Shown here in pieces: positions 1 through 64,000 of a stretch of DNA of 64,000 bases. The translations under genes were made by a program, and so were the position numbers. The notes under the pieces are model-generated. The model did not search any database. It saw only the letters and a list, made by a program, of their open reading frames with translations, and had not been told where the DNA came from. The stretch lies in contig NZ_CANLYI010000006.1 of assembly GCF_947495255.1 (NCBI RefSeq), forward strand, positions 248,001 to 312,000, in the 5' to 3' direction. Position 1 is the stretch's first letter; every line of letters starts with the position of its first letter. The DNA is from an uncultured Winogradskyella sp. Lineage in GTDB: Bacteria > Bacteroidota > Bacteroidia > Flavobacteriales > Flavobacteriaceae.

Positions 1-297
1 TTAAATGCTATTTATAAGTTATACTTTAAAAACATAGATGACATAGAACAAGTGATTTACGCAAAATTATCTGATAATTTAGAATTTCTAGAACAGACAC
101 AACCTTGGTATACAGAACTAATTACAGATTTTCATTGTAAGACGGACTGTGCAAAGTTTTTAGGAACTGATGATAATTTTAAAGCAAGAATTGCATCATT
201 AAGACTTTTATATATTAAAGCCTATGGTGATTTAGTTAGAGGATTTCATTCTGAATTACGCAGAGAGAAAGTAAGTTTAGAAACATTGTTAGAGTAG
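1..297 (+). CDS. C-terminal part of an unrecognised protein, cut by the window edge
   Basis: The reading frame is open from base 1 to the TAG at 295-297 and has no obvious start, so 98 C-terminal residues of a longer gene are visible. A GTG at 52 could be read as a start, but the codons upstream of it are open and protein-like (tyrosine, lysine, aspartate), so truncation by the window is the better reading. The piece looks soluble and alpha-helical, with a Cys-Lys-Thr-Asp-Cys pair near the middle and no signal peptide or membrane segment. I do not recognise the family. Confidence 0.6.
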   Translation, partial: LNAIYKLYFKNIDDIEQVIYAKLSDNLEFLEQTQPWYTELITDFHCKTDCAKFLGTDDNFKARIASLRLLYIKAYGDLVRGFHSELRREKVSLETLLE

Positions 298-300
298 TTT

Positions 301-601
301 TTTTAAATAATAGAGAAGTACTCGATATATTCTATTTTACATAATATAAATTATAGGACAAATTATAAAAATTAGCGTAATAGCGCTTTTGGGCGATATT
401 TGATATAATCATAGTTCTAGTGACACACAGTGTTCTATAACGTTAATGATTATTTACAAGCTAATTACGTGAGTAAAAATAAAATTCTATGCATTTGTTA
501 TATGTAGAATTCCAAATAGTTTTTTTTAGGTTTCTATATCTTTTGTCTTGAAATACTAATAATTTAAGATGTCTTGTAGACATTTATTTTTCTCAATAAT
601 T
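301..601. other. Intergenic region holding one copy of a 117-bp repeat
   Basis: No plausible gene is seen between the partial first gene and the hydrolase at 602. The main content is the 350-466 repeat, listed separately. The rest is AT-rich without a clear terminator. Confidence 0.6.
350..466 (+). repeat. 117-bp interspersed direct repeat, copy 1
   Basis: This stretch is almost identical to 12047-12163, with only a handful of substitutions over 117 bp and no length change. It starts ATTATAGGACAAATTATA and ends ACAAGCTAATT. It is non-coding and contains small inverted motifs such as GCGTAATAGCGC. The two copies are direct repeats bracketing about 11.6 kb of accessory genes. What it is (a recombination site, a non-autonomous element or a conserved intergenic element) cannot be told from two copies. 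Confidence 0.85.
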
Positions 602-1465
602 TTATTCGAAATCATCGCATATAAGATTTACTATTCGTTTATTATCAATTTTGTTTTGAACGTGTTTAGATTGTTCTAATAGTACTGTTTTCTTTAATGA
701 AGGAAATATTCTGTTAGCACGTTTAATCATTTTTGCGCCAGGAAACATTAAGTCATTTTTAGCTGTTATTAATGTTATTGGTGTTTTTATTGAATTGGCT
801 TCTCTCCTATTTATTACTGGAACTGGAGTAAAGTCCATTGTAAAATGTAAAAATACTTTTGAAAGAAATTGGAGTGCAAAGTCGTCTTTCTCTGTAAATA
901 ACTGATTCAAAAAACGTTCTACATATTTTATTTTTTTCGATTTCATATAGCGTTTCATTGGTATAAACACTTTAAATAATGCTTTTAAAGGGTTACCGTT
1001 TGCAATGTATGCAGGTGCTGTTAAAAACACTTCCTTTATATTGTTATCTTTAAATTCCAGAGTCTTTAGAATGACCAAACCACCAAACGAAAAACCTGCA
1101 AGCGTTGCATTTTTCAACTCTAAATTATCAATGACTTCATGTAGCCACTTGCCATAATCATCATTTTTCATTGATAACCGTGTTTCTACACTTTTATTGG
1201 GTTGCGCCAATACATCAACTGCAAAAATCTGAAAGTGTGATTCTAAACCTGAATAGGTTTCTAAAGCTATTGGTGCACATCCATTTGAACCATGAACTAC
1301 TAATATTGGTGGTTTTGATGAATCTCCAGTAACAATTACATTGGTTTTACCAAAAGCCGTTTCAATCTCATGATACCGATAGTTGATATTTAGATCCTTT
1401 AATTTTTGATTATAAAGATTTAAAATTTCAGCTTTTCCTGTTTCAGATTTATATAGTGATTCCAT
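602..1465 (-). CDS. Alpha/beta hydrolase (serine esterase-like)
   Basis: This is a 287-residue cytosolic alpha/beta hydrolase. An oxyanion-type HGSNG lies at about 58-62, the nucleophile elbow GFSFGG places the serine at 126, the acid is D238 (AKND) and the histidine is H268 (SKH). That is a complete Ser-Asp-His triad. There is no signal peptide. The substrate is unknown; the fold is shared by esterases, lipases and C-C hydrolases. The gene lies 49 bp downstream of the second hydrolase on the same strand and is probably co-transcribed with it. The frame ends at 602 just before an AT-rich spacer. Confidence 0.8.
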   Translation of the reverse strand: MESLYKSETGKAEILNLYNQKLKDLNINYRYHEIETAFGKTNVIVTGDSSKPPILVVHGSNGCAPIALETYSGLESHFQIFAVDVLAQPNKSVETRLSMKNDDYGKWLHEVIDNLELKNATLAGFSFGGLVILKTLEFKDNNIKEVFLTAPAYIANGNPLKALFKVFIPMKRYMKSKKIKYVERFLNQLFTEKDDFALQFLSKVFLHFTMDFTPVPVINRREANSIKTPITLITAKNDLMFPGAKMIKRANRIFPSLKKTVLLEQSKHVQNKIDNKRIVNLICDDFE

Positions 1466-1514
1466 TTTTAGTCAATAAAGTATTTAGTGATTTTTTTGAT
1501 TGAATTATGTGTCT

Positions 1515-2396
1515 TTAAGAATCCTTTTTCATAAATTCCTTAATTTCAGTAATTGTTTCTTTTGCTTTTTCTTCTTGTAAAAAATGACCACAATTAAATT
1601 CTTTTATTACTGCATTGGGTAATCTTTCTTTCCATTTTTGTAAGTACTCAGTTGTAATGAATTCATCTTTTGTACCCCAAAGTATTAACCAAGGTTTTGA
1701 TTCCAGTTTATCTAATAGATTCCATTGTAATTGATACCAATTAGAAGATCCAACTAAGGATTTACCAATATTTAGCAATGATTGTCTAGAAGCTTTGTCT
1801 GGGAAAGGGTATATGTATTGTTTATGAACTTTTTTTGACAATTTTTTCTTGTCATAAATTCCTTTTTTAAAAAGGAACTTTGGGGAAAAATTCAATTTTA
1901 AGTACAAAAACCTTCCGATTTTACTATTGACTATTTTATCTATTTTTTGAGACTTAAAATTGTTCTTTGTTTCCCATAACCAACTATTAAAAAGAATGAT
2001 TTTTTTTATTTTATTATTATTTTGAATTGCGGTTCCTAAACCTATTGGACCTCCAAAGTCATGAACAACAAGTGTTATAGCTGTAAGATTAAGTTCTTCA
2101 ATAAAACTGTTCAAATTATTTGAATGAGACTCTGGCCTTCCGTCAAAATCAATAGGCTTTTCAGATAATCCAAATCCAATATGGTCAATTGCTATACATC
2201 TATACTGCTCAGACAATGAGGAAACATATTCTCTATAAAGAAATGACCAAGCAGGAGTGCCATGAATAAATAATATAACATCTCCTTTTCCTTCATCTAT
2301 ATAATGCATTTTTCCTGCATCTAATTGAATATATTTATTTTTAAAAGGATACAAATTGGTGTCTAGCCATTTTTGTGTATTTGATGACAAATTCAT
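1515..2396 (-). CDS. Alpha/beta hydrolase with aspartate nucleophile (haloalkane dehalogenase / epoxide hydrolase-like)
   Basis: The protein has 293 residues and no signal peptide. The HGTPAW oxyanion motif is at about 45-50, and the nucleophile elbow reads VHDFGG with D113 in the position that is serine in esterases. D244 (GTKDEF) and H271 (GHF) complete the triad. An Asp nucleophile is typical of haloalkane dehalogenases and epoxide hydrolases. In classical dehalogenases the residue after the Asp is a halide-binding Trp; here it is Phe, so true dehalogenase activity is uncertain. It is the first gene of a likely two-gene unit with 602-1465 and has an ECF-type promoter 31 bp upstream of the ATG (2427-2453). 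Confidence 0.78.
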   Translation of the reverse strand: MNLSSNTQKWLDTNLYPFKNKYIQLDAGKMHYIDEGKGDVILFIHGTPAWSFLYREYVSSLSEQYRCIAIDHIGFGLSEKPIDFDGRPESHSNNLNSFIEELNLTAITLVVHDFGGPIGLGTAIQNNNKIKKIILFNSWLWETKNNFKSQKIDKIVNSKIGRFLYLKLNFSPKFLFKKGIYDKKKLSKKVHKQYIYPFPDKASRQSLLNIGKSLVGSSNWYQLQWNLLDKLESKPWLILWGTKDEFITTEYLQKWKERLPNAVIKEFNCGHFLQEEKAKETITEIKEFMKKDS

Positions 2397-2426
2397 AGAT
2401 TAACAAAATTTAAGTTGTTTTATTAG

Positions 2427-2453
2427 TTAGTGGCTTGAATGAAAAATATTACT
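2427..2453 (-). promoter_or_regulatory. Candidate ECF-sigma promoter, hydrolase gene
   Basis: On the minus strand AGTAAT, a 15-base T-rich spacer and CACTAA lie 31 bp before the ATG at 2396. The element matches those upstream of the sigma factor gene (6466-6493) and the glycine-zipper gene (5223-5250). The GTAAT...CACTAA architecture resembles a -35/-10 pair for an extracytoplasmic-function sigma factor. Similarity is by eye. Confidence 0.55.
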
Positions 2454-2516
2454 CAACAATGAGATATTTTTAAATAGTTTAACTCCTACAGTTGCGTTCT
2501 AGTCTCTATTTTTTTA

Positions 2517-2768
2517 TTAGAAGAAGACTTTGAATAAATTACTGGCATCTGCCCTTTCCAAGTTGTCCATAATTAAACTAGTCATAAAATAACAAACATT
2601 TATACGACTTACTTTACCTGCATTAAAAATGGCACTTCTTGTTGGTGAAGGATGTGTTTCATAATCTTTATTGCCGCCTTTTATCAATGCTTTTCTTATG
2701 CCTTCTTGATTTATTTTTGCATTTACTTGTGTGTCTTTACTTCCATTTAATGACAATATAATTATCAA
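2517..2768 (-). pseudogene. Fragment duplicated from the C-terminal part of the neighbouring esterase
   Basis: An 83-codon frame starts with LSLNGSKDTQVNAK, nearly identical to residues 387-400 of the 464-aa hydrolase at 3236-4630. At DNA level about 104 bp (2661-2764) match 3377-3480. After this the frame diverges into sequence I cannot assign, containing a THPSPTRSA stretch. It lacks the catalytic serine, signal peptide and upstream domain, so it cannot be a working hydrolase. The downstream part may be the tail of another decayed gene or chance reading. Confidence 0.7.
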
Positions 2769-2779
2769 AGAAAACTTCG

Positions 2780-3169
2780 TTATTGTTTTACTAAAAATTC
2801 AGCGCTAGTTTCTTGACAATTAACTCCAGAATCTAGACAAATGTAATTTTCATTAACCATTGCATTAAGAGTTCCTTCTTGTGTTTTAAGAATTAATACA
2901 GGATGAGAATATGTATACGTTCCGTTTATAATAGTATCATAAGTGCCATGATGACCATCAATATGTTGATAAGTGAATGCATTTTCTGTATTAAATTTGA
3001 AAATCAGTTGTTCAATACATCCTTCTGGTTTCGTGCATTTAAAAGTTTCAACACCAATCCAAGTTGTGTTAATCAATACATTAGAATTATCAATTATATC
3101 TTTATCTTTTTCACAATTAGTTAATAATAGTAAAACTAGCAATACTGTGATTATTTTTTTTATTTTCAT
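2780..3169 (-). CDS. Small lipoprotein, unknown function
   Basis: This 129-aa protein has a clear lipoprotein signal: a KIKK start, a leucine-rich core and a lipobox LLTNC with Cys19. The mature part is beta-rich, with cysteines at about 45, 51, 110 and 117 that could form disulfides. It looks like a small periplasm-facing or surface lipocalin/META-like barrel, but I do not assign a family. It lies between the esterase (3236-4630) and its fragment, with a candidate ECF promoter 21 bp upstream, so it may be made under envelope stress. Confidence 0.7.
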   Translation of the reverse strand: MKIKKIITVLLVLLLLTNCEKDKDIIDNSNVLINTTWIGVETFKCTKPEGCIEQLIFKFNTENAFTYQHIDGHHGTYDTIINGTYTYSHPVLILKTQEGTLNAMVNENYICLDSGVNCQETSAEFLVKQ

Positions 3170-3189
3170 TATATATGTTTAATAAATTT

Positions 3190-3217
3190 ATGATGAGATG
3201 TAATACAAAATATTACA
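3190..3217 (-). promoter_or_regulatory. Candidate ECF-sigma promoter, lipoprotein gene
   Basis: On the minus strand TGTAAT, 16 bases and CATCAT lie 21 bp before the ATG at 3169. The -35-like half is identical to that in front of the sigma factor gene and the spacer length matches; the -10-like half differs (CATCAT for CACTAA). The esterase at 4630 also has CATCAT about 20 bp before its ATG but no convincing TGTAAT half. Confidence 0.45.
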
Positions 3218-3235
3218 AGTTTGTATTTATTCTAT

Positions 3236-4630
3236 TTAAATCCTTTTTAAAATCCAATTAGAAATTTCTTTTAAAGCAGTTGGAGAAAATGTTTGCTCAA
3301 TTTTTCTATATTCATCCATCTTTCCTGTTTCACACTCTTGAAAAAAGTGATTTAAATTTTCTAGTTCTACTATTTTATAATCTTTGTTTTCGCCTTTAAT
3401 TAATGCATTTTTTATGCCTTCTTGATTTACCTTTGCATTTACTTGCGTGTCTTTACTACCATTTAATGACAATACTGGTATTTGTAATTTTTCTATTTCG
3501 TCAGCAGGATTGTATTGTAAAAAATAGCGTGACCATGGCTTTAAACTTGTTTTTAGTTGGCTCTCTATAAATAAATTAATTTTCTCTTCTGGTACGTTTA
3601 AGGACGTTAAGATTGGTCTAAAAAAAGCATTATAATGGTTTGTTAATTCTTCTTTAATTTCGGATTCGCTTTTATTAGAAGTTACAATTGCAATCGCTTT
3701 TCTTGTGTTCTTCTCGTAAGCAACTTCATCTTTAACAGGAAATTGTCTTAATGTTTTGGATTGCATTACAGACAATTCTGTTCCAGAAATTCCTGTAGAT
3801 GCTAGCAACACCATAAAAGCAACGTCTTTTGAGTTATTTGCAGCTAAAGGCGCAATAATGCCTCCTTCACTATGACCAATCAAACCTATGTTTTTTGCAT
3901 CTACATCGTTTCTGGTTTTTAAATATGTAATGGCACTCAAAACATCTTTAGAAAAATCTTCAGTGGTTGCATTTCCAAAATCACCTGTAGATTTTCCAAT
4001 ACCACGATCATCAAAACGCAATACTCCAATGCCTTGTTTTGTTAAATAATCTGACAACACTAAAAAAGGTTTGTGTCCCATAAAACTTTCATCCCTATCC
4101 TGAGGTCCACTTCCACTAATTAAAATTGCAACTGGAAACTTTCCATTTTTAGTTGGTAATGTTAAAGTGCCAGCCAACGTTATTTTTGCTTCAATATTTT
4201 TAAAAAGGACATCTTCTTCATAATAAGGATAAGGTTTTACTGGTTCTTGAGGCCTTCTTGAATCTGCCATTTTTACAGCTCCCTTTTTTAAATTTAATAT
4301 CAATTCTACGCCTCCTTCTTTATAAGTACCTTCAAATTGTTGCGCTTCTATATTAAAAACTCCTTCATAGTTCATTCCTACATTAGAACCATCAATTATT
4401 AATTTTCCGTTTGTAAAAGTTGTGACTGAAGGTTTTATACCGGAAACTCTAAACGTAGGTACATTCATTGTGGTTGAATACATTGAGTTTTCTTGTTCTA
4501 TGTTAAAAACGAATGTGATTTCTTTATCTCCTCTTTTTGTTTTTCCGCTCCAATCTCCTGTGATATCTTGAGAAAGTGCACTAGTAATTGCGAGTATTAT
4601 TAAAAGTATAGTAATTGTTATTGTTTTCAT
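3236..4630 (-). CDS. Secreted alpha/beta hydrolase (esterase EstD / S9-like) with N-terminal domain
   Basis: This is a 464-aa exported hydrolase: the signal peptide ends near SALSQ (residue 21), an N-terminal beta domain covers about 22-130, then an alpha/beta hydrolase domain follows. The oxyanion segment GSGPQDRDES is at 173-182, a motif typical of EstD-type esterases and S9-like hydrolases. The nucleophile elbow GHSEGG gives S254, the acid is D394 (GSKD) and the base is H428 (LNHFF). The probable role is cleavage of acyl esters or small peptidic substrates outside the cytoplasm. A copy of its C-terminal part sits 0.5 kb downstream as a remnant (2661-2764). Confidence 0.85.
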   Translation of the reverse strand: MKTITITILLIILAITSALSQDITGDWSGKTKRGDKEITFVFNIEQENSMYSTTMNVPTFRVSGIKPSVTTFTNGKLIIDGSNVGMNYEGVFNIEAQQFEGTYKEGGVELILNLKKGAVKMADSRRPQEPVKPYPYYEEDVLFKNIEAKITLAGTLTLPTKNGKFPVAILISGSGPQDRDESFMGHKPFLVLSDYLTKQGIGVLRFDDRGIGKSTGDFGNATTEDFSKDVLSAITYLKTRNDVDAKNIGLIGHSEGGIIAPLAANNSKDVAFMVLLASTGISGTELSVMQSKTLRQFPVKDEVAYEKNTRKAIAIVTSNKSESEIKEELTNHYNAFFRPILTSLNVPEEKINLFIESQLKTSLKPWSRYFLQYNPADEIEKLQIPVLSLNGSKDTQVNAKVNQEGIKNALIKGENKDYKIVELENLNHFFQECETGKMDEYRKIEQTFSPTALKEISNWILKRI

Positions 4631-4749
4631 GTTCGTTAAATTTTGATTGATGATGAATAAGCCAAATATTCTTTAACTGTGTGTTATTAATTAAATAGTC
4701 TGAATAACTCATTTATAGAGAAACTATTTATATTGTTGTTAAATTGTTA

Positions 4750-5202
4750 TTAGAGTATATTTCCGGCTGCTTTAGCTTGAGCGTCCAAACGACGCCCTAT
4801 AAATGCACCAATGAACATCCCAATACTAATTCCCAATGAAAGTCCCATAGATTTTTCAAAACGTTCTCCAAAAAGAACACCTGCGACAACTCCAAAAAGA
4901 ACTCCATATCCTATACTACGTTCGGTGTAATACCCATTCGAAGTTAAGTTCAATGTATCTTTTAAATAGCTTTCAAATTTAGTTAGTGCTTTCTTAAAGT
5001 GTTTTTTTCTATGCTCTAAATTTGATTCTAAATTCAAACTCTCAAGTTCTGTTTCTATGGAACGAACTTCGTATTCTGAGAGTGTTCTATATTTCAATTG
5101 AGTTAGTATATGAAGAAATTTATCATAAACTTTAATTTCAGATTTTTTACTTGTTTCTGTTTTTAAACTTTTAAAAAAGTTAGATGCTTCTTGTAGTGTC
5201 AT
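4750..5202 (-). CDS. Glycine-zipper membrane protein, unknown function
   Basis: The frame is open to 5298, but the ATG at 5200-5202 (MTLQEASNFF) is preferred because a promoter-like element ends about 21 bp before it and the extra upstream residues look non-coding. The 150-aa protein has a charged helical N-terminal half, then a C-terminal glycine-rich membrane hairpin (GYGVLFGVVAGVLFG, then GISIGMFIGAFIGRR) typical of glycine-zipper proteins. It lies 113 bp downstream of the putative anti-sigma gene and has its own candidate ECF promoter, so it is probably part of the same envelope-response group. Confidence 0.7.
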   Translation of the reverse strand: MTLQEASNFFKSLKTETSKKSEIKVYDKFLHILTQLKYRTLSEYEVRSIETELESLNLESNLEHRKKHFKKALTKFESYLKDTLNLTSNGYYTERSIGYGVLFGVVAGVLFGERFEKSMGLSLGISIGMFIGAFIGRRLDAQAKAAGNIL

Positions 5203-5222
5203 AATAATTGGTGTTTTCTTGA

Positions 5223-5250
5223 TTAGTGGCTGAAAACAAAATTTATTACA
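5223..5250 (-). promoter_or_regulatory. Candidate ECF-sigma promoter, glycine-zipper gene
   Basis: On the minus strand TGTAAT, 16 bases and CACTAA lie 21 bp before the ATG at 5202. Both half-sites and the spacer length are identical to those in front of the ECF sigma factor gene itself (6466-6493). Confidence 0.6.
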
Positions 5251-5315
5251 TGCAAAACATATTTTTATTTGTAATATCGCATAAATAGCTGTAAACACAG
5301 GCAGTTAAGAGATGT

Positions 5316-5972
5316 TTAGCTTCTTAGACTTTCAATGTCTGTCATCAATTCTTCTAGTTTTTTGAATACGTTTCCATAAATAACGTTTAAATCCCATTTA
5401 TAAATTCGAGCTCCAAAAAACGCGAGTAAAACTAGAATTATTATTGCGATAACAATTCCTATTAATGGGATTCCAAATACTAAATAGATCTCAGGAAAAC
5501 CAACTAGAATTTCACCTACAAGTCGTTCACCCAAATACATACCTTCAGCATCTTTAAACCAAAACCCAAAAATCATTGCTAAAAATATAATTGGGTAGAA
5601 AAATCTTGATATTTTCATATTGATAGATAGCTGTTTATTTTTCCATTGGTTAAATGCCTTTAAGTATTGATAACTACTTTCACCCAGATCTATTTTCTCT
5701 AACTCATTTAATAACTTCTTATTAATATAAACTAGAACAGAAAGAGTCACAAAAAATATAACACCAGTTATTGGTATGCCTACAAAAAATGAGACAACTA
5801 AAAAAGCAAATGAGAATGCTACAATTGCAATCAAATTAATTTTGAACATCCTTTTAAATTTATCAATAATATGAATTGATTTTTGGTTGTAAAGGTTGTT
5901 TATTTTTGGTGCTACTAAATCGTCACTTTTAAGAAAACCTTCTTTCCAAATATTTTCAATTGATCTTTCCAT
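5316..5972 (-). CDS. Four-helix membrane protein, putative anti-sigma factor
   Basis: This 218-aa protein has a short cytoplasmic N-terminus (about 1-45), two close membrane helices (about 45-85), a soluble middle, and two more helices (about 122-140 and 158-188). Its start overlaps the end of the ECF sigma factor gene by 17 bp, the usual arrangement for a sigma factor and its cognate membrane anti-sigma. I see no zinc-binding HxxxCxxC motif, so it would be a non-ZAS type. The assignment rests on position and topology, not a recognised domain. Confidence 0.65.
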   Translation of the reverse strand: MERSIENIWKEGFLKSDDLVAPKINNLYNQKSIHIIDKFKRMFKINLIAIVAFSFAFLVVSFFVGIPITGVIFFVTLSVLVYINKKLLNELEKIDLGESSYQYLKAFNQWKNKQLSINMKISRFFYPIIFLAMIFGFWFKDAEGMYLGERLVGEILVGFPEIYLVFGIPLIGIVIAIIILVLLAFFGARIYKWDLNVIYGNVFKKLEELMTDIESLRS

Positions 5973-6447
5973 CTAATATTTTTTTTAATCTAATTTTAAT
6001 TCTTTTAACTCGTACACCAATATTATTAGGGTTTGTACCAATAATTTCAGCAATTTCCTTTTGCGATTTTTCTTCTAAGTACAACATAATAATGGCTCTA
6101 TCAATTTCTGATAGTTTTCGAATAGCATCATATAATAAATTTAGAGATTCGTCTGAAAAAGCATAGTTGTCTTCGGTTTCTTCAACAGTTACAGAGTCTG
6201 ACACAAAATGTTGAACGTTATTTTTCTTCTTCTTAAGTAAGGTTAAACAAACGTTTAATGAAATTCGATAGACCCAAGTACTCCATTGAGATTCTTCACG
6301 AAAGTTATCTTTACTCCTCCAAATTTGTAAACACACTTCTTGATAATAATCTTCAAAATCTTGTTGTGAGTTGGTATAAGCTCGACATAATTTGATGATT
6401 ATTCCTGCAAAGGGTAAAATAGATATTTTATAGAAATCGCTGCTCAA
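5956..6447 (-). CDS. RNA polymerase sigma factor, ECF family
   Basis: This 163-aa sigma-70 family protein has region 2 at about 15-80 (the DFEDYYQEVCLQIWRS segment, then STWVYRISLNVC) and region 4 at about 105-160 with a helix-turn-helix (EKSQKEIAEIIGTNPNNIG). Only regions 2 and 4 are present, as in ECF factors. The start is a TTG at 6447: upstream in-frame codons reach a TAA without an ATG. A TGTAAT-N16-CACTAA element lies 19 bp upstream and recurs before nearby genes, suggesting autoregulation. Confidence 0.9.
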   Translation of the reverse strand: MSSDFYKISILPFAGIIIKLCRAYTNSQQDFEDYYQEVCLQIWRSKDNFREESQWSTWVYRISLNVCLTLLKKKKNNVQHFVSDSVTVEETEDNYAFSDESLNLLYDAIRKLSEIDRAIIMLYLEEKSQKEIAEIIGTNPNNIGVRVKRIKIRLKKILDGKIN

Positions 6448-6465
6448 TAGTGCTGTTTTTATTGG

Positions 6466-6493
6466 TTAGTGGCAGAAATGAAAAAATATTACA
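6466..6493 (-). promoter_or_regulatory. Candidate autoregulated ECF-sigma promoter
   Basis: On the minus strand TGTAAT, a T-rich 16-base spacer and CACTAA lie 19 bp upstream of the sigma factor start. Near-identical elements precede 2396 and 5202 and a related one precedes 3169. ECF factors often drive their own operon, which makes this the reference site of the putative regulon. Confidence 0.6.
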
Positions 6494-6587
6494 GACCAAT
6501 GTAAAATTGTAAAAAAAAATCTCTTTTGAAAGATATTGAACACGTCATGTTATTGTATGATTAATTTCAAAATCAATCTAAATAATT

Positions 6588-7286
6588 TTATTTTAATAAT
6601 CGATTTACATTAAGCTTATACATTTTGCCTATTGGTATTTTCTGATTCTTTATATGGATTCTATTACCTTCAATGAGTTCAATTTTATCTATGGAAACAA
6701 TAAAAGATTTGTGAACCCTTGTAAATTGATTTTCTGGTAAGTTATGGGTAAAAGAGGTTAGTGTTTGATGTGAAACAATCATCCTATCAATCATATTAAT
6801 TTTTACATAGTTTCCATAAGCTTCAATGAACAGAATATCCTTTAATTTAATTTGAAAGTATTTTTTGTCTTCTTTTATAAAAATTTTGGTATCCTCGGAA
6901 GTTTCTTTATTTTGAGCTACAGTAGATTTATTAGATAATGCTTCGGAAACTTTACTTACAGATTTTACAAAACGACTAAAGCTAAACGGTTTTAATAAAT
7001 AATCGTCAATATTTAGTTCATAACCTTCTAAAGCAAATTCTTTGTAGGCTGTCGTTATAATAATCTTTGGAGGATTTGAAAGTGTTTTTAAAAATTCAAG
7101 TCCAGAGAGTTTAGGCATATTGATGTCTAAAAAAATAAGATCAACAGAATGTTTATTAAGATATTCAAGGGCTTCAAAAGCATTATAACAACTTTTTTGG
7201 TAAAATAGATAGGATAAGTTACTCGCATAATCTTTAATATTATCATGCGAGGCTGTCTCATCGTCTACAATTATATATTTTATCAT
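6588..7286 (-). CDS. LytTR-family response regulator
   Basis: The 232-aa protein has an N-terminal receiver domain (acidic VDDE at 7-10, phospho-acceptor D54 in FLDINMP) and a C-terminal LytTR DNA-binding domain from about 135 (IKEDKKYFQIKLKDILFIEA onward). This is the LytR/AlgR type of regulator that pairs with LytS-like kinases. Its ATG overlaps the stop codon of the upstream kinase as TAATG, so the two are translationally coupled. The target genes are unknown; the serine hydrolases at 8464 onward are divergent neighbours and possible targets. Confidence 0.92.
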   Translation of the reverse strand: MIKYIIVDDETASHDNIKDYASNLSYLFYQKSCYNAFEALEYLNKHSVDLIFLDINMPKLSGLEFLKTLSNPPKIIITTAYKEFALEGYELNIDDYLLKPFSFSRFVKSVSKVSEALSNKSTVAQNKETSEDTKIFIKEDKKYFQIKLKDILFIEAYGNYVKINMIDRMIVSHQTLTSFTHNLPENQFTRVHKSFIVSIDKIELIEGNRIHIKNQKIPIGKMYKLNVNRLLK

Positions 7287-8233
7287 TATTTGTATATTTC
7301 TAAAGTTGTTGAATAAATGTTTTCTTCAATATTATCACACAATTGGTGTTTGTTTGGATATAATAAATTTAAGCGGTCTTTTAAATTTTTTAGACCAATA
7401 CCAATGTTTTCTGATGATTCTTCAGCATCGTAATTATTTTTAACTGTGAAACTTATTTTTTTATCATCTTCAATAAGTTTTATATGAACAAATGCATTTT
7501 CAGTTGCTTTTTCAACACCATGCTTAAAGGCGTTTTCTAATAAGTTGATAAATAGTAAAGGCGCTATACTTGAATCTGAATTGTTTATGTTTTTTTCAAA
7601 ATTGATATCAATGTTTTTATGATATCTAGCTGTTTGTAAATCAATAAAGTTTATTAAATAGTCTATTTCATCTTTTAATTTTACACTTTCTTTACCACTA
7701 TCGTAAATGGTAAATCGCATTAAATCTGATAATTTTAAAACATAATCTTGTGCAGCATCGGCATCTTTTTTAATTAAGGAATATAAATTATTTAACGTAT
7801 TAAAGAAAAAATGAGGATTTATCTGATTTTTTAAAAGCATTAATTCTGCCTCCAATTTGTCACTTTTAAGTTTCTGAATGTTTTTTCGATATTTAAATAT
7901 CCAATAGAAAATTATATAACTAATTTCAAAAGCCAAAAGAATTCTAATGCCTTCTTTTAGGAAACCATCAGTTCCTGTAGTTACTTGTACACCGTAAATT
8001 AATAACGGAATACTAATTCCATAAAAAATATATTTTATGATTGGATTTGAAGCTCCAAATTTTACCTTTTCTGTTTGAAAGAGATAATATAAAATTGTGT
8101 AAAAGACCATTAATCCTAATAATCCAGTTAATACTGCGAAAATTTCACTTTGAGTGTTTCTTAATAGCACCATTAGTACAATGATGATTCCTGATAAAAT
8201 TCCAGCAGTTTTAAATAGTTTATTGTGTCTCAT
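7286..8233 (-). CDS. LytS-like sensor histidine kinase
   Basis: The kinase has four predicted N-terminal membrane helices (within about 20-125) and then the His_kinase dimerisation segment with the phospho-acceptor in NPHFFFNTLNNLY and an HATPase_c domain (NLLENAFKHG N-box, GIGLKNLKDRL G-box). The frame extends upstream to a TTG at 8263, but the ATG at 8231-8233 (MRHNKLFK) is the better start and gives 315 residues. It has no extracytoplasmic ligand domain, so it probably senses through its membrane part. It forms an operon with the response regulator. Confidence 0.9.
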   Translation of the reverse strand: MRHNKLFKTAGILSGIIIVLMVLLRNTQSEIFAVLTGLLGLMVFYTILYYLFQTEKVKFGASNPIIKYIFYGISIPLLIYGVQVTTGTDGFLKEGIRILLAFEISYIIFYWIFKYRKNIQKLKSDKLEAELMLLKNQINPHFFFNTLNNLYSLIKKDADAAQDYVLKLSDLMRFTIYDSGKESVKLKDEIDYLINFIDLQTARYHKNIDINFEKNINNSDSSIAPLLFINLLENAFKHGVEKATENAFVHIKLIEDDKKISFTVKNNYDAEESSENIGIGLKNLKDRLNLLYPNKHQLCDNIEENIYSTTLEIYK

Positions 8234-8463
8234 GTATTCTAAATGTTTATGATTTTGACACAAATCTATAGAGTGGTTTCAATGATTTTACTTTTATTTT
8301 ACAAACGCTCACTTTCATAATGTAAACAATCAAAATTTGATGATAAAGGTACTTTAAATATCATAAATAGATGTTTAACATTCTATAGTCTTACTTCATC
8401 AAAATAGTTATAAAACACAATTATTCAGTTCTAGGTTTGCATCAAATTTAAAACTTAATACAT

Positions 8464-9552
8464 ATGAAAACTTTAATTACAATTATTACAATGGCATTAT
8501 CGTCATTATTCGTAAATGCACAAATGACTTCCGAAAAGGAGATGCAAAAATCTTTAGATAATTCTATACCAGTTGCATTGAAAGAGAATAATGTTCCTGG
8601 TATGGCAATTGCAATTATTAAAAATGATCGAGTGATTATTAAGAAAGGTTATGGCTTTTCTAATGTTTCGCTTGGTGTAAAAGTTGATTCCAAAACTGGG
8701 TTTAATATTGGTTCCATCTCTAAAATGTTCACAGCTTGGGGAATTATGAAAATGGTAGAAGACGGAAAGATTGATTTAGACACACCTGTCTCAACTTATA
8801 TAACAAAATGGAAATTGCCAACCAGTAAATTTGATGAAGATAAAGTAACCATTAGAAATTTATTGCAACATACAGCTGGTTTATCTGTACATGGATATAA
8901 TGGTTACGAATCTAAAGAAGAACTGACATCTATTACTAAATCGCTATCTGGAAATAGCCGTGAAGAGGAAGCAGTAAAACTAATTATGGAACCTGAAAGT
9001 AAATGGCAATATTCTGGTGGAGGCTATTCTATATTACAACTTATTATCGAAGAAGTGAGTGGAGAAACATTTGGTGATTATATGCAGAAAAACATTTTCA
9101 AACCTTTAAAAATGAAGCATACTAGTTTTAATATCGATAAAAAAATATTGAAAAAATCGGCAAAAGCTTATGATGAAGAAGGAAATGAAATCCCATTACA
9201 GCTTTTCAATGCACAAGCTGCAGCTGGATTGCATACAACAATAGACGATCTTATTCTTTTTGCAAAAGCATCATTTTCAAAAAATACTGTGCTAACGGAA
9301 AAAAGTATTTCACTTTTAAGAACACCAACAGAATTGTCAAAAGGAAATTACGGAATGGGATATATGGAAATGAATCGTTTTGGAGATTTTACATTGCATG
9401 GTCATGGTGGGTCTAATGAAGGTTGGCATTCTGGATTTATGCTCGATTTTGAATCAAAATCTGGTATTATAATATTAACCAATGGCTCTTCAGGAAGGAA
9501 TGTTTTATTTGGAGGTTTGAAAGATTGGGCTCAATGGCATGGTAGCAATTAA
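8464..9552 (+). CDS. Secreted serine hydrolase, class C beta-lactamase fold
   Basis: This 362-aa protein has a signal peptide ending near FVNAQ (residue 20). The SxxK motif is GSISK with S84 and K87. The second motif is YSGGGY where the family usually has YxN, so the Asn is replaced by Gly. The KTG-equivalent is HGHGGSNEG near residue 315. Members of this family are esterases, D-aminopeptidases or penicillin-binding-like hydrolases rather than resistance enzymes. A shortened, decayed copy of its 3' half lies at 11543-11826. A second family member follows 99 bp downstream. Confidence 0.88.
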   Translation: MKTLITIITMALSSLFVNAQMTSEKEMQKSLDNSIPVALKENNVPGMAIAIIKNDRVIIKKGYGFSNVSLGVKVDSKTGFNIGSISKMFTAWGIMKMVEDGKIDLDTPVSTYITKWKLPTSKFDEDKVTIRNLLQHTAGLSVHGYNGYESKEELTSITKSLSGNSREEEAVKLIMEPESKWQYSGGGYSILQLIIEEVSGETFGDYMQKNIFKPLKMKHTSFNIDKKILKKSAKAYDEEGNEIPLQLFNAQAAAGLHTTIDDLILFAKASFSKNTVLTEKSISLLRTPTELSKGNYGMGYMEMNRFGDFTLHGHGGSNEGWHSGFMLDFESKSGIIILTNGSSGRNVLFGGLKDWAQWHGSN

Positions 9553-9651
9553 TTATATTTTATAATTAGCATCAAAGGAAATATAAAATCACATTATTTA
9601 TTTAAAACTCAAATACCGAATAACTTTCGGCAAGTAAAAAAACAATCAAAA

Positions 9652-10752
9652 ATGAAAACAAAATATTTATTACTCTATCTTTTTGCGTCCTCTATTAGTT
9701 TCGGGCAAATACATCCAAAAATCAGCTCACTAATTGAAGCGGAAATAAATGCAAATAAAGTACCTGCATTAGCGGTTGCAGTTATCGATTCTGGGAAAGT
9801 TGTACATATTAGTGCCAAAGGATTGAGAGATGTAAATTTAAAAAAAGAGGCTACTATAAACACACCTTTTCACATTGCATCTGTTTCTAAAACAGTAACC
9901 AATATGGCGGTATTTAAGTTGGTAGAATCTGGGAAAATTGATTTAAAAACAGATATTAATAATTATTTACCTTTTAAAGTTGAAAATCCTTTTTTCCCTG
10001 ATGAAAAAATAACTGTAGAACTTTTGCTGAAGCATAGAAGCGGAATTAAAGATAATATAAAGTTTTACGGACCTCACTGGAGCAACCCTAAAGGCGACCC
10101 TAAGATTAGCTTAGCGTATTTAAAAGATTATTTGGTTTCTGGTGGAAGTCTTTATAAAGAAAGTCACTATGATAATAAACCAAACCATAAATTGAATTTT
10201 AAATATTCTAACACAGGCATTGCATTACTGGGTTATATTGTTGAACAAGTGTCTGGAATGAATTATGAAGATTTTTGCCAACAACATATTTTCAAACCAA
10301 TGAAAATGAATAATTCAAGCTGGTTTCTAAAGAATTTAGATACTAGTTTAGTTGCCAAAACTTATGTTAAAAATAAGGCTAAAGAATTTATCTTTAAAGG
10401 TCATAACGGATATCCAGATTATCCTGGTGGACAATTAAGAACTTCTATTGTTGATTACACTACTTTAATTGCAGGTTTTTTAAATGCAGATGACAATAGT
10501 TTTATCTTAAAAAACGAAACTAAAAAAATGATTATCCCTTCAGTTAGCACGCCTCATTTAGGATATTATACTTGGTTTATAAAAGCAATAAACAACAATC
10601 TATATTACGAACATGGTGGAGGTGATACTGGTGTAAGAACAATTTCTATTATTGACCCAGATAAAAAAAGAGCTATCATCATTTTTGCAAACCACCCTTA
10701 TAATTTTGATGAATTATATAAATCCATAGAAATGGAAATGTGGGAGAACTGA
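9652..10752 (+). CDS. Secreted serine hydrolase, class C beta-lactamase fold (second copy)
   Basis: The 366-aa protein has a signal peptide ending near ISFGQ (residue 19). The active-site motif is ASVSK with S77 and K80, the second motif is KYSNTG (a canonical YxN) and the third is EHGGGDTG. It is related to, but clearly diverged from, the hydrolase at 8464, so the two are paralogues rather than a recent duplication. Its role is likely hydrolysis of an ester or amide outside the cytoplasm; the substrate is unknown. Confidence 0.88.
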   Translation: MKTKYLLLYLFASSISFGQIHPKISSLIEAEINANKVPALAVAVIDSGKVVHISAKGLRDVNLKKEATINTPFHIASVSKTVTNMAVFKLVESGKIDLKTDINNYLPFKVENPFFPDEKITVELLLKHRSGIKDNIKFYGPHWSNPKGDPKISLAYLKDYLVSGGSLYKESHYDNKPNHKLNFKYSNTGIALLGYIVEQVSGMNYEDFCQQHIFKPMKMNNSSWFLKNLDTSLVAKTYVKNKAKEFIFKGHNGYPDYPGGQLRTSIVDYTTLIAGFLNADDNSFILKNETKKMIIPSVSTPHLGYYTWFIKAINNNLYYEHGGGDTGVRTISIIDPDKKRAIIIFANHPYNFDELYKSIEMEMWEN

Positions 10753-10842
10753 ATCTGTAAGGAACTAATCTAAAACAAGAAAAAGATTGTTCAAGATAAA
10801 CTGTTGGCCAAAACAAAAAGTAATTATTAAAATTAGAACAAA

Positions 10843-11535
10843 ATGAATAAAAGTATCACACTTTCAAAAGCAGCTACAATAGCAGGATTAGGACTTCTAA
10901 TTATGACTTTAACGGTTCCTTTTGCTGAATTTAAAATAATTCCAGATTTAGTAAACCCAAATAGCGCATTAATAACTGCAGCTAACATTACTAATAATTC
11001 ATTCTTATTTAATGTCGCCATTTTTCTAATCTTTATAACAATCGTAGCAGATATTGTTGTAGCCTGGGCACTTTATATATTTTTAAAGCCTGTAAATAAA
11101 AGCCTATCATTACTAACAGCTTGGTTTCGATTATTATATACTGGAGTTTATCTGTTGGCAGTTACTAATTTGATAAAAGTATTTACCCTAACAAAAGGAA
11201 CTTCTTATTTTCTTTCAAATTCTCCACAACAAATTTCAGAATTTATGCTTTTTTATATTAAATCTTACAAATACGAATGGTTTTTAGGCCTGATTTTATT
11301 TGGTATTTATCTAATTCTTCTTGGATTTTTAGTACTAAAGGCAGACTATATCCCAAAAATATTGGGCTGGTTATTAATCATTGCAGGTATAGGTTACGTT
11401 GTTGGCCATTTAAAAGTGTTTTTGTTTCCCGATCTAAATACAAGCTTTAGTTTGTTTACCGCGTTGGGTGAACTAGTATTTATGCTTTGGCTTCTAATTA
11501 AAGGTTCTAGAATAAAAGAATTACAAATAAGTTAA
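10843..11535 (+). CDS. DUF4386-type integral membrane protein
   Basis: This is a 230-aa polytopic membrane protein with about six hydrophobic helices. Its order of features (an N-terminal KAATIAGLGLL helix, a long loop ending in NNSFLFN, then a helix with VADIVVAWALY and later WFRLLYTGVYL) matches what I remember of DUF4386 proteins. No catalytic motif is apparent. It follows the second serine hydrolase by 90 bp on the same strand and may be co-transcribed. Confidence 0.75.
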   Translation: MNKSITLSKAATIAGLGLLIMTLTVPFAEFKIIPDLVNPNSALITAANITNNSFLFNVAIFLIFITIVADIVVAWALYIFLKPVNKSLSLLTAWFRLLYTGVYLLAVTNLIKVFTLTKGTSYFLSNSPQQISEFMLFYIKSYKYEWFLGLILFGIYLILLGFLVLKADYIPKILGWLLIIAGIGYVVGHLKVFLFPDLNTSFSLFTALGELVFMLWLLIKGSRIKELQIS

Positions 11536-11542
11536 TCATGCT

Positions 11543-11826
11543 AAAAACATTTTCAAACCTTTAAAAGTTTAAGTATTCTAATTTCAAGATCAATAAAAAA
11601 GTATTGAAAATCAATAAAAGCTTATGATGATGACGGAAATGAAATCCCATTGCGACTTTTCAATGCTTAAGCATGGTGAATCTAATGAAGGTTGGCATTC
11701 TCGTTTTATGCTCGATTTTGAATCAAAATCTGGTATTATAATATTAACCAACGGTTCTTCAGGTAGGAATGTTTTATTTGGAGGGTTGAAAGATGGGGCT
11801 CAATAGCATGGAAGCAATTAATTATA
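11543..11826 (+). pseudogene. Decayed 3' remnant of the serine hydrolase at 8464
   Basis: The sequence aligns with about 9093-9558 of the first serine hydrolase but lacks roughly 190 bp in the middle (equivalent to about 9213-9402, which includes part of the C-terminal domain). It also has small changes: a stop where TGGCAT reads TAGCAT, and a frame broken at the deletion joint. Long blocks such as the part encoding FMLDFESKSGIIILTNGSS are nearly intact, so the duplication is fairly recent. It has no start, SxxK motif or signal peptide and is not functional. Confidence 0.88.
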
Positions 11827-11846
11827 CGCTATTATTTTATTTTAAG

Positions 11847-11884
11847 CAGTGAATGTTGAACTTATTATTGACATTCACTGTTTT
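11847..11884 (+). terminator. Rho-independent terminator after the serine hydrolase cluster
   Basis: A perfect 10-bp inverted repeat (CAGTGAATGT and ACATTCACTG) with a 14-base loop is followed by TTTT. It closes the plus-strand cluster 8464-11826. Confidence 0.75.
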
Positions 11885-12046
11885 ACTTAACTTCCATTAC
11901 ACACACGTTTTCCGCCACTACTCTACCCTTTCAGAAAAAGAGTGTTCCATTAACTGAGTAAAGAAACTTATAGATTAATTTTTTTTACAATAAGAAAACT
12001 AACATGCGCTTTTAACCAAAGCCCATGTTGTACATAACGCAAGTAC

Positions 12047-12163
12047 ATTATAGGACAAATTATAACAATTAGCGTAATAGCGCTTTTGGGCGATATTTGA
12101 CATAATCATAGTTCTAATGACACATAGTGTTCTATAACGTTAATGATTATATACAAGCTAATT
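12047..12163 (+). repeat. 117-bp interspersed direct repeat, copy 2
   Basis: Partner of 350-466, same orientation and same length, with few substitutions. Homology appears to stop sharply on both sides: after ACAAGCTAATT the flank is GTGG here and ACGT in copy 1. The accessory genes between the copies are the alpha/beta hydrolases, sigma factor, two-component system and serine hydrolases. Confidence 0.85.
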
Positions 12164-12375
12164 GTGGTTTTCTAAATTTTCAGTTCATACTTTATTATGG
12201 CAAACAAAACGACCGTATTATATTTAAAAAATTGAAAGACAACTAATTATAAATTCACTATAAAAACTTCAATTTTTATATAAAACTTAACAGTCTAAAT
12301 CACTTATAATCAATATCTTTATGTAGGTTTTTAACGAAGTCCAAATCTTCATTTTTCTTATTAAAATCTTCAATT

Positions 12376-13242
12376 ATGAAACAGTTCATTATAGTACTTA
12401 CCGCACTATTATTAAGTACAACGTCTTATGCACAGTTTGAAATTTCGGCAAGTGGTGGTTATGCCATAGGAAGTGCCGGAATGAAAATAGGTGAAATACA
12501 AACCACTAGCGGAACAGAAAACACCTATGGCAGTTATGGAGAAGGTTTAAATGCCCAATTACGTGGTACTTATTTTTTTAACGACCGCTTTGGTGCTGAT
12601 TTAAGTCTTGGTTATCTGCATGGCTCTGACCAAACGGTCTCTAAAGTTCGTTTTGGTGGTTATGAAGTTGATGCTATTGCTAGAGCACGCGCTTTTGGTG
12701 CTTCTGCTTCGTTAGTTTATAGATTTAACACCAATGTTTATAGTCGTATTGGTGCACTTGTTAAATTAGGTGGTAAAACAGAGGCTCTTGTTCATCAGAA
12801 ATCTACTTTTTCTCAAGCCGAAGCGGATGCTTTTGGTGTGCCTTTTGGATCCTATACCGAAACCAACTATGTGGAAGATTATCATGGACAATTTCCATTA
12901 GGTTTTGTTGCTGCAATTGGATACAGACATCAGTTAAACACAAACTTCAGTATTTTTGTAGAAGCCGAATATTACGGTATTAGTTTAAAACGAAAAGATT
13001 CTGAAATTACTGAATTTAATACCAATGTTGTTTTACCTGACGGAACAGTTGCTGTTAGTGGTCTTTATTCATTAGATAATCTTCCTGAAGGTACAAATAG
13101 AACCACCACTTATGTTGATGAATTATCTAGTGATAATACAGATACATCAAAGGAATTGGCTGTAAAAGTACCGTATTCCTCATTCGGAATTAATTTTGGT
13201 GTGATTTATAAATTCAAACGTTCACACACAGATCACCAATAG
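12376..13242 (+). CDS. Outer-membrane beta-barrel protein
   Basis: The 288-aa protein has a signal peptide (MKQFIIVLTALLLSTTSYAQ) and then alternating hydrophobic/polar beta strands rich in Gly, Tyr and Phe, such as FEISASGGYAIGSAG and LSLGYLHG, ending in SSFGINFGVIYKF. This fits an OmpA/OmpW-like eight-stranded barrel of the Bacteroidota 'outer membrane beta-barrel' group. It stands alone between the repeat and a convergent oxidoreductase gene. Function unknown beyond an outer-membrane location. Confidence 0.82.
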   Translation: MKQFIIVLTALLLSTTSYAQFEISASGGYAIGSAGMKIGEIQTTSGTENTYGSYGEGLNAQLRGTYFFNDRFGADLSLGYLHGSDQTVSKVRFGGYEVDAIARARAFGASASLVYRFNTNVYSRIGALVKLGGKTEALVHQKSTFSQAEADAFGVPFGSYTETNYVEDYHGQFPLGFVAAIGYRHQLNTNFSIFVEAEYYGISLKRKDSEITEFNTNVVLPDGTVAVSGLYSLDNLPEGTNRTTTYVDELSSDNTDTSKELAVKVPYSSFGINFGVIYKFKRSHTDHQ

Positions 13243-13279
13243 AAATTTAACATGGTATCATAACCTATGTCACTTCACT

Positions 13280-13325
13280 CCTATTAAATTTAAGTATTAA
13301 TAGGTGCTAATGTTATGGCTTTTTT
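13280..13325. terminator. Possible terminator between convergent genes
   Basis: An inverted repeat CCTATTAA / TTAATAGG with a 9-base loop lies between the barrel gene and the convergent oxidoreductase gene, followed on the plus strand by a T-run at 13319-13325. The stem is AT-rich and the T-run is some 15 bases away, so this is a weak call. Confidence 0.35.
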
Positions 13326-14330
13326 CTACTTCAGCTCTTCCATAATTTCTGCGAATAATTCATAAGACCTTATTCTGTCGTTGATATCATATAAATGGGT
13401 TACTGCAATGAGTTCATCTGCATTTGTTTGATCTAAAAACTCTTTAACTTGTGCTTTTACAGTCGCTTTACTTCCAATAAATGCATACTTGAGCATTTGA
13501 TGGACTTGAGGATTCCTCATAATATCCCTCAAATTGTCATTCATGTCCGTCGGTTGTTGCACGTTAGCACGCATACCTGTAAATATGCCAACAATCATTC
13601 GGATTAAAGAGGTTGATAAACGTTGAGCTTGTTCATCTGTTTCTGCGATGATAATATTAACGCCAGCCATGACATAAGGTTGTTCAAGTTCTTTTGAGGG
13701 TTGAAACTCATCACGGTAAATCTTTATAGCCTCAAACAAATGTGTTGTTGCAAAGTGGCTTGCAAAGGCATAAGGCAATCCTTTTTTGGCCGCTAAATGT
13801 GCACTATCTGTACTCGATCCTAAAATATAAATGGGTACGTCTGCACCTTCTGCTACTGTGGCACGCACCATAGCTTCATCATTGTCAATTGAAAAGTATG
13901 TTTGTATTTTTTCGAGCTCTTTAGGAAACTGTTGCGCTGCTTGCATAAAATCAGAACGAATGGCTTCTGCCGTTTCTCTATCAGTTCCTGGCGCACGACC
14001 TAGTCCTAAATCAATACGATTAGGATAAAATGCGGCTAGTGTACCAAACTGTTCTGCAATAATTAATGGTGAGTGATTAGGCAACATAATACCACCAGCA
14101 CCTACGCGGATCGTTTTTGTGCCTTGTGCTGCATAACCTATAAGTATCGATGTGGCATTACTAGCTATATTAGATGCATTATGGTGTTCTGCCAACCAAT
14201 AACGTGTGTAGCCAAATTTTTCAGCTTGCTGTGCTAATTGTAATACATTAGAAAATGTTTGTTGCAGTGTTTGACCTTCCGATACTAAGGCAAGATCTAA
14301 AATGGAATATTTGGTAGGTTTAGTTTTCAT
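13326..14330 (-). CDS. LLM-class (luciferase-like) flavin-dependent oxidoreductase
   Basis: This is a luciferase-like TIM-barrel oxidoreductase of the single-subunit MsnO8/YhbW-like group. Typical stretches are LDLALVSEGQTLQQTF at the N-terminus, YTRYWLAEHHN and RIDLGLGRAPGTDRET (the conserved GxGRxPGT loop). It likely uses FMN with NADH to oxidise an unknown small molecule. The frame starts at 14354, but the ATG at 14328-14330 (MKTKPTKYS) fits the family N-terminus better and gives 334 residues. It lies 56 bp downstream of pfkB (32 bp if the upstream start is used) and may be co-transcribed. Confidence 0.88.
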   Translation of the reverse strand: MKTKPTKYSILDLALVSEGQTLQQTFSNVLQLAQQAEKFGYTRYWLAEHHNASNIASNATSILIGYAAQGTKTIRVGAGGIMLPNHSPLIIAEQFGTLAAFYPNRIDLGLGRAPGTDRETAEAIRSDFMQAAQQFPKELEKIQTYFSIDNDEAMVRATVAEGADVPIYILGSSTDSAHLAAKKGLPYAFASHFATTHLFEAIKIYRDEFQPSKELEQPYVMAGVNIIIAETDEQAQRLSTSLIRMIVGIFTGMRANVQQPTDMNDNLRDIMRNPQVHQMLKYAFIGSKATVKAQVKEFLDQTNADELIAVTHLYDINDRIRSYELFAEIMEELK

Positions 14331-14386
14331 AATTATGGTATTTCTTTGTAACATGAAGGCTTAAAAGGGATTAAAGTCGCTATACC

Positions 14387-15310
14387 CTAATCTAATAATT
14401 CTGAAACCACATGTATATTCTCTTTAGTCGCTAAATTAGTGCCACCTGTCATTGTGGTTGCAACACCACAAACAACACCCCATTTTAAAATATCTGGAGA
14501 AGACATACCTTGCGCTATAGCATACGCCAATCCTGCAACCATACTATCACCTGCTCCTATGGTACTCTTTACTTTTACAGATGGAGTGTTTTGATAAAAG
14601 ATGCCGCTTTCTGATGCTAAAAAAGCACCACGTGCACCTAATGAAACCACCACATATTCTGCATGTTTGTTATGGATTAATTCCATAGCAAAGGCTTCTT
14701 GTTCCGTTTTGGTTAAGAAGTCCTTACCTGCTAATTGTGCCAATTCACCTTGATTGGGCTTCATTAAAAACACTGGTTTTTTAAGACTCGCTTTTAAAGC
14801 CTCACCAGAAGTATCTACTATGAGTTTTACATTTTCAGCGCTTAAACTGTCTATTAATTCAATGTAGAAATCCGGAGACATCGTATCAGGAATACTGCCA
14901 CTTAAAATAAACATAGAATTATCCGTAACTAACTTATTTATAATTGTTTTAAGTGATTCAATTTCAGTAGCACTTAAACCTTTTCCTGGCATACCAAATC
15001 GGTATTGTAAATCAGTTTTAGTATCTACAACGGCTAAGTTTTCGCGTGTCCATGCGGCTACAGGAATTGGAGTTATATCTAATTTTTCATCTTCCAATAA
15101 CCCTTTTAATGTTTTCCCAGTATCGCCTCCACAGGTAAACAAGCAATTGTTTTTTACCTCTAAAGTATGAAGAACGCGAGAGATATTTACGCCTCCTCCT
15201 CCAGCCTGAAATTCAATAGCCTGACATTTAAGTTTTTGTTCTGGAATTAATTGGTCAATTTTAGCACTTTTATCTAAGGCAGGATTTATGGTTAAGGTTA
15301 CAATATTCAT
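14387..15310 (-). CDS. pfkB: 6-phosphofructokinase, PfkB type
   Basis: This 307-aa ribokinase-family sugar kinase has TLTINPALDKS at the N-terminus, the substrate-binding GGGGVNISR loop at about 38-46, WTRENLAV, and the C-terminal GAGDSMVAG motif with the catalytic Asp. Overall it follows E. coli PfkB closely, including SSGEALKASL-like and KPNQGEL segments, which favours 6-phosphofructokinase II over FruK, although 1-phosphofructokinase or tagatose-6-phosphate kinase activity cannot be excluded. It makes fructose-1,6-bisphosphate in glycolysis. It lies just downstream of the glucan utilisation operon but beyond its terminator. Confidence 0.85.
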   Translation of the reverse strand: MNIVTLTINPALDKSAKIDQLIPEQKLKCQAIEFQAGGGGVNISRVLHTLEVKNNCLFTCGGDTGKTLKGLLEDEKLDITPIPVAAWTRENLAVVDTKTDLQYRFGMPGKGLSATEIESLKTIINKLVTDNSMFILSGSIPDTMSPDFYIELIDSLSAENVKLIVDTSGEALKASLKKPVFLMKPNQGELAQLAGKDFLTKTEQEAFAMELIHNKHAEYVVVSLGARGAFLASESGIFYQNTPSVKVKSTIGAGDSMVAGLAYAIAQGMSSPDILKWGVVCGVATTMTGGTNLATKENIHVVSELLD

Positions 15311-15526
15311 TATAAGTATCGGTTTGTAGTTCGCAATAAAAACGCCATAAAGTTATGCATAATTCTGAGGGATTTGCATTAATATTTTCCTAAATATTAA
15401 TGTAAATATCAACTACTAGAAGTTAATCACTTTTCTGGGAAATTGCTTATAGTTTTTGCGACTTATAAATAAAGAGATGTTGTGTGTATAACCCATACTT
15501 TAAAAGCAGGAGTATAAGATATTGTA

Positions 15527-15569
15527 TAAAAAAAAACACGTTCTAAAAAGATGAATTTAAAGAACGTGT
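15527..15569 (-). terminator. Rho-independent terminator of the glucan utilisation operon
   Basis: On the minus strand ACACGTTCT pairs with AGAACGTGT across a 16-base loop and is followed directly by nine T. It sits about 28 bp past the stop codon at 15597 and closes the six-gene operon that begins at 25753. Confidence 0.85.
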
Positions 15570-15596
15570 AAACTAAACTCTAGTAGTTTTATTAAA

Positions 15597-16592
15597 CTAG
15601 TAAACCATGACTTTCTTAACCAATTGCTTACTTCCACTCTCGATTTTTACAAAATAAAGACCATTAGTTTGATTTTGAAAATCGATTGCAACATCACTAA
15701 TTAAAGTTATACCTTCTATAGTTTTAATGGACTTACCAGTAATATCAAACACTTGAACTGTTGATATTTCATTATTAAATCCACTATCAAAGAAACTCAC
15801 CAATCTATCTGTATTATTATATACCATTTTTAAAGAATTAGCTGTAAAGTCTTCTGTGTTTAAAACATAATTACAGGCATTAAATACATCATATACATTG
15901 TCTCCAGAATTGGTAACCGTAATTAATCTATTACCTCCAGTAACTGTTGAGCACGAAGCCTCTGGTCCAGGTGTTTCATCGTTTCCCCAACCTGCAGCAC
16001 TTAAATATTTATACTCAAATGTAATTGGGTAATCTGCTGGTGTTGGTAAACGTAACGTTCCACTATGAATATCTCCTGTAGCATTAGGAAACGATAATAC
16101 ACTAGGATTCCAATCATTAAGCCAGCCAGCCATGTGCACATTTCCTACGGCAATAGTACCTTCACTTGCCATATCGACATTAAAGGTCACTTCAAATCCT
16201 GTACCAGAAGGATTACAACCATTAAAAGGTACTGACTCTAAAGTCACTGCCATACCAGAATTGTTGATATACAAAAATCGATCGCCATTTGATGGTGCAC
16301 AAGGGTAACTTGCAGATTCTTCAGTTCCCCAAGCATTGCCATTTAGAAACTTGTAACGATGCCATCCTTCGCTTAATTGAACAGTAACAGCGTAAATGCC
16401 TGTTGAGCCTTCTTCTGTAAGCATTGTTGCATCTGTAGACCAACCGTTAATAGTACCAACAACATGCACTCCATCTGCACTTACGGTCTCTGCTGACATA
16501 TCTACTTTAATAGTTACATCAACTTGTGAGAATCCTTGAAATGAGACTAGTAGAGCTAGTATCATTAATCTTGTAAAGTAATTTTTCTTCAT
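15597..16592 (-). CDS. T9SS-sorted surface glycan-binding-like protein
   Basis: The 331-aa protein has a signal peptide ending near GFSQ (residue 22). Two tandem domains of roughly 105 residues follow (about 24-125 and 130-240); each starts VTIKVDMSAE / VTFNVDMASE, contains a V-G-x-x-N/L-x-W motif, and ends with a GWG plus GDRFLYI / GNRLITV segment. They look like starch/glycogen-binding (CBM20/CBM48/AMPK-like) E-set modules. The last ~75 residues (VQVFDITGKSIKTIEG, then NGLYFVKIESG) form a type A T9SS sorting domain. It is the last gene of the glucan operon, 19 bp after the GH30 gene, and likely captures glycan at the cell surface. Confidence 0.82.
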   Translation of the reverse strand: MKKNYFTRLMILALLVSFQGFSQVDVTIKVDMSAETVSADGVHVVGTINGWSTDATMLTEEGSTGIYAVTVQLSEGWHRYKFLNGNAWGTEESASYPCAPSNGDRFLYINNSGMAVTLESVPFNGCNPSGTGFEVTFNVDMASEGTIAVGNVHMAGWLNDWNPSVLSFPNATGDIHSGTLRLPTPADYPITFEYKYLSAAGWGNDETPGPEASCSTVTGGNRLITVTNSGDNVYDVFNACNYVLNTEDFTANSLKMVYNNTDRLVSFFDSGFNNEISTVQVFDITGKSIKTIEGITLISDVAIDFQNQTNGLYFVKIESGSKQLVKKVMVY

Positions 16593-16611
16593 AATTAGAG
16601 GTTTTATTTAG

Positions 16612-18114
16612 TTAATAAATTAGTGTTTGCATTGCATGTGGCAATATTGTATTTTGAATTTCAAAATCACCAACTAGTAATTTGTAATAGATAGGATTCT
16701 CAGTTTTATTCATCACAACAGTTACAATTTTACCATCTGGGTTTTGAAACGAAGTGCTTTCAATGGTACTTCTACTAGTTGTTGTACTAATACGTTTAGC
16801 TTTTTGCTTTATAAATTTTGAAAAATGCCCTATGTAATAATACGTTGGTGTATATATCAGTTCGTTATTTTGAGTATCTGCATGAATTGGTGCAAAACAA
16901 AAATTTTGCACATGATTTGGTCCTCCTTTTTCATCTAATAATATATTCCAATCAGTCCAACCTACTGTTCCACTATTAAAATCATTAATCATAGAATTGC
17001 CATAACGTTCTGCATTAGACCAACGGTTGTATTGTGTTGGGTCAAACTTTTCTTGACAGCCTTCTGTGAACAACAAATTAATTTCAGGGAAAGACGCTTT
17101 AATATTTTTTAGGTTATCGTATTTTGGCGCTCCTCCTGTCCAAGTTTCATACCAATGAAAACCAATTCCCCAAGCATATTTAATGGCTTCTGGATCTTCA
17201 AAAATGGTATTGGCTCTATGCGATATTAAATCTCTATTATGATCCCAAACCACAATATTTTTATCACCCATATTATTTTTTTCGAACGTTGGACCTAGAT
17301 TATATTTTAAGAAATCACGTTCTTCTTCAGCAGTATAAATACAAGATTCCCAGCGTTGTTTTGCCATAGGCTCATTCTGAATAGTAACGCCCCAAACTGG
17401 AATACCTTCTGCTTCATAGGCTTGAATAAATTTGACAAAATAATCAGCCCAAGTTTGATAGTATTCTGGTAATAATTTACCGCCTTGGAGCATTTGCTTA
17501 TTAGATTTCATAAATGCTGGTGGACTCCATGGACTCGCGTAGAACACCAAATCATCTTTAATCAGTGCTTGTGCTCTTTTAATCATAGGCACACGTTTCA
17601 CCAAGTCTTTTTCAATAGAGAAAGTTTTGAGCTCCTTATCACCTTCTTCAATGTAAGTATGGCTTCCTAATCCAAAATCACTACTGTGAATACTGGTTCT
17701 AATAATATTATAATTAATACCTTGTTCAGAGTAATAAGCATTTAGTAATTCTTCTTGCTTATCCTGGCTTAAAGTTGAAAACACTTCGGCAGCAGCGTCT
17801 GTAATAGCACCTCCAATTCCTAAGAATTCTTGAAATTGCTTTTCTGGATTAACAAAAATTGAAACTTCCGTTTCTAAAGGTTGTTTGGCTCTATTGAATG
17901 TTTTAGTACTATCTAAAGACAGTCTTTTATTGGTGTTTTCAGCCGTAGTATAAACACTCACTTCTTTACCTAATAAATTCGTTTTTTCTTTAGTATTACT
18001 TTCAGATTTGACCTTTAAATCATTATCCGTTTTTCCTTGTTTATCCGTTTCAGATTGTTTGCAAGAAATCAAAGTAGCAGCTAGGAATAGTATATAAAAA
18101 CAGTTTTTAATCAT
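16612..18114 (-). CDS. GH30 family glycoside hydrolase, lipoprotein
   Basis: This 500-aa lipoprotein (lipobox LISC, Cys18) has a Ser/Thr/Lys-rich linker to about 80 and then a GH30 (beta/alpha)8 domain with its side beta structure. The acid/base Glu is E248 in TIQNEP and the nucleophile Glu is E351 in LLFTEGCQ. The GIGGAITDAAAE and SPWSPPAFMKSN segments are family hallmarks. GH30 includes glucosylceramidases and endo-beta-1,6-glucanases; next to a SusCD pair the latter is more likely, so laminarin side chains or pustulan-like glucan are candidate substrates. It is 31% or more longer at the N-terminus than the second GH30 linker, by eye. Confidence 0.88.
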   Translation of the reverse strand: MIKNCFYILFLAATLISCKQSETDKQGKTDNDLKVKSESNTKEKTNLLGKEVSVYTTAENTNKRLSLDSTKTFNRAKQPLETEVSIFVNPEKQFQEFLGIGGAITDAAAEVFSTLSQDKQEELLNAYYSEQGINYNIIRTSIHSSDFGLGSHTYIEEGDKELKTFSIEKDLVKRVPMIKRAQALIKDDLVFYASPWSPPAFMKSNKQMLQGGKLLPEYYQTWADYFVKFIQAYEAEGIPVWGVTIQNEPMAKQRWESCIYTAEEERDFLKYNLGPTFEKNNMGDKNIVVWDHNRDLISHRANTIFEDPEAIKYAWGIGFHWYETWTGGAPKYDNLKNIKASFPEINLLFTEGCQEKFDPTQYNRWSNAERYGNSMINDFNSGTVGWTDWNILLDEKGGPNHVQNFCFAPIHADTQNNELIYTPTYYYIGHFSKFIKQKAKRISTTTSRSTIESTSFQNPDGKIVTVVMNKTENPIYYKLLVGDFEIQNTILPHAMQTLIY

Positions 18115-18130
18115 TTTATGTGTTTTTTAA

Positions 18131-19570
18131 TTACCAAACAAAAGTTGCAACTGAGCCTGCTGGCATCGTTACAGAAATCGGTTCTGTTTGTACGTTTATA
18201 TTAAGTGATTTTTGTACATCTGAATTGTTTAAAACAACCACAACAATCTTATCCTCTGGAGTTTTGTAAGCTACATTTGGAAATTCAAAAGATTCATTAG
18301 ATTCAATTCTGACTGAACCTACTGGAACAAATTTTGAAGAATGAGCAATGATGTAATATCCAGGATTTCTTTGAACAGAATTACCGTCTATTGTAATTGC
18401 TCCAAGACATTCCGTACAACCACCATCTGTATGTGGATTGTTGCTTGGGTCTGCTGCTAAATTCCATTGCAATACATTTTTACTCCAATTTCTTGGTGCA
18501 CCAACCATCAGTTCTCTAACATGCCAACGTATATCTGAATAGAAATCTCCAGGTGCTTGAATCCATTGCTCTGTGAAATATACATTCTTATCAGGATGCG
18601 CATTATGAACAAGCGCCATATTACTTATTTGACCTGCATATAAATGAAACGCAGAACCATCAATATAACTTTTAGCCGCAGCATCATTTAATATTGAAAT
18701 TGGGTATTCTGGATGATCTAAATTATGATCGAACAAAATAATTTTAGTGGTTATGTTTTCCGCTTGAAACGTAGGTCCTAAATTATCTTTAATAAAATCT
18801 CTTTGTTGCTCTGCATTCATAACCATACTTGGATTGTTGTATGGATTTTCTGGCTCATTTTGTATGGTAATAGCATCTATGGTGATACCTTGAGTAGCCA
18901 TAGCTTTTATATACTTCACAAAATAATTGGCGTAGGTATTATAATACTGTGGTAATAACTCACCTCCTATAGTTGAGCCGTTAGTCTTCATCCATGTTGG
19001 CGCAGACCAAGGCGTAGCCAATATTTTAATAGTAGGATTAATGGCTAAAATTTCATTTAAAACAGGAACGAGATTTGCCATATCTGGATTCAATGAAAAA
19101 TTATCTAAGTTTTCATCGGTTTGTCCACTTGGTAAGTCATTGTAGCTAAATGTAGTCGCATCCAAATCAGAAGACCCTACACTTATCCTCAAGTAACTAA
19201 TACCAATGCTATTTTCATCTGTTCCAAAAAGTTCTTGTAATAACTCAGAACGCGTAGCAGAGGACATATTATTAATTAACATTGCACTTCCGCCAGTTAA
19301 TGTATATCCAAAACCATCCATTTCTTGATAAGTAGTACCTTCAGAAACATTGATTGTAAAATTAGTGTTCGTAACCATTGGAAATAAACCACTCGTGGTT
19401 AAAGTGAGTAAATTAGATTCATCTGGTGATGTGAGGTAAAAATCGACGTTGACATCCGCAACTTCTGGTGGTGGATAGGTCTTCATTTCATCTTCATTGC
19501 AAGCTTGTAGTGCAACTAATAGAAGTAGTGTAAAATAAAATTTCAAATTATATCGAGTTAATAAATTCAT
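18131..19570 (-). CDS. GH30 family glycoside hydrolase, lipoprotein (second)
   Basis: The 479-aa lipoprotein (lipobox LQAC, Cys24) carries a GH30 domain from about 70 to the C-terminus. Acid/base E239 lies in TIQNEP and nucleophile E334 in YFTEQW; DGFGYTLTGGSAM and TPWSAPTWMKTN are the matching family segments. The C-terminus ends in the beta-sandwich (SLNINVQTEPISVTMPAGSVATFVW). It is a distant paralogue of the following GH30, so the pair probably has different cleavage preferences (for example endo- and exo-acting). It is 12 bp downstream of the SusE/F-like gene in the same operon. Confidence 0.88.
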   Translation of the reverse strand: MNLLTRYNLKFYFTLLLLVALQACNEDEMKTYPPPEVADVNVDFYLTSPDESNLLTLTTSGLFPMVTNTNFTINVSEGTTYQEMDGFGYTLTGGSAMLINNMSSATRSELLQELFGTDENSIGISYLRISVGSSDLDATTFSYNDLPSGQTDENLDNFSLNPDMANLVPVLNEILAINPTIKILATPWSAPTWMKTNGSTIGGELLPQYYNTYANYFVKYIKAMATQGITIDAITIQNEPENPYNNPSMVMNAEQQRDFIKDNLGPTFQAENITTKIILFDHNLDHPEYPISILNDAAAKSYIDGSAFHLYAGQISNMALVHNAHPDKNVYFTEQWIQAPGDFYSDIRWHVRELMVGAPRNWSKNVLQWNLAADPSNNPHTDGGCTECLGAITIDGNSVQRNPGYYIIAHSSKFVPVGSVRIESNESFEFPNVAYKTPEDKIVVVVLNNSDVQKSLNINVQTEPISVTMPAGSVATFVW

Positions 19571-19582
19571 AGTCTTAATTAT

Positions 19583-21307
19583 TTATTGTGCAAATTCATA
19601 GGTTCCTGATTGGTAATCATCATTAAGCATTACAGTCACCGTATATGAACCATCTGTTTCAATATTGAGCATGTTTTCGCCTCCTCCATTAATAAGGTTT
19701 CCGGTTAATGATGTCGGATTATCGCTACCAAAATCTAAATCCCATGGACTTATGAATTTACTGTCTGAACCAGCTGTAAGGTTTGATGTAACTGTAAATG
19801 TATTTGGATGACTATAAGTCATTTGAATCTCTTCGCGATCATCCCAAACTTGCCAATGAAATAGCTTAATATTATAGTACGTCCATGTTAACTCTGGAGC
19901 ACTAAAATCTATACTAAATCGCAAGGCTCTATCTGTGACTAGTGAAAACGAATTAATATTCTCTGTAAGTGTTATAGCATCTGAAACCAAATCACTATCT
20001 GGTGTTGCACTATCTGCAAGAAGTCCACTAACAGAATACGATGTTCCGCTGCCATCAGCTGCGCTGTTTAATGTATATGTATTACTGGCTTGCATAGCAA
20101 TAAAACGCTCCGAACTAAAAGTGTCTCCATTTAAAGAAAACTCTTCAATCATAGTTCCGTTTTCAAATAAGAATAATTGCGCTGGTGTCGCTATGGGCTC
20201 AACAACAGAATCGTCTATTTCAAAAGAATAGGTATAGTGCTCTGCAGATAAGTCTAAAGTCACAAAATATAATCCCGTTTGGTTGTTTTGTATATCTTCA
20301 ACATTTAGCCCTTGGTTACCTGCATCACCTTCCAAAATAAGTGTGTTTGGTGTACCTACAATACGTTTTAGTAAATAACCCCAATCTCCATTTGCTCTAA
20401 ATACAAATCCTCCAGTTTCTAAAAGATTTATAGAAGCTTTCCAAACACCATTACCTTGGTAATCTAATGGTTCGTCGCCTCCCCAACCACCATTAATTGG
20501 TGTACCTACCATACTCCAAAAATTGATTTGAAGTAGCTCATAAGTGTTAGTGTCTAAGTTTACTTTTATTCTAAATTGTCCAGAATCACTGGCAACTATG
20601 GCATCACCAAATGAAACAATATTACCCTCACTTCCTCCAAACTCTAAAGCCGGAAGTGAACGTTCACTATAAAATTTATAGCTTTCACCAGCAACAAGAC
20701 TGGTATAAACTTCGTGAACATTTGATAGTTCACCATTACTATCTGTTAATCGTCTTAGCGCAATGGCCTGTGATAAGTCATTATTATTTTCTGTTGCTGT
20801 ACCAGAGATATAAAGCGACTGTGGTAGGGCCTCATTTTCAAAACGTGTAATACTTAAATCTGAAGTGGATAGACTCGATTTACTTAAGCTATTTGCTCTT
20901 ATGGCAAAGCTGACTTGAGCTGCTTCATTAGCTGGAAAGCCAGAAAAAGCTAAGGCTTGGTCTAGCGCTTCATAACTTATAGATAATGATGTATTTGTTC
21001 CATTATTAGAGGATTCTGACGTAAAAAATGGTGCAGAAAAATCGGTGGTTCCTGCTGGTGCCATTAACACCTCATAAGTTACGGCATAGCCTTCTGATGA
21101 AACTGCTGGTTCCCAACTAAAAGTCACAGACTCGGTTGGCGTATCTTGATCTAACACGATACTCTGATTTGCTTCTGGTGTTAAAATCACAGGAGAACTT
21201 AATTCCCATTCACCTTCTGGTTGAAGGTTATCTTCGGTTTCACAAGAGATGAATGTGAAACTAAGCATCATACTAAATAATACTATAAATATATTCTTTG
21301 TTTTCAT
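19583..21307 (-). CDS. SusE/SusF-like surface glycan-binding lipoprotein
   Basis: The 574-aa lipoprotein (signal with FISC, Cys22) has an N-terminal SusE-type Ig-like domain (about 35-155, beginning LSSPVILTPEANQSIVLDQ and containing VTFSWEPAVSSEGYAVTYEV) followed by several SusF-like modules (for example NFWSMVGTPINGGWGGDEP and the tryptophan-rich C-terminal piece with FHWQVWDDREE). These proteins bind glycan at the cell surface alongside SusCD. It is third in the operon, 10 bp after susD. Confidence 0.85.
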   Translation of the reverse strand: MKTKNIFIVLFSMMLSFTFISCETEDNLQPEGEWELSSPVILTPEANQSIVLDQDTPTESVTFSWEPAVSSEGYAVTYEVLMAPAGTTDFSAPFFTSESSNNGTNTSLSISYEALDQALAFSGFPANEAAQVSFAIRANSLSKSSLSTSDLSITRFENEALPQSLYISGTATENNNDLSQAIALRRLTDSNGELSNVHEVYTSLVAGESYKFYSERSLPALEFGGSEGNIVSFGDAIVASDSGQFRIKVNLDTNTYELLQINFWSMVGTPINGGWGGDEPLDYQGNGVWKASINLLETGGFVFRANGDWGYLLKRIVGTPNTLILEGDAGNQGLNVEDIQNNQTGLYFVTLDLSAEHYTYSFEIDDSVVEPIATPAQLFLFENGTMIEEFSLNGDTFSSERFIAMQASNTYTLNSAADGSGTSYSVSGLLADSATPDSDLVSDAITLTENINSFSLVTDRALRFSIDFSAPELTWTYYNIKLFHWQVWDDREEIQMTYSHPNTFTVTSNLTAGSDSKFISPWDLDFGSDNPTSLTGNLINGGGENMLNIETDGSYTVTVMLNDDYQSGTYEFAQ

Positions 21308-21317
21308 AGCTATTTTT

Positions 21318-22793
21318 TTAAAGTGGATTTTGAACTAAAGCAGGATTTCTATCTAACTCTTGCTGTGGAATTGGTAATAACTTTTTTGCCTCTGTCATGT
21401 TATAATTAACTTGATTGCCAGTTCTTAAATCTATTTCGACCACAGTATTCATCGTTGAAATTAATGCATCGTATCTCGCAAGGTCATCCCAACGTTGGCC
21501 TTCTTGAAATAATTCTAAGCGTCGTTCTTTAAGTATAGTTTCTCGTAATACTTGTTGAGAGTTACTTTGAGTACTGGTTAAATCTGATAATTCTGCACGC
21601 GTTCTAATTCGGTTGACTTCTGTAATCGCAGCTTGTAGTTGATTAGTCTCATTTAAAGCTTCTGCTTTTAGTAAAACGATATCGCCATATCGCATTAAAT
21701 ATGTATTGTCTGCACTTGCAAAACCATTAGCGTTTTTCCATTTGTAACTAAATGGTATTGCTGTACCTTGACTATTTCCCCAAAACTCATCAACCCATTG
21801 CACGGACTCAAATAAAATAGAGGCATTTTTTCTAACGGTATCACCTTCTAAATCAAAAGCGTTAACTAAATCCACAGATGGTGTTACAAATTTCCGCCAA
21901 GAATCTCCACTTATAGATGGTGGTAACAATAATTGTGGTCCATAGTTGCCTTCGTTTCCACCAAGGTATTGTACCTCAATAATAGACTCTGCATTGTTAT
22001 AGTTATTTCCACTAAACAATTGGTCATATGCTATAAGTTGATAGTTTGCGTTGCTACTTTCAACAGCTTCTATATGTGTTAATACAGCATCGTAATCTGG
22101 GTTTGGTTGTTGTGCATAAGCCTTAGCAGCTAATGCATGTGCTGCGCCAGATGTTGCTCTTGCTTTGTTAACACTCGCATCATTACCATAAGTATCTGGT
22201 AATAATGTTGCTGCTAATTCTAAATCGGCTGTGATTTTTGCATAAATAGCTTCAACTGAAGCTCTAGGGATATTAACATCCTCAGCTTCGGTAGAAATGA
22301 TGGTGTTAGTAATTAAAGGAACGCCTCCCCATAATTTCACTAACGTAAAATAGTGGTAAGAGCGCAAAAAGATAGCTTCACCTTTTATTTGACTTCTACG
22401 TTCTTCTGTGAGTAAAGGGTCAGTGATACCATCAACGCGCTCAATAACTAAATTGGCTTTTGAAATGGCATTATAAAGGTTTGACCAATGACTAAATAAT
22501 CTTGAATGCGTAGCTGCAATATCAATATTATCTATCTGAAAAACCTCTGGGTTGTCACCTCCTGCATAACAATTGTCTGAACGTACATCTTGAAATAATA
22601 AATTATCCCAAACATAATATTCTGAAGATTGAAACGACTCGTATGCGCCAACAAGTGCAGCTTCTATCTGACTCGCTGTTTCATAAGCATTGCCACTGGT
22701 CTCTTCTGAAATGGGCTGAAGATCTAAATAGTCATCACATCCAACCGTTACAGTTAAGAGTAATGCTAAAATTATTGTTTTAAATAGTTTCAT
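21318..22793 (-). CDS. susD: SusD/RagB family glycan-binding lipoprotein
   Basis: This 491-aa lipoprotein (signal with VGC, Cys19, then DDYLDLQP) has the SusD TPR-like fold: the YHYFTLVKLWGGVPL segment at about 140-155, the GDIVLLKAEALNE helix and the C-terminal RRLELFQEGQRWDDL motif followed by LLPIPQQELDRNP. It forms the lid of the SusC transporter and delivers oligosaccharides. The gene begins 11 bp after susC. Confidence 0.95.
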   Translation of the reverse strand: MKLFKTIILALLLTVTVGCDDYLDLQPISEETSGNAYETASQIEAALVGAYESFQSSEYYVWDNLLFQDVRSDNCYAGGDNPEVFQIDNIDIAATHSRLFSHWSNLYNAISKANLVIERVDGITDPLLTEERRSQIKGEAIFLRSYHYFTLVKLWGGVPLITNTIISTEAEDVNIPRASVEAIYAKITADLELAATLLPDTYGNDASVNKARATSGAAHALAAKAYAQQPNPDYDAVLTHIEAVESSNANYQLIAYDQLFSGNNYNNAESIIEVQYLGGNEGNYGPQLLLPPSISGDSWRKFVTPSVDLVNAFDLEGDTVRKNASILFESVQWVDEFWGNSQGTAIPFSYKWKNANGFASADNTYLMRYGDIVLLKAEALNETNQLQAAITEVNRIRTRAELSDLTSTQSNSQQVLRETILKERRLELFQEGQRWDDLARYDALISTMNTVVEIDLRTGNQVNYNMTEAKKLLPIPQQELDRNPALVQNPL

Positions 22794-22804
22794 GACTTTG
22801 ATTA

Positions 22805-25753
22805 TTAAAAAGTTGCGTTTATACCGAAAATTAAATTTCTTGTTTGAGGATACGTTCCGAAATCAATACCTTGTACGGTGTTACTTCCTCCAAAGGCATT
22901 GACTTCTGGATCAAAACCTGAATAATCTGTTATGGTAAATATGTTTTCACCTGTACCATAAAATTTTAATGCTGTGATACCTAATTTATCAATTATACTT
23001 TGTGGTAAATCATAACTTAAGGTTATGGTTTTGAATCTCAAATAGGAAGCGTCTTCAATGAAACGGGTTGATACTCTAGAATTATCACTATTCCCAAAAC
23101 TCGCTCTAGGTATATCAGTGACGTCACCTGGTTGTCTCCAGCGATTTAATACTGCGATGGATTGATTTTTTGGATCAATCATGCCTTCAGTTTCAATACG
23201 TGTGACATTTAACATCTCATTACCTTGAGAGCCTTGAAGAAATACAAATAAGCCAAAGCCTTTATAGTTTAAATTACTTGTTAAACCATAGTAGAAGTCA
23301 GGATTAGCATCGCCAATAATTGTTCGGTCATCCGGACTTGGAGTAAAAGTGGAATTTCCTTCGTTATCTATGTAGTAAGCATTTCCTGAAGTTGGATCAA
23401 CACCTCCAAAAATATAACCATATAAAGTCCCTAAAGGTTCGCCTTCTCTAACTAAACTCGCTTCACCTCTGCCTCCTGTAATGCTACCTTGCAGTAATTC
23501 TTGTCCAACAAGACTAATCACTTCGTTGCGGTTAAATGAAATATTAAATCCAGTACTCCATGTTAAGTTTTCAGATTTAATATTTACCGTATTTAAAGCA
23601 AATTCAATTCCTTTATTCTGAATTTCGCCAATATTTCTAATCGCATTATCAAAACCAGTAGCTGTTGGTAATGGTGCGTTTAGTAGTAAATCGTTTGTTT
23701 TTTTGATGTAAGCATCAGCTGTAATACTAATTCTATTATCAAGCATAGTAAGATCAACACCAATATTGGTTTGTTCTGATTCTTCCCATTTTAATTCGAG
23801 ATTTTCAATAGATGCTGGGAATGTTCCAGGTTGTGTCACGCCACCAAAAGGATAATTTGCACCAGATCCAACACGACCTAAATAACTATACGCATCAATA
23901 TTGTCGTTACCAACGATTCCCCAACCTGCTCTAATTTTAAGATCGTTTATTAAACCATCTTCTTTTATGAATTTTTCGTTTGAAACACGCCAACCTAAAG
24001 AGAACGATGGAAAATAACCCCATCTTTTATTCGGACCAAATACGCTAGAACCATCTGCTCTAAAGTTTGCTGTTAATAGGTATTTATCATCAAAACTATA
24101 ATTAACACGACTTAAAAATGAAGCATTAGCTCTTTCAGATTTCCATGCTGATGCATCAAAAAGTTCAGAACCTCCATTTGGTGTTGTAACTGATGCACTT
24201 GCAAAATTCCGTGTTTGAATAGAGCTGTTTTCATAAGTGAATTTTTGTGATACAGAACCTACTAAGGCTTCAACAGAATGTTTATTAAAGGCCTTATTAT
24301 AGCTCAAGGTATTCTCAACAATATAATAAGACTTTTTATCCGTGTTATTAATTCCTTGTCCGCCAATGGCAACACCAAAACCAGTTCTAAATGGGTCTAG
24401 AAAAGAATCAAAAACACCATGGCTATTGTCAATACCATAATTAAATCGGTATTTAAAATTCTCTAGGAACTTAGCTTCTAAATAGATGTTACCTAAAAAA
24501 CGTTGGTTATTATATTCCCGATCTAAACCATCTGTACTTGCTAACGGATTTTCCCAGTTTTGAAATGGGTTACTTGTAAACATGCCATTATCATTATAAA
24601 CACCAATTATTGATGGCGTAGTTAATGCACCTAAAAGCACACCGCCTTGGTTTACACTATTATTATCATTAACATCGACATCTTTATAAATGGTATAAGC
24701 TATTCTTGTCCCAACTTTTAACCAATCGTTTATGTCTTGGTCAAGATTAATTTTAAAATTACTTCGTGCTATTTCTGAAGTTCTAACAGCACCTTCTTGT
24801 GATAAATGACCACCTGAAATAAAATAACTAGTGCCTTCTGTTTTTCCAGATACTGAGGCTTGATAATTTTGAGAGAATCCATTTTGAAAAATTTCATCTT
24901 GCCAATCCGTGCGTTCAGTAAAACTATCCCAATCGGTTGATAAGCCCATTTCTGTCATTAAATCTCTATACTGTTCACCATTTAAAACTGGTAAAGTGTT
25001 CCAGACTTGCGATACACCTGTATATAAATCTAAACTGACTTTAGGTTTAGATGTCGTTCCTCTTTTAGTTGTAATTAAAACAACACCATTGGCACCTTGC
25101 GCACCATAAATAGCAGCCGAAGAGGCATCTTTTAATACCGTCATGGTATCAATATCACTCGGGTTTATGGCTCTTGTATCTGTTGTTGGTACACCATCTA
25201 CAACATATAGTGGTTCACTACTGGCATTAATTGAATTGGTTCCTCTAATACGTACACTAAAACCACCTGAAGGTTTTCCTGATCCAGAAATAACTTGTAC
25301 ACCAGCAGATTGACCTTGTAATAAAGAACCGACTTGTGTATTTGGTCGCGATTCAAAAGACTCACTATCAATTGTAGAGACTGAACCTGTAATGTCCTTT
25401 TTAAGTTGCGAACCATAACCAACAAGGACTACTTCATCTAGTAAACTTGTATCTTCTTGCAACTGAACATTAATAATGGATTGACCATTTACTAAAATCT
25501 CTTGCGTCTTAAAACCGATATAGCTAAAAACCAATATCGCATTGTCATTTATTCCTTCACTTAAGGAATAATTACCGTCAAAATCCGTACTCGCACCTAT
25601 TGAGGTTCCTTTTATTATTACGGAAACACCAGGTAATGGTAAGGTTCCATTTTCAGTTACGGTACCAGAAACTTTGGATTGTGCCATACTTTCGTTTGTA
25701 CACCATATTGAAATGAAAATTGCTGTGATGAAAACTACTTTTTTATAAATCAT
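22805..25753 (-). CDS. susC: SusC/RagA family TonB-dependent transporter
   Basis: The 982-aa protein has a signal peptide, an N-terminal CarboxypepD_reg-like domain (about 28-105: VSGTVTENGTLPLPGVSV, then VQLQED), the plug domain (VVLVGYGSQLKKDITGSVS, then NPSDIDTMTVLKDASSAAIYG) and a 22-stranded barrel ending LIFGINATF. It is the outer-membrane importer for the oligosaccharides produced by the GH30 enzymes. It is first in the six-gene operon ending at 15597; intergenic gaps throughout are 10-19 bp. Confidence 0.95.
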   Translation of the reverse strand: MIYKKVVFITAIFISIWCTNESMAQSKVSGTVTENGTLPLPGVSVIIKGTSIGASTDFDGNYSLSEGINDNAILVFSYIGFKTQEILVNGQSIINVQLQEDTSLLDEVVLVGYGSQLKKDITGSVSTIDSESFESRPNTQVGSLLQGQSAGVQVISGSGKPSGGFSVRIRGTNSINASSEPLYVVDGVPTTDTRAINPSDIDTMTVLKDASSAAIYGAQGANGVVLITTKRGTTSKPKVSLDLYTGVSQVWNTLPVLNGEQYRDLMTEMGLSTDWDSFTERTDWQDEIFQNGFSQNYQASVSGKTEGTSYFISGGHLSQEGAVRTSEIARSNFKINLDQDINDWLKVGTRIAYTIYKDVDVNDNNSVNQGGVLLGALTTPSIIGVYNDNGMFTSNPFQNWENPLASTDGLDREYNNQRFLGNIYLEAKFLENFKYRFNYGIDNSHGVFDSFLDPFRTGFGVAIGGQGINNTDKKSYYIVENTLSYNKAFNKHSVEALVGSVSQKFTYENSSIQTRNFASASVTTPNGGSELFDASAWKSERANASFLSRVNYSFDDKYLLTANFRADGSSVFGPNKRWGYFPSFSLGWRVSNEKFIKEDGLINDLKIRAGWGIVGNDNIDAYSYLGRVGSGANYPFGGVTQPGTFPASIENLELKWEESEQTNIGVDLTMLDNRISITADAYIKKTNDLLLNAPLPTATGFDNAIRNIGEIQNKGIEFALNTVNIKSENLTWSTGFNISFNRNEVISLVGQELLQGSITGGRGEASLVREGEPLGTLYGYIFGGVDPTSGNAYYIDNEGNSTFTPSPDDRTIIGDANPDFYYGLTSNLNYKGFGLFVFLQGSQGNEMLNVTRIETEGMIDPKNQSIAVLNRWRQPGDVTDIPRASFGNSDNSRVSTRFIEDASYLRFKTITLSYDLPQSIIDKLGITALKFYGTGENIFTITDYSGFDPEVNAFGGSNTVQGIDFGTYPQTRNLIFGINATF

Positions 25754-26005
25754 TTGCTCCTATTCTATTAATTAATTGAAGTCTATATTATCAGTTAGCA
25801 AATTACTCTGATATCACACTAACTACAATAGAAGGATTGGGAAAAGTGGATTTTAAAAGCCTCTATGTAATTTTAAGTAACTATATGTTAAGTAATTATA
25901 AAATTTTATTGTAGAATAATAAGTGGATTCTAAATGTAATTTTTAGAGTTAAAAATCAGAAATTAGTAATTTTTGTATGGTAATTTTGACAAAAGCATTC
26001 AAATA

Positions 26006-27634
26006 TTAGATAGATTTTATCATCTTCTCAAAATTTTCTTTGTCAATTGCAGATTTGTTAATGGATGCTCGGTAGTTATAAATGGTATTTACAGAATATC
26101 TTAATATTTTTGCGATTCTAGAACTGTTAGTAATGCCCAACTTTATAAGTGCAAGTATTCTTAATTCAGTATTTAAATCCTCCTTGTTTTTTAATTCAAT
26201 CTGATCTTCAGGTTTTAATAACTTATTCACATCGGCTACAAAATTTGGATAAATATGTAAAAACGAACTATCAAAGTTCTTATTAAATATCTGTAACTCT
26301 TCATCAATAAGCTGTTTAGACTTCGATAATTTAAGCAAAGCATTCATCTGATTGGCATTGACATATTTACTAACCAGTTTTCTATAGACATCTAATTTGG
26401 TGATGTATTCTGAATAGAGATTTAAAAAGTTACCGATATAATGCTCTTTAATTTTATCGACTTCAGAGAGTTCGAGATAAAGGCTTTTTAGTTCCTCATT
26501 AGATGTATTAAGCTTATGATTAAAATCGAGAAGCTTGTCATTCGCAATTTTAAGTTTATCCTTTGCTACTGATACTTTTTTAACTTGCTTATAAACCGTA
26601 TAAATGGCAATTAATAAAAACACTGCTAAGACACTAATAAACAGCAAAGAGTATTCTAATTTCCGCTTCTGTTTTGCTGTTTTCTGTTCGTATGCCTTTG
26701 TAATTAGCGGCATATTATTAGCGATGTCTACAAAACGTAATCGTGAATTGTAAAACTCGGCATCATTGTAAGAAAAATTAATATAGTGATGCGCTCTGTC
26801 GATATCGCCTTCTGTAAAAAGGATTTTTGCCAAGATACCCATGGACGCATTATCTTTTACAGAGGCTTGGATATCTGATATCGCTGAAAGGGTTAAATAC
26901 TCTTTTTGTTTCGTTAATTCGTTATTCAACTCATACAATAAAGACCTTTCAAAAGTAATTAAAGAGAATAACCGAGAACCAATTTGTACTTTTTCTAGCC
27001 TTTGCCCATTAATCTTAAACGCCATATCTAAATCACGACTATCCCTAAATTCCTTTTCTTTAAGCCTTAGTGCTTCCTCTGAATTGGGTTTTAATCGTGA
27101 GTATAAAGAATCTTGATATGCTGTATAAAGTTCCGAGTAAATTAATTTATTACTATTTACAGCTGTATTATACGCCAAACCAGAATAGCCTTCTTTATGA
27201 GCAATAAAATAGTCGTTAATTAAAGATTCTGGCAACGAGTTTCGATTGATTTCACTCAACGCATCAATAGATTCTTTAAAACGGCCTGTATTAACCAACA
27301 GCAATCCCATCTTTAAAATGGCTTCGTCTAATAATACATTATTATGAAGCTTTCCGCCTATCTCTACGTTTTTTTCAATGTATTGCAGTGCTTGGTTAAA
27401 ACTGTAAAACTGATATTCTTCAAAAATGGCATTGTTAATTCTATACTGCTCGTTAAGATTATTTGACTTCTTGTCTTTTTCAATTAAGGCATTTATCCGT
27501 TGTTCTTTTTCTAGATCATAAGCTTTATAATTGCGCATCTTAGATTCCAATTCATTAATAATGGAATCTAAATTCTGTGACAAAAGATTACTTTGAAAAA
27601 GTAGCAGTACGATGAGGCCTAATATAAATTTCAA
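26006..27634 (-). CDS. TPR and HTH membrane regulator (DUF6377/SusR-like) of the glucan locus
   Basis: The 542-aa protein has a signal peptide (ends near NLLSQ), an N-terminal TPR-like helical periplasmic part (about 20-320), one membrane helix (about 330-350, LLFISVLAVFLLIAIYTVYK), a long coiled coil (about 355-400) and a C-terminal helix-turn-helix (LGITNSSRIAKILRYSVNTIYNYR). This is the layout of SusR-like/DUF6377 regulators that sit next to susCD operons. It lies 252 bp upstream of susC on the same strand and likely senses the oligosaccharide in the periplasm and activates susC. Confidence 0.82.
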   Translation of the reverse strand: MKFILGLIVLLLFQSNLLSQNLDSIINELESKMRNYKAYDLEKEQRINALIEKDKKSNNLNEQYRINNAIFEEYQFYSFNQALQYIEKNVEIGGKLHNNVLLDEAILKMGLLLVNTGRFKESIDALSEINRNSLPESLINDYFIAHKEGYSGLAYNTAVNSNKLIYSELYTAYQDSLYSRLKPNSEEALRLKEKEFRDSRDLDMAFKINGQRLEKVQIGSRLFSLITFERSLLYELNNELTKQKEYLTLSAISDIQASVKDNASMGILAKILFTEGDIDRAHHYINFSYNDAEFYNSRLRFVDIANNMPLITKAYEQKTAKQKRKLEYSLLFISVLAVFLLIAIYTVYKQVKKVSVAKDKLKIANDKLLDFNHKLNTSNEELKSLYLELSEVDKIKEHYIGNFLNLYSEYITKLDVYRKLVSKYVNANQMNALLKLSKSKQLIDEELQIFNKNFDSSFLHIYPNFVADVNKLLKPEDQIELKNKEDLNTELRILALIKLGITNSSRIAKILRYSVNTIYNYRASINKSAIDKENFEKMIKSI

Positions 27635-27982
27635 ATTATTGTAGAGAGTTAGTTTTATTCAGACTAATAATTTTGCTTCTAAATTAATAATAAAAAAGCA
27701 TCTTAAGATATATTAAATAGAAGATAAAATTTTAACTCTTACATGTCAAATTTAAATCTAGAGAAGTTGATATGAGTAAACTTAATAAAGGCACTCATTT
27801 TTTTGTAATTTGAAGCTTTCAAATAGCTCAAATAGTTCTACTAAGAATATATAAAAATAATGGAATAAAATTCATTCTAAACTAACGAAAAAACCTTTCG
27901 CTATCTCTGTTATCTTTAGCTTTATGAGTATCTTTGTTAGTACTAGTATTTCTATATAAATCAAAGCTTTCTATCTCAAATA
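27635..27982. other. Divergent promoter region between the glucan regulator and meaB
   Basis: No gene. Contains a perfect 6-bp inverted repeat TTTGAA-GCT-TTCAAA at 27809-27823, a possible operator, and a TAnnTTTG box for meaB (27929-27936). Confidence 0.5.
27929..27936 (+). promoter_or_regulatory. Candidate -7 promoter box of meaB
   Basis: TATCTTTG matches the Bacteroidota primary-sigma -7 consensus TAnnTTTG and lies 46 bp before the ATG at 27983. A matching -33 TTG is not clear. Confidence 0.4.
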
Positions 27983-28987
27983 ATGAAAAACTATAAACCC
28001 AAAAACAGATTAATTCCACAGGCCTATATTGATGGTATTTTAAAAGGTGATCGCGTTATTTTATCTAGAGCGATTACCGTTATTGAAAGTAATTTAGAAA
28101 GTGATAAAATTTTAGCGAAAGAAATCGTTCAAGAGATTTTACCCAGTTCAGGAAAATCTATTAGAATTGGTATTACAGGTGTTCCAGGTGTTGGTAAAAG
28201 TACCTTTATCGAAGCCTTTGGTTTGCGTTTAGTTAAAGCAGGTCATAAAGTCGCTATATTATCTATTGATCCAAGTAGCCAACGCAGTAAAGGCAGTATT
28301 TTAGGTGATAAAACCCGAATGGAAGAATTAGCCGTTTTACAAGAAGCATACATTAGACCTTCTGCCTCTGGTGATACTTTAGGTGGTGTTGCTAATAAAA
28401 CTGGCGAAACCATGTTACTTTGTGAAGCCGCTGGTTACGACGTTATTTTAATTGAAACAGTTGGTGTCGGACAATCAGAAACTGCCGTACATGGCATGAC
28501 GGATTTCTTCTTGTTATTAATGCTGGCTGGTGCAGGTGATGAATTACAAGGTATAAAAAAAGGGATTATGGAAATGGCAGATATGGTTGTTATTAATAAA
28601 GCCGACGGAGATAATATTACCATGAGTAAATTAGCCAAAAGGCAATACCAAAATGCATTACATATTTTTCCGATATCAGAATCCGGATGGAGTCCTATAG
28701 TAAGTACAGCTTCAGCTATAAAAAATATAGGTATTTCTAATGTTTGGGATGAAATTCTAAACTATAAAAAATTAGTTGATGAGAATGGCTATTTCTTAAA
28801 AAACAGAACCCATCAGCAAATCAAATGGATGTATAATAATATTAATGAAGAATTAAAGCAACTGTTTTATAATTCAAAAGATATTAAAAATGAACTTTCC
28901 ATTTTAGAAAAGGATGTTATCGCTTCAGAAATATCTCCTGTTAAAGCCGCGCAACAAATTATAAAAAAGTTTAAACAATCATTTTAA
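27983..28987 (+). CDS. meaB: Methylmalonyl-CoA mutase-associated GTPase MeaB
   Basis: This 334-aa G3E-family P-loop GTPase has the Walker A GITGVPGVGKST at 63-74, switch region DPSSQRSKGSILGDKTRM, IETVGVGQSE (Walker B/switch II) and the base-specificity motif NKAD. MeaB guards methylmalonyl-CoA mutase by gating cobalamin loading and removing damaged cofactor. The mutase genes lie about 1 kb away on the other strand, which supports the assignment. Confidence 0.95.
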   Translation: MKNYKPKNRLIPQAYIDGILKGDRVILSRAITVIESNLESDKILAKEIVQEILPSSGKSIRIGITGVPGVGKSTFIEAFGLRLVKAGHKVAILSIDPSSQRSKGSILGDKTRMEELAVLQEAYIRPSASGDTLGGVANKTGETMLLCEAAGYDVILIETVGVGQSETAVHGMTDFFLLLMLAGAGDELQGIKKGIMEMADMVVINKADGDNITMSKLAKRQYQNALHIFPISESGWSPIVSTASAIKNIGISNVWDEILNYKKLVDENGYFLKNRTHQQIKWMYNNINEELKQLFYNSKDIKNELSILEKDVIASEISPVKAAQQIIKKFKQSF

Positions 28988-29003
28988 TCCATCACCATTC
29001 AAA

Positions 29004-29756
29004 ATGAAGTTTGATAATTATTTCGACCAGCAATTTGAACTACGATATTTTGAAATGAACAAATTGGGTTTAGCAACGCCTACAATTATGCTAGGCTTGT
29101 TAGAAGAAACAGCTGCAGACCATTGCTATGCTATTGACCATAGTATATTTGATCTTTTTAAAATGAATGTTGGTTGGGTTTTAGTTTCTGGTGTGTTGCA
29201 AATGGACCGTTATCCTAGTTATAAAGAGAAAATCACCATTAGAACCTGGTTATCAAGCTACTCCTCTATTAAAGGCTATAGAGAGAATATTATTTTTGAT
29301 GAAAACCAAAATATTATAGGCAGAGCAAAGGGTTTGTGGGTATTCTTTGATATCGAAAAAAGAAAACCTATTCCTATTTTTAATACCATTAAAGAACAAT
29401 GGTCGTTCTTCAACACCTCTTCTATAGAACATGATATTAAGAAAAAGATTAATGCAGTAGATTCTGCCCATTATACCAAACAATTTACAGTCCATCGTTT
29501 TGATACAGACATGAATAAACACGTCAATAATATCAGATATTTACAATGGGTGATTGAATCTATTCCTGAAGATATTGTAGAAAACTATTATTTACATACT
29601 ATAGACGGTCGGTTTATTGCAGAAGCCCAATATAGTGATACCGTTTTGTCTCTAACAAAAGAATTACCATCCGCAACTGCTTTTGAGCATACCATAAAAA
29701 TTGAAGGAAGCGATAAGATATGTGCAACAGCACATACACATTGGAAAACGTATTGA
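29004..29756 (+). CDS. Acyl-ACP thioesterase-like protein (double hotdog)
   Basis: The 250-aa protein has the two hotdog halves of plant/bacterial FatA-like thioesterases. The first half includes FEMNKLGLATPTIMLGLLEETAADH and a GWVLVSGVLQMDRYP strand; the second half has the DMNKHVNNIRYLQWV segment, whose Asp/Asn-His-Val-Asn is the catalytic signature. It would hydrolyse acyl-ACP or acyl-CoA thioesters. It follows meaB by 16 bp and is probably co-transcribed; whether it acts on a propionyl-type thioester or simply on fatty acyl-ACP is not clear. Confidence 0.85.
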   Translation: MKFDNYFDQQFELRYFEMNKLGLATPTIMLGLLEETAADHCYAIDHSIFDLFKMNVGWVLVSGVLQMDRYPSYKEKITIRTWLSSYSSIKGYRENIIFDENQNIIGRAKGLWVFFDIEKRKPIPIFNTIKEQWSFFNTSSIEHDIKKKINAVDSAHYTKQFTVHRFDTDMNKHVNNIRYLQWVIESIPEDIVENYYLHTIDGRFIAEAQYSDTVLSLTKELPSATAFEHTIKIEGSDKICATAHTHWKTY

Positions 29757-29872
29757 TTATAATAGGTTATTTTTTTTTACATACATAAAGTCCTCTCAAA
29801 GGGACAATCCACAAAGTTGAATTGAACACTTGTCACCTTGAGCATAATTTAGGGTGTTTTTTTTAAAATAAA

Positions 29873-29905
29873 AAAGCCCAAGCAATATACTGCTTGAGCT
29901 TTTTC
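29873..29905. terminator. Bidirectional terminator between thioesterase and mutase genes
   Basis: AAGCCCAAGCA pairs with TGCTTGAGCTT (one mismatch) around a 6-base loop, flanked by an A-run on the left and TTTTT on the right. It can end both the plus-strand meaB transcript and the minus-strand mutase operon. Confidence 0.8.
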
Positions 29906-29925
29906 TGCTATTAATCAGAACTTAC

Positions 29926-32058
29926 TTATTCCTGTTCTAAATATTTTTCCATTATGGTTATTGCAGCTTCCGAAATTACAGTTCCAGGACCAAAAATGGC
30001 AACCACTTTTCGTTCTAGTAGAAAATCATAATCTTGAGCAGGTATCACACCTCCTGCAAAAACCATAATATCTGGTCGTCCTAATTGTTCTAATTCGCCA
30101 ATTAACTGCGGAATCAACGTTTTATGACCTGCAGCTAAACTCGATGCACCTACAAAATGTACATCATTTTCTATAGCTTGTTTCGCGACTTCTTCTGGTG
30201 TTTGAAACAAACTTCCCATATCCACATCAAAACCTAAATCTGCAAAACTAGAAGCTACTACTTTAGCACCTCTATCGTGACCATCCTGACCCATTTTTGC
30301 AATCATAACTCTTGGTCTACGACCTTCAATTTCTGCAAATTTATCAGCTAATCGCTGTGCTTTTGCAAACGTACTATCGTTATCTACTTCTTTTCCGTAC
30401 ACACCACTTATTAATTTAGTATCGGCTTTATGTCTTCCAAAATGAACTTCTAAAGCATCTGAGATTTCACCTAAAGTAGCAAAATTTTCAGCTGCTTCAA
30501 CGGCCAATTCTAATAAATTACCTTCAGCACCTCCTGCGCAATCTTCTAAGGCTTTTAAATTGGCTGCAACCACTTCTGCGTTTCGCTCAGCTTTCATTTT
30601 GTTAAGACGAGCAATTTGAGAATCTCTAACAGCCGTATTATCAATATCTAAAATTTCTATATTCGATTTTTCAGTGGTTTTAAACTTGTTAACGCCAACT
30701 AAAATATCTTGTGCAGAATCTAAACGCGCTTGTTTACGTGCAGACGCTTCTTCAATTCGCATTTTAGGTACGCCTGTTTCAATAGCTTTTGCCATGCCAC
30801 CAAGTTCTTCAACTTCTTCAATCAGTTTCCAAGCTTTTTTAGCAATCTCTTGTGTTAAATACTCTACATAATACGAACCTGCCCAAGGATCAACTGACTT
30901 AGTGGTTTGGGTTTCATCTTGAATAAATATTTGTGTATTACGAGCAATACGCGCAGAGAAATCTGTTGGTAATGCAATCGCTTCATCCAATGCGTTGGTG
31001 TGTAAAGATTGCGTGCCGCCTAAAGTGGCTGCCATAGCTTCAATACAAGTTCTTGCAACATTATTAAAAGGATCTTGCTCACTTAAACTCCATCCAGAAG
31101 TCTGACTATGCGTACGCAATGCCATTGATTTTGGATTTTTAGGGTTGAATGATTTTATAATTTTAGCCCAAAGCATACGTGCTGCACGCATTTTTGCAAT
31201 TTCCATAAAGTGATTCATACCTACAGCCCAAAAGAAGGATAATCGTGGTGCAAATTCATCAATTTTTAAACCAGATTTTAAACCGGTTCTAATGTATTCC
31301 ATACCATCAGCTAAGGTGTAAGCCAATTCAATATCTGCTGTTGCACCTGCTTCTTGCATATGGTAACCACTTATAGAAATAGAATTGAATTTAGGCATGT
31401 TTTTGGTCGTGTAATCAAAAATATCACCAATAATTCGCATAGAAGGTAATGGTGGATAAATGTAGGTATTACGCACCATAAATTCCTTTAAAATATCATT
31501 CTGAATGGTACCAGAAAGTTGATTTAAAGGCACGCCTTGTTTTTTTGCCGCTGCAATATAAAAGGCCATAATTGGAAGTACTGCACCATTCATGGTCATT
31601 GAAACCGACATTTTATCTAAAGGGATTTGATCGAACAAAATCTCCATATCTAAAATAGAATCTATCGCTACACCTGCTTTACCAACATCACCTGTAACAC
31701 GTGGATGATCGGAATCATAACCTCTATGTGTTGCCAAATCAAATGCTACTGAAAGTCCTTTTTGACCTGCAGCTAAATTTCTTCTGTAAAAAGCGTTTGA
31801 CTCTTCTGCTGTTGAAAATCCTGCGTACTGACGAATCGTCCATGGACGCATTGCATACATCGCACTATAAGGGCCTCTAAGAAATGGAGGAACACCAGCT
31901 GAAAAACTTAAATGCTCTGCCGAAGCAATATCGTCTTTTGAAAATTGTTTTTTTACAGGAATGCCTTCAGGCGTATTCCACATCGCTTTACGCTCTTTAA
32001 CTTCAACTGTTTGTTTAACAGCTGAATTTATTTTTATATCTGAAAAATCGGGTTGCAT
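29926..32058 (-). CDS. mutB: Methylmalonyl-CoA mutase large (catalytic) subunit
   Basis: This 710-aa mutase has the TIM-barrel substrate domain ([28 protein letters not shown] near the N-terminus, [30 protein letters not shown] later) and the C-terminal cobalamin domain from about 575, with [12 protein letters not shown] carrying the DxHxxG lower-ligand motif. It interconverts succinyl-CoA and (R)-methylmalonyl-CoA. It starts 4 bp after the small subunit gene and is last in the operon. Confidence 0.96.
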
Positions 32059-32062
32059 AGTC

Positions 32063-33853
32063 TTAAGATTTTAAGGTTTTTTGAACTTTTCTCTGAATTG
32101 CTGAAAGGGCAACAAGAACATCTGTTCTCATATTCACCACGCCATCTAACCCAGCTTCAGTTAATTCGTCCATATGTTTAGGAGCACCAGCTAACAACAA
32201 TACTTTATCTGTATTTAGAGTTCTAAATGCTTTTATAAAGTCTAGTGCTGTAGCATCGTAATCGTCATCAGAACTACAAATGACAACCACATGCGAATCT
32301 GATTTTGCACTCTCGTTTGCTGCGGTAATTGCGTTTTCGAAACTTTCTTCTTGGTGGACATCAAAACCACTAACACCTAAAAAGTCGTAAGCAAATGCTG
32401 CTCGTGCTTTTCGCATGGTTAAATTACCATAACTCGCTAATTGTACAATAGGTCTAACATTAGTTTCTGCGACTAATTCTTCGGTAACACGTCGCATCGC
32501 TTCAATTTCTAATGATGCTCTTCTTGGTGTTAATACTTTAGGATTTGTTACGTCGCCTTCAGAGAGTAGCTTTGCATCAACGGTTTCCATAAGGTTTGGA
32601 TATTTATTAATACCAACCATTGGTGTTCTACGTTGACTGATTAATTTTAGTTTCTGAAGACGGATTTCAGCAATTTGTTGTTGAATGCTTTCATTCTCAA
32701 ATGCCTTATAGAAGCCACCTTCTGCTTCAATAGCTTTAAATAATTCTAAGGCTTTTTCTGCAATTTTAAAACTAACTTCTTCAATGTAATAGGAACCATC
32801 AACAGGATTTGCAACTTTACCAAAATAAGACTCTTCTCTTAAAATGGTGATTATATTTCCTGCAATACGGCTCGAAAAATCAGAAGCACTTTTAAACTCT
32901 TTATCGTAAGGATCTATTAAAACACCATCTACATTGCCTAAAATCGCAGACATGGCTTCTGTTGTACATCGCAATAAATTGGTTTCGGCATCTGTAATAG
33001 ATTTGCTCCAAATAGAGGTTTTAGCGGTTATAGTATTAGAGAAATCAGCGATACCATATTTAGCCGCTATTTCTACTAATAAACTATTGAAAGCTCTAAA
33101 TTTTCCTATCTCAACAAAATACTCTAAACCTATAGCGAATAGAAAATTTAAGTTGTTAAAAACGTCTTGAACAGCAACACCTTTAGCTTTTAATTTTTCA
33201 GTTATAAAAACTAAAGCATTTAAGGTATACGCAATCTCTTGAACTTGGTTAGCACCTGAATCTAAAAATTCAGTTCCAGAAATAGTGAGTGCTTTAAAAT
33301 TAGGAAAGTCGGCAGTTAGTTTTATTAATTCTGCAGCAAGCTCAATTTGTTTTTCGTCAAACAAACCTGTTGTTACATAGTGAGATAACACTCTCGTATT
33401 AATGTATCCTTTTAAGTCTTTGTTTTTAGCAAAGTTCACTAAATCTTTAGTAAACGCTACAGCATTAGTGTATAATTCAAAAGAAACCGTAATCGTTTTT
33501 AAATCAATATCTTTTAAAAGCTCTGCAACTTTAACGTCGCTTATAATTTGAAAAATGATACCATTAATACCTTCTTCTATTGCTTTTTTGGCTAATTCAT
33601 TTCCTGTTTCAGAACAGCAAACAGTAACCGTACGATAATTGACTAAGGTTTGAGAGTTCTCTCCTGTATTTTTAAGTTGTGTGATTTTATTCTCTGCATT
33701 GTAACAAGGTTGAATAGCGATACCGTTTAGGTTTTTCCAAACCAGTTTTTTATCAAAATCCGCACCTTTTAAATCGGCTGTCACTCTTTCCATCCACTGT
33801 TCTGTTGACACAGGCGCGAATTCAGAAAAAAGTGATGTGTTTTTATCATTCAT
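32063..33853 (-). CDS. mutA: Methylmalonyl-CoA mutase small subunit
   Basis: This 596-aa subunit resembles the mutase barrel ([25 protein letters not shown] at the N-terminus; [33 protein letters not shown]) but its C-terminal flavodoxin-like domain lacks the DxHxxG cobalamin ligand (it reads [10 protein letters not shown]), as expected of the non-catalytic partner. It lies 11 bp after the CoA-transferase gene and 4 bp before mutB, so the two subunits are made together. Confidence 0.93.
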
Positions 33854-33864
33854 AATAAGTAATA

Positions 33865-35154
33865 TTATTTTATCATTAAACTACTTCCAAATCTTTCAAA
33901 AATAGCTTTATCTAATTCTTCTCTATGATCAGGGTGTGCAATATCTCTTAGAGCTTGAGCACGTTGTTTTAAGTTTCTACCAAATAATTCTGCAACACCA
34001 TATTCTGTAGCTACAAACCTTGCATGTGCACGCGTTGTTACCACACCAGCTCCAAGTTTTAACATGGGTGTAATTTTAGAAACACCTTTTGCGGTTGTAG
34101 ATGTTATGGCGCAAATTGGTTTTCCGCCTTCTGATAAAGCAGCACCTCGCATAAAATCCATTTGACCACCAACACCAGAGAACATTCTAGTCCCAATTGA
34201 ATCGGCACAAATCTGACCTGTTAAATCGACTTCAATAGCAGAGTTAATAGCCGTTACTTTTGGGTTTTGACGAATGACTGACGTATCATTAACATAAGCA
34301 ATATCATTCATTTCTATTTCTGGATTATCATCCATAAAATCATATAAACGACGCGTACCCATGGCAAATCCTGAAACTATTTTATATGGATTTGTTTTCT
34401 TTTTAGAACCATTTACTATTCCTTTTTCAACTAAATCCACAATACCTTCAGAGAACATTTCTGTATGTACTCCTAAATTTTTGTGGTTATGTAAAAATGT
34501 TAATACAGCGTTTGGAATCCCTCCAATACCCATTTGAAGTGTTGCACCATCATCAATAATTTCTGCAATGTTTTTACCAATGGCTTTTTCAGTTTCAGAG
34601 GGTTCAACAAATTTCATTTCGTAGATTTCTTCTGAAATTTCAACACACGCATCAAAATGTTTAAGATGTATTTGCGCATCACCAAACGTACGTGGCATAC
34701 GAGGATTAATTTGAGCAATTACAGTTTTACCTTGCTCAATACCAGATATAACAATATCTACAGAAACACCCAAAGAACAAAAACCGTGTTTATCTGGAGG
34801 TGATACGTTTACCATTACGACATCTAAATCCATATACCCTTCTCGGAATAAACTCGGAATATCACTTAAGAAAACAGGAATATAATCAACGGTATTACCG
34901 ACCAGTTTTCTAACATTTCCACCAATAAAAAAGGCATTGGTATGAAAACTTTCTCTTAATTCGGGTGCTATATATCCACAAGCACCTTCAGTGTGTAAAT
35001 GTACAAGTTCAACATTTCTTAATTCTGGAGCTCTTGCAACCATTGCGTTTATTAATGCCTGTGGTGTCGCTGAGCCTCCTTGTATTAAAACTCTATCGTT
35101 AGATTTTATTAACTTAACAGCTTCTTGCGCTGTCATTTTATTTGGTATTTTCAT
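33865..35154 (-). CDS. Acetyl-CoA hydrolase/transferase family CoA-transferase
   Basis: The 429-aa family I CoA-transferase of the acetyl-CoA hydrolase/4-hydroxybutyrate CoA-transferase group shows ALINAMVARAPELRNVELVH, LQMGIGGIPNAVL, the SAIEVDLTGQI segment that holds the glutamate expected to form the CoA-thioester intermediate, and GGQMDFMRGA. In this operon the natural role would be moving CoA from propionyl-CoA to succinate (or acetate), giving free propionate. Acetyl-CoA hydrolase activity is an alternative. Confidence 0.85.
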   Translation of the reverse strand: MKIPNKMTAQEAVKLIKSNDRVLIQGGSATPQALINAMVARAPELRNVELVHLHTEGACGYIAPELRESFHTNAFFIGGNVRKLVGNTVDYIPVFLSDIPSLFREGYMDLDVVMVNVSPPDKHGFCSLGVSVDIVISGIEQGKTVIAQINPRMPRTFGDAQIHLKHFDACVEISEEIYEMKFVEPSETEKAIGKNIAEIIDDGATLQMGIGGIPNAVLTFLHNHKNLGVHTEMFSEGIVDLVEKGIVNGSKKKTNPYKIVSGFAMGTRRLYDFMDDNPEIEMNDIAYVNDTSVIRQNPKVTAINSAIEVDLTGQICADSIGTRMFSGVGGQMDFMRGAALSEGGKPICAITSTTAKGVSKITPMLKLGAGVVTTRAHARFVATEYGVAELFGRNLKQRAQALRDIAHPDHREELDKAIFERFGSSLMIK

Positions 35155-35212
35155 TTTGTAAAAATTTGAAAATTGTTGTTTTGTTCATTTAAACCATTAA
35201 AAGAACCTCTTT

Positions 35213-36535
35213 TTATCCTAAGAAACTCAAAATAATACCTGCAGCAATTGCAGAACCAATAACACCCGAAACATTTGGTGCCATGGCATGCATTAACAAA
35301 TAGTTATTGGGATCCGATTTTAAGCCTTCTGTATGCACAACTCTTGCACTATCTGGCACTGCAGAAACACCTGCTGCACCTATTAAAGGGTTTATTTTAT
35401 TATCACCTTTTAAGAATAGATTCATGAATTTTGCGAATAACAAGCCACCACAGGTAGCAATCACAAATGATATAGCACCAAGACCAAAGATTAACATAGA
35501 ATCTTTAGTGATAAAAATATCAGCTTGTGTTGATGCACCAACGGTTACACCTAATAAAATGGTAACAATATCAATTAATTTTGTTCGTGCTGTATCTGCT
35601 AAACGTTCTGTTCTACCTGATTCTTTTAATAGGTTTCCAAAGAATAACATTCCTAATAATGGCAATGCACTAGGCGAAATAAAAGTCGTTAAGATTAAAG
35701 CGACTACAGGGAAAATCATTTTTTCCTTTTGGGTTACCGCTCTTGGTGGCTTCATTCTAATTTTTCTGTCTTCCTTAGAAATCAGCAAACGCATTAATGG
35801 TGGCTGAATCACAGGTACTAAAGCCATATATGAATAGGCTGCAATAGCGATAGGTCCAATTAAGTTTTTAACGGTTGTACCATCGGCTAAGACGTTTACA
35901 CCATTTGCTAATTTAGAGGATAAGAAAATGGCAGTTGGGCCATCTGCACCTCCAATTATACCAATGGCTCCAGATTCTGGAAGATTAAAGCCTAAATAAA
36001 GAGCGCCTAAAAAGGTTGCAAAGACACCTATTTGGGCTGCACCTCCTAATAGCATTAATTTTGGATTGGCAATTAGGGATGAAAAATCCGTCATGGCTCC
36101 AATGCCTAAAAATATTAATGGCGGATAAACCCCTTTTACCACACCAAAATAGAGGTAATTTAAAACAGAACCTGTTTCGTAAATACCTGTTTGGTTACCG
36201 GCTACAAAAGGAATGTTTCCTATAATAACACCAGCACCTATTGGGATTAACAATAAGGGTTCGTAATCAAACTTAATACCTAAATAGATGAAAACGATTC
36301 CGATGATGATCATAATCACATTTCCAGAGGACGAATTTGCAAATCCGGTATAACTGTAAAATGTTTTAATACCATCAAGGGCTTCATCAATGATACTTTC
36401 TTCTTCAAAATTATCAACTTGTGTTGTAGCTACTGAAGCGTTAGTTGCAGAGTTTATATCTGTGCCTAATCCAAGTACTGGTCTCATAAAAATCAGCAGT
36501 GATAATGCACTAAATATTATAATTAATTTTTTCAT
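35213..36535 (-). CDS. mmdB: Na+-translocating decarboxylase beta subunit (OadB/MmdB family)
   Basis: This 440-aa polytopic membrane protein carries the highly conserved GAIGIIGGADGPTAIFLSSK stretch and the PPLMRLL, GNLLKESG and SAVPDSARV segments of OadB-type beta subunits, which couple biotin-linked decarboxylation to Na+ export. It has an N-terminal extension of about 55 residues with a signal-like start (MKKLIIIFSALSLLIF) and an acidic stretch before the first core helix. It is 58 bp upstream of the CoA-transferase gene. Confidence 0.93.
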   Translation of the reverse strand: MKKLIIIFSALSLLIFMRPVLGLGTDINSATNASVATTQVDNFEEESIIDEALDGIKTFYSYTGFANSSSGNVIMIIIGIVFIYLGIKFDYEPLLLIPIGAGVIIGNIPFVAGNQTGIYETGSVLNYLYFGVVKGVYPPLIFLGIGAMTDFSSLIANPKLMLLGGAAQIGVFATFLGALYLGFNLPESGAIGIIGGADGPTAIFLSSKLANGVNVLADGTTVKNLIGPIAIAAYSYMALVPVIQPPLMRLLISKEDRKIRMKPPRAVTQKEKMIFPVVALILTTFISPSALPLLGMLFFGNLLKESGRTERLADTARTKLIDIVTILLGVTVGASTQADIFITKDSMLIFGLGAISFVIATCGGLLFAKFMNLFLKGDNKINPLIGAAGVSAVPDSARVVHTEGLKSDPNNYLLMHAMAPNVSGVIGSAIAAGIILSFLG

Positions 36536-36591
36536 TTTTTTTGTTAACTAAATGTTCGTATTCTTAAGTGAATAACATTACATAGAATTCT

Positions 36592-37011
36592 CTATTCTAA
36601 TTCTATCATTAATGCATCTTGTAATACCTGTTGTCCTACTGCAACTGCTATAGAGGTCACCACTCCCGATTTTTCTGCTACAATATTGTTTTCCATTTTC
36701 ATAGCTTCTAGAACTAATAATAAATCGTTCTCTTTTATAGTATCGCCTACTTTTACATTAAGCGATAGAATAACGCCTGGTATTGGTGCTACAATCTTGG
36801 TTTTAGCAGAGGTTGGATTCACTTTTAATGGCACAGCTGGTTGTTTAGATGCTGCACGCACTAAAGTTGGCGTCTTTGTTTTTTTAACGTCTTTTTCAAG
36901 GACCACATCATAACATGTTCCATTAACTTCTAAATTGATCACATTATCTTCATGTGATTTTATATTAACCGTATAACCGTTGGCGTTAACTTTAAATTTA
37001 TAACTTTTCAT
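36592..37011 (-). CDS. mmdC: Biotin carboxyl carrier subunit
   Basis: The 139-aa protein has an N-terminal small beta domain (about 1-40), a Pro/Lys/Ala linker (about 43-72) and a biotinyl domain with the EAMKM motif, where K105 is the biotin attachment site. In the decarboxylase it carries the carboxyl group from the alpha subunit to the membrane beta subunit. It sits between the OadG-like and OadB-like genes, 56 bp before the latter. Confidence 0.93.
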   Translation of the reverse strand: MKSYKFKVNANGYTVNIKSHEDNVINLEVNGTCYDVVLEKDVKKTKTPTLVRAASKQPAVPLKVNPTSAKTKIVAPIPGVILSLNVKVGDTIKENDLLLVLEAMKMENNIVAEKSGVVTSIAVAVGQQVLQDALMIELE

Positions 37012-37108
37012 GTGTTGTTATTTATAGTGTTTATATAAAGGCGTTCAATTCGCTTTAAATCAGTTATTTTCAGTGTGATTTTTTTTTTGAACTGACACCC
37101 TTCATATC

Positions 37109-37468
37109 TTATAATCTGTTTTGAATGCCGTATATCTTAGAACTCCATGGCGAATAGGCTTTTTTAACTTCTTTAATGGTTAAGATGCCACTTTCAATAT
37201 CATGTTGTTCACTTAAGTACATATGTACCGAAGCGCCAATGACTGCAGAGAGTTCTCCTGTGAAACCACTATCGCCTTTTACCTTAATTTCACTTATCTT
37301 TTTGTCTTTTCCTTTGGTAATAATCTTATAGACATAAAGCATAATAGGCAAGCCGTAATTAAAAATCAGCGCCAATAATACTAAGGATGTAAAAACAATT
37401 AATAATCCGGTAAATAGAATTACATAGCCTTCACTAATGGGATCCGTATATAATAGTAAATGTGTCAT
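37109..37468 (-). CDS. mmdD: OadG-like small membrane subunit
   Basis: This 119-aa protein has one membrane helix (about 12-45, GYVILFTGLLIVFTSLVLLALIF) followed by a basic cytoplasmic tail. This is the form of OadG/MmdD gamma-delta subunits that stabilise the decarboxylase complex. Its ATG overlaps the stop of the alpha subunit gene as TAATG, so translation is coupled. Position within the operon supports the call more than sequence alone. Confidence 0.85.
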   Translation of the reverse strand: MTHLLLYTDPISEGYVILFTGLLIVFTSLVLLALIFNYGLPIMLYVYKIITKGKDKKISEIKVKGDSGFTGELSAVIGASVHMYLSEQHDIESGILTIKEVKKAYSPWSSKIYGIQNRL

Positions 37469-39027
37469 TATAGTGGAATATTTGAGTGTTTTTTTGGTGG
37501 ATTTACGTCTTTCTTATTCTGAAGTAATTGTAACGCTCTTACGATTCTAAAACGCGTGTTTCTCGGTTCTATCACATCATCAATAAATCCGTATTTAGCG
37601 GCTTGATAAGGATTAGCAAAGCGTTCTGTGTACTCGTCCTCTTTTTTATCAATGTACTCTTGTTTTTCTTCAGCATCTTCAATTTTTCTAATATTAGAGC
37701 CTTCTAAAACTTCAACAGCACCTTTTGCTCCCATTACCGCAATTTCTGCAGTTGGCCAAGCGTAATTAATATCACCTCTTAATTGTTTACAGCTCATTAC
37801 ATCATGGGCTCCACCATAAGATTTACGTAACGTAATCGTTACTTTTGGTACGGTTGCTTCACCATAAGCAAATAATAATTTTGCACCATGTAGAATAATT
37901 CCGCCATATTCTTGTCCTGTTCCTGGTAAGAAACCTGGCACATCAACCAATGTCACAATAGGAATATTAAATGCATCACAAAAACGAACAAAACGTGCCG
38001 CTTTTCTAGAGGCATCAATATCTAAAACACCTGCATAATATTTAGGCTGATTCGCCACAATACCTACAGGACGTCCATTAAATCTGGCAAAACCTACGCA
38101 AATATTTCTGGCATAGTTTCTATGTACTTCTGTAAACTCACCATTATCGGTAAGAATTGAAATAACATCAACAATGTCATAAGGTTGATTAGGGTTTTCT
38201 GGAATAATTTCATTTAAAGCATCTTCCAAGCGATCAATAGGATCATTACACGGCAGTATGGGTGCTTCTTCTAAATTATTAGAAGGCATATAACTTAAAA
38301 TCTTACGAATCAATAATAAGTTAGTTTCATCGTCTTTTGCTAAAAAGTGCGATACACCAGATCTTGTAGAGTGAATTTTAGCGCCTCCAAGCTGTTCTGC
38401 TGTCACCACCTCACCGGTTACTGATTGTACAACTTTAGGTCCTGTAACAAACATATAACTGGTCTCTTCGGTCATAATCGTGAAATCCGTTAATGCAGGC
38501 GAATAAACCGCTCCACCAGCACAAGGTCCTAAAATGGATGATATCTGCGGAATCACACCAGATGCCATAATGTTACGCTGAAAAATCTCTGCATAACCGG
38601 CTAAGGATCTTACACCTTCTTGAATACGTGCACCACCAGAATCATTTAATCCTATTAATGGAACACCAATTTTCATGGCCATATCCATCACCTTACAGAT
38701 TTTTAAGGCGTAAGTTTCAGATAATGAACCTCCAAATACAGTGAAATCTTGTGCAAACAGATAGACGATTCTTCCGTCTATGGTACCATGACCTGTAACC
38801 ACACCATCAGACAAGTAAATTTGCTTGTCTAATCCAAAAGATTTGGTTCTGTGCGTTACAAACATGTCAAACTCTTCAAAACTATCATCGTCTAAAAGAA
38901 TATCAATACGTTCGCGTGCTGTTAATTTACCCTTAGCATGTTGAGAATCTATACGTTTTTCTCCTCCTCCTAATTTGGCTTTTGCTCTTTTTTCTATGAG
39001 CTCGTTAATTTTATCTTGATTTGCCAT
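37468..39027 (-). CDS. mmdA: Methylmalonyl-CoA decarboxylase / acyl-CoA carboxyltransferase alpha subunit
   Basis: The 519-aa carboxyltransferase of the propionyl-CoA carboxylase beta / MmdA family starts [23 protein letters not shown] and contains [48 protein letters not shown] and [13 protein letters not shown]. It transfers a carboxyl group between methylmalonyl-CoA and biotin. Because the operon holds no biotin carboxylase (AccC) but does hold OadB, OadG and a BCCP, decarboxylation with Na+ pumping is preferred over carboxylation. Confidence 0.93.
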
Positions 39028-39065
39028 AATATGCTTTACTTAAATATACTTTTGTATGTCGTTGG

Positions 39066-39473
39066 TTATCCGTTTTTAGAACAAAGTTCTGTAAGCACAC
39101 CTAAGGTGGACTTAGGATGTAAGAATCCAATATCTAAGCCTTCTGCGCCTTTTCGAGATGTTTTATCTATTAAGGTAATACCTCTTTCCTCTGCCGTTTT
39201 AAGTGCTTCTGTGGCATTATCTACAGCAAATGCTATATGATGAATACCTTGACCCTTTTTAGCGATAAACTTGCCAATAGGTCCATCTGGAGAGGTGCTC
39301 TCTAGCAATTCAATTTTTGTGTTACCTACCAAAAAAAAGGCTGTCTTCACTTTTTGATCGACAACCTCTTCTATAGAATAGCATTTCATACCTAATACCT
39401 GTTCATAGTATTTTATGGCTTCGTCTAAGTCTTCGACAGCTATTCCTAAATGTTCTATGTGTGAAATATTCAT
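39066..39473 (-). CDS. mce: Methylmalonyl-CoA epimerase
   Basis: The 135-aa vicinal-oxygen-chelate protein has two paired beta-alpha-beta-beta-beta modules: IEHLGIAVEDLDEAIKYYE at the start with the metal-binding His, TKIELLEST in the middle and GIHHIAFAVDN with further metal ligands. It interconverts (R)- and (S)-methylmalonyl-CoA, linking the mutase with the decarboxylase. It is the first gene of the eight-gene operon running to 29926. Confidence 0.93.
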   Translation of the reverse strand: MNISHIEHLGIAVEDLDEAIKYYEQVLGMKCYSIEEVVDQKVKTAFFLVGNTKIELLESTSPDGPIGKFIAKKGQGIHHIAFAVDNATEALKTAEERGITLIDKTSRKGAEGLDIGFLHPKSTLGVLTELCSKNG

Positions 39474-39495
39474 AATGATTATTTTAATTACCCTA

Positions 39496-39503
39496 CAAAT
39501 TTA
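39496..39503 (-). promoter_or_regulatory. Candidate -7 promoter box of the methylmalonyl-CoA operon
   Basis: On the minus strand TAAATTTG fits TAnnTTTG and lies 22 bp before the mce ATG. No convincing -33 TTG is seen at the usual distance, so this is a tentative call. Confidence 0.35.
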
Positions 39504-39705
39504 GTTCAAGACCATTTTTTATTTTATGACAGATATCATATAAAAACAAACAATATTTATTCATTTTGTCGTGATGAAAGCTAAGAACGTGTCGTATCTT
39601 ACTGTATAATGAGTGTACAGCCCATATCAGCCTAGCACATTGTTCTTTATATTTTTTTCATCTAAAGTTTTAGTACCTTGTTTACACTATAAATAGAGTT
39701 ACATT

Positions 39706-40293
39706 ATGAAACACATATACTGCTTATTATTGCTATTGAGTTGTGTGATTTTAAACGCACAAGACCTCTCGAGCACGTACACTATTTCTGTAGCCAATAT
39801 AACCGTGGGCTCACTCACAGCAACCAAAACCATTGATGGAGATAAAACCACGTATACCATTGACAGTGAATCGGTAATACATTTATTAGGAGAAACCACC
39901 ATCACCACATCCTTTGTTGGCGTTTTTAGAAATGGTGTTTTAGAATCTAGTGCGTATACCTCAGAAAAAGATGGACATCCATACGATAGTAGTGTCATTT
40001 CTGAAAGCAATGGCATATACACCATTAGTAGAAAAGGTAAAAAGACGACTTTAAGCAACCCAATTACCTTAGTCACCTGTATGCTCTATTTTGAAAAACC
40101 AGTCTCTGGAGCGCAGTATTTTGACGTTTTAGAAGCGGTTTATAGTCCCATAGAAAGCACAACCACCAACACTTATCTGTATACCGATTCTAGCAATAAT
40201 GAAAAAACAACCTATACGTATGCTAATAATGTATTAGAACAAGGCACAACTAATCATACCTTGTATAATTTTACGTTTAGGTTGAAGGAGTGA
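39706..40293 (+). CDS. Exported DUF6134-like protein
   Basis: The 195-aa protein has a signal peptide (ends near ILNAQ, residue 19) and a beta-rich mature part opening STYTISVANITVGSLTATKTIDG, with a VGVFRNGVLESSAYTSEKDG stretch. This resembles the DUF6134 family of secreted Bacteroidota proteins; function unknown. It stands alone on the plus strand, divergent from mce. A decayed copy of its last ~150 bp lies at 41087-41234. Confidence 0.7.
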   Translation: MKHIYCLLLLLSCVILNAQDLSSTYTISVANITVGSLTATKTIDGDKTTYTIDSESVIHLLGETTITTSFVGVFRNGVLESSAYTSEKDGHPYDSSVISESNGIYTISRKGKKTTLSNPITLVTCMLYFEKPVSGAQYFDVLEAVYSPIESTTTNTYLYTDSSNNEKTTYTYANNVLEQGTTNHTLYNFTFRLKE

Positions 40294-40325
40294 AACTACA
40301 TTTGTTTCTTTATAAGACACTGCGC

Positions 40326-40925
40326 TTAATAATACAATCTAAAATCTAGTAATTTGCAGGCGTTATAATGTTTTTGGTGCAACTCTTCTACAACCGCTAA
40401 CATATCATCATCTGCTTTAAATAAATTAAAGAAGGCTTCATCAAGCTTTGTGCTCGCTATACCATTATAGGGATGACCATAGCCAGAAATCGCTTTTGCT
40501 CCAGTAATATCTAAAAAGTATTGTGCTTCTTCCTCGTCTAAATCCAAAATTTTTGCATTTGAAAAATGTAAAATCTTTCCGTTTAATTGGCCTTCAAAAA
40601 GTTCTGCGATTTCTTGTAAACTATAGTAATAGTCATTTAAACAAATGTTATTGGCTTCTCCCCTAATCACCAAATAGATGATTTCATAAGCCTTAAAATT
40701 ATGATCATCTAATACCAGTGCGTTTAAACTATCTTCTAGGCCTTCAATGGTGTCGCACGTTTTATATATACTGGCTATGCCATAGTTTAGGGCCAATTGC
40801 TCTAAGTTTTCTTGTGCTTCTGTTACCGTGTTGGCGTCTACATCATCAACGCCTTCTAAGCAATAAATAAAGTAATCTATTTCTGTAATTTGTTCTTGTG
40901 GTAATTGTGGTCTTTTTTCTAGCAA
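40326..40925 (-). CDS. Hypothetical protein, possibly DUF6642-like
   Basis: This 199-aa acidic soluble protein starts at a TTG (40923-40925); no in-frame ATG exists between it and the upstream stop, so the true start may be another non-ATG codon or the gene may be 5'-truncated. IDYFIYCLEGVDD, a KAYEIIYLVIRGEANNI segment, QEIAELFEGQLNGKILHFSNAKIL and FLDITGAKAISGYG resemble the layout of DUF6642 proteins as I remember them. The match is from memory and weak; no catalytic residue can be assigned. Confidence 0.55.
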   Translation of the reverse strand: MLEKRPQLPQEQITEIDYFIYCLEGVDDVDANTVTEAQENLEQLALNYGIASIYKTCDTIEGLEDSLNALVLDDHNFKAYEIIYLVIRGEANNICLNDYYYSLQEIAELFEGQLNGKILHFSNAKILDLDEEEAQYFLDITGAKAISGYGHPYNGIASTKLDEAFFNLFKADDDMLAVVEELHQKHYNACKLLDFRLYY

Positions 40926-41758
40926 GCTTCTAAATTTAGGCAGCGTTTGTAAAGCACAAAATTAAAACAACGCTTTTAATCTTTTTAGTGGTTTGGTATG
41001 AAATTTTATGAGGTCTTATATGAGTATTATTAGAAATTAGATTCTTCTTCATAACCAAGTAATTCTAGAGCTTTTACTAGTAGAAAATACGACAGCCAAC
41101 AGCTATGTGTATAAAGTCGCTAGCAATAATTAAAAACAATCTATACCTATGCAAATAATGTATTAGAACAAGGCACGACTAATCATACCTTGTATAATTT
41201 TACTTTTAGGTTGAAGGAGTGAAACTACATTTAAAATACAAAATTTGTCAATTTCAATAATTACAAAATATTAGAGGATTGTAATCCGCCATATTCCCAC
41301 AAAGTCTTATTAGCAGAAAATAAGATTGGAACCAAATGCGGTAATAGATATGCTTTAAAACATCATAAATAATGGAGCGCAGCTATCAGATACAGGAGAG
41401 TGTATTTATATTCTTTTCCACCTAAGGTATAATGAAGAGTATAAAAAAATTATAAGGCATGATATTCATCATCATTGAATTGCTGATAACAGTCTTTCTA
41501 TAATTCTAATAAACATCGTAAAATTTCACTTTTACCTTTTATGAAATTGAAATATGGACCTTTATATATATCTTTAGTGTCGTAAAACCTAAAGTCATTA
41601 GATTTTAGTATGTGGTGTTTTTTTATCTTAAGATTTAATTATTCTAAATCCATTCATCCATTAATATATTTATCAATAACCCCTATAATAATGCTGATAC
41701 CTATCTATCCGTTTTCAAAAATTTTATGAGGACATTTTGAGATGCATTTACGTTAATA
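40926..41758. other. Intergenic region with a gene remnant
   Basis: About 830 bp without an intact gene. It contains the DUF6134-like remnant at 41087-41234. The rest is AT-rich sequence with many stops in all frames; I see no RNA gene. The last ~500 bp lie downstream of the Argonaute cassette, with no strong hairpin terminator. Confidence 0.6.
41087..41234 (+). pseudogene. Decayed 3' remnant of the DUF6134-like gene
   Basis: This stretch matches about 40155-40302 of the gene at 39706, including the end of the coding sequence, the TGA and the first bases beyond (GAAACTACATTT). The last ~85 bp are almost identical; the 5' part has substitutions, and a GAA codon has become TAA. It has no start or signal peptide. 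Confidence 0.85.
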
Positions 41759-42625
41759 TTATTCTACATTTTTATTATATCCAAATAGTTTTAAAATTGA
41801 TAATTCGAACTTTTTTCTAAATGCAGCGAAAAGGCCTCCACTTATTGCTAAATAACCGAATAAGCCTAAAACGGCATTCAAATTATCTAAAAAAGCTTTC
41901 ACATCTTTATTTAGAGATACTAATACATATAAATAATAGACCGCTAACAATAAAAATAAAGAATAAATAAAACTTGAAAAAATCTTAATTCTTTTTTTAA
42001 ATCTAATTTCGAATGATTTAAGGAAATTATGTTCTTCTCTATTAGGGAATTCTTTAATTAAAGACAATATAGATTCAAAAGCCTTTAAAGAAATTATAAT
42101 ATGGAAGTCATTTTTATTTTCAAATAAGTTGGAATTATTTAAAATCGATTTATAAGTAAATTCCAAAATATCACTTGTAAGTTTACGTTCCTTAGTCAAG
42201 TATAAAAAAACGGTAACAATCTCTTGAACATTACTGTTACTTTGATAATTTTCATTTAATATATTTTCAAAAGTTGTTGAAATTGATGATTTAGTTCTTT
42301 TTCCAATCACCATTTTTATCCAATTCCTATCTACCTTAAAAATAAAAACAGCTAAGATAATTGAGAAAATCAGTAAGTCATTATGGATAAAAGGAGAATT
42401 CTCTGTCGGTATGCGCTTACTTATAACTTTATAGCAATCTTTGAAGTCTTTTCTGCTGTTCTTTATGACACTATTTATAATTCTATAATAGATTTCATCA
42501 ATTTCACTCAAATCAATACTTGAATACTTAAATTTTGAAAGTTGGAGTAATGAATAAAAAGCTAGAAGCTTTTCATTTTTAATTGCCTTTGTTAGATAAT
42601 TATTTTGTTCTTCTAAAGAAACCAT
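41759..42625 (-). CDS. Membrane protein paired with Argonaute, putative effector
   Basis: The 288-aa protein has a mostly helical soluble N-terminal part (about 1-205, with one short hydrophobic stretch at 84-97) and two clear membrane helices near the C-terminus: about 215-236 (SSFIYSLFLLLAVYYLYVLV) and about 250-269 (NAVLGLFGYLAISGGLFAAF). No enzymatic motif is seen. Its ATG lies 13 bp inside the end of the Argonaute gene, so the two are translationally coupled. In known inactive-pAgo systems a co-encoded membrane protein acts as the toxic effector; that role here is inference from context and topology. Confidence 0.72.
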   Translation of the reverse strand: MVSLEEQNNYLTKAIKNEKLLAFYSLLQLSKFKYSSIDLSEIDEIYYRIINSVIKNSRKDFKDCYKVISKRIPTENSPFIHNDLLIFSIILAVFIFKVDRNWIKMVIGKRTKSSISTTFENILNENYQSNSNVQEIVTVFLYLTKERKLTSDILEFTYKSILNNSNLFENKNDFHIIISLKAFESILSLIKEFPNREEHNFLKSFEIRFKKRIKIFSSFIYSLFLLLAVYYLYVLVSLNKDVKAFLDNLNAVLGLFGYLAISGGLFAAFRKKFELSILKLFGYNKNVE

Positions 42626-44925
42626 TTCTTTCTTTTTAATTTATAATTCAAACTATCAGGATCCCAACCTTCAACTTTTCTCATTTTACCTAATAACTTT
42701 GATATTAAATCCGAATATAACATTGATGCTGGTTTTTCGCCAGGTAAAAAACTTCTCCAAGATAAATAAGTAAAAGAATAAATTTGTTGAACAATATAAT
42801 TTAAATCTGTAAATAGCAATCTATCCAATTCTTTATCTTCAAAATTACCAGTTGGCATATGTATTTTTATCTGAATTGGATTACTCATACCATGTGTATG
42901 CATTTTCAATTCTCTGGCTCCTAACATTTGAACCAAGCACGTTGTAGAATCAAGAAAAATATTAGTTCCTCTTTTCGGTATATTTTCCCCTTTTAATTGT
43001 TTGCTATTATAACTAATAGGTACTCCTTTTTCATTCCCATCAAACATTTTATATGGATGTCTTTTACCAATTGTTACAAAGGCAAATTGAATCTTAAAAT
43101 CTTCGAATTTTTTGATTAAAGAACTAACAACATCATATTCGATGTTTTTAATTGGTTTAAATATGTGAAATATTAATCTTACTGTATCTCCCTTACTCCA
43201 ACCTTGTTCCGATTTTAATCTCTCAAAAGAATTTTCCAAACTAGAGAGTAATTCTTCAAAATAGTAATCATATTCAACATCTTTTACCTTATCACCGAGT
43301 AGATATTGACCATCACTAGACATAAACGTCGTTATACCCACAATCCTTTTTTGTTCAGCTCCTTTATATGTGTTTGCTCTTAGCCAACTATTTCCGATAC
43401 CAATTATCAACTCTCTATCGACAGACCTATTAGAAGGCAAAACCCATGGAGTACCACCAATTTTCGCATATAACTGAAGTGCTATTGAATTTAAAATATA
43501 GTCATTATGAGCTTTAATTTTACTTGTAGTTATAAATTGAACAGGGATTTCTAATGATAAAAGCTTTGCTTTTATACTATAATATGGATTATGCTCATCA
43601 TCTAAAATCCTGAATTCATTAGGGATTTCAATTATGGCTAAATCAGGTTTCATATCTAATTCACTTCTTATTATTGTATTATAGTTTTCAAATTGATAAG
43701 ATGTGATTTCATCTATTAACAAATTAACATTATGCAAATCATATTTCTTTTTGAATCCTTTTTTAAAATACTTTGAAGAAGGCAATCCATCAATTAAATT
43801 TGCTAAAAATGCAGTAAAACTACCTCTTATATCTTTATGACAAATACATAAAACATTAGGTGTTTTTATATCAAAATTCACGCTATCATAAGGACCAAAA
43901 TCATTTAGTCCTGAATCGGGACGATTATTTTTTGTTTTAATGCCAGCATGATCAAATATAAATGTAGGAACTCTCAAATTCATTGAATTCGTAGTTCTCT
44001 TTAATGAATTTTCAACAGTAAAACAAAAACCATCTTTGTTTTGAAATAGGATAGGTTGCTTATAACCTTTAGAAGAAACTCTTTCACTAAACAGTAAAGT
44101 TGCAATACTATTAATTTCTACGGATAATTTTTTCGCATTATATATTTCACTACGCTTTCCCTCTATTATTTCAAATATCTCTCTACTTTTAGTTTCAGAA
44201 ATACTGTATGTTAAATACTTTTCGATATTAGATTTATTTTTTTTTATAAATAATTCTTTCAAATCGACTTTGACAATTCCTTCATTAGTATCAACTAATG
44301 CTTTGTTTTTTTCTACAGCCTTTATAACACCTATGAATTCTTCATTAGGTGCCAAAATACTTTCTAAACCAGGAAAGATTTCCGACCTTAAAACCTCAAT
44401 GCCTATTAAATTAAACCCTTCTTCATTTAATTCAAAACATGATTTGGTAAATATCCAATTTCGCTTAATATTAATAATAAAACCAAATTGCTCCTTTCCG
44501 TCAACTTTCAATATTCTCAACTGAATCTCAATGAGCTTTTTATAGGCAATCTTATCTTTTAAATCGTCTGGAAGTAATCTATATATTACATTATCTTTTT
44601 CTTGTCTAGAAAAAAATCTAAATGGATAAAAATCTATAGGTTTAAGACTAGGAAACCTTTCTTTAAATGTTCTAAAAAACAAATGCTTTATTAAAGAGGA
44701 AGTGATTTTGAAATCATCATAGACACTCACTGTTTCTGTTTCTCCTAGTTTAACGTCTTCATCACCATCTTTATTAGAAATAAATAGTTCATCCCCATTT
44801 CTAAAAAATGAATGTGTATGATTATGTTTCCCTCTTAATTCCAATAATCTATCTTCGGAATAGGAGACTTTACTAATCTGATAATCTTCAAATTCAAAGT
44901 TTATTGGGTAAAAATTCAAATTCAT
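42613..44925 (-). CDS. Long prokaryotic Argonaute (PIWI protein), predicted catalytically inactive
   Basis: This 770-aa pAgo has an N-terminal region (about 1-270), a middle part, a MID domain (about 395-495) and a PIWI domain (about 500-770). MID carries a complete 5'-phosphate pocket pattern: Y448, K452, Q463 and K488 with the spacing known for Y-K-Q-K pockets. In PIWI, the first catalytic Asp position (after the IIGI strand) is G511 and the RDG-like position reads HIFKP (587-591), so the DEDX slicer tetrad is absent. KIGGTPWVLP and PASMLYSDL are typical flanking motifs. Length and loss of catalysis fit long-B pAgos, which use guides to recognise invading nucleic acid and activate a partner effector. 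Confidence 0.88.
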   Translation of the reverse strand: MNLNFYPINFEFEDYQISKVSYSEDRLLELRGKHNHTHSFFRNGDELFISNKDGDEDVKLGETETVSVYDDFKITSSLIKHLFFRTFKERFPSLKPIDFYPFRFFSRQEKDNVIYRLLPDDLKDKIAYKKLIEIQLRILKVDGKEQFGFIINIKRNWIFTKSCFELNEEGFNLIGIEVLRSEIFPGLESILAPNEEFIGVIKAVEKNKALVDTNEGIVKVDLKELFIKKNKSNIEKYLTYSISETKSREIFEIIEGKRSEIYNAKKLSVEINSIATLLFSERVSSKGYKQPILFQNKDGFCFTVENSLKRTTNSMNLRVPTFIFDHAGIKTKNNRPDSGLNDFGPYDSVNFDIKTPNVLCICHKDIRGSFTAFLANLIDGLPSSKYFKKGFKKKYDLHNVNLLIDEITSYQFENYNTIIRSELDMKPDLAIIEIPNEFRILDDEHNPYYSIKAKLLSLEIPVQFITTSKIKAHNDYILNSIALQLYAKIGGTPWVLPSNRSVDRELIIGIGNSWLRANTYKGAEQKRIVGITTFMSSDGQYLLGDKVKDVEYDYYFEELLSSLENSFERLKSEQGWSKGDTVRLIFHIFKPIKNIEYDVVSSLIKKFEDFKIQFAFVTIGKRHPYKMFDGNEKGVPISYNSKQLKGENIPKRGTNIFLDSTTCLVQMLGARELKMHTHGMSNPIQIKIHMPTGNFEDKELDRLLFTDLNYIVQQIYSFTYLSWRSFLPGEKPASMLYSDLISKLLGKMRKVEGWDPDSLNYKLKRKKWFL

Positions 44926-45245
44926 ATTATATAATTCTTGTTATTAATATTATGTTCAATAGTTTATTCAATAAAACTGTCATCTTGATAATAATCAAAA
45001 TGATAATTGAATAACTATTATTAATTAAGGGAGAGTTAAATATAGTAAATTTTGTAGGAATTGATTTGCGTGAAAACCGTAAATAATTGAAAGTTATTAA
45101 CTCATAAACATTTCACGCTCATTCCACTATAGCCCTATCATCGTTTCGTAAAAAAAAGAGTTTGTTCACAAAATTCGCATGTTTGGAGTGAGTGCATTTA
45201 TCTTCTTCCCAAAGTTGTTAATTAAATGTGGTATAGTAAGATTTA
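44926..45245. other. Upstream region of the Argonaute cassette
   Basis: No gene is seen. It holds a perfect 8-bp inverted repeat GCGTGAAA / TTTCACGC (45068-45075 and 45111-45118, 35-base spacer), a TTGAT-AATA-ATCAA palindrome (44985-44998), and TATATTTA on the minus strand near 45035, a possible -7 box. Either inverted repeat could be a control site of the cassette. Confidence 0.45.
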
Positions 45246-45368
45246 CTCCTGACGCCTAGCCAACCGCTCCATCAAAAAAATCAAAGCCAAACGATACGCA
45301 CTATCACTAAACCCAACAAATCTGTCAGAACCATCAGAATGGCCATTAGAAAAGTTTGTTTTTAATTG
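45246..45368 (-). pseudogene. Copy of the oligopeptidase 3' end (tail copy 1)
   Basis: About 120 bp match the last codons of the S9A gene (46572-46697). The translated piece keeps NFSNGHSDGSDRF, then SAYRLALIF, including the catalytic-His motif NGH. It lacks the rest of the gene. The upstream sequence is another flavobacterial-type intergenic repeat (TTCTCGATACATCC twice at 45379-45438). Confidence 0.85.
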
Positions 45369-45580
45369 TTTATAAGGTTCTCGATACATCCTGACGAAAA
45401 AGGTCGGGACACTTGAGCTGACGCAAAGGTTCTCGATACATTTATTAATTCTTCGTTGCACTTCGCATTAAGAAACACTCGAACTGACGTAGAGGGTTTT
45501 TGATATTTTATGGTGGAATGGTCTAACCACTCCAACTGACGATTGATATTTAAATGACCTTAAGGTTTAGAAACCTTTAA

Positions 45581-45703
45581 CTCCTTCGCTTTTCTCAATC
45601 GCTCCATCTCAAAAATCAAAGCCAAACGGTACGCACTATCCCTAAACCCAGCAAAACGGCCAGAACCACCAGAATGACCATTAGAAAAATCGGTTTTTAA
45701 GAG
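45581..45703 (-). pseudogene. Copy of the oligopeptidase 3' end (tail copy 2)
   Basis: A second match of about 120 bp to 46572-46697, with the NGH-SGGSGRF codons preserved. It ends in AAAACCGATTTTTC-like sequence corresponding to the KTDFS codons and then diverges. Confidence 0.85.
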
Positions 45704-45772
45704 TCTACGCTACTAAACCTCATTATAAAACAGCATCAAAGAAACAATAAAAAAGCAAACAGTCACCTCCTA

Positions 45773-45941
45773 CATTCCGATACAATCGGAAGCAACGATT
45801 TTCAGAAATAATGAGCTAAAAACAAAGTTAATTTACTCAATCAAGTATCAGCACTATTACTATCATAAAAACCTTAAATCACTAATTTATTAGCGAATGG
45901 TACCTCAGGTAATTTCCTAATAAATCGTTTTGATTTTTTGG
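45773..45941 (+). repeat. Hairpin-headed intergenic module, copy a
   Basis: A ~170-bp module begins with the hairpin TTCCGAT-ACA-ATCGGAA, continues GCAACGATTTTCAGAAATAA and ends near AATCGTTTTGATTTTTTGG. It occurs six times in full in this window, always beside the oligopeptidase gene or its tail copies. Confidence 0.85.
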
Positions 45942-46196
45942 GCAGCCTGTCCTGATCTCAGTCGAAGGGTTTGAAACAAGGCAAATGCGATAGCATTCAT
46001 AAACACCTATTTAATAAAATAGAAAAATAGTGCACTAAAATGAATAAACAATCAACACCCACATTCCAACATACTAAACTAATTACAATCAAAACGTTTG
46101 AATCAAGAACCTATTTCCCTTTATAATAGTATGAGAACAGCTAAGAAATAAACAATCAAAGAACAGAAACAACTACTAAGCAAACAATCACCACCA

Positions 46197-46366
46197 TATT
46201 CCGACAGCGTCGGAAGCAACGATTTTCAGAAATAATGAGCTAAAAATAAAGTTAATTTACCCAATCAAGTATTAGCACTATTACTATCATAAAAATCTTT
46301 GATCATTAATGCCTTAGCGAATGGTACCTTAGGTAATTTCCTAACAAATCGTTTTGATTTTTTGGT
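46197..46366 (+). repeat. Hairpin-headed intergenic module, copy b (compensatory change)
   Basis: Same module as at 45773, but the hairpin reads TTCCGAC-AGC-GTCGGAA (46199-46215). The T:A pair next to the loop is replaced by C:G on both sides, so pairing is preserved. Confidence 0.85.
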
Positions 46367-46568
46367 TCGTTTTGTATCAAGACAAAATGAACACATAAAC
46401 AATCAACTCCCTAACTCCGACATGTCACAGCATCATGAACTACCAAGCACATCATGAGTTCTTAAACAATAGAAAACAACGAATACAAATGCGATAGCAT
46501 TCATTAGCTCGTATTTAATAAAATAGAAACCTAGTGCACTAAAATGAATAAAGAAACAAGTAAAACAC

Positions 46569-49500
46569 CTACTCCTCAAGCCTAGCCAATCGATCCAACT
46601 CAAAAATCAAAGCCAAACGATACGCACTATCTCTAAAACCAGAAAAACGGCCAGAACCACCAGAATGGCCATTAGAAAAATCTGTTTTTAACAGCAACAC
46701 ATTATCATCAGTTTTAGTAGCTCTCAGTTTCGCTACCATTTTTGCAGGTTCCCAGTACCCTACTCTAGTATCATTAAGGCCTGTAAAAAACAACAAATTG
46801 GGATAGTTTTGCGCTTTTACATTATCATAAGGACTATAAGATTTAATGTACTGGTACTGCTTTTTGTTTTTAGGATTTCCCCATTCTTCAAACTCACCAA
46901 CGGTTAAAGGTAAATTTTCATCTAACATAGTATTAATCACATCTACAAAAGGAACGTCTAGAATGACGGTATTAAATAAATCTGGGCGTTCATTAACCAC
47001 TGCTCCCATTAATAAACCGCCTGCGCTTCCGCCAGAGGCAACAATACTGCCTGCTTTGGCATAATTTTCTGCGACTAAATAATCGGCACAGGCTATAAAA
47101 TCGGTGAATGTATTTTTCTTGTTAAACAGTTTACCGTCCTCATACCATTCTTTTCCCATGTCATCACCACCTCTAACATGTGCAATGGCATAGGTATAAC
47201 CTGAGTTTACCAAATGATGTACGGTTGGTCCGCCAGGAATCCCTTGACCAGAACCGTAAGAACCGTAAGAGGTTAAATACACCTTATGATTATTGTTTTT
47301 ATTAGAATTATACTTGTTTCTAATCAACGTCAACGGAATCAGTTTGCCATCTTTTGCCGTTACCCATTTGCGTTCTACCACATATTTAAAATACGGATGC
47401 GTAATGGGTTTGCTATGTTGCTTTACCAGTCGTTTCTTCTTGGTGCTCATGTGATAGTTATACGTGGTAGCTGGTGTTTCAAATGAACTATAACTAAATT
47501 GTAAGCTATCGGTGGCAAACTCTGGATTGTAACCCATACTAATATTATAAAAGTCTTCTTTCAGTTTAATGAAATGACTTTTTTGAGTGGTTTGGTTGAT
47601 GATTTTTAGTCGCGATTGTGCATTTTCTTTTTCATTAATCACGAGGTAATTATCAAACACTTGCAAATCTTGAATTAAAACGCCTTTTTGATGTGGAATG
47701 ACATCCGTCCATTTCCCTTTTGAAACGTCATCAGCATTAACCGTGGCAATTTTATAATTGAGCGCATTTTTATTGGTGACAATATAAAACAGGTCCTTAT
47801 AATGCGTAATTCCATATAAATGATTTTTTTCGCGTGGTCGAATCACTTTAAAGTCGCCTGTTGGGTTATCTGTTTTTAAGTACCACATTTCGGAAGATGT
47901 ACTGCTACTGGCACTTAAGAAAATATAAGCTTTAGACTTTGATTTCTGAATGCTAACACTAAACATTGGGTCTTTTTCCTCGTAAATAATAGTATCTGTT
48001 TTAGAATCGGTACCTAAGATATGACGCATCACTTTTGAAGCTCTATACGTCCCTTTTTCAATGTTGACGTAAAGAAAAGTCTCGTCGTCTAACCAAAGCA
48101 TACCACCAACACGACTAATAGAATCGGTTAAAAAAGTACGGTTGCTAAGGTCTTTTATTTTTAGCATATACGCATCAGTACCTGTGGTGTTTTCATACAC
48201 AGTAACTTTTTGATTATTTGGACTCACAGCACCTAAACGCGCATTGTAATAGTCTTTCTCTTTGGCTAATTCATTAACATTGAGTAATTCTTCGGGTATG
48301 GTATCATTGGCAACCGCTTTTCTGTAATAAATAGGATAGTCGTCATCTTCACTATACGAGGTGTAATAGACATAGCCATTCTTTTTAATGGGTAATGAGG
48401 TTGTGTTTTTTTCGATAGTATTAACCAATAGCTTGTAGATGTTCCGTTGTGCTTTTTTTAGTGGAATGATATAGTTGTCGGTGTATTTGTTTTCTTGGCG
48501 CAAATAATCCATTACTGGTTGATTGTTTTTAGGCGCTTTGGTATCCTTTAACCAGGCATAATTATCCGTATAAGTTTCACCATGTATCTTAAAACTAGAA
48601 GGCTTAATTTCAGCAATTGGTGCTGGCATAGAATCGTTTCGGATGTGCTTATCTCTAAATTGTTTTTCTAGGGTTTTCTCGAATTCCATATCGGTTCTAA
48701 TGGCTGTATCGATAGTTGCTAAAGGGTTTTTAGAGGTATAGTTGTCCCAGAATTTGGCATCGTAATCTAATGGGAATTCATACAACTGATTAGACATTGT
48801 ATTGGCAAAATTGTCGTCTCTCGCGAATTTCTTGACGTTTTGGGTGTTGATTGCTGTGGTCTTAAATTCCGAAATAGCAGAATAATACGTGGTGGCTAAA
48901 CTGATGCTGTCTTTATAGATAAACTCATCCTCATGTCTCATGTTATCAATGTAATACTGACTGCCTTTTTTCTTAAACCGAACGTCTAACTTGTAATCAA
49001 AGTGCTTTACTTGGTTGAATTTGTAACCACAGAAGTAGGCTTTCAGTTGGTTAGGCACCACACACTCATAGCGCACAATAGCCAAATCCTTTTGGTCGAT
49101 ATAAATTCTACCTTTTAATAATTTACGTTTGTTAGCCTTTAACCATTGCTTTCTGTTTCTAGGATTAGGTGATGCTAAATCGTCTAAATCTGCTTTGGTG
49201 GTTTTGGTATGAAAATCTAAAACGTATAACCAGTTACCTGTCTCGCTGTCTAGTTCTTCTGAAATGGTATAGTCGAAATCACGAATCGCTTTTTTACCGA
49301 GAAAACTCTGTTGGTATTTCACTCTATTTCTGGCAAACAACCCTAAAGGACCACCTTCAATATTCGCATGAAACTCGCGTTGACTCAGGCTACTACTAGA
49401 ACGTGAATTAATAATGTTCACCTGCTCCTCTTTTAAAGTTTGATGATGAAAGTGAATGCGATGTAAGGAATGATCACTAAAACTAAACGTACCACTGCTC

Positions 49501-50081
49501 ATTGAAAAATCATAAGGACTTTGGTAATCGCGCCATTTGTATTTCTTTTTACTGTAAGGCGCTTCGTAATAATCACAAGCAGCATCTGTGTATTTAATAT
49601 ACACACCATTTTCTTTCATCGTCTCACGATAATAACCAGAAAGTAAGGCTGGCGAACTGGTATAATTAGAAGGGATTTTCTTTATGGCTTTTCGCAATAA
49701 GGATTTAGCGCTAGGCAGTTTCTTTTGTTTCTCAACTAAAACTTCATCTAGTGAAACGGCTTCGGAGGTGAGATAAAAAATGCTTCCGGTTTTAGCTTTA
49801 AAAACCGAAATCTCTAAGGTTAAATCTTGAAAGCCTAAATAGCTTAGTGTAATGGTATGATTATCGTATTTTTTCGGAATAGTAATCTGGAATTTACCAT
49901 TACCATCCGTTACTGTACCCAAGGCAACTTGGTCTATTTTTAAATACGCATAAGGCAATGGCGAACCATCAGCTTTATCTACTATAGTCCCTTTAATAGT
50001 GGTTTGTGAAGTTGGGTTGTTTTGTGCGTTTGTAAGTGATGTGATAACTAATAACAAGGTTAAAAGCAGTCTTGATGTCAT
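46569..50081 (-). CDS. Fusion of CarboxypepD_reg-like surface protein and S9A oligopeptidase (oligopeptidase B-like)
   Basis: This 1170-aa protein is much longer than ordinary oligopeptidases (about 680-720). The signal peptide ends near LTNAQ (residue 20). Residues about 28-110 are a CarboxypepD_reg-like domain (IKGTIVDKADGSPLPYAYLKI), about 110-490 an uncharacterised beta-rich part found on Bacteroidota carboxypeptidase-regulatory proteins, and about 490-1170 an S9A propeller plus hydrolase. The triad is S1019 (GGSAGG), D1104 (GLNDTR) and H1139 (NGHSGG). It likely cleaves peptides in the periplasm or at the surface. Extra copies of its 3' end flank it on both sides. Confidence 0.87.
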   Translation of the reverse strand: MTSRLLLTLLLVITSLTNAQNNPTSQTTIKGTIVDKADGSPLPYAYLKIDQVALGTVTDGNGKFQITIPKKYDNHTITLSYLGFQDLTLEISVFKAKTGSIFYLTSEAVSLDEVLVEKQKKLPSAKSLLRKAIKKIPSNYTSSPALLSGYYRETMKENGVYIKYTDAACDYYEAPYSKKKYKWRDYQSPYDFSMSSGTFSFSDHSLHRIHFHHQTLKEEQVNIINSRSSSSLSQREFHANIEGGPLGLFARNRVKYQQSFLGKKAIRDFDYTISEELDSETGNWLYVLDFHTKTTKADLDDLASPNPRNRKQWLKANKRKLLKGRIYIDQKDLAIVRYECVVPNQLKAYFCGYKFNQVKHFDYKLDVRFKKKGSQYYIDNMRHEDEFIYKDSISLATTYYSAISEFKTTAINTQNVKKFARDDNFANTMSNQLYEFPLDYDAKFWDNYTSKNPLATIDTAIRTDMEFEKTLEKQFRDKHIRNDSMPAPIAEIKPSSFKIHGETYTDNYAWLKDTKAPKNNQPVMDYLRQENKYTDNYIIPLKKAQRNIYKLLVNTIEKNTTSLPIKKNGYVYYTSYSEDDDYPIYYRKAVANDTIPEELLNVNELAKEKDYYNARLGAVSPNNQKVTVYENTTGTDAYMLKIKDLSNRTFLTDSISRVGGMLWLDDETFLYVNIEKGTYRASKVMRHILGTDSKTDTIIYEEKDPMFSVSIQKSKSKAYIFLSASSSTSSEMWYLKTDNPTGDFKVIRPREKNHLYGITHYKDLFYIVTNKNALNYKIATVNADDVSKGKWTDVIPHQKGVLIQDLQVFDNYLVINEKENAQSRLKIINQTTQKSHFIKLKEDFYNISMGYNPEFATDSLQFSYSSFETPATTYNYHMSTKKKRLVKQHSKPITHPYFKYVVERKWVTAKDGKLIPLTLIRNKYNSNKNNNHKVYLTSYGSYGSGQGIPGGPTVHHLVNSGYTYAIAHVRGGDDMGKEWYEDGKLFNKKNTFTDFIACADYLVAENYAKAGSIVASGGSAGGLLMGAVVNERPDLFNTVILDVPFVDVINTMLDENLPLTVGEFEEWGNPKNKKQYQYIKSYSPYDNVKAQNYPNLLFFTGLNDTRVGYWEPAKMVAKLRATKTDDNVLLLKTDFSNGHSGGSGRFSGFRDSAYRLALIFELDRLARLEE

Positions 50082-50449
50082 AATTGGTCGATTGATTGAT
50101 ATAGATTACAATTGTAATTATACCAAATAAAACAGTTCTAATACCCTAATTAACATTTTGTTGTCATTTTAATTAGGGAATTAATAAGTAATTAACCAGG
50201 AAAATATTGATGTGTTTTTTACGTGTTTTGAACTATTTATGGAATGTGCTGGAAAAGGTTAGAATTAAACAATCAAAGAATAAAAACAACTACCAAGCAA
50301 ACAGTCACCTCCTACATTCCGATACAATCGGAAGCAACGATTATAAGTTATAAAAACAAGAACTTAAATGAATAGAACGACAACAAAATAAAGCTGAAAA
50401 GAAAAAACATAAATATTAAGCTGAAAGATAATTAACAAGCATCACCCAA
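50082..50449. other. Region upstream of the oligopeptidase gene
   Basis: No gene. The first ~230 bp are the presumed promoter region. A partial copy of the hairpin-headed module (50315-50343, hairpin plus GCAACGATT) follows, then AT-rich sequence. Confidence 0.5.
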
Positions 50450-50620
50450 ATTCCGATACAATCGGAAGCAACGATTTTCAGAAATAATGAGCTAAAAACA
50501 AAGTTAATTTACCTAATCAAGTATCAGTACTATTACTACAATAAAAACCCTAAATCATTAATGCCTTAGCGAATGGTACCTCAGGTAATTTCCTAACAAA
50601 TCGTTTTGATTATTTGGTTC
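50450..50620 (+). repeat. Hairpin-headed intergenic module, copy c
   Basis: Full copy of the 170-bp module with TTCCGAT-ACA-ATCGGAA. It is followed by GGTTCGTTTATTCGCTC, shared with copy e (51531-51700), and then by a GATAGCATT-type element like those near 45983, 46489 and 51975. Confidence 0.85.
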
Positions 50621-50776
50621 GTTTATTCGCTCTTACTAATTTTATGGAGCTCATGATGTGCTTCGCAGTTTGTATCAAGACAAATGCAATAGCATTCATA
50701 AACACCTATTTAATAAAATAGAAACATAGTGCACTAAAATGAACACATAAGCAAGAAAGACACCAATAGCCACCTA

Positions 50777-50870
50777 CTCCTCAACTCTAGCCAATCACTC
50801 CAACAAAAAAATAAAAGCCAAACGATAAGCACTATCTCTAAACCCAGCAAATCTGCCAGAACCACCAGAA
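50777..50870 (-). pseudogene. Copy of the oligopeptidase 3' end (tail copy 3)
   Basis: About 94 bp match the end of the S9A gene and stop at CCACCAGAA, just inside the codons for the His motif. Copies 3-6 all break at this same point and continue into the identical sequence TATATAAAC, so they were spread as one unit. Confidence 0.85.
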
Positions 50871-51038
50871 TATATAAACTTTTATAAAAACAGGATCAAA
50901 AATGGTCATAATGTGCAATAGATGCTCATTCGGGTTTGCGTCGGGTCAGCAGAATAAATAATTAGAAGGACACTATGCCTACCAAGTTTAGAAATAACTA
51001 ATCAAAGAAACAATTAAAAAGTAAACAAGCACCACCCA

Positions 51039-51210
51039 CATTCCGATACAATCGGAAGCAACGATTTTCAGAAATAATGAGCTAAAAATAAAGTTAATTG
51101 ACACAATCAAGTATTACCACTATTACTATCATAAAAACCTTAAATCATTAATGCCTTAGCGAATGGTACCTCAGGTAATTTCCTAACAAATCGTTTTGAT
51201 TTTTTGGTTC
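51039..51210 (+). repeat. Hairpin-headed intergenic module, copy d
   Basis: Full copy with TTCCGAT-ACA-ATCGGAA and the shared tail ending TTTTGATTTTTTGG. Differs from copies a and c by GACACAATCAAG in the middle, shared with e and f. Confidence 0.85.
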
Positions 51211-51266
51211 GTTTTGCATCAAGGCAAAATGAACACATAAACAAGAAAAACAACAATAGCCACCTA

Positions 51267-51360
51267 CACCTCAAGCCTAGCCAATCACTCCATCTCAAAA
51301 CTCAAAGCCAAACGATACGCACTATCTCTAAACCCAGAAAATCTCCCAGAACCACCAGAA
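51267..51360 (-). pseudogene. Copy of the oligopeptidase 3' end (tail copy 4)
   Basis: Matches the last ~94 bp of the S9A gene; breaks at the same CCACCAGAA point as copies 3, 5 and 6. Confidence 0.85.
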
Positions 51361-51530
51361 TATATAAACTCTTATAAAAACAGCATCAAAAATGGTCATA
51401 ATGTACAATAGGTGCTCATTCGGGTTTGCGTCGGGTCAGCAGAATAAATAATTTAGAAGGACACTATGCCTACCAAGTTTAGAAATAACTAATCAAAGAA
51501 ACAATTAAAAAATAAACAAGCACCACCCAC

Positions 51531-51700
51531 ATTCCGATACAATCGGAAGCAACGATTTTCAGAAATAATGAGCTAAAAATAAAGTTAATTGACACAATCA
51601 AGTATTAGCACTATTACTATCATAAAAACCTTAAATCACTAATTTATTAGCGAATGGTACCTCAGGTAATTTCCTAACAAATCGTTTTGATTTTTTGGTT
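51531..51700 (+). repeat. Hairpin-headed intergenic module, copy e
   Basis: Full copy; its ACTAATTTATTAGCG variant is shared with copy a, while the other copies read ATTAATGCCTTAGCG. A diverged partial copy follows at about 51838-51888, where the hairpin sequence is damaged (CCGATATATACAATAAGAA). Confidence 0.82.
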
Positions 51701-52066
51701 CGTTTATTCGCTCTTACTAATTTTATGGAGCTCATGATGTGCTTCGCAGTTTGCATCAAGGCAAAATGAATAGATAAAAGAGCAACTACCATACTCCAAG
51801 ATATCAAACACAGCAATCATTCACGAATTCCGATATATACAATAAGAATCCATGAGTATTTCCTAACATATCGTTTTGATTTTTTGGGCAGCCTGTCCTG
51901 AGCATTACTGAAATGAAAATATATTTTCATTGAAAGTACCTTGTGCAACAAGTCGAAGGGTTTGTATCATGACAAATGCGATAGCATTCATAAACACCTA
52001 TTTAATAAAATAGAAACATAGTGCACTAAAATGAATAAAGAAACAAGAAAAACACCAATAGCCACC

Positions 52067-52162
52067 TACACCTCAAGCCTAGCCAATCACTCCATCTCAA
52101 AACTCAAAGCCAAACGATACGCACTATCTCTAAACCCAGAAAATCTGCCAGAACCACCAGAA
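52067..52162 (-). pseudogene. Copy of the oligopeptidase 3' end (tail copy 5)
   Basis: Matches the last ~95 bp of the S9A gene and ends at the common CCACCAGAA break. Confidence 0.85.
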
Positions 52163-52331
52163 TATATAAACTCTTATAAAAACAGCATCAAAAATGGTCA
52201 TAATGTGCAATAGGTGCTCATTCGGGTTTGCGTCGGGTCAGCAGAATAAATAATTAGAAGGACACTATGCCTACCAAGTTTAGAAATAACTAATCAAAGA
52301 AACAATTAAAAAGTAAACAAGCACCACCCAC

Positions 52332-52500
52332 ATTCCGATACAATCGGAAGCAACGATTTTCAGAAATAATGAGCTAAAAATAAAGTTAATTGACACAATC
52401 AAGTATTAGCACTATTACTATCATAAAAACCTTAAATCATTAATGCCTTAGCGAATGGTACCTCAGGTAATTTCCTAACAAATCGTTTTGATTTTTTGGT
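52332..52500 (+). repeat. Hairpin-headed intergenic module, copy f
   Basis: Full copy, nearly identical to copy d. A partial copy follows at 52859-52903, where homology ends at AAATAATGAGC. Confidence 0.85.
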
Positions 52501-52546
52501 TCGTTTTGCATCAAGGCAAAATGAACACATAAGCAAACAAATCACC

Positions 52547-52642
52547 TACTCCTCAAGCATAGCCAATCACTCCATCTCAAAACTCAAAGCCAAACGATAA
52601 GCACTATCTCTAAACCCAGCAAATCGGCCAGAACCACCAGAA
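52547..52642 (-). pseudogene. Copy of the oligopeptidase 3' end (tail copy 6)
   Basis: Matches the last ~95 bp of the S9A gene. The following block has the TCGGGT element expanded (TCGGGTTTGCGTCGGGTC, then further TGCGTCGG copies at 52700-52752), a small slippage-type repeat. Confidence 0.83.
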
Positions 52643-52994
52643 TATATAAACTCTTATAAAAACAGCATCAAAAATGGTCATAATGTACAATAGGTGCTCC
52701 TTCGGGTTTGCGTCGGGTCTCCTTCGGGTATGCGTCGGATATGCGTCGGGTCAGCTATAGTAAATTCCTACAAAGAATAAAGGATTAGAAGACACTATGA
52801 CACCAAGTAGGAAATGACTAACCAAAGAAACAATAAAAAAGTAAACAAGAACCACCACATTCCGATACAATCGGAAGCAACGATTTTCAGAAATAATGAG
52901 CAATAATCATTATTATTAATTCAAATCTAGGATCGGAACTCATATATCCATTACAACTATAAAACACCCTAATCTCCACTATTGACTGTTTATT

Positions 52995-53153
52995 TCATAA
53001 ATAATAGCCAATAATAGCTGCTACAATGCCGCCTATAATAAATAAGATGTAAACCGCTTTGCCTGCAATGGCAACTGCTTCTCCCATAAGAGCATATATT
53101 GCTGCACCAATCATAGCACCAACACCTATGCCAGCGACAGACCATAAGCTCAT
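52995..53153 (-). pseudogene. N-terminal fragment of an APC-type amino-acid permease (or small membrane protein)
   Basis: A 52-codon frame from the ATG at 53151-53153 to TGA at 52995 encodes two hydrophobic helices: SLWSVAGIGVGAMIGAAIYA and AVYILFIIGGIVAAIIGYYL. The first, with GxGxMIGAxIYAL, is the hallmark first helix of amino-acid permeases of the APC superfamily, which are normally over 400 residues. Nothing permease-like follows, and the repeat field ends about 90 bp downstream, so the gene was probably truncated there. It could still be expressed as a small two-helix protein. Confidence 0.55.
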
Positions 53154-53231
53154 TTTTTTTGTAGTAGTATTTAAATGTAAAAATGGTTTGTCTGTTAGTC
53201 TAACAGTTGGTTGGATTTTATACTATAAATA

Positions 53232-53681
53232 TCAATTCCGTGTTCCAGTAATAGCATCTATTTCTATAGTAAATATGATGGGAATATCGTTTTTATTAAT
53301 CTTACTAGAAAACTGATTGATAAAATCCAATTGGCTTTCTTTCTTATTTCTCATGAGTTTCTGTATCCCTAAATGCATATTGTGGAGTATGGATTTAGCA
53401 CCACTGCCTTTGTGCTCTTTAAAAGTACCATGCACTAAAACCGATTTCCAATCATTAATAGAGTGGATTGCAGAGACACATAACGACACACTACGATTTT
53501 CTCGTAAAGCTTTTATTTTATGTGTATTACTTAAATGACACGTAATATTATTTTCGTCTTCATTATAAAAATAAGTAATGGGTGCAATTGAAGGTTCATT
53601 ATGATATAAATAGCCTAAATCACCAATGTAATTCGTATGAAGTATGAAGGCTTTTTCATTAGTATTTAAGTTGTCAATCAT
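53232..53681 (-). CDS. Pyridoxamine 5'-phosphate oxidase-like flavin-binding protein
   Basis: The 149-aa protein has the split-barrel flavin-binding fold of the PNPOx-like group: IGDLGYLYHNEPSIAPITYFYN near the N-terminus, THKIKALRENRSVSLCVSA, and SVLVHGTFKEHKG. Such small proteins bind FMN, F420 or haem and are often stress-related. True PNP oxidase activity is unlikely because the protein is short and lacks the C-terminal substrate-binding part. Single gene, with the next genes on the same strand ended by a hairpin. Confidence 0.8.
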   Translation of the reverse strand: MIDNLNTNEKAFILHTNYIGDLGYLYHNEPSIAPITYFYNEDENNITCHLSNTHKIKALRENRSVSLCVSAIHSINDWKSVLVHGTFKEHKGSGAKSILHNMHLGIQKLMRNKKESQLDFINQFSSKINKNDIPIIFTIEIDAITGTRN

Positions 53682-53813
53682 AATTTCTATTATTTAATTT
53701 TAAAAGTAATACATTGTTTAGACCTGCAGAATGACTACAGTCAACTTAATAAGAAACCACCAACACTATGTTTTGCTAAAACTTATAATGTTTAAGCCTA
53801 TAAAAAAAGCACC

Positions 53814-53865
53814 AATTTTATAATGTAATTGTACACTATGGTATTGATGCTTTTACTTTGTTTAA
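53814..53865. terminator. Hairpin terminator after the HPF-like gene group
   Basis: AAAAGCA-C-CAAT pairs with ATTG-ATGCTTTT around a long loop (about 25 bases), with A-run and T-run flanks. It lies about 30 bp past the stop codon at 53895. One bulge, so moderate confidence. Confidence 0.5.
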
Positions 53866-53894
53866 AATCACTTATGTGATTAATAGCTCAATAA

Positions 53895-54272
53895 TTACTT
53901 GTTAAAATAGTTTTCTACAAAAGCAACTTTCTCATTATTTGTCATCTTATCTGCTGATTCTACCTTAACATTAATGTCCTTAAAATGTAAATCGGTATTT
54001 AAGTAATTATGGAGTTCAGTTTTGGCATGCGTTGGACCAAATAAAAGCACCTTGTTATATTTTAAAATAACAGCTGCAATGTCTTTGTAATAATCGCCTT
54101 GCATTTGCTGCCTTTTATTATGCATAAGGCTTTCGCTTCTATTTAATGCATCTTCTTTTGTATCGAAAGTAAATTTAGATGCGATAGCATAACTGTTTTT
54201 CTTGGAGGCTAAATCAATCAAATTTGCGGTTGAATGATCCATCCATATTCCTAATTTTTTTTGAGTATTCAT
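53895..54272 (-). CDS. Small eRF1/Dom34-like or host-attachment-type protein
   Basis: The 125-aa protein starts at the ATG at 54270-54272 (MNTQKKLGIWMDHSTANLIDL); the longer frame to 54308 would need a TTG and overlap the next gene. The fold is suggested by the IWMDHSTANLIDL strand, the central KVLLFGPTHAKTELHNYL segment and the VKVESADKMTNNEKVAFVENYF end, which resemble release-factor-1-like proteins that occur next to HPF/RaiA in Bacteroidota. Function uncertain. It is 13 bp after the HPF-like gene. Confidence 0.65.
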   Translation of the reverse strand: MNTQKKLGIWMDHSTANLIDLASKKNSYAIASKFTFDTKEDALNRSESLMHNKRQQMQGDYYKDIAAVILKYNKVLLFGPTHAKTELHNYLNTDLHFKDINVKVESADKMTNNEKVAFVENYFNK

Positions 54273-54285
54273 TTTATGAAGTGTT

Positions 54286-54600
54286 TTAATGATTTTGTAA
54301 TCTACCAAAAATGGTATCTAAAGAAGCGCTAAGTTTATCTATAGCGCCTGACACGGCAAGTTCAACGGTATTATCTTGACATGATACAGCAATCGGTTGT
54401 TTGCCTTCAATTCTGGCTTCTAGTAAGCATCGCACATCATGGACGCCTTCTTTATTTCCATTCTCATCGGCAAGATGAACTTCTACTCTTGTAATATGGT
54501 CTTCATAATTAGTTAAAGCTTCTGCAATCATGGCTGTAAAATAGTTCTGATTTTTTTCACTTCCACTTATTGTTTTATCGGTATTAAATTGAATTGTCAT
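54286..54600 (-). CDS. HPF/RaiA-family ribosome-associated protein (short)
   Basis: The 104-aa protein has the beta-alpha-beta-beta-beta-alpha pattern of ribosome hibernation factors: FTAMIAEALTNYEDHITRVEVHLADENG, then CLLEARIEGKQPIAVSC and AVSGAIDKLSASLDTIFGRL. It lacks the long C-terminal dimerisation domain, so it is of the short RaiA/HPF type. It would bind the 30S subunit in stress or stationary phase. It heads a pair with the eRF1-like gene and follows a 44-aa gene by 32 bp. Confidence 0.8.
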   Translation of the reverse strand: MTIQFNTDKTISGSEKNQNYFTAMIAEALTNYEDHITRVEVHLADENGNKEGVHDVRCLLEARIEGKQPIAVSCQDNTVELAVSGAIDKLSASLDTIFGRLQNH

Positions 54601-54632
54601 AATTGTATTATTTAATTATTAAGGGGAATTAT

Positions 54633-54767
54633 TTATGTTCTACTTTGGTTTTCATCTATGGTTTTTTTATCGATATTAAATTCTCTATTTTTAATATCGG
54701 TTCCACCAGTTGGATTTGTAGGATTGGTTTGACGTACTTTAGTCTTAAATTTTCTGTTATCGCTCAT
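54633..54767 (-). CDS. 44-aa hydrophilic protein, unknown function
   Basis: A short frame runs from the ATG at 54765-54767 to TAA at 54633-54635. The product is MSDNRKFKTKVRQTNPTNP, then GGTDIKNREFNIDKKTIDENQSRT. It is highly charged, with no membrane segment. It lies 32 bp upstream of the HPF-like gene on the same strand and may belong to the same stress operon. Its codon use is like its neighbours, and it is too short for homology by eye. Confidence 0.5.
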   Translation of the reverse strand: MSDNRKFKTKVRQTNPTNPTGGTDIKNREFNIDKKTIDENQSRT

Positions 54768-55045
54768 AAATGTATTTTATTGATTTTTAATTACTTATAA
54801 GGTAACGTATTACTTACGGATGCACGATGAAATAAGGTTAAGTCTTTGTTAAAGCTAGCCTTCAGGCTATAGAGATAACCTTCTGTAGAACTAAAATAAT
54901 GGCATAGAATTACCTCCTTATTCTAAACAAAAAAAAAGGGCTACCTATAATAGGACTTGTTTAGTAGATATAAAAGATAAGATATTTGAGGATTTTATTT
55001 AATTAAGTATTTAAGGGTTTCATAAACCATTGCTTACACTAACAC

Positions 55046-56788
55046 CTACTCCACCACAAAACGAACCGAAGCCGTTTCAGTTTTTAAAATATAAACACCA
55101 GAAGAAAACTCACGAATATCAATTTGAGCACTTTCATCTTCTATATGCTTAGTAAGAAGTAATTTTCCTTGAATATCAAATATGTTGATTGTTCCGATAA
55201 CTTCATTCTTTTTTGAAATAATTAATTCACCAAAACTAGGTATAGGATACAATTTAAGAGCATTCGCTTCTAAAGTTACATCACTAACAGACAAAGCATT
55301 AAACGCACCAAAACCTATGGTACTACCAACATTAGCAACGTCATAAGGTCCAACGGTTCCACCTGCGCCAAACTCTTCTGCTCCTGCATCAAAATTAGCG
55401 TCTCTGTTTCCATAGAGAATATCATTGGTTAAAAATGAATACGTTCCTACACCTGCATCAATAGCTGCGCTTCCTGTGGCTAGTCTGTAAAAATCACTTC
55501 CACTAGTTAATAAACCAGAAGTTACCGTCTGATTTGAATTGACACCATTGCTTAAATCCCAACTTCCGTTTTGAGTGATGTTGCCTTCGTAGATTGAATT
55601 CCCTATAGGTGCTGTAGTTTCTTGAAACGCATTATCACTTGAGTTTAAGATGATGTTATTAGCCACTATTAAGTTTTCTGGGGCTAGAGTCGCGCCACTC
55701 AAACTCGTTCCGATTCTAATACCGAGATCACAGTCCACTAATGTATTATTAACTACAAGCACATTTTTTACTTGATAATAACCACTTAAAGGCGAATTTT
55801 CTAAACCATTCATAACATTTAAAGCTCCTGTAGTGCTAGAACCTGAACCACTTGGTTTTCTATATCTAAGCCCTTCAAAATAATTATTATAGACTTTATG
55901 ATCTTCGCCAATAATCCTTACACCACCCGAAAATGAATTGTTATTCCCGAAGAAATAATTTCCATAAACCTCAGTATTATTGCCATGTCTAAGCGTTAAA
56001 GTACCTTGGTAATCCCTAAAAGTGTTATTGTAATATTTATTACTTCCGCTTTTGTTTGAAATGATCTCTACTTCACCAGCCCAATTATTAAAAAGATTAT
56101 CATAAACCTCAGTAAAGGAATCGGAAAGCGATGTTGTACTAACACCAATTCTTATCGCATCTTGGTCATTTAAGCCTAAAACATCATTATTTACAGGAAC
56201 TCTATCTGCAAAATAGTTATGATGTATTTTAGAATAATCTGGTGTAGAATTGTTATGGTTATCGTTGATAATACTACCAACGCCATTTTTTCCAATAAAA
56301 GACGAATAGCTGACCTCATTATAGGCGCCATAAATAATAACCCATTTAAAAACGTCCTCTTCTTGTGCTGACGTCCCATTATAAGCATCCACTTTTATAT
56401 TTCTAACTGTACAATTAAAACAATCGTTGTTGCTAGTATCTCTGAATTCGATAATAGGCTCTATTCTATCATTATTAGATATTAATCCAGATGCATTTTG
56501 AAAAATAACACCTTCAAAAATAATATACGAACCTCCTAAGCTGATGTTTGAACGTCCTTCAAAAAACACATTTCCAGGATTCTGAGCCTTTATAACACAT
56601 GGTTGCGATGCCGTAGCAGTGACATTTATGGATAATTGCACATTAGTCCAAGTGCCATCAGCAAGTTCAATGATAGTGCCAGCCTGGGCATTTGATACCG
56701 CATTTTGAAGTTCGGTGTTAGTATTAACAATTTGTGCGTTAACATTAATAATTAATACGAGTAAAAACAGTGTTACATAATTTTTCAT
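55046..56788 (-). CDS. Polysaccharide lyase family 6 (alginate lyase-like), T9SS-sorted
   Basis: The frame extends to 56869, but the ATG at 56786-56788 (MKNYVTLFLLVLIINVNAQ) begins a proper signal peptide, giving 580 residues. The parallel beta-helix has the PL6 signature: K246 (SNKSGS) and R267 (LTLRHGN) are separated by 21 residues, the same spacing as the catalytic Lys-Arg pair known in the PL6 alginate lyase AlyGC. NNTFRDYQGTLTLRHG and GVRIIGEDHKVYNNYFEG are typical. The last ~75 residues (INIFDIQGKLLLTKHI, then SSGVYILKTE) are a T9SS type A domain, so the enzyme is secreted or surface-bound. No alginate transporters are adjacent. Confidence 0.87.
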   Translation of the reverse strand: MKNYVTLFLLVLIINVNAQIVNTNTELQNAVSNAQAGTIIELADGTWTNVQLSINVTATASQPCVIKAQNPGNVFFEGRSNISLGGSYIIFEGVIFQNASGLISNNDRIEPIIEFRDTSNNDCFNCTVRNIKVDAYNGTSAQEEDVFKWVIIYGAYNEVSYSSFIGKNGVGSIINDNHNNSTPDYSKIHHNYFADRVPVNNDVLGLNDQDAIRIGVSTTSLSDSFTEVYDNLFNNWAGEVEIISNKSGSNKYYNNTFRDYQGTLTLRHGNNTEVYGNYFFGNNNSFSGGVRIIGEDHKVYNNYFEGLRYRKPSGSGSSTTGALNVMNGLENSPLSGYYQVKNVLVVNNTLVDCDLGIRIGTSLSGATLAPENLIVANNIILNSSDNAFQETTAPIGNSIYEGNITQNGSWDLSNGVNSNQTVTSGLLTSGSDFYRLATGSAAIDAGVGTYSFLTNDILYGNRDANFDAGAEEFGAGGTVGPYDVANVGSTIGFGAFNALSVSDVTLEANALKLYPIPSFGELIISKKNEVIGTINIFDIQGKLLLTKHIEDESAQIDIREFSSGVYILKTETASVRFVVE

Positions 56789-56896
56789 AATTTCTTTATA
56801 AAATGGCACACCAAACTGGTTAACCAATTTCAAATATACACATTTATAAAATAGATGTTTTATAAACATATGCTGTATTTGGGTCTTAAACAGTTG

Positions 56897-56904
56897 TATT
56901 TTTG
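56897..56904 (+). promoter_or_regulatory. Candidate -7 promoter box of thiE-like gene
   Basis: TATTTTTG fits TAnnTTTG, 27 bp before the ATG at 56932, with a TTTG 15 bases upstream (56878-56881), slightly closer than usual for the -33 element. Confidence 0.45.
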
Positions 56905-56931
56905 CACCTCTTTTAATTTACTGCATTCAAC

Positions 56932-57576
56932 ATGATAATACCTAAGCTACATTATATAACTCAAGGAAATTCTCCAAAGGAGCATATTGCTAATATTCAA
57001 AAAGCATGTACGTCTGGTGCCGAATTAGTACAGTTGCGTTTAAAAGATATATCTGAGAAAAAGATATTAAAATTAGCAACAGAAGCTCGAGAAATCACTT
57101 CTCATTATCAAACCCGATTAATCATTAATGATCATTACAAAATAGCTAAAGACGTTAAAGCTGATGGTGTGCACTTAGGATTAACTGACATCTGTCCTAC
57201 TGTGGCTAGAAAACATTTATTTACTTGGCAAATGATTGGAGGCACTGCAAATAATCTGGAAGATTGTGAAACATTAATTGCTAAAAACATTGACTATATT
57301 AGCTTAAGTCCGTTTAGAATTGCAGCAGACACTAACCCTTTAATTAAGGCTTTAGGCTTAAAAGGTTACACGGCAATTACTGAAGTTTTAAACACCGAGA
57401 CTCCAATTCTTGGTTTTGGAGGAATTACTACAAATGATGTTAAAGCGATATTAGAAGCTGGTATTTCTGGTATAGCAGTTGCTACTGAAATCACTAATGA
57501 TTTTGATAGCATAAAAACATTTAATCAATTGTTAAATGCTTCTGCTACAGCAGAACAACGCCATACATTCAAATAA
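56932..57576 (+). CDS. thiE: Thiamine phosphate synthase (ThiE family)
   Basis: The 214-aa TIM-barrel protein has the ThiE landmarks: AELVQLRLKD (pyrophosphate/Mg side), LIINDHYKIAKDVKADGVHLG, a GGTANN loop, ISLSPFRIAADTN and GFGGITTNDVKAILEAGISGIAVATEI. ThiE joins the thiazole phosphate and HMP-pyrophosphate to make thiamine phosphate. No other thi gene is adjacent, so it may be a stand-alone copy or a TenI-like relative; the intact substrate loop residues favour a true ThiE. Confidence 0.82.
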   Translation: MIIPKLHYITQGNSPKEHIANIQKACTSGAELVQLRLKDISEKKILKLATEAREITSHYQTRLIINDHYKIAKDVKADGVHLGLTDICPTVARKHLFTWQMIGGTANNLEDCETLIAKNIDYISLSPFRIAADTNPLIKALGLKGYTAITEVLNTETPILGFGGITTNDVKAILEAGISGIAVATEITNDFDSIKTFNQLLNASATAEQRHTFK

Positions 57577-57666
57577 AAGCTTTTCTTACATAGTAATCAT
57601 GCCGACTTAGAATCAATCAAGATTTACAAATAACTTTTTATATGAAAAGAAGTAAGCTTGGGTTTA

Positions 57667-58152
57667 TTAAAACTTAATTTTAAAAGCATCAAATAAATGA
57701 CTCATTGTCCAAGCAGGACCAATCATTAAAAACTGTAAATCTTTTAAGAATGATGGTTTTTTACCTTCATGATTATGACCTATAAATTGACCAATCCAAG
57801 ACACTACAAAAATGCCAAGCATCACTAGCCAAAGTGGTGCAATTTGTAATAGCGAAATTTGGTCTATTGTTAAAAGTACAATCGCAGAAAACACAAGCAT
57901 ACCAATAAATAATACAAGAGATAAACGCAAATAATAGATGAGACCTAATACAATTACAAGCGTCCCAAAATGAATATAAGGTACCAAAACATGAGGAAAA
58001 ACAGCACGTATAGCTTCTGGTACAGGAATACTAGCCAATAAACCAATAAGACTAAAAAAGATGAGAGGTACACAAACATAATGTATGGCAATATTTAATT
58101 TGGTTTGGTGACTCACTGCATATTCGCTTAAAAGGGCATCTATTTTTCTCAT
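57667..58152 (-). CDS. Mpo1-like (DUF962) membrane protein
   Basis: The 161-aa membrane protein has the Mpo1/DUF962 signature: KIDALLSEYAVSHQTKLNIAIHYVCVP at the N-terminus, then IGQFIGHNHEGKKPSFLKDLQFLMIGPAW at the end, with histidines that ligand iron in yeast Mpo1. Four hydrophobic helices are present. Yeast Mpo1 is a dioxygenase that shortens 2-hydroxy fatty acids; a similar role in lipid turnover is inferred. It starts 10 bp after the TetR gene. Confidence 0.87.
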   Translation of the reverse strand: MRKIDALLSEYAVSHQTKLNIAIHYVCVPLIFFSLIGLLASIPVPEAIRAVFPHVLVPYIHFGTLVIVLGLIYYLRLSLVLFIGMLVFSAIVLLTIDQISLLQIAPLWLVMLGIFVVSWIGQFIGHNHEGKKPSFLKDLQFLMIGPAWTMSHLFDAFKIKF

Positions 58153-58162
58153 CTAATAGTAT

Positions 58163-58789
58163 TTAGTTTGTTGTTGTTTTAATAAATTTTCGGAGTTCTT
58201 GGTATTCGTTTAACCCTTTTTCAGTTAAATATGGCAAGAGCAAATTCCACTGAATTTCTATAGATGGTCGCTTGTTAACCTCGTACTGTTCCGTTTTCAT
58301 TATTTTTTTTTGGGCTTGCCAAAATGTGCTAATCATCCAAATGGTATAAATAACCTGATCGTAATCAATAGTTTGGTTTTCTGCTACCATTCTACCCGAT
58401 TCTACATAGTAATCAATCAGTTTTCTAGCATCTTTAAAACGCACTAAATTTGAGGCTTCATATGGTTTTGAAATGCTAGGGTAAACAGTAGAGATGTGCA
58501 CTATGTCTTTAAAGAAAAAGGCATAACGTTGCTGCAGATTATCAAATTTCTGCATCATCTCTTCAAAATGAAACAAAGTGATATAGGTGTTCTCTGGAAG
58601 AATATAATCTAATGTTTCATCATACATTTCTGTATAAATAACCTTTAATAAAGCCTCCTTGTTTACGTAATGATATCTTAAATTCCCTGCACTAATCCCA
58701 AGTTTATCGGCTATTTGTTTCATAGAAACTACCGAAAATCCTAAGACATTAAATAAAGAAATCGCTTCTGTTTTAATTTTATGTTTCAT
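58163..58789 (-). CDS. TetR/AcrR family transcriptional regulator
   Basis: The 208-aa regulator has an N-terminal helix-turn-helix (KTEAISLFNVLGFSVVSMKQIADKLGISAGNLRYHYVNKEALLKVIY) followed by an all-helical ligand domain containing several aromatic residues. It is the first gene of a unit with the Mpo1-like gene. A perfect 7-bp inverted repeat 46 bp upstream (58835-58856) is a plausible operator, implying autoregulation and control of the Mpo1-like gene. Confidence 0.9.
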   Translation of the reverse strand: MKHKIKTEAISLFNVLGFSVVSMKQIADKLGISAGNLRYHYVNKEALLKVIYTEMYDETLDYILPENTYITLFHFEEMMQKFDNLQQRYAFFFKDIVHISTVYPSISKPYEASNLVRFKDARKLIDYYVESGRMVAENQTIDYDQVIYTIWMISTFWQAQKKIMKTEQYEVNKRPSIEIQWNLLLPYLTEKGLNEYQELRKFIKTTTN

Positions 58790-58834
58790 AATGATGGTTA
58801 CGAATATAGAACATAATTACTAGAATATAAAAAT

Positions 58835-58856
58835 AATTAGTAGACGTTGACTAATT
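58835..58856. promoter_or_regulatory. Candidate TetR operator
   Basis: AATTAGT and ACTAATT form a perfect inverted repeat with an 8-base spacer, 46 bp upstream of the TetR start. The size (22 bp) and position suit binding by a TetR dimer; the match is by inspection only. Confidence 0.5.
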
Positions 58857-59021
58857 AAGGTTATTGTTAATTAGTGTTTTGAAAAAAGAAATTATTAACT
58901 ATACCGATTGAGGAAGGTTTATCTCGTACAGTGTTTTATTTTATGAAAATTTATACTTTTTCTCGATGAATTCTAAATTGATTACAGAGATATAAAATTA
59001 GTTTAAGCTTTAGGTAAAACT

Positions 59022-60296
59022 CTAATCATCTAAGTTCTTTTTGAAGATTTTTTTTCTCATATATATTAAGTAAATAAGTCCACCAAGTAGAAAAGAATCA
59101 ATGAAATACGCTTTTGTAAGTTCAAATACTTCTAAATAAGTAAAAATAGTAATGATTGAACTCAACACCCAACTTATTAATGCTGGGAATTCCCATTTGT
59201 TAATGTCTTCTAGATTATATTTCTGATTTTTTATCCAAAAGAAATGAATAAAATATATTGAAGAAATTGAAGGCGCAAGAATTCCTAAAAACTCTAAAAA
59301 ATCAAAGAGATAAGTTGCAAAACCTAAAAGCGCCAAAATAGTTCCCAAAATACTTGAAACAATAGCTACTTTTTTGAATGTCCAGTTTTTATTAATTGTT
59401 GAAAATGTTAGACTAGCGGAATATAAATTAGTGGCATTAGTACTCCAGGTTGCAATAAACAATAATATAAAAGCAGGAATTACAAGATTGTATTGTTCCA
59501 TTATCTTAATAATATCTACTTCGCCAGTTTGTATTGATGGCACAGCACTAAGCATATAAGCTAAAGGTGTGCCAATAGTTAAACCTAATACGGACAATAA
59601 ACTTTGCTTATCTGTTTTTATAAATCTAGAAAAATCTGCCATTAATACCGGAAACAGAATAGCTGCACCTACTAAGATTGATGTAGCTTCAAAAAGTGTC
59701 ATTGTACTTTCGTTAGGTACATAGTTGAAAAGTTGAGAAAGACTATCTAAATCCTCAACTGAAAGATAAAATACATAGCCTAAAAAAGCTGTTAAAATAG
59801 GAATTGAGATATTAGCAAGTTTTTCAATGCTACGAATACCATAAACAGTTGTTATAGTTATGAATAAACTTGTTACTATTATTATGAGTTCTTTTGATAC
59901 TTCAATTTTAAATGTACTTATTGATGTATCATATATAGCAATGGCTAAAAGCTCAATGGCTACAGCAAACCAACCAATTAAAGTTATACCAAAAATAAAA
60001 TTTACAATCTTAGCGCCATATTCTCCAAAACTAAAATGCAGAATCATGTAAGTTGATAAGCGAGAACGATTACCTATTAATGTGGTGGCCGTGCACATTA
60101 TAGTTAATACAAATGTGGAAATACCAAAGGCTATTAATGCTTGCTTGAGTCCTAAATTAAGAGCAATTTCTGAACCTAAAAATAATGTAGAAACGGATAA
60201 ACCTGTGCTGGCAATAATGAAACCAACAACCCAACCAGAAACAAAATCTTTTGGTTGTACTTTGGTCGTAGTATATTGGTTTCCTTCTTCTGCCAT
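59022..60296 (-). CDS. NCS1-family cytosine/purine-type permease
   Basis: This 424-aa transporter has about 12 membrane helices. DFVSGWVVGFIIASTGLSVSTLFLGSEIAL at the start and the ADFSRFIKTDKQS segment (helix 6-7 region) resemble CodB-type NCS1 symporters for cytosine, purines, hydantoins or related heterocycles. It is 2 bp after the NicX-like gene and probably imports the compound that enzyme acts on. Confidence 0.85.
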   Translation of the reverse strand: MAEEGNQYTTTKVQPKDFVSGWVVGFIIASTGLSVSTLFLGSEIALNLGLKQALIAFGISTFVLTIMCTATTLIGNRSRLSTYMILHFSFGEYGAKIVNFIFGITLIGWFAVAIELLAIAIYDTSISTFKIEVSKELIIIVTSLFITITTVYGIRSIEKLANISIPILTAFLGYVFYLSVEDLDSLSQLFNYVPNESTMTLFEATSILVGAAILFPVLMADFSRFIKTDKQSLLSVLGLTIGTPLAYMLSAVPSIQTGEVDIIKIMEQYNLVIPAFILLFIATWSTNATNLYSASLTFSTINKNWTFKKVAIVSSILGTILALLGFATYLFDFLEFLGILAPSISSIYFIHFFWIKNQKYNLEDINKWEFPALISWVLSSIITIFTYLEVFELTKAYFIDSFLLGGLIYLIYMRKKIFKKNLDD

Positions 60297-60298
60297 GT

Positions 60299-61327
60299 TT
60301 AGTTATTTAATAATTTATCTGCTAGTAGTTTTAAATCTTTATGACATACGTTTCCTTTATCTGTAATTTTAATATCATCAAAATAGATAGTAGTGTTAAC
60401 AACCACGCCATCAAAATGAGATACTGCTTCTTGTCCTAAAGGAGGCATGTCCATAGGGCTTGTATGTCCAAAACCAAAATCTACGCCTCCCCAAATACGT
60501 TCATCTTCTACCAGCTCGTGTGTTAACTCTCTCACCTTTGGATTTAAACCTAGCATATTATGTGATATTTTGTACATGTTTTTATCTTTAAAAGCCTCTA
60601 AATAGCTTTTAAATTGATGGGCCTCTTCCCCTCCGCTGACTTCGATAATTAGGCCTTCTTTCATAGTAAATGTTACATTACTATTTAAACTGGTATGCTG
60701 TAAATGGTCAAAAACTATAGTGCCATTCATGCTACTTAATTTCGGAACAATATTTACAAAACCAGGTGCTGTACCAAATTTAGGCATTGAAAAATCGCCA
60801 TCATCATAATCGAATGCATAATTTAAATCAACGTCATAAGACACATCAGTTCCATTATCACTAGTAATGTGTACTTTTTTAGAAGCCTTAGCCATTTTGG
60901 TAACTTCACTCAGCAACTGTTTTAAGGTTTCAATTTCAAAACCAGTAAAAACACGATGTAGAGAAGTAATAGAACTGTCTGCAATAATGAGGTAACGTAA
61001 TTTTTTATTATCTCTCATAGCTGTTTCCCAAATATCGGAATATAATAGAACCACAGAATTAGCTTCTATCCAAACGTCAACTTTACAAAGTGCTGCAGTA
61101 AGTGCTTCAGAAGGCCAATCTTTCATGCCAGCTTGACTATCTTTTTCCGCTTTAGGAATCCACATTAATAACGGTAAGCCACCAACATCTTGTGTGGCTT
61201 TAGCTAAGGCTTCAACAATTTCGGGCTTAGAACCTATATCTACCGTAATGGCAACGGTTTCGCCTTTTTTTACTTTAAACATATTATTAATTAATATGTT
61301 AGCAAATTCAGTGATTTGTGATTGCAT
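60299..61327 (-). CDS. NicX-like ring-cleaving dioxygenase or M29 aminopeptidase-like protein
   Basis: The 342-aa protein belongs to the M29 aminopeptidase / NicX (2,5-dihydroxypyridine 5,6-dioxygenase) superfamily. It has H256 (ISHNMLGLNP), E275 region and H304-x-D306 (SHFD). In NicX the iron is held by two His and an Asp with an HxD pair, which fits H256, H304 and D306. The position that is a metal-binding His in M29 peptidases (GGT-F-H) is D283 here, which argues against peptidase activity. With an NCS1 permease and a TonB receptor next to it, cleavage of an N-heterocycle is the preferred hypothesis. Confidence 0.68.
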   Translation of the reverse strand: MQSQITEFANILINNMFKVKKGETVAITVDIGSKPEIVEALAKATQDVGGLPLLMWIPKAEKDSQAGMKDWPSEALTAALCKVDVWIEANSVVLLYSDIWETAMRDNKKLRYLIIADSSITSLHRVFTGFEIETLKQLLSEVTKMAKASKKVHITSDNGTDVSYDVDLNYAFDYDDGDFSMPKFGTAPGFVNIVPKLSSMNGTIVFDHLQHTSLNSNVTFTMKEGLIIEVSGGEEAHQFKSYLEAFKDKNMYKISHNMLGLNPKVRELTHELVEDERIWGGVDFGFGHTSPMDMPPLGQEAVSHFDGVVVNTTIYFDDIKITDKGNVCHKDLKLLADKLLNN

Positions 61328-61386
61328 GTTTTTAATATTTTATTACAAAAGAAAGACGGAAAATTCCACTAATTATTTAAATCGTT

Positions 61387-63741
61387 TTAAAACTTGAAAG
61401 ACAATGAGGTGCCAACTGAAAGCGGTTGTCCTCTCCAAGCCACATCATCTGGACTACCAACATATTCTCCTGGTGAGAATTCTTGGTAATACTGTTTATC
61501 AGTTAGGTTTTTGCCCCAAATCTCTAATTTCCAGTTCTTGTACGATAGACCTACTCTAGCATCTAAAAGAGAATAAGGGTCTGTGGTATTAGCATCTTGG
61601 TTGCTTTCGTGCCAGTACGTTTTCCCTGTAGTATCTAAATTTAAAAATCCATTAAATTTTAATGTATCTGTTATATTGAAAGAGGATTCTAAACCAACAG
61701 CAAATGTACTCACAGGTACAAAAGGTGTCTTATTTCCGTTATAGTTAGAGTTGTCCGTAGTTGTGCCATTATCTCCTCCTGTAGTTCCACCTTCAACGAT
61801 TTCAGCATCAGATAATCCAAAGTTGGCAAATACATCTAAATAGTTGGTTAAACGTGCGCGAGATTCTATTTCAAAGCCAAATATTTTAGTTTCATCATAG
61901 TTGTAAACTCCAGCAATAAACGTATTAAGGTCTAATATATATTGTTGTTGATTCTTTAATTTTGAACTAAACACAGATCCATTGAAAATTAAGCGGTCAT
62001 TCCAAGAGGTTGTTTTAAAACCAAATTCATAGTTGTCTGATGTCTCGTCGTCAAAATCTCTGTTAAATAAATCTGTCGCTTGAGCATTAAATCCTCCATT
62101 TCTATAACCTCTTCCGTAATTAGCATAAAACAATACATTTTTATTTGCTTGATATGAAAGTGAAACTTTTGGTTGAAACTCATTATTGTCTCTATCAGAG
62201 TTAGTTAAAAACAAATAATCATCTTGTGTAAATTTGTCAATATCATATCTAAATCCAGCAGAAAATGTAAGTTTGTCCGTGATTTTATAATCTCCAAATC
62301 CAAATAAAGCAACCGTTTTAGTTTCATTTAAATAGTCAGCAGTATCGTATTCAAAAGGACCGCCAAAGTCAACTCCAGTTGTTCCGTTTTGGTAAAATTC
62401 CTTTTTAATATTTTGATAAAACCCTCCTAAACTCCAATCTAATTTAGTATCAGTATTGGTATTAGAAAGTCTAAGTTCTTGGTTAAATGTTTTAGTTGTT
62501 ATTTCTTCACCTTGTGTTAATCCATCTAATTCTAAGAAATCTAAATCACCAATGGTTGAGCGTTCAACACGATTAAAAGAAGTGATACTCTGCAATTTTA
62601 CACCACCTAAATTATAGTCCATTTTAAAGTTACCGTAATTGTTAATCATATCTGATTTCCCTAATACATCAGCAAATATTACATTATTTCCGTCTGATGG
62701 ATTAGGGTTGAGAATTCCACCAGTAAACTCACCATCAGTACCAGTTGGATTGACAGAATAATAGGTTGCACCACCATCTAATTTAAAATATTGGTAAGTG
62801 GCAGAAACCGTAAAATTATTAGTTAAATTGGCTTTAATTTGACCTCTTATATTGAAATCTTCAGCAAAATCAACCTTTTTGTCTAAAAACTCGTTGGTAA
62901 GTAAGCCGTCGAAGTTTTTGTACTGCGTAGAAAATCTATAAAACACTTTATCCTTAGCAATGGCACCTGACGAAATAAATTGGCCTTTAAAATAACCGCC
63001 ATTTCCAACACCCAATTGAACGCGATTAGACATTTTATTTGTTGGGTCTTTAGTATAGATATTTACAGCTCCTCCTATGGCATTTTTACCATACAAAGCA
63101 CCTTGTGGTCCTTTTACAACTTCTACTAAAGCTAAATCATACAATTCTTGACTCAATAAACTTGGATCTGGTATAGTAACTCCATCTACCACAAATGCTA
63201 AAGGTGCATCTCCTCCTCTAACTTGTGGTATACCTCTAACAGAAATGAAATTTAAACCTATAGATTGAGCTGAATTAAATTTTAAATTTGGAACTAAGGT
63301 TGAAAAAGAACTAATATCTGTTATTCCAGCACTTTCTATACCTTCAGCATTAAAAGCAGTAACCGATTCTGGTGTCACTTGAATAGATTCTGTACGTTTT
63401 CTAGATTTACCAATAACACCAGAAAAACCTTTAATATTAACTTCTCCTAAAGACTCTGCAGATTCCGCCAATTCTATATTTATACGGCTTAATCCACCTA
63501 CATTTATTTCTTGACTTTCAAAACCTACATAAGATATTACTAAAACAGCATTTTCTGTTGTAGTTAATAACTGGTAATTACCATTAAAATCCGAGATAAC
63601 GCCATTTGAAGTGCCTTTTTCTAAAACATTTGCGCCTGGTAATGGCTCACCAGTGTTGTCAGTAATTTTCCCTGTTACAATTATTTGAGAAAAACCTAAA
63701 GCGGAAACTAAAAGAAATACGATTAATATACTTTTTTTCAT
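61387..63741 (-). CDS. TonB-dependent receptor with CarboxypepD_reg-like domain
   Basis: The 784-aa receptor has a signal peptide, a CarboxypepD_reg-like domain (about 22-105: VTGKITDNTGEPLPGANVLEKGTSNG), the plug (VEVVKGPQGALYGKNAIGGAVNIYTK at about 210-235) and a barrel ending GTSLSFKF. The barrel is of the siderophore/vitamin-like FecA/IroN type, not SusC. There is no SusD partner. It is the first gene of a three-gene unit with the NicX-like protein (59 bp downstream) and the NCS1 permease, so it probably brings the same small molecule across the outer membrane. Confidence 0.9.
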   Translation of the reverse strand: MKKSILIVFLLVSALGFSQIIVTGKITDNTGEPLPGANVLEKGTSNGVISDFNGNYQLLTTTENAVLVISYVGFESQEINVGGLSRINIELAESAESLGEVNIKGFSGVIGKSRKRTESIQVTPESVTAFNAEGIESAGITDISSFSTLVPNLKFNSAQSIGLNFISVRGIPQVRGGDAPLAFVVDGVTIPDPSLLSQELYDLALVEVVKGPQGALYGKNAIGGAVNIYTKDPTNKMSNRVQLGVGNGGYFKGQFISSGAIAKDKVFYRFSTQYKNFDGLLTNEFLDKKVDFAEDFNIRGQIKANLTNNFTVSATYQYFKLDGGATYYSVNPTGTDGEFTGGILNPNPSDGNNVIFADVLGKSDMINNYGNFKMDYNLGGVKLQSITSFNRVERSTIGDLDFLELDGLTQGEEITTKTFNQELRLSNTNTDTKLDWSLGGFYQNIKKEFYQNGTTGVDFGGPFEYDTADYLNETKTVALFGFGDYKITDKLTFSAGFRYDIDKFTQDDYLFLTNSDRDNNEFQPKVSLSYQANKNVLFYANYGRGYRNGGFNAQATDLFNRDFDDETSDNYEFGFKTTSWNDRLIFNGSVFSSKLKNQQQYILDLNTFIAGVYNYDETKIFGFEIESRARLTNYLDVFANFGLSDAEIVEGGTTGGDNGTTTDNSNYNGNKTPFVPVSTFAVGLESSFNITDTLKFNGFLNLDTTGKTYWHESNQDANTTDPYSLLDARVGLSYKNWKLEIWGKNLTDKQYYQEFSPGEYVGSPDDVAWRGQPLSVGTSLSFKF

Positions 63742-63850
63742 GATTCAATAAATTAATTAGTTAATCAAATTTAAAATATCAAATATTAATTATGGTTAAT
63801 TCTTAATACTAAAAATATTTTTAATAATTTTATAATCATTTTAGGAATTT

Positions 63851-64000
63851 ATGAAAACAACTAGCAATGCCTTGGTTTTAAGACCAGAATACTTCAAAAT
63901 ATTAATTGACAAAGTTCATGAGGTATTTATTAATAAACACCAACTTACAAGACTACCAAAAACGTTTCAATTGTATGGTTATGGAGATTTTGATGAGAAA
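63851..64000 (+). CDS. N-terminal part of an unrecognised protein, cut by the window edge
   Basis: An ATG at 63851 opens a frame of 50 codons that reaches the window end without a stop: MKTTSNALVLRPEYF then KILIDKVHEVFINKHQ and more. It is divergent from the TonB receptor gene, 109 bp away, so it may be a linked regulator or enzyme. Too little is visible to name a family; the frame is protein-like (mixed charged and hydrophobic residues). Confidence 0.5.
   Translation, partial: MKTTSNALVLRPEYFKILIDKVHEVFINKHQLTRLPKTFQLYGYGDFDEK

Follow-up and report, generated by a model that had tools for sequence, protein, structure and literature searches.

The 3' end of an S9A prolyl-oligopeptidase gene in an uncultured Winogradskyella sp. 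recurs six times around the gene, and the resulting array probably grew out of a dispersed, folded repeat, termed B, through tandem duplication and recombination, with the 3' end of the gene lying within the duplicated unit. The window (the whole stretch of 64,000 nucleotides analyzed here, positions 248001-312000 of its contig) comes from a 4.21-Mb draft assembly in 47 contigs. The part of the array repeated most often is the ~160-nt B module, not the gene tail.

Gene ends and repeat units in the window

The features of the array are as follows, in order of position.

45246..45365, minus strand: T1, relic 3' end, 75% identity (tblastn)
45369..45489, no strand assigned: REP-like hairpin repeats between T2 and T1
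45560..45703, minus strand: T2, displaced native 3' terminus, KELKVSKP then stop, without a premature stop (tblastn match 45581-45703, 83%)
45774..45933, plus strand: B long form, copy 1, 168.9 bits
46198..46357, plus strand: B long form, copy 2, 177.8 bits
46569..50081, minus strand: S9A prolyl-oligopeptidase gene (P0001), 1170 aa, intact frame, array-type terminus LARLEE then stop
50450..50609, plus strand: B long form, copy 3, 171.9 bits
50777..50872, minus strand: T3, tail relic with premature TGA (tblastn)
51040..51199, plus strand: B long form, copy 4, 170.8 bits
51270..51362, minus strand: T4, tail relic with premature TGA (tblastn)
51363..51530, minus strand: X segment, joined to a tail, with further copies at about 50873-51039, 52165-52331 and 52645-52857
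51531..51690, plus strand: B long form, copy 5, 170.4 bits
52072..52164, minus strand: T5, tail relic with premature TGA (tblastn)
52332..52491, plus strand: B long form, copy 6, 173.0 bits
52549..52644, minus strand: T6, tail relic with premature TGA (tblastn)
52859..52994, plus strand: partial B at the outer array edge, 72.5 bits, with just the first ~45 nt matching well

The S9A protein has Peptidase_S9_N and Peptidase_S9 domains and an N-terminal CarboxypepD_reg-like domain. A tblastn search of the window with the 1170-aa sequence returns six additional 3'-end copies (E 4e-9 to 2e-15), confirming the original prediction that extra gene ends flank the gene. All are oriented as the gene is, with T1 and T2 located downstream and T3-T6 upstream, and the gene body is absent from all six. 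T3-T6 are 78-84% identical to the S9A protein, and T1 and T2 extend ~25 nt deeper into the gene than these four. A premature TGA at tail codon 25 is common to T3, T4, T5 and T6, and no in-frame start was found upstream of them. T1 is free of a premature stop, with an open frame of 72 codons counted irrespective of an ATG start. The tail copies are mostly relics. In the search of the whole genome that had been proposed with the prediction, the tail query gives seven matches among the 12 candidates scored, every one inside the window.

The break in T3-T6 falls each time at CCACCAGAA, beyond which one common segment, X, follows, just as predicted for four of the copies. The predicted unit length of ~480-490 bp describes two of the successive T3-T6 intervals (490 and 480 bp); the one between them is 802 bp. 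The units at 50872-51361, 51362-51705 and 52164-52643 have mutual identities of 95.7, 96.8 and 98.0%. Within the genome both the tail and X are found solely in this array, and outside the array X gave just three matches of 23-31 bp, in two genomes, when 68 genomes of the genus were searched. X might be a remnant of the region upstream of the S9A gene, but it is similar to that region over 50-60 bp only, which may represent a B-linked flank. The caveat attached to the prediction, that the units might be unrelated intergenic repeats, can be dismissed in the case of the tails and is true of B. A MITE would have terminal inverted repeats and a target-site duplication; in the 43-56 kb region of the window no inverted repeats of at least 40 nt were detected.

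Two kinds of terminus are distinguished by only about the last ten residues. Several orthologs, T2 and the relic in genome G032 have a KELKVSKP-like end, and the intact S9A gene, T1 and T3-T6 have a LARLEE-like end. Over 215 bp T2 and its downstream flank are 87% identical to the gene end of the G062 ortholog, identifying T2 as the native terminus of the S9A gene. The intact gene itself ends in the array-type manner and, as judged by eye, has a mosaic tail, suggesting that this tail was swapped with an array copy by recombination. The stretch comprising two REP-like repeats and T1, with the repeats on the 5' side of T1, is colinear with the relic in G002 (82% over 258 bp). T1 would then be older than the split from G002, or else have been exchanged. 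The G002 relic has a TGA at the tail codon that is the premature stop in T3-T6.

Several gene relics have REP-like hairpins of the type GGTTCTCGATACATCCCGAC..GTCGGGACACTCGAACTGACG at their cut end or close to it (window 45369-45489, L061, L106 and L107). The repeat field adjoins a gene on the minus strand (42613-44925) for a 770-aa Argonaute-like protein in which a Piwi domain is recognized (PF02171, E 6.8e-18); a 288-aa frame overlaps the end of this gene.

Gene-end relics across Winogradskyella

A 201-bp tail query was searched against 68 genomes of the genus with 12 candidates scored per genome, finding nine intact genes, the six extra copies described above and relics in six genomes (6/68, own genome aside: G016, G032, G014, G055, G002 and G018). 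Two very short weak matches, in G001 and at G050:C4, were set aside, and S9 paralogs gave weak matches in other genomes. Several relics resemble the gene end of another genome together with its 3' flank, G016 being 94% identical to the G040 gene end over 911 bp, G018 82% identical to G019 over 858 bp and G014 82% identical to G062 over 251 bp. The G032 and G002 relic loci have a common 5' flank (86% over 785 bp). G032 has a native-type tail (92% to G062 over 226 bp) and G002 an array-type one, so the two loci do not resolve cleanly into one ancestral relic. Starting positions within the gene vary among the relics (nt 3158, 3313, 3331, 3359, ~3390, ~3416 and 3445). Most relics appear to be scars of gene loss at former gene sites, with exchange of tails. 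There are two S9A gene lineages, and the relics group loosely with the lineage of the window's S9A gene, on ~100 columns with weak support; the species tree was built from one gene, a paralogous one.

Queries from other parts of the gene (5' 1382 bp, 5' 201 bp and internal 201 bp) recovered no relic, giving only chance-size matches of 35 and 21 bp. With the 1382-bp query five candidates were scored in each genome, the 5' 201-bp query recovered 6/9 intact genes, and the result of the internal query, which also has rows matching S9 paralogs, applies to the rows inspected. An internal S9A fragment (gene nt 2809-2939, 67% protein identity) lies at L059:4859-5025 in G005, ~3.3 kb from the intact gene. 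The relics are 3' ends in all six of the other genomes; a strict 3'-end bias in gene loss is not claimed, as it is undercut by G032 and G002 being one locus, by the 6/9 recovery of the 5' control and by the G005 fragment. In G055 the relic tail starts 6 bp past the stop (L105:4593-4599) of a 306-aa gene, which we take from its sequence to be an NAD kinase, and in G060 a ~110-bp piece of this gene follows the S9A gene.

B arrays and the origin of the copied gene ends

B is not confined to the window. The genome has 12 matches to a covariance model built from 26 long-form copies, and a 201-bp B DNA query matches 55/68 genomes of the genus, many of the matches being partial. The same model, applied at E up to 0.001 with strict filters, finds B in 27/249 genomes of the family, covering 25/235 genera with Winogradskyella included. 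A window copy of B has no match in phage and plasmid collections, and a 25-base B core has no exact match in viral contigs; B as phage or plasmid cargo is rejected on these grounds.

A second array with copied gene ends occurs in G033. Ten B loci of a first set (L140-L149) were examined for coding copies; nine have none and L144 has three matches, all to the 3' end of an NYN/OST-HTH gene at 10264-11025 (minus strand). The gene end recurs at 9521-9668 (87%), ~8616-8752 and 8192-8264, in each case beginning at gene nt 623 of 762. The three tails are downstream of the gene and on its strand, fitting tandem duplication of the gene end plus B, and they lie between B copies that, like those in the window, are antisense to the gene. 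Among 20 further stretches (L209-L228), 19 contain B, in no case with a gene tail in the repeat; two coding matches in L217 are due to B overlapping the called start of a frame. Gene tails within the array are therefore seen at 2/30 B-bearing loci examined, the window and L144. In G011 the frame at 3856-5013 of L210 (minus strand) has its final 71 nt copied, at 85% identity, ~700 bp downstream (L210:3108-3178), with B absent within 2.5 kb.

The original prediction offered repeated gene conversion or unequal crossing-over as one explanation, and this fits the 96-98% identity of the units, the mosaic tail and the displaced native terminus. Recombination between direct copies of B, and of the tails, would have amplified the gene end together with B. 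The four tails with the same break would be copies of one unit whose tail had already decayed, T1 would be an older relic, and T2 would have been displaced when the S9A gene swapped tails with an array copy. A simple downstream duplication is countered by the four tails upstream of the present gene, and for this reason a second copy of the S9A gene, its body since lost, is proposed as the simplest source of the upstream tails. The lack of a premature stop in T1 and T2 also speaks against this account, as does the finding of gene tails at just 2/30 B-bearing loci.

The other explanation offered, a repeat that carries gene tails, is borne out in part by the L144 array with its NYN tails; the copies are found only beside their own gene. 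In its mobile form this explanation would have a non-autonomous element capture the 3' end of a neighbor and then insert or amplify as B plus tail. The dispersal of B through most of the genus is in line with it, as are tails with a common break joined to antisense B in two species, each time at a different, unrelated gene. Against this, tail and X do not leave the array in this genome, and 28/30 B-bearing loci have no gene tail in the repeat. B and the REP/RAYT systems share hairpins in many copies, but PF01797 (Y1_Tnp) has a single match in the genome, to a 532-aa frame at 28 bits (cut-off 23), and mobilization of B by a RAYT is not favored. We regard mobile capture as unlikely, and local tandem duplication as the better account because the tail copies adjoin only their own gene.

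An assembly artefact, in which repeats were collapsed or duplicated, has very little probability. The assembly is a draft and the ~490-bp units are longer than short reads; the copies differ from one another and are separated by unlike inserts, T1 has a counterpart in another genome, and the similar array in G033 (L144:8192-10264) is in an assembly of one contig. The chance is similarly small that the tails are silent cassettes serving as gene-conversion donors that rewrite the S9A C terminus. The array-type terminus of the gene and its displaced native end are what such cassettes would leave, but the stop precedes the terminus in T3-T6, the differences are limited to about the last ten residues, and tail and X searches detect no array in the other eight genomes with an intact gene. 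Slimmest of all is the case for an integrating element that uses the S9A 3' end as its attachment site and leaves footprints, for which T2 and the new gene terminus would be expected, since the relic start points differ, no common att core is present at the junctions and some of the tails are found on the upstream side of the gene.

Tandem duplication and recombination of B with the gene end resembles a tandem pseudogene relic array, a class that arises by unequal crossing-over between direct repeats, in having same-strand tandem units 96-98% alike and relics with a common lesion. The copies are homologous to a nearby functional gene, and T3-T6 carry the disabling TGA. The difference is that in the window neither a gene nor plain DNA but a conserved folded element makes up the backbone.

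Fold and operon settings of B

Over the 26 long-form copies, 99.4% of the cells in the 26 base pairs of B are standard, and 23 cells show a two-sided change compared with 5.6 after shuffling. In this set two other measures are not above chance, namely pairs with a two-sided change (3 compared with 1.9, a level reached by 112/500 shuffles) and further pair types (7 compared with 8.4). For 89 B matches (88 distinct), in an alignment that was fitted to the structure and so leans towards the B fold, two-sided changes are found in 18/26 pairs compared with 9.0 shuffled (0/500 as high) and in 7/8 pairs of the long-range helix. A compact form of B, ~128 nt, lies between operon genes. Twenty copies of this short form, aligned with MAFFT and folded afresh with RNAalifold, show two-sided changes in 22/42 pairs compared with 11.4 shuffled (0/500 as high) and 41 further pair types compared with 38.1 (56/500), and sliding the pair partners abolishes the covariation signal. 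G-U cells outnumber A-C cells, the cells not being independent, by 25:7 in the short form, 8:1 in A2 and 53:26 in A3, and less strongly (41:23) in the long copies of A3. This excess points to an RNA of the given B strand. An Rfam scan at E up to 1, covering 44.5-53.5 kb of the window together with 13 loci, gives no match at B, which has the look of a structured RNA that is uncatalogued.

In the genome that contains the window, the short form is present in the trp operon between trpE and trpG, trpG and trpD, and trpF and trpB, and once more in a kynurenine operon, where it separates a KMO-like from a RidA-like gene. We assigned the names trp, kynureninase and KMO from sequence and gene order in this genome. 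The three trp copies are placed between the later genes (L062: 10703-11692, 7875-8004). The Bacteroid-trp leader, RF01692, matches upstream of trpE at L062:13240-13359 (cmscan). Both elements are structured and belong to the trp operon of Bacteroidetes, but RF01692 is upstream of trpE whereas B lies between later trp genes and has no RF01692 match by cmscan.

In all, 41 short copies were considered, made up of 21 and a further 20 covariance-model matches of 113-131 nt, with a truncated copy at L187 (ZnuA operon) and a 180-nt copy at L172 left out. Operon genes in other genomes were matched to the proteins of the own genome by tblastn. Trp operons hold 23 of the 41 copies, in 11 genomes; five of these 23 come from G220 contig ends that are 90-95% alike, and at least one is possibly counted twice. 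In G220 tandem short B elements are located upstream of trpD at a contig end (L171:49-768), and two more are around trpG on another contig (L207:48-1229), the contig ends being alike. The remaining copies are between KMO and RidA genes (2), in ZnuA-type metal ABC operons (6), between PTPS and phosphoesterase genes (2) and at other places (8, with the flanking genes of L144:97-227, L191 and L194 unscanned). A tryptophan-specific role of B is rejected, given the six metal ABC copies, the two beside a tetrahydropterin synthase gene and the eight elsewhere.

Both flanking frames, called mechanically, are co-directional with the short B in 34/41 cases. The exceptions are L191, where both frames are opposite, L194, where they are convergent, and five copies with a flank that is missing or with short spurious frames abutting. 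The orientation of the long form is mixed, both flanks being co-directional in 10/35 spacers. The short form is most likely an RNA element in operon transcripts and the long form one that has multiplied between genes. On the sense strand the short form may control how strongly the following gene is expressed.

ERIC/IRU, BOX and REP/BIME are short, folded, non-coding dispersed repeats that at times occur in operons and arrays. B is like them in these general features and differs in that its short form recurs between the same operon genes across genera, mostly in the sense orientation. Searches of open-access text found no paper on B, and passages of PMC9723704 and PMC2864571 name no B-like element. 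On balance we lean towards B being an undescribed structured RNA family of the Flavobacteriaceae, with an operon form and an intergenic form whose arrays recurrently copy the ends of neighboring genes.

The tails show how repeat arrays may copy and exchange gene ends, and the NYN case suggests that such copying is a habit of B arrays and not a single accident. The B backbone matters more than the tails, as an RNA of functional appearance with the behavior of a genomic repeat besides, and as a ready test case for control within operons.
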